From the NCBI GenBank assembly GCA_031285605.1, contig JAITVW010000270.1, positions 1 through 14,815 of the forward strand: a stretch of 14,815 nt of DNA, given 5' to 3'. Both the position numbers and the translations under genes were made by a program. This DNA is from Fusobacteriales bacterium. GTDB lineage: Bacteria > Fusobacteriota > Fusobacteriia > Fusobacteriales > Leptotrichiaceae. Position 1 is the first letter of the stretch. Every line of letters begins with the position of its first letter. The notes beneath the pieces are model-generated. The model was not told where the DNA came from. It saw only the letters and a list, made by a program, of their open reading frames with translations, and searched no databases. Shown one piece after another: positions 1-14,815 of this stretch.

Positions 1-147
1 GGTGTTGAAATGGTAATGCCTGGAGATAATATAGAGATGACAGTAGAATTAATCCACCCGATAGCAATGGAAGAAGGATTAAGATTTGCCATCAGAGAAG
101 GCGGAAGAACAGTTGCTTCCGGTGTAGTTGCTACTATAACTAAGTAG
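1..147 (+). CDS. tuf: Elongation factor Tu, C-terminal end (partial)
   Basis: The frame is open from base 1 to a TAG at 145-147 and encodes 48 residues that I recognise as the last part of EF-Tu domain III. The stretches [28 protein letters not shown] and the ending RTVASGVVA are the near-invariant end of this GTPase, which delivers aminoacyl-tRNA to the ribosome. The 5' part, with the GTP-binding domain, lies outside the window. A strong terminator follows 27 bases later, so this is the end of its transcription unit, as expected where tuf closes the str operon (rpsL-rpsG-fusA-tuf). The upstream genes are not visible, so that operon context is inferred. Confidence 0.96.
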
Positions 148-174
148 TGAACTGTGAATTTTAAAGAGACAGTC

Positions 175-203
175 GAAAAATGAGCCAAAAGGCTCATTTT
201 TCT
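175..203 (+). terminator. Rho-independent terminator after tuf
   Basis: Perfect inverted repeat GAAAAATGAGCC / GGCTCATTTTTC with an AAAA loop. The T-rich right arm doubles as the U-tract. It lies 27 bases after the tuf stop. Confidence 0.9.
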
Positions 204-226
204 TCATTAAAATTTACATAAAAGTA

Positions 227-255
227 TTTACATATTAGTAATTATATGATATAAA
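227..255 (+). promoter_or_regulatory. Promoter of the outer-membrane protein gene
   Basis: TTTACA at 227-232 and TATAAA at 250-255 are separated by 17 bases, which fits a vegetative sigma factor. Transcription would start near 262, leaving a leader of about 35 bases that contains the GGAGG ribosome site at 284-288. It sits just after the tuf terminator, so the gene is independently transcribed. Confidence 0.6.
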
Positions 256-296
256 GTAAGTGATATAAAATTTAAAATATTGTGGAGGTAAATTAA

Positions 297-1262
297 ATGA
301 AAAAATTATTCGGGTTATTAGCTTTAATGACAGTTATATCGGGTGTATCTGTCGCTGATGATTTTACTAATTTGAATCTTGATTCTCACTGGAGAGGTTT
401 ACATGGGAGAGGATATGAAAACAGAACTCATATGACTGGTCAGGAAGTGAGAAACCAGTTCAGCGGGAAATTAACTTTAGATGACGAGTGGCAAGGATCA
501 AGCTTTAACTTTGATTTTTTAAGAAAAGATTATTATACTACTAATGGTAGTTATGATGGTAATGGTTGGGATAACAATGTATATTTCGCAAAAGATTTTT
601 CAAAAGGACCATTTGTCGGAGATATGAAATTAGGATGGAAATATAAAGGAGATTCTGGTGTAGGACATGGTAATGAATTTTATTTTGGACCAACTGTAGG
701 ATTTAAATTATTAGGACAAGAGGGGACTTTCACAGCTCAGTTCGTATACTTCAATGATATAAAAGCATTTCAGAGAGACTATAAAGATGCAGGTACAGAA
801 GGTATCGGAGGAAACTTTGATTTTAACTTCAACGGAACTATCTTAGAAGGAAGACTTGGAACAGTTTCTTACAATTTAGATATTAAAAACCATTTAAGAG
901 ATGCTACTAATACAAAATATACAACTTCAGACAGTAGAAATACAGTATATTTAGATTATGACGGTATAATTTCATATGACTCACCTAGATTTTACGGATT
1001 TGGTGTTGGATTAGACATCGAAAATGAGTATGAAATGCACACAGGTAACGGATGGTACAACAATGGATTCTATTTAAGTCCAAAAGCTTCGTTTAAGCAC
1101 ACTTTCGATACTTCAATCGGAAAAATCGGTGTAATGCCTTATGTTAAATGGGATGCAATTGACCAACAAAGAGGAGAATTTGCTGAAAGTGATGATACTT
1201 ATTCAGGATATGGAGATACTAAGTTAAGAGCGGGATTAAACATATCATTAGACAGAAACTAA
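297..1262 (+). CDS. Outer-membrane beta-barrel (porin-like) protein
   Basis: A 321-residue protein with a typical Sec signal peptide: MKK, a hydrophobic core to about residue 16, and a probable cleavage site after SVSVA-type residues (VSVA, residues 17-20, before DD). The mature part is rich in Gly, Asn, Asp and aromatics in alternating patterns (for example DMKLGWKYKGD, SYNLDIKNHL, FYGFGVGLDIENE), with no hydrophobic helices. This is the signature of transmembrane beta-strands joined by polar loops. I do not recognise a specific family. A porin or substrate-specific channel such as the KdgM type is possible but not shown. The ATG is 8 bases after GGAGG. The gene has its own promoter and terminator, and it uses C-ending Asn, Phe and Tyr codons fairly often for such AT-rich DNA, consistent with high expression. 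C-terminal residues ISLDRN lack the usual final aromatic. Confidence 0.8.
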   Translation: MKKLFGLLALMTVISGVSVADDFTNLNLDSHWRGLHGRGYENRTHMTGQEVRNQFSGKLTLDDEWQGSSFNFDFLRKDYYTTNGSYDGNGWDNNVYFAKDFSKGPFVGDMKLGWKYKGDSGVGHGNEFYFGPTVGFKLLGQEGTFTAQFVYFNDIKAFQRDYKDAGTEGIGGNFDFNFNGTILEGRLGTVSYNLDIKNHLRDATNTKYTTSDSRNTVYLDYDGIISYDSPRFYGFGVGLDIENEYEMHTGNGWYNNGFYLSPKASFKHTFDTSIGKIGVMPYVKWDAIDQQRGEFAESDDTYSGYGDTKLRAGLNISLDRN

Positions 1263-1270
1263 TTATATAA

Positions 1271-1295
1271 AACAGGCTTTTCAGCCTGTTTTTTT
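1271..1295 (+). terminator. Rho-independent terminator after the outer-membrane protein gene
   Basis: Perfect 8-base stem AACAGGCT / AGCCTGTT with a TTTC loop, followed directly by a run of T residues. Begins 8 bases after the stop codon. Confidence 0.93.
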
Positions 1296-1571
1296 GTAGA
1301 ATTTTTTGAATTATAGAAATTGCATAAGTGAAAATTCAATAGTATCATGTTTTTGCGAGAAAATAAGACGAAAGGAATTTTACTTATACGAAGTATCAGA
1401 CCAACTATTAATGTAGCGAGTTGTAAAAACCATATATTTTAGACAACACATGCTATATTGAAGCTCTTAGAACTGATGGAAGAGCAAATTGCCATGAAAG
1501 AAAAATGTATTACAGAACCGCTATATTAAATGAATTGAATATAAGCCGGATAATGAATTTCTGGAAGGCAT

Positions 1572-1597
1572 AAAATATTAGAAATGTCTGATATTTT
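1572..1597 (+). repeat. AT-rich 11-base hairpin
   Basis: Inverted repeat AAAATATTAGA / TCTGATATTTT with a 4-base loop and one T-G wobble pair. It lies 5 bases before a second, terminator-like hairpin, so the two form a tandem pair in a gene-free stretch. Confidence 0.6.
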
Positions 1598-1602
1598 ATT
1601 GT

Positions 1603-1645
1603 GAGCAGAGTGAAACTATATATAGCTTTTCTGCTCATTTTTTAT
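1603..1645 (+). terminator. Terminator-like hairpin in the gene-free stretch
   Basis: Outer stem GAGCAGA (1603-1609) / TCTGCTC (1630-1636), with an inner AAA / TTT pairing and a self-complementary CTATATATAG at the tip. It is followed by ATTTTTTATT. It has the form of a + strand terminator but no intact gene precedes it. Confidence 0.65.
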
Positions 1646-1690
1646 TGGATTATTCCGGCTGATTTAAAGTATAAATAATAAGATATATAT

Positions 1691-1719
1691 TTTACTAATG
1701 TACTTAAAGATGATAAAAT
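1691..1719 (+). promoter_or_regulatory. Candidate promoter of azlCD
   Basis: TTTACT at 1691-1696 and TAAAAT at 1714-1719, 17 bases apart. The start of transcription would fall near 1726, about 30 bases before the azlC start. Such matches are frequent in AT-rich DNA, so the call is tentative. Confidence 0.4.
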
Positions 1720-1757
1720 ATAAATGTTAATTTGAAATTATTATGAAAGGTAATGAT

Positions 1758-2474
1758 ATGGAGAAAAATATTACACACTGGAAGCAGGGAATTAAAGACG
1801 GTATTCCAATATGTCTGGGATATCTTGCAGTATCTTTTACATTTGGAATCGCAGCAAGAAATACAGGCTTGACAGTTTTTCAGTCTTCACTGATGTCTGC
1901 GACAAATTATACATCAGCAGGACAGTTTTCTGCAATAGGTCTGATAGGAGTGTCAGCTTTATATTTTGAAATGGCTGTGACTCAGCTTATAATTAATTTA
2001 CGTTACTGTCTGATGTCATGTGCCTTATCGCAAAAGCTTAAAGAGAAAACTCCGTTAATACATAAGTTTACTATGGCTTTTGGGATTACTGATGAAATTT
2101 TTGGAATATCAGTATGCAATGATGGAAAAATAAATCCTTTTTATATATATGGTGCAATGAGTACAGCAATGCCCGGGTGGATTTTAGGAACATTTTTAGG
2201 AGTTATTTCGGGTAATATTCTGCCGTTAGGAATTATAAGTACTTTAAGTGTGGCACTTTATGCTATGTTTATAGCAGTTATTATACCACCTGCAAAAGGA
2301 AACAGAATATTGGCCGGTCTTATTATATTATCTATGATTTTAAGCTTTATTTTTTCTAAAATCCGGATTTTATCGCTGGTATCACCGGGATTTAAAATTA
2401 TTATTCTTACTGTCCTGACAGCTGGAGCTGCAACTGTAATTTTCCCACTGAAGGAGGAGGAATATGAGGGGTAA
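1758..2474 (+). CDS. azlC: AzlC family branched-chain amino acid exporter, large subunit
   Basis: A 238-residue polytopic membrane protein. Residues 8-26 (WKQGIKDGIP...GYLAVSF) are the AzlC N-terminal signature. The conserved NLRYCLMS and GITDEIFGIS segments follow, with several further hydrophobic spans to the C-terminus. AzlC works with the small subunit AzlD to export branched-chain amino acids or their analogues; in Bacillus, loss of control of azlCD gives 4-azaleucine resistance. I start it at the ATG at 1758 because GAAAGG lies 7 bases upstream. An in-frame ATG at 1743 would add only MKGND and has no ribosome site. The stop overlaps azlD by 11 bases, indicating translational coupling. 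No AzlB-type regulator gene is adjacent, and the substrate is inferred from the family. Confidence 0.9.
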   Translation: MEKNITHWKQGIKDGIPICLGYLAVSFTFGIAARNTGLTVFQSSLMSATNYTSAGQFSAIGLIGVSALYFEMAVTQLIINLRYCLMSCALSQKLKEKTPLIHKFTMAFGITDEIFGISVCNDGKINPFYIYGAMSTAMPGWILGTFLGVISGNILPLGIISTLSVALYAMFIAVIIPPAKGNRILAGLIILSMILSFIFSKIRILSLVSPGFKIIILTVLTAGAATVIFPLKEEEYEG

Positions 2475-2781
2475 TATTTATATTTACATATTGGTAATGT
2501 CTGTAGTTACTTATCTGATACGTCTGCTCCCATTACTGCTTTTTAACAGAGAGATAAAAAATATTTATATAAAGTCATTTTTATATTATGTCCCTTATGT
2601 TACTCTTGCTGTTATGATTTTTCCGGGTATATTATACGCAACAGGAAATAGATGGTCAGCTCTTGCCGGATTTTTAACGGCTCTTGTACTGGCTTACAGG
2701 GGAAATAATTTATTTAGGGTTTCTTTTTGTGCATGTTTTTCAGTTTTTACTGTTGAATTAGTTCAAAAAATTGTATTTTAG
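2464..2781 (+). CDS. azlD: AzlD family branched-chain amino acid exporter, small subunit
   Basis: A 105-residue protein of about four membrane spans, the usual AzlD size. VTYLIRLLPLLLF near the N-terminus (about residues 15-27), the YVPYVTLAVMIFP segment in the middle, and the AGFLTALVLAYRGNNL region fit the family; the TYLxRxLPLLLF motif is typical. Its ATG overlaps the end of azlC, and a very strong AAGGAGGAGG ribosome site at 2451-2460 lies inside azlC, so both subunits are made from one message. A terminator follows after 14 bases, so the operon has only these two genes. Confidence 0.9.
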   Translation: MRGNIYIYILVMSVVTYLIRLLPLLLFNREIKNIYIKSFLYYVPYVTLAVMIFPGILYATGNRWSALAGFLTALVLAYRGNNLFRVSFCACFSVFTVELVQKIVF

Positions 2782-2795
2782 CAGAATAACAAAAG

Positions 2796-2828
2796 ACCGG
2801 CTGATATATGTCAGCCGGTAAATATTTT
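2796..2828 (+). terminator. Terminator of azlCD
   Basis: Perfect 9-base stem ACCGGCTGA (2796-2804) / TCAGCCGGT (2811-2819) with a TATATG loop, followed by AAATATTTTT. The T-run is slightly displaced from the stem. Confidence 0.85.
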
Positions 2829-2869
2829 TCGTTCTTTCTTAGTTTTTTTGCGTTTTATAGGTATAATAG

Positions 2870-2898
2870 TTGACAGAACTGTGCGATACTATTATTAT
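2870..2898 (+). promoter_or_regulatory. Promoter of the DUF1349 gene
   Basis: A perfect TTGACA at 2870-2875 and TATTAT at 2893-2898, 17 bases apart. The leader would be about 30 bases and carries AAGGAGGG at 2922-2929, 5 bases before the ATG. Confidence 0.75.
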
Positions 2899-2934
2899 AT
2901 TGTATAATTATGTAAATTTACAAGGAGGGATAAA

Positions 2935-3516
2935 ATGGAAAATATTAATGCAGAGAATGGTTTTTGGATTAATAAGCCGAAAAAATTTATAATATCAAAA
3001 GAAAAGATAGTTATAACCACAGAAGAAAAAACAGATTTTTGGCAGAGAACTCATTACGGCTTCAGAAACGACAATGCACCGGCTTTTCTTTTTAAAAATG
3101 ACAGAGAATCTTTTTCATTTACTGTAAAAACTGCTTTTAATTCAAAAAAAGTTTATGATCAATGCGGAATTATCATTTATCAGAATAGTGATAACTGGTT
3201 TAAAGCATCTATAGAGTATGAAAATGAGATTTATCAGAGACTTGGAAGTGTGGTGACAAATAACGGCTATTCAGACTGGGCAACTACTGATATTGAGGCA
3301 GACATAAACGAAATGTATTATCGCCTGAGCCGTAAAGGAAAAGACTTTTGTCTGGAAAACTCAGCAGATGGTATGAATTTTAAGCAAATGAGAATATTTC
3401 ATTTGTTTGAAGCTGAAAATGAGATAAATATCGGAATATACGCCTGCAGTCCGTCAGATTCAACGTTTGATGCTGTATTTACAGAGATTGATTTTTTTTC
3501 ATCAGTCTGGAAATAA
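2935..3516 (+). CDS. DUF1349 domain-containing protein
   Basis: A 193-residue soluble protein without signal peptide or membrane span, about the normal length of the DUF1349 family (a concanavalin-like beta-sandwich fold; yeast Ree1 and Bacillus YesU are relatives). Family features are visible: an N-terminal FWxRTHYGF segment (about 36-43), a core CGIIIYQNSDNWFKASIEYE (about 77-96) and GSVVTNNGYSDWATTDI (about 104-120), ending with a beta-rich NIGIYACSPSDSTFDAVF block. The biochemical role of the family is not settled; binding of a carbohydrate-like ligand is a guess from the fold. It has its own strong promoter. No terminator is visible before the next promoter at 3532, so some read-through into the YccF gene is possible. 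Confidence 0.85.
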   Translation: MENINAENGFWINKPKKFIISKEKIVITTEEKTDFWQRTHYGFRNDNAPAFLFKNDRESFSFTVKTAFNSKKVYDQCGIIIYQNSDNWFKASIEYENEIYQRLGSVVTNNGYSDWATTDIEADINEMYYRLSRKGKDFCLENSADGMNFKQMRIFHLFEAENEINIGIYACSPSDSTFDAVFTEIDFFSSVWK

Positions 3517-3531
3517 AAAATTAACAAAGAC

Positions 3532-3560
3532 TTGATAAATTGCGGTAGAAATGCTATAAT
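3532..3560 (+). promoter_or_regulatory. Strong promoter of the YccF gene
   Basis: TTGATA (3532-3537), 17 bases, then a perfect TATAAT (3555-3560) preceded by TGC, an extended -10 element. Only 16 bases separate it from the previous stop codon. Confidence 0.85.
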
Positions 3561-3591
3561 TTACCAAAATTATGAAAATAAGGGGTAAATT

Positions 3592-3999
3592 ATGAACACA
3601 TTATTAAACATTATATGGCTATTTTTCGGTGGTCTTAGTCTGGCACTGAGCTGGGTAATTTCCGGAATTTTATGCATAGTTTTTATTGTAACAATTCCAT
3701 TTTCAGGGGCTTGTTTTGAATTGGCAGGGCTTACACTGGCACCTTTTGGGAAAGAAGTAGTGGAAAGAAAACATCTGAATAATGCAACAGCTCCAAAACC
3801 TATAGCAAGTACACTTTGGATAATTTTTTCAGGATTCTGGCTTTATATAGGATATTTAATATCAGGTATAGTTATGATGTGTACTATAATAGGAATACCG
3901 CTTGGACTGCAGTGTTTCAAGATAGCAAAGATCAGCCTGAATCCGTATAAATATACACTGGTTGACAGTAAAGTAATGAATATGATAAATAATGGATAA
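3592..3999 (+). CDS. YccF family inner-membrane protein with two YccF repeats
   Basis: A 135-residue membrane protein made of two copies of the YccF domain (formerly DUF307). Copy 1 covers about residues 7-57 (WLFFGGLSLALSWVISGI ... ELAGLTLAPFG) and copy 2 about 76-128 (WIIFSGFWLYIGYLISGI ... KIAKISLNPY). The copies share the order W-x-x-F-x-G, a W/Y-x-ISGI span, a T-I-P/G-I-P turn and a terminal L-x-P-(F/Y). Each has two hydrophobic spans, so four are predicted. The family is widespread but its function is unknown. AAGGGG at 3580-3585 serves the ATG. It is a single-gene unit with a strong promoter and a tight terminator starting 3 bases after the stop. Confidence 0.88.
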   Translation: MNTLLNIIWLFFGGLSLALSWVISGILCIVFIVTIPFSGACFELAGLTLAPFGKEVVERKHLNNATAPKPIASTLWIIFSGFWLYIGYLISGIVMMCTIIGIPLGLQCFKIAKISLNPYKYTLVDSKVMNMINNG

Positions 4000-4002
4000 A
4001 AT

Positions 4003-4025
4003 GACCGTAAAACGGTCTTTTTATT
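4003..4025 (+). terminator. Terminator of the YccF gene
   Basis: GACCGT / ACGGTC stem with an AAA loop, then TTTTTATTT. It begins 3 bases after the stop codon. Confidence 0.88.
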
Positions 4026-4037
4026 TATAAACAGAAG

Positions 4038-4066
4038 TTGAAAATATTGAAAAAATAAAGTAAAAT
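4038..4066 (+). promoter_or_regulatory. Candidate promoter of the DUF3102-like gene
   Basis: TTGAAA at 4038-4043 and TAAAAT at 4061-4066 with 17 bases between them. The leader would be about 55 bases, with CGGAG at 4118-4122 as the ribosome site. Confidence 0.5.
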
Positions 4067-4128
4067 AATATATGTTATTTTAGAAAAAATAAAAAAATTA
4101 CAGAATATATCAAAGAACGGAGATTAAA

Positions 4129-4710
4129 ATGCAGGAATATGATGATAATAATGCTAATGCACCTGAAGTAATTACAGTCTACAGAAGTTTTGACTTTGAA
4201 GCTTACGATATAAAAGAAGCTGATAAAAATTATCTGTATGAAATAGAAAGAACAATAACTGACAATCAGGAAGCAGTTACAAAAGAATTGTGCGAAATAG
4301 CCAGAAAATTAAGCGAGGCCAGAAAGATACTCGGTGGATATGCGGATGGATGTTTTAATAAATGGTTTGAAAATCTTGGTTTTGAAAAGAATTATGTAAG
4401 CAAAATGATTGATAAATATGATCTGGTAGAGGAAACACATGTGGAAAAGGCTATAGACCTTCCGGTAAGACTGGTTTCTGATATGAAAAAAGAAGAGCTT
4501 GACACTGAGCAGAAAACGGAAATTGTAAATAGTCCGGAGCCTAAGCGGAAATTTAAAGAGATAAAAGAGGAAATATACGGACCTGAACCTGAAAAGAATG
4601 AGGTAGAAGTAATTCTGGAAAAAATACATAAGGCAGAGCTGGCTATAACCAAACAGGAGGATAAAATAGAAAGATTAAAAGAAAAATTAGAAAAACTGCG
4701 TGATATGTAA
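4129..4710 (+). CDS. DUF3102-like protein with C-terminal coiled coil
   Basis: A 193-residue, highly charged, soluble protein. Residues about 36-100 resemble DUF3102: a helix with EIARKLSEARKILG, then a G-x-F-x-x-WFENLGFEKNYVSKMI block. This matches the family pattern of a lysine- and alanine-rich helix, then a W-x-x-W/F-type segment and a helix-turn-helix-like end. A Pro- and Glu-rich linker follows (about 130-155), and about 160-193 forms heptad-like repeats of Leu, Ile and Lys/Glu (KIHKAELAITKQ...RLKEKLEKL), a probable coiled coil. DUF3102 proteins are common on phages and plasmids of Firmicutes and Fusobacteria, and some are thought to bind DNA; the function here is unknown. It stands alone between its own promoter and terminator, convergent with the helicase gene. 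Confidence 0.65.
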   Translation: MQEYDDNNANAPEVITVYRSFDFEAYDIKEADKNYLYEIERTITDNQEAVTKELCEIARKLSEARKILGGYADGCFNKWFENLGFEKNYVSKMIDKYDLVEETHVEKAIDLPVRLVSDMKKEELDTEQKTEIVNSPEPKRKFKEIKEEIYGPEPEKNEVEVILEKIHKAELAITKQEDKIERLKEKLEKLRDM

Positions 4711-4720
4711 TTTATATAAG

Positions 4721-4755
4721 GAAACGGAATAGGAAAAAACCGTTTCTTTTTTATT
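4721..4755 (+). terminator. Terminator of the DUF3102-like gene
   Basis: GAAACGG (4721-4727) / CCGTTTC (4740-4746) stem with a 12-base A-rich loop, followed by TTTTTTATT. Confidence 0.85.
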
Positions 4756-4776
4756 ATATTTTTTCGGATTAAAGAC

Positions 4777-4821
4777 AATATAAAAACCGCAGTAAATATA
4801 TAATTTATTTTTCTGCGGTTT
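4777..4821 (-). terminator. Terminator of the SNF2 helicase gene
   Basis: Inverted repeat AAACCGCAG (4784-4792) / CTGCGGTTT (4813-4821). On the minus strand the second arm runs into TTTTTATATT. The 20-base loop contains a smaller TAAAT / ATTTA pairing. It is the minus-strand half of a convergent terminator pair. Confidence 0.85.
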
Positions 4822-4836
4822 ATTAAAAAGTCTTCT

Positions 4837-7800
4837 TTAAATATCAAAGAGATTTCTGATATCTTCTTCGGAAAGAGTATTTATTAAACTTCCTTCGCTT
4901 GTAAGAACATTGTCGATTAACTTTTTCTTTTTATTCTGAAGTTTCATTATTTTTTCTTCAATGGTTCCTTTAGTTATTAATTTAATAACCTGTACGCTGT
5001 TTTTCTGACCGATTCGGTGTGCTCTGTCAGAGGCTTGATTTTCTACGCTTGGATTCCACCATGGATCTACATGTATTACAGTGTCAGAGCCTGTAAGATT
5101 TAGTCCTGTTCCTCCGGCTTTCAACGAGATAAGAAATATCGGAGTATTTCCGGCATTAAAAGAATTAACAAGTTCAAGTCTGTCACATGCTTTCATGCTT
5201 CCGTCAAGGTAAAAGTGTTCAATTCCTTTTTTCTTAAGCTCACCGGAAATCAGCTTCAACATAGTGGTAAATTGTGAAAAAACAAGTGTTTTATGGTTTC
5301 CGGAAATCAAATCGTCAAAAAGCTCAAAAAGGGTTTCAAACTTTCCGCTGCTGTGTGTATAATTGTCAATAAAGAGTTTTGGATGACAGCATATCTGTCT
5401 TAGTCTTGTAAGCAAAGAGAAGATTTTTATCTGGCTTCTGCTTAATTTCTCATTTTTTATTTCATTCTCAATCTCTTTTTTGGCAACTTCCAATTGGGAC
5501 TGATAGAGTCTTTTCTGGTCTGTATCCAGTTCACAAAGCTGAGTGGTTTCTATTTTTGGAGGCAGCTCCGGAAGGACATCTTTTTTTATACGTCTTAAAA
5601 TAAATGGTTTTATATGAAAGCTTAATGCTTCCAAAGCAGACTTATCATTCTGTTTCACAACAGGTGCCATAAAATTCTTGGAAAAATATCCGTGACTGCC
5701 GAGATAACCGGGCATAATAAAGTCAAATATAGACCAGAGCTCGCTGAGGTTATTCTCTATAGGAGTACCGGTAAGGGCGAATCTGTGTTTTGCATTAACT
5801 GATTTTATAGCCTTGGTAAGGTTAATGCCGGGATTTTTTATATGCTGGGCTTCATCAAGAAAGCAGAAGCTGAACATATATTTTTCGTATATATCAATAT
5901 CACTTCTGAAAAGTGAGTAAGAAGTAATTATAATATCATAATTCTCAATTTTCTTCAGAAGTATTTTTCTTATGGAAATAGAACCTTCCACAATCAGAAG
6001 TTTTAAATTAGGAGAGAATTTTTTGAATTCTTCTTCCCAGTTATATAAAAGTGTTTTTGGGACTATAATAAGGGCTGGGGAAGAAAGCTCAAGTTTAGTA
6101 AGCAGTGCAATAACCTGCAGTGTTTTACCGAGTCCCATATCATCTGCAAGTATTCCTCCGAGGTTTATTTGTGAAAGAGATTCCATCCACTGTATGCCGA
6201 ATCTCTGGTAATCTCTCAGCTTTACATCATTCAACAGTGAATCGTCATATTTATCTACATTCAAGTTTTTTATTTTTTTAATATAGTTTTCAAGGCTTTC
6301 ACTTTTTGTGTATTTGTCATCAAAATATTCAGTACCCAATAAATCTATATAAAAGGATTTATATTGGGGAATTGTTAATTTTGAAGAAAATTGAGAATTT
6401 TCCGGGAAAATCTTTTCTATGGAATTAAGCTGTTTCTTTAGTTTTTCATCTTCAAAATTTACAAAGCTGCCGTTTTTCAGTCTGTAAAACTGTTTTTTGA
6501 TTTTGTAGCTGTGATAAAGCTCTTTCATTTCTTCAGGTGTCATGTCTTCTATTTCAAAGTTTATATTCAGATAGTCATCCTCCAAAGATACATTCATTGC
6601 GAAGTTTTTCTTATTTTTGGAAGATTCGATTTTTTTGTCAGTGTAAACAGCTGCTATTTCTTTTAGTTCCTCTATTCCATGAAATAAAAAGTCATAGATA
6701 TCCTGTTCGATATTCATAATAAAACGGGCTTCGGTATTTTCTGACTTATCTTCATAATTTACTCTGTATCTGTGAAAAAATTCTATTATTTTGTTTTCTT
6801 TTGAATGATCTATTTTCTGTATTTTGTCCCCATTTGTCAGCAGCGTGCCGTCAAGAGAAAAGACTGTATCTCCATAGCAGAAATGAATACGGACTGTCAA
6901 ATACGGGGCATGTGTTTCTATATAAATTTTTGCTTTCAGTTCAGAATGATTTTCTTCATATACAAGTGACTTTGGAAGATAAAAATTACTTTTATTTACA
7001 ATATTCGGGATAACATTATTAATAAAGATATCTGAATTATTTTTCGGTATTTTAAAATTAGTTAAATTCAGCTGATTTATCTTAAAAAGCGGTCTCAAAA
7101 ATTTATTGTCTTTCTCATCTGTGAGGTATGCAGTATTTTCCTGAATGTATATGCCGGAATTGGCAAGTGTATCAAAATCCCAGATTTGTTCACCGTCGGT
7201 ATTTAAAATCAATTGGTCATTTTCTCTGGAAAGATAAAAATCAACTTTTGGAAGTCCGTTTTTTACAATAACAGCTTTACTTTTGGCATAAGAAGAGGTG
7301 TCTGTCTTGATGTGGATTTCCTCATTCTCATAAAGCTCAAAAAGTCTTCTTAAATCTTCCGGAAGCAGGAATTGTTTTTTTCCGTTATAGAGATAAGAGT
7401 TAAAAAAATTTCCTTTTATAATATTTTTTAAATTTCTTTCTTTGTCAGCACAGTAAAACAGAAAATCTATGATCTTTTTTGATTCTTCATCAAACTGATC
7501 TTTGCTGAAATCACATGTAAGATTTTTTCCCAGCTCAAAGATACTGTTTCTTCTTAGTGCAGTAGTAAAGAAATTAATGTCTTTTACTACATATTTATGT
7601 TTGTTCAAATAGCCTACCTTGTATTCCAGATAAGGATCAAGTCTGGTAAGAATAAGCTCAAAAGATATTTTAAGAAGCTCTTTGTTATAATTACTTTTCT
7701 CCAGAGTTTTGTAGTCGTCCATCAGGAGTTCCACAGCTCTTATACCGGTGGTATTATCAGAGCGTGTGCTATCCTCTTTCTCATGAAAAAGATTATTAAA

Positions 7801-8262
7801 CATTTTTTCTACATTGGCATCCAGGATTTCTAAGGTATTTTTTGCTTTCTCACGAAAAAAATCATCAAGTATATTTTCTATATCAACATCTTTATATTTC
7901 TCAGTTTTGGTTTCAATATCCTGAAAAATAAAATTATTCTCCTGCATAGAAAAAATACTGCCGTTTTCCTGAATATCCCTTAATTTTATAAGAACGGCAA
8001 TAATATGTTTGCAGGCACCGCTGAACTGCTTAAAAGCAGGACAGTTACAGTTACACCGATAATCGATGATATTGGAATTCTTATCTAATCCTACAGTTAC
8101 GTCAAAAATAGAATCACTGCCGATTACTTTGCTTTTCCAGTTTAATCCGAAGTTATCCGTACTTTTCAGGCTGATTATCCGGTTGGAAGAAAAATAGTTT
8201 TCACCTCGGGAAAAAACAGCTTTATTAGAAGCAAATTTTTTTATATCTGAATATTTTAACAT
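4837..8262 (-). CDS. SWIM zinc-finger and SNF2-family DNA helicase/ATPase
   Basis: An 1141-residue protein. Near the N-terminus a SWIM zinc finger (CxCx(n)CxH) is formed by C72, C74, C84 and H86 (CNCPAFKQFSGACKH). A long middle region (about 100-640) lacks motifs I can name but is where the bacterial SNF2-associated domain normally lies. The ATPase core follows: Walker A DDMGLGKT with K713, Walker B DEAQ at 803-806, the LTGTPIENNLSELWS block, and a C-terminal lobe ending in VHVDPWWNP-type and DRAHRIGQ (about 1075-1086) motifs. All catalytic motifs look intact. Such proteins are ATP-driven DNA or protein-DNA translocases, with no settled cellular role in bacteria; Bacillus keeps the two halves in separate genes (ywqA, ywqB). 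The ATG at 8262 is chosen because GGAG lies just before it; the frame can be extended 4 codons to a TTG, which is part of that ribosome site. Confidence 0.9.
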   Translation of the reverse strand: MLKYSDIKKFASNKAVFSRGENYFSSNRIISLKSTDNFGLNWKSKVIGSDSIFDVTVGLDKNSNIIDYRCNCNCPAFKQFSGACKHIIAVLIKLRDIQENGSIFSMQENNFIFQDIETKTEKYKDVDIENILDDFFREKAKNTLEILDANVEKMFNNLFHEKEDSTRSDNTTGIRAVELLMDDYKTLEKSNYNKELLKISFELILTRLDPYLEYKVGYLNKHKYVVKDINFFTTALRRNSIFELGKNLTCDFSKDQFDEESKKIIDFLFYCADKERNLKNIIKGNFFNSYLYNGKKQFLLPEDLRRLFELYENEEIHIKTDTSSYAKSKAVIVKNGLPKVDFYLSRENDQLILNTDGEQIWDFDTLANSGIYIQENTAYLTDEKDNKFLRPLFKINQLNLTNFKIPKNNSDIFINNVIPNIVNKSNFYLPKSLVYEENHSELKAKIYIETHAPYLTVRIHFCYGDTVFSLDGTLLTNGDKIQKIDHSKENKIIEFFHRYRVNYEDKSENTEARFIMNIEQDIYDFLFHGIEELKEIAAVYTDKKIESSKNKKNFAMNVSLEDDYLNINFEIEDMTPEEMKELYHSYKIKKQFYRLKNGSFVNFEDEKLKKQLNSIEKIFPENSQFSSKLTIPQYKSFYIDLLGTEYFDDKYTKSESLENYIKKIKNLNVDKYDDSLLNDVKLRDYQRFGIQWMESLSQINLGGILADDMGLGKTLQVIALLTKLELSSPALIIVPKTLLYNWEEEFKKFSPNLKLLIVEGSISIRKILLKKIENYDIIITSYSLFRSDIDIYEKYMFSFCFLDEAQHIKNPGINLTKAIKSVNAKHRFALTGTPIENNLSELWSIFDFIMPGYLGSHGYFSKNFMAPVVKQNDKSALEALSFHIKPFILRRIKKDVLPELPPKIETTQLCELDTDQKRLYQSQLEVAKKEIENEIKNEKLSRSQIKIFSLLTRLRQICCHPKLFIDNYTHSSGKFETLFELFDDLISGNHKTLVFSQFTTMLKLISGELKKKGIEHFYLDGSMKACDRLELVNSFNAGNTPIFLISLKAGGTGLNLTGSDTVIHVDPWWNPSVENQASDRAHRIGQKNSVQVIKLITKGTIEEKIMKLQNKKKKLIDNVLTSEGSLINTLSEEDIRNLFDI

Positions 8263-8300
8263 GTTATACTCCAATACTTATTTCTTGATATTTTCTCTAT

Positions 8301-8309
8301 ATTATATCA
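8301..8309 (-). promoter_or_regulatory. Extended -10 promoter of the helicase gene
   Basis: On the minus strand, TGATATAAT is a perfect -10 with the TGn extension. A TTGATT at 8327-8332 is 20 bases upstream, too far for a good -35, so the extended -10 probably carries the promoter. The leader is about 30 bases. Confidence 0.55.
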
Positions 8310-8572
8310 TATTTTTTCTAGAACATAATCAAAATTATTTTCTAAAAACAATTTTTATTTTTGTGAAGTCGACTTTTATCCTTTTCATTAGAATATTATT
8401 TTTGAATTTACAATTATCATAATAAGTGAAAATAGTTTGAAAAATAATTGAATATATATTAATTTTAAAATTAAAAATAAAGTTTAAATAAAGCAAGGAC
8501 TAAGGCTTTAATCATATAATAAACTCAAGAAAAAAGTAAATACCTGAAAAAATTTATCTTTCTATATCAGAG

Positions 8573-8604
8573 ACTGTCAGTTACTCGACTGATAGTATTT
8601 TTTT
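8573..8604 (+). terminator. Orphan rho-independent terminator
   Basis: ACTGTCAGT (8573-8581) / ACTGATAGT (8588-8596): 9 pairs including one G-T wobble, loop TACTCG, then ATTTTTTTAT. The T-run is only on the + strand, so it ends a + transcript, yet no + strand gene lies upstream. The nearest + strand gene end is at 4710. Confidence 0.85.
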
Positions 8605-8627
8605 ATAAATAAGATATAAATTGTCTG

Positions 8628-8646
8628 TACAAATTACTTGTATAAT
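8628..8646 (+). promoter_or_regulatory. Candidate promoter and operator of the UPF0173 gene
   Basis: A perfect inverted repeat TACAA-ATTAC-TTGTA (8628-8642) overlaps a TATAAT at 8641-8646. A TTGTCT at 8621-8626 is only 14 bases upstream, a poor -35 spacing. The layout suggests a promoter blocked or aided by a dimeric regulator, but the repeat is short and may be chance. Confidence 0.35.
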
Positions 8647-8727
8647 GATAAAATTATATAAATGCTTAATATGATAATATCTTGCTGAAAGTAAACAGAC
8701 AGCTATACTAATACAGGAGGTAACAAA

Positions 8728-9414
8728 ATGAAAATAAAATTTTTGGGGCAGGCATGTTTCCTTATAGAAACTAACGGTAAAAATATAATAATAGATCCAT
8801 ATCTCACGGAAAATCCAAAAAATCCCACTCCTCTTAATGATATTCCAAAGCTTGATTTGATACTGATAACACACGCACATTCAGATCATATAGGGAATGC
8901 TGTGGAACTGGCACTGAGAGACGATGCTGCTATAGTAACGGGAACCGAGCTGGCACGCTGGCTTGCACTTAAGGGAGCGAAAGTCATTCCTGCAGGGATA
9001 GGCGGAAAAAAGGATTTTGAATTTATTAGTGTAAAATTAACTCAGGCAATGCACAGCTCCGGCATAAATGACAGCGGACAGATACTTTACGGCGGTTTGG
9101 CAGCAGGAATATTGATTTATGCAGAGGGAAAGACAATATATCATGCAGGGGATACAGCATTATTTCTTGATATGAAGCTTATAGGAGAAATGAATGATAT
9201 CGATTATGCGATACTTCCCATAGGGGACAATTTTACTATGGGAATTGATGATTCGGTAACAGCCGCAGAATGGCTCAAGGCAAAAAAGTATATACCAATG
9301 CATTATAATACAATGCCTTTTATAGAACAGGATCCTTATGAATGGCTGGGGAAAATAGAGGCAAAAGGACTTTCGGGAGAAATAATGAACTATGGTGATG
9401 TTCTCAAGATATAA
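8728..9414 (+). CDS. UPF0173 metal-dependent hydrolase (metallo-beta-lactamase fold)
   Basis: A 228-residue protein, the usual length of the UPF0173 (YtkL-like) family. The metallo-beta-lactamase metal site is complete: HAHSDH (H49, H51, D53, H54), H109 in the MHSSG segment, D142 in YHAGDTALF, and H192 in PMHYNT. The opening MKIKFLGQACFLIE and the IDPYL and GGLAAGILI segments are characteristic of the family. It should be a cytoplasmic enzyme binding two divalent metals; the physiological substrate is not established. AGGAGG at 8715-8720 sits 7 bases before the ATG. It is a single-gene unit ending in a 12-base-pair terminator, divergent from the helicase gene. Confidence 0.93.
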   Translation: MKIKFLGQACFLIETNGKNIIIDPYLTENPKNPTPLNDIPKLDLILITHAHSDHIGNAVELALRDDAAIVTGTELARWLALKGAKVIPAGIGGKKDFEFISVKLTQAMHSSGINDSGQILYGGLAAGILIYAEGKTIYHAGDTALFLDMKLIGEMNDIDYAILPIGDNFTMGIDDSVTAAEWLKAKKYIPMHYNTMPFIEQDPYEWLGKIEAKGLSGEIMNYGDVLKI

Positions 9415-9432
9415 AAAATATTTGAATAAAAC

Positions 9433-9472
9433 AAATTCTTCCGGAAAAAGCCGGAAGAATTTATTTTTTATT
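9433..9472. terminator. Terminator of the UPF0173 gene, probably bidirectional
   Basis: Perfect 12-base stem AAATTCTTCCGG (9433-9444) / CCGGAAGAATTT (9451-9462), loop AAAAAG, followed by ATTTTTTATTT on the + strand. Read on the minus strand the hairpin is followed by GTTTTATTC, so it may also stop the convergent Rep_3-like gene, which has no better terminator of its own. Confidence 0.85.
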
Positions 9473-9578
9473 TGAGCCTGTGAGAAAAAGTCTGTAAAAT
9501 ATATTTGAAAAGATTATTTTCCTGTATATTTTGCAGGTATGAAAGATTTGTATTTATTTTGTTATTTTTTTTTTAGAT

Positions 9579-10646
9579 TTAAGTTTTTTTGTATATTTTT
9601 ATATCATAAAACTTGTCTGAAAGCTCCAGTATTTCTATCCGAATGGTTTTGGTTTCAAAAAAGATTTTTTTATCAATATTAAGCATATAGAATTTTTTGT
9701 TAAATCTGCTGTTTATAATCTGATCATCAAAAATTTCGCTTTCTTTTATTTTTTCCATTTCTTGAAACAGTATTTTCTGAAGCAGTATAATATTATCTGC
9801 TTTTTCTTTTATATGAAGTAAAAGTGAGCTGTTTTCAAAAAATTGGTCTTTTATTATATTTTCAAGGTGATTTTCTATTGTTTTGTTTTTATCAAGGCTT
9901 TTAATTCCTTTCAGGATAATTTCCTTGGAATAAACGCTGAGCAGTTCGGTAATTTTGGTAATTGCAGTGTTAAAATTGATGTACTGTGAAGTTTTTTCAA
10001 GAAGTTCTATGGCAAATTTAGAATTGGCATAAAAATTTTTATTTGTAATAATAAAGCTTAAATTTACTATTTTATTATTAACACTGCTTCCGGATTTTAT
10101 TTTATCATAAAAAATGATATAAGGAGTATTCTCTTCTATGTCTGATACTATAGTTTTCAGTATAAATTTTTCAAAATCATAAAATCGTGCATAGGAATCT
10201 ATTTCGATAGAATCTTTTAGATCATCAACAGAGATATCTATTTTTTTGCTGTCACTAATATCCTGACAGTATTTTAGGAAAAAACGCAGTGTAAATTTTT
10301 CCTGTAATATTAATACAGACTGAAAGTCAGGAATGATACTCATGTGTGAAATATTCTTTAATAAATCGCTGAACTGCAGACTTACTATGTTACTGGTAGC
10401 TTCGTATCCTGACAGAAACATGTATGAATATATTTCTTCCCTAAAATGTATTTTTACATTTTTCTTTTGAAATTTTTCTAAAATATTGTAAAGTTCACTT
10501 TTATTTACACCAATCTGAGACAAAATTTCTGAAATAGTATATTTTTCAATTTTTTTATGTAAAAAATTTTTTATTAAAACTTTTTCATATTTAGAAAGGA
10601 ATTTGTCAAAACTTATTTTATAATTATTATAATAAAAAAATTCCAT
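9579..10646 (-). CDS. Rep_3 (RepB)-like two-winged-helix protein, possible regulator
   Basis: A 355-residue soluble basic protein. Residues 14-205 follow the Rep_3 plasmid initiator plan. The first winged helix (about 17-100) has an EKxLIKNFL helix, a helix-turn-helix ISEILSQIGVNKSELYNILEKF (38-59) and a beta-rich wing ending VSLQFSDLL. The second (about 108-205) has EKFTLRFFLKYC, IDISVDDLKDSI, then YARFYDFEKFILKTIVSDIE, NTPYIIFYDKIKSG and a final beta strand. In plasmid initiators this last block usually carries GRKV, here replaced by SGSSVNNK. The last 150 residues are an extra region I do not recognise. AGAGGTGA lies 4 bases before the ATG. There are no partition genes, iterons or plasmid backbone nearby. 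It is divergent from the PTS operon, so a regulatory role is plausible. A relic plasmid initiator is the alternative. Confidence 0.7.
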   Translation of the reverse strand: MEFFYYNNYKISFDKFLSKYEKVLIKNFLHKKIEKYTISEILSQIGVNKSELYNILEKFQKKNVKIHFREEIYSYMFLSGYEATSNIVSLQFSDLLKNISHMSIIPDFQSVLILQEKFTLRFFLKYCQDISDSKKIDISVDDLKDSIEIDSYARFYDFEKFILKTIVSDIEENTPYIIFYDKIKSGSSVNNKIVNLSFIITNKNFYANSKFAIELLEKTSQYINFNTAITKITELLSVYSKEIILKGIKSLDKNKTIENHLENIIKDQFFENSSLLLHIKEKADNIILLQKILFQEMEKIKESEIFDDQIINSRFNKKFYMLNIDKKIFFETKTIRIEILELSDKFYDIKIYKKT

Positions 10647-10732
10647 TAAATCACCTCTTTTTTTATCCGAAAAAAGTATATTTTTTTACAAAATACACGA
10701 AAACAACTGATTGTAATTTTCAATTATTATAT

Positions 10733-10761
10733 ATTATACCATTATTATTGCTTAGTTACAA
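10733..10761 (-). promoter_or_regulatory. Promoter of the Rep_3-like gene
   Basis: On the minus strand, TTGTAA (10756-10761), a 17-base spacer, and a perfect TATAAT (10733-10738) with a TGG extension. The leader is about 80 bases. Confidence 0.75.
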
Positions 10762-10795
10762 ACGATTAAGACAAAAAAAATATTTTAAACGAAAA

Positions 10796-10835
10796 CGGTA
10801 TAAAAAATAACCGAAATTTGACTTAGCATTATAAT
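10796..10835 (+). promoter_or_regulatory. PTS operon promoter with upstream inverted repeat
   Basis: A perfect TATAAT stands at 10830-10835, but the -35 position (about 10807-10812, ATAACC) is poor. A TTGACT at 10818-10823 is only 6 bases from that TATAAT and would instead pair with TGGTAGAAC (10837-10845) at 16 bases. The inverted repeat CGGTAT (10796-10801) / ATAACCG (10807-10813) is centred about 37 bases before the likely start of transcription, where an activator often sits. The GAAAACGGTATA part also resembles an imperfect catabolite response element. Confidence 0.4.
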
Positions 10836-10903
10836 GTGGTAGAACATGAGTAGAATTAGAAACTATTAACCATTCAAAAAAATTTCAGGGAGGTAAGGAA
10901 ATT

Positions 10904-12208
10904 ATGAGTAAAATTATGACAATATTGGAAGAAAGGGTAGCACCGGCTGTAAACAAAATAGGCGGACAAAGACATTTGAGAGCAGTAAGAAACGGAATAA
11001 TATCAATGCTGCCTCTGACTATAGTAGGATCATTTTTTGTAATATTTCTAAATATACCAATACCGGGATATGATGAGCTGATAGCTCCTATTAAAGCTTC
11101 GCTGGATATACCGTTCAGATATACCGTGGGTATAATGTCAATATATGTATCTTTTGGTATAGCACACCAGCTGGCAAAGAGCTATAATCTGGATGAGCTG
11201 ACTTCAGGGTTTCTTGCTGTAGCAGGATTTCTTATTTCATCAATAGTGCCTGTACAGGTTTCAAAGGGTGTAGAAGGTGTAATTGATGCCGGAAGATGGA
11301 TGCCGATAGCAAAATTAAGCGCATCAAGTCTTTTTGGAGCAATACTTGCGGCAATAATATCAGTGGAGATATATAGATTCTTTAAAGAAAAAGATATAGT
11401 AATAAAGATGCCGGACGGTGTACCGCCTGCAGTATCAAACTCTTTTGCAGCATTATTTCCTGCAATTGCCATAATATTACTTTTCTGGATAATAAGATAT
11501 CTATTGGGATTCGATATAAGTGAGGCTCTGTCAACTCTGCTTGCACCGTTAAAAGGTATTCTTGCCGGAAACTCATTGCTTGGCGGATTAATAACAGTTT
11601 TCCTTATACTGTTTTTCTGGGTTTTGGGAATTCACGGGCCGGCAATACTGGGACCGGTTATAAGACCAATCTGGGATACTACAATAGCGGAAAATATGGA
11701 TGCATTTACAGCAGGTGCAAGTGCACATGCACTGCCTAATATCTTTACAGAACAATTTTTGCAATGGTTCTTATGGATAGGCGGGTCAGGTATGACACTT
11801 CCTCTGGTATTCCTGTTTTTAATATCAAAATCAAGATTTCTGAAGGATCTGGGAAAATTATCGGTTCTTCCCGGAATCTTTAATATAAATGAGCCGGTAA
11901 TTTTCGGTGCTCCGATAGTTATGAACCCGATTCTGGCTATACCATTTGTAATAGTACCGGTAATATGTACAATAATCTCATATATTTTAACAAGAGTGGG
12001 TATGATACCAATGATGATGGCAAGGCTGCCGTTTACAGTTCCTGCACCTATAGGAGCGCTGATAAGTACTAACTGGAGTGTGACGGCCTGTATTCTGGTA
12101 TTTGTAAACTTCTTTATAGGACTTGTTATTTATTATCCTTTCTTTAAGATGTATGAAAAACAGCTGCTTGAACAGGAAGCTGCTGCTAAGTCAACAGAAG
12201 AAGCATAA
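10904..12208 (+). CDS. PTS EIIC, cellobiose/lactose family
   Basis: A 434-residue membrane permease of the lactose/cellobiose EIIC family, near the usual length. Landmarks: RHLRAVRNGIISMLPLTIVGS (about 23-43), VPPAVSNSFAALFP (173-186), GIHGPAILGPVI (242-253, with H244 of the conserved GIHG loop), and NEPVIFGAPIVMNPILAIPF (329-348, with E330, the sugar-binding Glu of the family). About ten hydrophobic segments are visible. It carries a beta-linked disaccharide or related sugar across the membrane for phosphorylation by an EIIB. No EIIA or EIIB is in the window, so it must use partners encoded downstream or elsewhere. AGGGAGG at 10887-10893 precedes the ATG. It is first in the operon, opposite the Rep_3-like gene. 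The substrate cannot be read from sequence. Confidence 0.92.
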   Translation: MSKIMTILEERVAPAVNKIGGQRHLRAVRNGIISMLPLTIVGSFFVIFLNIPIPGYDELIAPIKASLDIPFRYTVGIMSIYVSFGIAHQLAKSYNLDELTSGFLAVAGFLISSIVPVQVSKGVEGVIDAGRWMPIAKLSASSLFGAILAAIISVEIYRFFKEKDIVIKMPDGVPPAVSNSFAALFPAIAIILLFWIIRYLLGFDISEALSTLLAPLKGILAGNSLLGGLITVFLILFFWVLGIHGPAILGPVIRPIWDTTIAENMDAFTAGASAHALPNIFTEQFLQWFLWIGGSGMTLPLVFLFLISKSRFLKDLGKLSVLPGIFNINEPVIFGAPIVMNPILAIPFVIVPVICTIISYILTRVGMIPMMMARLPFTVPAPIGALISTNWSVTACILVFVNFFIGLVIYYPFFKMYEKQLLEQEAAAKSTEEA

Positions 12209-12215
12209 ACAGATT

Positions 12216-12249
12216 ATCATTGTGAAGGTAAAACTGCCTTCACAATGAT
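12216..12249 (+). terminator. Intra-operon hairpin after the EIIC gene
   Basis: Perfect 13-base stem ATCATTGTGAAGG (12216-12228) / CCTTCACAATGAT (12237-12249) with an 8-base loop, followed by ATATTTTATAATTT rather than a clean T-run. It starts 8 bases after the EIIC stop. It may end part of the transcripts or protect the 3' end of the EIIC message, giving more permease than enzyme. Confidence 0.65.
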
Positions 12250-12273
12250 ATATTTTATAATTTACAGGAAAAA

Positions 12274-12484
12274 ATGAAAAGAAAACTTGGAATATCAATA
12301 TATCCTGAAAAATCAACAGTGGAAAAAGATAAGGAATATATAGAAAAAGCACATAAATACGAGTTCGGCAGACAGCAGAAAAAACAGAGCAGGGAAGGTT
12401 ATAGAGGAGGAATTGTTTTTACTGTCATTTATTAGTTCATGGATAAATTTTAAATTCAAAGAAAAAAATAATATAGAAAAGGTG
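12274..12484 (+). pseudogene. DUF871/MupG-type phospho-glycosidase remnant, middle deleted
   Basis: From the ATG at 12274 (after AGGAA) the frame reads MKRKLGISIYPEKSTVEKDK then EYIEKAHKYEF, the typical start of the DUF871 TIM-barrel family (S. aureus MupG, a 6-phospho-N-acetylmuramidase, is a member). After about residue 31 similarity stops, and this frame ends at TAG 12433-12435. From about 12371, in the next frame, the sequence reads DSRKNRAGKVIEEELFLL then SFISSWINFKF, which looks like the C-terminal end of the same family. Only about 65 codons of a normal 350 or so remain, so roughly 280-290 codons were lost in one internal deletion with a frame change near 12361-12373. The C-terminal frame has no stop and runs straight into the kinase gene. 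The product cannot be active. The family match is from memory of its conserved ends. Confidence 0.75.
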
Positions 12485-12490
12485 ATGTTA

Positions 12491-13504
12491 GTGAAAGCAG
12501 CAGCATTTGGGGAAGTGATGATGAGATGCAGTGTTCCCGGAAAAAAGAAATTATTTCAGTCAAATAATCTGGAGTATATGTTTTCAGGAACAGGACTAAA
12601 TGTAATGGGACAGCTTGAAAGATTCGGACTGGAAACAGAACTTATTACAAAGCTTCCGGACAATCCTCTGGGGGATGCAGCAGTCTCACAGATACAGAGT
12701 CTTGGCATAAATACCGGAAAGATAGCCAGAGGCGGGGAGTTTATAGGAATATATTTTCTTGAGGAAGGTTTTGGAAAAAGACCTTCTGTGGTTACGTATA
12801 CAGATAGAAGAGGAAGTTCCTTTTGTAAATCGAAGTTAAAGGATTATAATATGGATGATATTCTGGAGAATGTACAGATGATTCATTTCTGCGGGATAAG
12901 TCTTGCAATGAATGATGATGTAAGAAACATTATGTTCTCTATGGCTGAAAGAGCTAAGGCAAAAGGGATACTGGTTGTTTTTGACTGCAATTACAGGGAA
13001 AAATTATGGAAGAAAAAATATGAAGATGCTATACCAAATTATAAAAAAATAATAGAATATTCTGATATTGTTTTTGCAAGTGAAAAAGATATAAGTAATA
13101 TATTTGGTATAAAAAGCGAAAAAGAGAATGTAGAAATAGAGGAAATATTAAGGGATCTTATTCCGGAATTTGCTGTGAAGTATGATTTGAAGCTTGTATC
13201 AGGAACAATCAGGGATAATAAAAGCCTGAATTCCCAAAAATTAAAGGGATTCGCTTATAAAAATAAAAAAATTTACTTTTCTGAATACCAAGAACTTGAA
13301 ATTTATGATAGAATTGGAGGAGGTGATGCCTACACTTCAGGTATACTTTATAAATATCTGAAAAAGGCAAAGCTGGAAGAAATGGTAGATTTTGCAGTAG
13401 CAAGTGCTGTTTTGGGACACACTACATATGGAGATACGCCTGTATCGGCTTTGGAAGAAGTGGAAGAATTGCTTCACGGTGATTTTAGCGAGCTGAAAAG
13501 GTAA
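12491..13504 (+). CDS. PfkB-family sugar kinase, KDG-kinase-like
   Basis: A 337-residue ribokinase/PfkB-fold enzyme. It opens with AAAFGEVMMRCSVPG, which is close to 2-keto-3-deoxygluconate kinases; FSGTGLNVMGQLERFG (about 32-47) is the sugar-binding GG-x-N-type motif; VVFDCNYREKLW is the RPxLW-like segment; and GGGDAYTSG (276-284) holds the anion hole and the catalytic base D279. It would phosphorylate a sugar or 2-keto-3-deoxy acid with ATP. I start it at GTG 12491, 5 bases after AAAGGTGA. The open frame extends upstream to a TTG at 12413, but those 26 codons match the tail of the deleted DUF871 gene and are not kinase sequence. Its place with an amidohydrolase and a DgaE-like gene supports a keto-deoxy-acid substrate, though this is inference. 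Confidence 0.85.
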   Translation: MKAAAFGEVMMRCSVPGKKKLFQSNNLEYMFSGTGLNVMGQLERFGLETELITKLPDNPLGDAAVSQIQSLGINTGKIARGGEFIGIYFLEEGFGKRPSVVTYTDRRGSSFCKSKLKDYNMDDILENVQMIHFCGISLAMNDDVRNIMFSMAERAKAKGILVVFDCNYREKLWKKKYEDAIPNYKKIIEYSDIVFASEKDISNIFGIKSEKENVEIEEILRDLIPEFAVKYDLKLVSGTIRDNKSLNSQKLKGFAYKNKKIYFSEYQELEIYDRIGGGDAYTSGILYKYLKKAKLEEMVDFAVASAVLGHTTYGDTPVSALEEVEELLHGDFSELKR

Positions 13505-13518
13505 GGAACTACTTCTTC

Positions 13519-13602
13519 ATGTCAAAATATGAACAAGATGTAACATCAGATGTTTTGATATTATTGTCATACTATTATTTACTTCAGGCAAAACATCAAT
13601 AA
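13519..13602 (+). CDS. Possible 27-residue peptide in the kinase-amidohydrolase gap
   Basis: An ATG 10 bases after AAGGAA (13503-13508) opens 27 codons ending in TAA: MSKYEQDVTSDVLILLSYYY and 7 further residues. It fills most of the 119-base gap between two operon genes, which are otherwise tightly packed. It could be a small protein or the stump of another lost gene, as with the DUF871 remnant just upstream. I recognise no family and the coding case is weak. A 13-base palindrome AACATC-A-GATGTT lies within it at 13542-13554. Confidence 0.2.
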   Translation: MSKYEQDVTSDVLILLSYYYLLQAKHQ

Positions 13603-13623
13603 AAACATAAAGGAGGGAAATTT

Positions 13624-14736
13624 GTGCTTATTAAGAATGGGGTGTTGATTGACAAAAACAACGGTTTTCATCTGAGCAGAAAGGATATAAGGGTCGAAGA
13701 CGGACTCATAAAGGAGGTAGCTGATGATCTGGTTCCGTATGAAAATGAGGAAATAACGGATATCAGCGGCCTTGTAGCAGCTCCCGGCTTTACAGATATA
13801 CATACACATGTGTATCACGGGAAAACAGCCATAGGAATAGATCCGGACAGGGTCGGTATAGAACAGGGAGTGACTGCAGTAGTAGATGCGGGAACTGCCG
13901 GAGCCGATACTTTCGAGGACTTTTATGAGCGTATTATAAAAAAGGCAAAGACCAGAGTATACGCTTTTTTGAATGTTGCATCACCGGGACTGTTGAGTCT
14001 TAGTGAGCTGACTGATTTATCAAACATAGAATTTGAAAAAATAAAGGAAACTGTTGAAAAGTACAAGGATGTCATAGTGGGAATAAAAGCAAGAGCTTCT
14101 GGTTCTGTCGTGGGAGAAAACGGGGCAGAGCCTATAAGAACAGCAAAAGAAATTGCTAAGAAACTGGGACTTCCTGTTATGGTACATATAGGAAATGCAC
14201 CTCCGAAAGTAGAAGAGGTTTTGAATCTCATGGAAAAAGGAGATATAATAACACATTGTTTTCATAATAAAGTGAATAATCTGATAAGGGAGATGGGAAT
14301 TCTTCCTGAAGCAAAGGCTGCCAAGGAAAGAGGAGTATTTTTTGATGTGGGACACGGAAATGCAAGTTTTTCATTTGATACAGGTGTTAAAGGTATAGCA
14401 GACGGTTTTATTCCGGATTTTTTGAGTACGGATATTTATGATAAAAATATAGACAAACCTGTAAAAAGTCAGATAACTACACTGAATAAAATGCTGTATC
14501 TGGGACTTACTCTGGAAGACTGCATAAATAAGCTTACCAGAGAACCGGCCAAAGCACTTTCATTGGGAGAAACAGGAGAAATAAAAACAGGATACAGAGC
14601 TGATTTTACAATATTTGAATTGGTGGATAATTATACGGAATTAACTGATTCAGTGGACAAAACAGTGAAGCAGAAGCCGTATGTAAAAGGGAAATACAGC
14701 ATAGTAGGCGGAAAAGTCTACGAATGTGTGCAATAA
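13624..14736 (+). CDS. COG3964 amidohydrolase/deacetylase family metallohydrolase
   Basis: A 370-residue TIM-barrel enzyme of the amidohydrolase superfamily, related to dihydroorotase-like proteins of COG3964 (E. faecalis EF0837, Agrobacterium Atu3266). The binuclear metal site can be read off: H60 and H62 in PGFTDIHTHVYHG, K155 in VGIKARAS (the carbamylated lysine), H188 in MVHIGNAPP, H211 in ITHCFH, and D270 in LSTDIYDK. A small N- and C-terminal beta domain (LIKNGVLID, GYRADFTIFEL, VGGKVYE) frames the barrel. Some family members hydrolyse chiral acetyl esters in vitro, but the natural substrate is not established. It starts at GTG 13624, 6 bases after AGGAGGG. Its gene is followed after 48 bases by a DgaE-like gene, a pairing known from other bacteria and suggestive of an N-acylated amino-sugar-acid substrate (inference). 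Confidence 0.92.
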   Translation: MLIKNGVLIDKNNGFHLSRKDIRVEDGLIKEVADDLVPYENEEITDISGLVAAPGFTDIHTHVYHGKTAIGIDPDRVGIEQGVTAVVDAGTAGADTFEDFYERIIKKAKTRVYAFLNVASPGLLSLSELTDLSNIEFEKIKETVEKYKDVIVGIKARASGSVVGENGAEPIRTAKEIAKKLGLPVMVHIGNAPPKVEEVLNLMEKGDIITHCFHNKVNNLIREMGILPEAKAAKERGVFFDVGHGNASFSFDTGVKGIADGFIPDFLSTDIYDKNIDKPVKSQITTLNKMLYLGLTLEDCINKLTREPAKALSLGETGEIKTGYRADFTIFELVDNYTELTDSVDKTVKQKPYVKGKYSIVGGKVYECVQ

Positions 14737-14784
14737 AATTATTATGCCAATACAGGATTTATTATCCATTTCTAAGGAGGAAAA

Positions 14785-14815
14785 GTGAATATATATGAAA
14801 AAATAGGTCTTCAGA
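14785..14815 (+). CDS. DgaE-like PLP-dependent ammonia-lyase (5' end only)
   Basis: Only ten codons are present, GTG then NIYEKIGLQ, after an excellent AAGGAGG at 14774-14780. Proteins of the DgaE/SelA-like family (D-glucosaminate-6-phosphate ammonia-lyase and relatives) commonly begin M-x-I-Y-E-K-L-G-L-K, and such genes often follow COG3964 amidohydrolase genes. The gene therefore probably encodes a pyridoxal-phosphate enzyme that removes ammonia to form a 2-keto-3-deoxy sugar acid. The evidence is a short match plus context. An ATG at 14795 in another frame hits a stop after two codons and is excluded as the start. Confidence 0.6.
   Translation, partial: MNIYEKIGLQ

Follow-up and report, generated by a model that had tools for sequence, protein, structure and literature searches.

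Rep_3-type proteins encoded opposite sugar operons in Fusobacteriota are probable regulators acting through ACGAAAA sites

A protein of 355 residues with the fold of Rep_3-type replication initiators, encoded divergently from a PTS operon in a fusobacterium, very probably regulates this adjacent sugar operon through ACGAAAA sites. The best explanation overall, which we regard as likely, is that of a Rep_3-derived regulator controlling both the divergent PTS operon and its own gene via iteron-like half-sites. The gene lies in a stretch of 14,815 nucleotides (hereafter the window). This stretch is contig C77 of a genome from the same genus as Sebaldella, which is 87% complete, with 322 contigs and 1.94 Mb. 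The fold, the family, the gene arrangement and the shared motif with its orientation and spacing were obtained directly by computation. Judged from its sequences, the family is related to Rep_3-type replication initiators and has members in Fusobacteriota. The reading as a transcription regulator, proposed in an initial annotation of this DNA, was supported by the Rep_3 similarity, the co-occurrence with PTS genes, the negative plasmid and phage searches and the family-specific, oriented motif.

As the initial annotation had described, the regulator gene is placed divergently to the PTS operon, with 257 bases between its ORF and the EIIC gene (Table 1). Segment 9492-12361 of the window is 94.5% identical to a locus on contig C1 of the S. 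termitidis genome G026, which comprises 4,418,842 bp, the size given for the Sebaldella termitidis chromosome in an excerpt of PMC3035275. Since the matching locus sits on a chromosome-sized contig, the window gene would be chromosomal as well. Orthologues with 64, 87 and 96% identity were present, one each, in the three other genomes searched from the genus of Sebaldella, and the regulator gene stands opposite the same EIIC operon in all four. In G026 and G025, the operon additionally contains a MupG-like gene, followed by SelA-like (DgaE type) and KDGP aldolase genes. At 12361-12366 of the window, relative to G026 (locus L029), about 0.9 kb is absent from the interior of the MupG-like gene that separates EIIC from the sugar kinase, with short ends remaining; this gap is either a real deletion or an assembly fault. 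Orthologues of the kinase begin at a methionine or valine near 12487, which is probably the true start. At 9411-9492, the window lacks about 3.7 kb present in both G026 and G025, which hold there an IclR-like regulator and two genes that, named from sequence, resemble kduD and kduI. Further away, a gene at 4129-4710 codes for a 193-residue protein matching solely phage families of unknown function (phrog_1733, 2e-15); it adjoins an SNF2 helicase gene and is conserved in G026 and G025.

Table 1 Features of the regulator locus in the window, with the basis of each assignment.
Feature	Position	Strand	Basis or remark
Rep_3-fold regulator gene, 355 aa	9579..10646	-	ORF call
C-terminal module, residues 203-355, fold unassigned	9582..10040	-	
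Winged helix 2, about residues 108-202, with YxRFYDFEK segment	10041..10325	-	Rep3_C
Winged helix 1, about residues 6-100	10347..10631	-	Model and RepE alignment; no Rep3_N match
Site 1, ACGAAAA	10697..10703	+	Between the regulator's predicted promoter and start codon; identical in 4/4 orthologous loci
Predicted regulator promoter, TTGTAA-17-TATAAT	10733..10761	-	Promoter scan
Site 2, ACGAAAA	10789..10795	+	Starts 29 bp before the proposed PTS -35; identical in 4/4 orthologous loci
Proposed PTS promoter, TTGACT-16-TAGAAC (10818-10823, 10840-10845)	10818..10845	+	Not listed by promoter scan
PTS EIIC, lactose/cellobiose family	10904..12208	+	PF02378, TIGR00410
pfkB-type sugar kinase	12413..13504	+	PF00294
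EF_0837-type amidohydrolase	13624..14736	+	PRK09237, TIGR03583

The initial annotation had assigned both winged-helix halves of Rep_3/RepB initiators to the protein. The Pfam model Rep3_C, which describes winged helix 2 (WH2), matched residues 139-198 with 31.8 bits against a cut-off of 21.1, and PF01051 (Rep3_N, WH1) matched neither the window protein nor any other protein of its genome. Both winged helices are nevertheless supported, because the family profile gave an alignment with RepE that spans late WH1 and WH2 (E 1e-9 to 4e-9) and the predicted model of the protein, compared by VIA-align, aligned to RepE over residues ~6-205. In winged helix 2, Y152, R154 and D157 were invariant across 22 diverse family members. 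The proposed replacement of a GRKV-type element by SGSSVNNK proved partly right, as the position of KKGRQTT in RepE reads K-x-G-x3-NNK or similar in most of the family. The roughly 150 C-terminal residues described as unrecognised remained so, with no Pfam model above cut-off after residue ~205. Comparison of this module with sensory-domain folds (PAS/LOV, roadblock and others) gave no clear fold match, and an alignment of 27 members contained no invariant or nearly invariant column.

With the family profile, 17 of 33 Leptotrichiaceae genomes proved to contain relatives (55 rows), as did 56 of 98 Fusobacteriota genomes; S. termitidis G026 has ten members, all on contig C1. In a large protein set, profile A6 retrieved 30 proteins, of which those with a named organism were all from Sebaldella, and a Fusobacteriaceae member used as query retrieved 49, the single organism-named one being from Fusobacteriaceae. 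Wherever they are named, the source databases label family members 'replication initiation protein'. In a tree of the WH1-WH2 region from which the long-branch, mobile-type row L170 and three orphan rows were omitted, 38 family rows (clusters) and six plasmid-type Reps fell on opposite sides with a support of 99/97. The split was not clean in a first tree that included these rows, in which L170 joined one family row and the orphan rows were mixed in. An E. faecium plasmid row with too few filled columns was dropped from both trees.

A survey of gene arrangement covered 144 distinct family rows, taken from the regions around all listed matches except for five weak matches and for one of the three copies in G095, and counting the two pieces of a broken G007 copy separately. 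A called gene on the opposite strand within 700 bp upstream was found for 127 rows, whereas seven rows reach a contig end and ten are without such a gene, some of them owing to a spurious ORF called in the gap or a neighbour cut at the contig end. The first divergent genes matched PTS_IIB (36), PTS_EIIC (27), PTS_IIA (24), EIIA_2 (13), PTS_EIIB (8), EIIA-man (7) and glucitol EII (3), with counts that overlap because of multidomain proteins. Using 13 PTS reference proteins as queries, the first divergent gene was PTS in 90 of 127 cases and the divergent unit (up to six genes) held a PTS gene in 108 of 127, compared to seven of the 122 genes that come first on the other side; by Pfam, these other-side genes were PTS_IIB in 7/122 and MupG in 9/122. 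The co-occurrence with sugar operons, whose absence would have spoken against the initial reading, thus recurs across the phylum. Nine of the 19 units without PTS are of an SFCGS/PRD type, with or without an amidohydrolase, and one is DgaE-like at a contig end; one begins with GH1, one with a sugar-type ABC binding protein and two with oligopeptide-type binding proteins, and the remaining five belong to low-scoring rows (at most 78 bits), one beside a ParA-like gene. Since S. termitidis has 44 PTS_EIIC matches, just a minority of its PTS operons have a family neighbour. Some operons recur opposite family members (L035 11319-13765 and L086 from 6507) and encode PRD, glycine-rich SFCGS and further small conserved proteins, in some cases with a KDGP-aldolase-like gene; they are possibly an uncharacterised uptake system. 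A DUF7916 protein (L058 6467-7378 and relatives) heads six of the divergent units, in which PTS EIIB and EIIC come next.

For the analysis of shared motifs, 121 intergenic regions, forming 42 non-redundant clusters, were oriented such that the plus strand reads towards the PTS operon. Apart from ribosome-binding and -35 sequences, the strongest words contained ACGAAA. The heptamer ACGAAAA occurred on the plus strand in 29 of the 42 non-redundant regions (shuffle mean 3.5) and at least twice in 12 of them (shuffle mean 0.1), with 42 plus-strand occurrences against a single one on the minus strand. Over all 121 regions, redundancy included, there were 130 plus and 27 minus occurrences, and 96 regions had the motif on either strand. 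As controls to the 29 of 42 regions, the motif was present in 3/74 divergent regions without a family gene and in 27/540 of all other intergenic regions at the same loci. ACGAAA was located 26-29 bp before TTGAC in 13 of the 24 non-redundant regions with both elements (null mean 0.66, maximum 4 in 5000). When the proteins were grouped at 45% identity, 36 of the 43 resulting clusters had a usable region; the site was found in at least half of the members in 31/36, two or more sites in 16 and the 26-29 spacing in 16; in five of the 36, most members lack the exact plus-strand site. In the L083 and L034 types, the spacing from site to -35 is 15 bp. The distances between repeats were phased at 10.5 bp (R 0.72, offset near zero; p 5e-5 against uniform and 0/20,000 against jittered spacings) in a test with one spacing per cluster for 21 clusters, the commonest being hand-picked and a tie of 74 and 257 being settled for 74. 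Many family regions have just one exact site. A scan of five whole genomes for the exact paired-site pattern gave ten pairs, four at family loci and six elsewhere, with none in three of the genomes; the reversed pattern was commoner, at 10 to 23 per strand, and such a scan is too strict and too noisy for regulon mapping.

The window region itself holds two copies of the motif (Table 1), 92 bp apart, corresponding to 8.8 turns and thus off phase. Both cores are retained in the orthologous locus of 64% identity, which the motif count scored with one site because the called ORF there starts at an upstream codon. The claim that the 257 bases contain two promoters held for the regulator's, which the promoter scan listed; the PTS promoter is proposed by us, and all four orthologous loci agree in its -35 (ATTTGAC). 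Likewise, the reported lack of an obvious iteron array was confirmed as far as tandem repeats are concerned, since Tandem Repeats Finder gave no array in the intergenic region and just three weak rows of about two copies elsewhere in 8500-11200, but two direct ACGAAAA copies lie within it. An inverted-repeat operator was considered and rejected, as the inverted repeats of the window region do not make up the shared feature and have arms separated by at least 50 bases.

Based on these observations, we infer binding, PTS activation, autorepression and sensing by the family protein as follows. The two winged helices would recognise the asymmetric half-site (A/G)ACGAAAA in a fixed orientation, in the manner of Rep monomers on iterons, which would suit a half-site that is asymmetric, oriented and repeated head to tail. 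From a class I activator position, an activator touches RNA polymerase. A similar position is taken by the copy that precedes the PTS -35 by 26-29 bp, which could mediate PTS activation; its centre near -60 and its fixed orientation and distance to the -35 argue for an activator role without proving it. Activation rather than repression of the PTS is somewhat favoured, and the direction of control is the least certain part of the proposal. The second direct-repeat copy near the regulator start may serve autorepression, since one copy lies between the predicted promoter of the regulator and its start codon. In the many members with two sites on one helix face, the helical phasing suggests that a dimer may bridge both and form a loop around the regulator promoter, similar to the pairing of iterons by Rep proteins; we give looping between sites slightly less than an even chance. 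Two-site control by looping has a precedent in AraC. The C-terminal 150 or so residues may act in signal sensing or oligomerisation.

Rep_3 initiators, i.e. RepE of F, Pi of R6K and the RepB family, share with the window family the two winged helices, the Y-x-R-x2-D-F segment of WH2 and asymmetric, directly repeated DNA sites. For RepE, both dimers and monomers are described, and plasmid Rep proteins, which occur mainly as dimers in solution, contact iterons in monomeric form (both in excerpts of PMC4980987). The window family differs from these initiators in being chromosomal with many copies per genome beside PTS operons, in having two separated sites instead of tandem iterons and in its extra C-terminal module. 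The difference is illustrated by the plasmid-type Rep L168, whose gene neighbours a ParA-like gene and is preceded by four 25-nt repeats in tandem at steps of 21-23 bp, with two more copies inside it, and which matches at least 5000 plasmid records, compared to none, and no tandem repeats, for the window gene. The tandem iterons of this fusobacterial plasmid Rep (L168 1791-1880) read TGTGAGAAAAAGTATCC, and their part GAGAAAAA resembles the chromosomal motif GACGAAAA. RctB, the initiator of Vibrio chromosome 2, starts chromosome replication, whereas nothing at the window locus points to an origin. Local regulators of PTS operons are of the LacI, GntR, DeoR and PRD types. They resemble the window family in that one regulator gene stands beside each sugar operon, often divergently, but the fold is different and the site of the window family is an asymmetric direct repeat, not a dyad.

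The same family and sites could also belong to a PTS repressor that forms a loop over the direct repeats and keeps both promoters closed until a signal from a sugar or the PTS arrives. Such a protein would be consistent with the pairs of directly repeated, helically phased sites seen in many members and with the binding of RepE dimers to their own operator (title of 2z9o), but a looping repressor needs neither the fixed distance nor the fixed orientation of the PTS-proximal site upstream of the -35, and many regions have just one exact site; we therefore consider this reading rather unlikely. A further possibility, that ACGAAAA is the site of a different factor with global control over sugar genes and that the Rep-like protein has another role, is very improbable. 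PTS genes, expected targets of a global factor too, do lie opposite most family loci, but upstream of the 38 PTS_EIIC loci of S. termitidis without a family neighbour the motif occurred in just two of 69 regions, none on the plus strand.

The Rep fold and the database name would also fit an integrated plasmid or island whose replication initiator is still functional and which adjoins PTS genes by chance. Against this stand the ten copies on one 4.4-Mb chromosome, the same PTS operon beside the gene in all four Sebaldella genomes and the lack of tandem iterons as seen upstream of L168. Moreover, tblastn with the window protein (E 1e-3) gave no match among 72,556 plasmid and 50,697 phage records, so that homologues confined to plasmids, which would have spoken against the regulator reading, were not found for it; a fructose-type family member had four plasmid matches, which were weak and covered at most 40% of its length. 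On the grounds of synteny, copy number, these negative searches and the absent tandem iterons, we reject a plasmid or integrated element, and an active initiator is extremely improbable. A defence-system reading was dropped, as no PADLOC family matched at E 0.01. The Rep_3-derived regulator of the divergent PTS operon thus remains our preferred reading; that ten paralogues with a common core share one cell in S. termitidis, with possible cross-talk, counts against it.

A literature search, with most subscription papers outside its reach, did not find a published description of Rep_3-like sugar regulators. A fold with autoregulatory DNA binding was known, and what looks new is its apparent job as a regulator across a phylum; the family is probably an undescribed class of gene regulator in fusobacteria. 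Tentatively, and with the odds a little against it, we suggest that transcription factors arose phylum-wide from replication initiators, whose iteron-style recognition of asymmetric, directly repeated sites and Rep-style pairing of distant sites became a loop control for many kinds of sugar-uptake operons. If our reading is true, fusobacterial 'replication initiation proteins' would be local regulators of sugar uptake, ten in S. termitidis alone, which would correct an automatic annotation able to mislead plasmid typing. It would also provide a regulator family together with its operator for a phylum in which we found few described regulators of carbon use, and it would clearly exemplify the conversion of a replication protein into a gene switch, iteron-like sites now serving as its operators.
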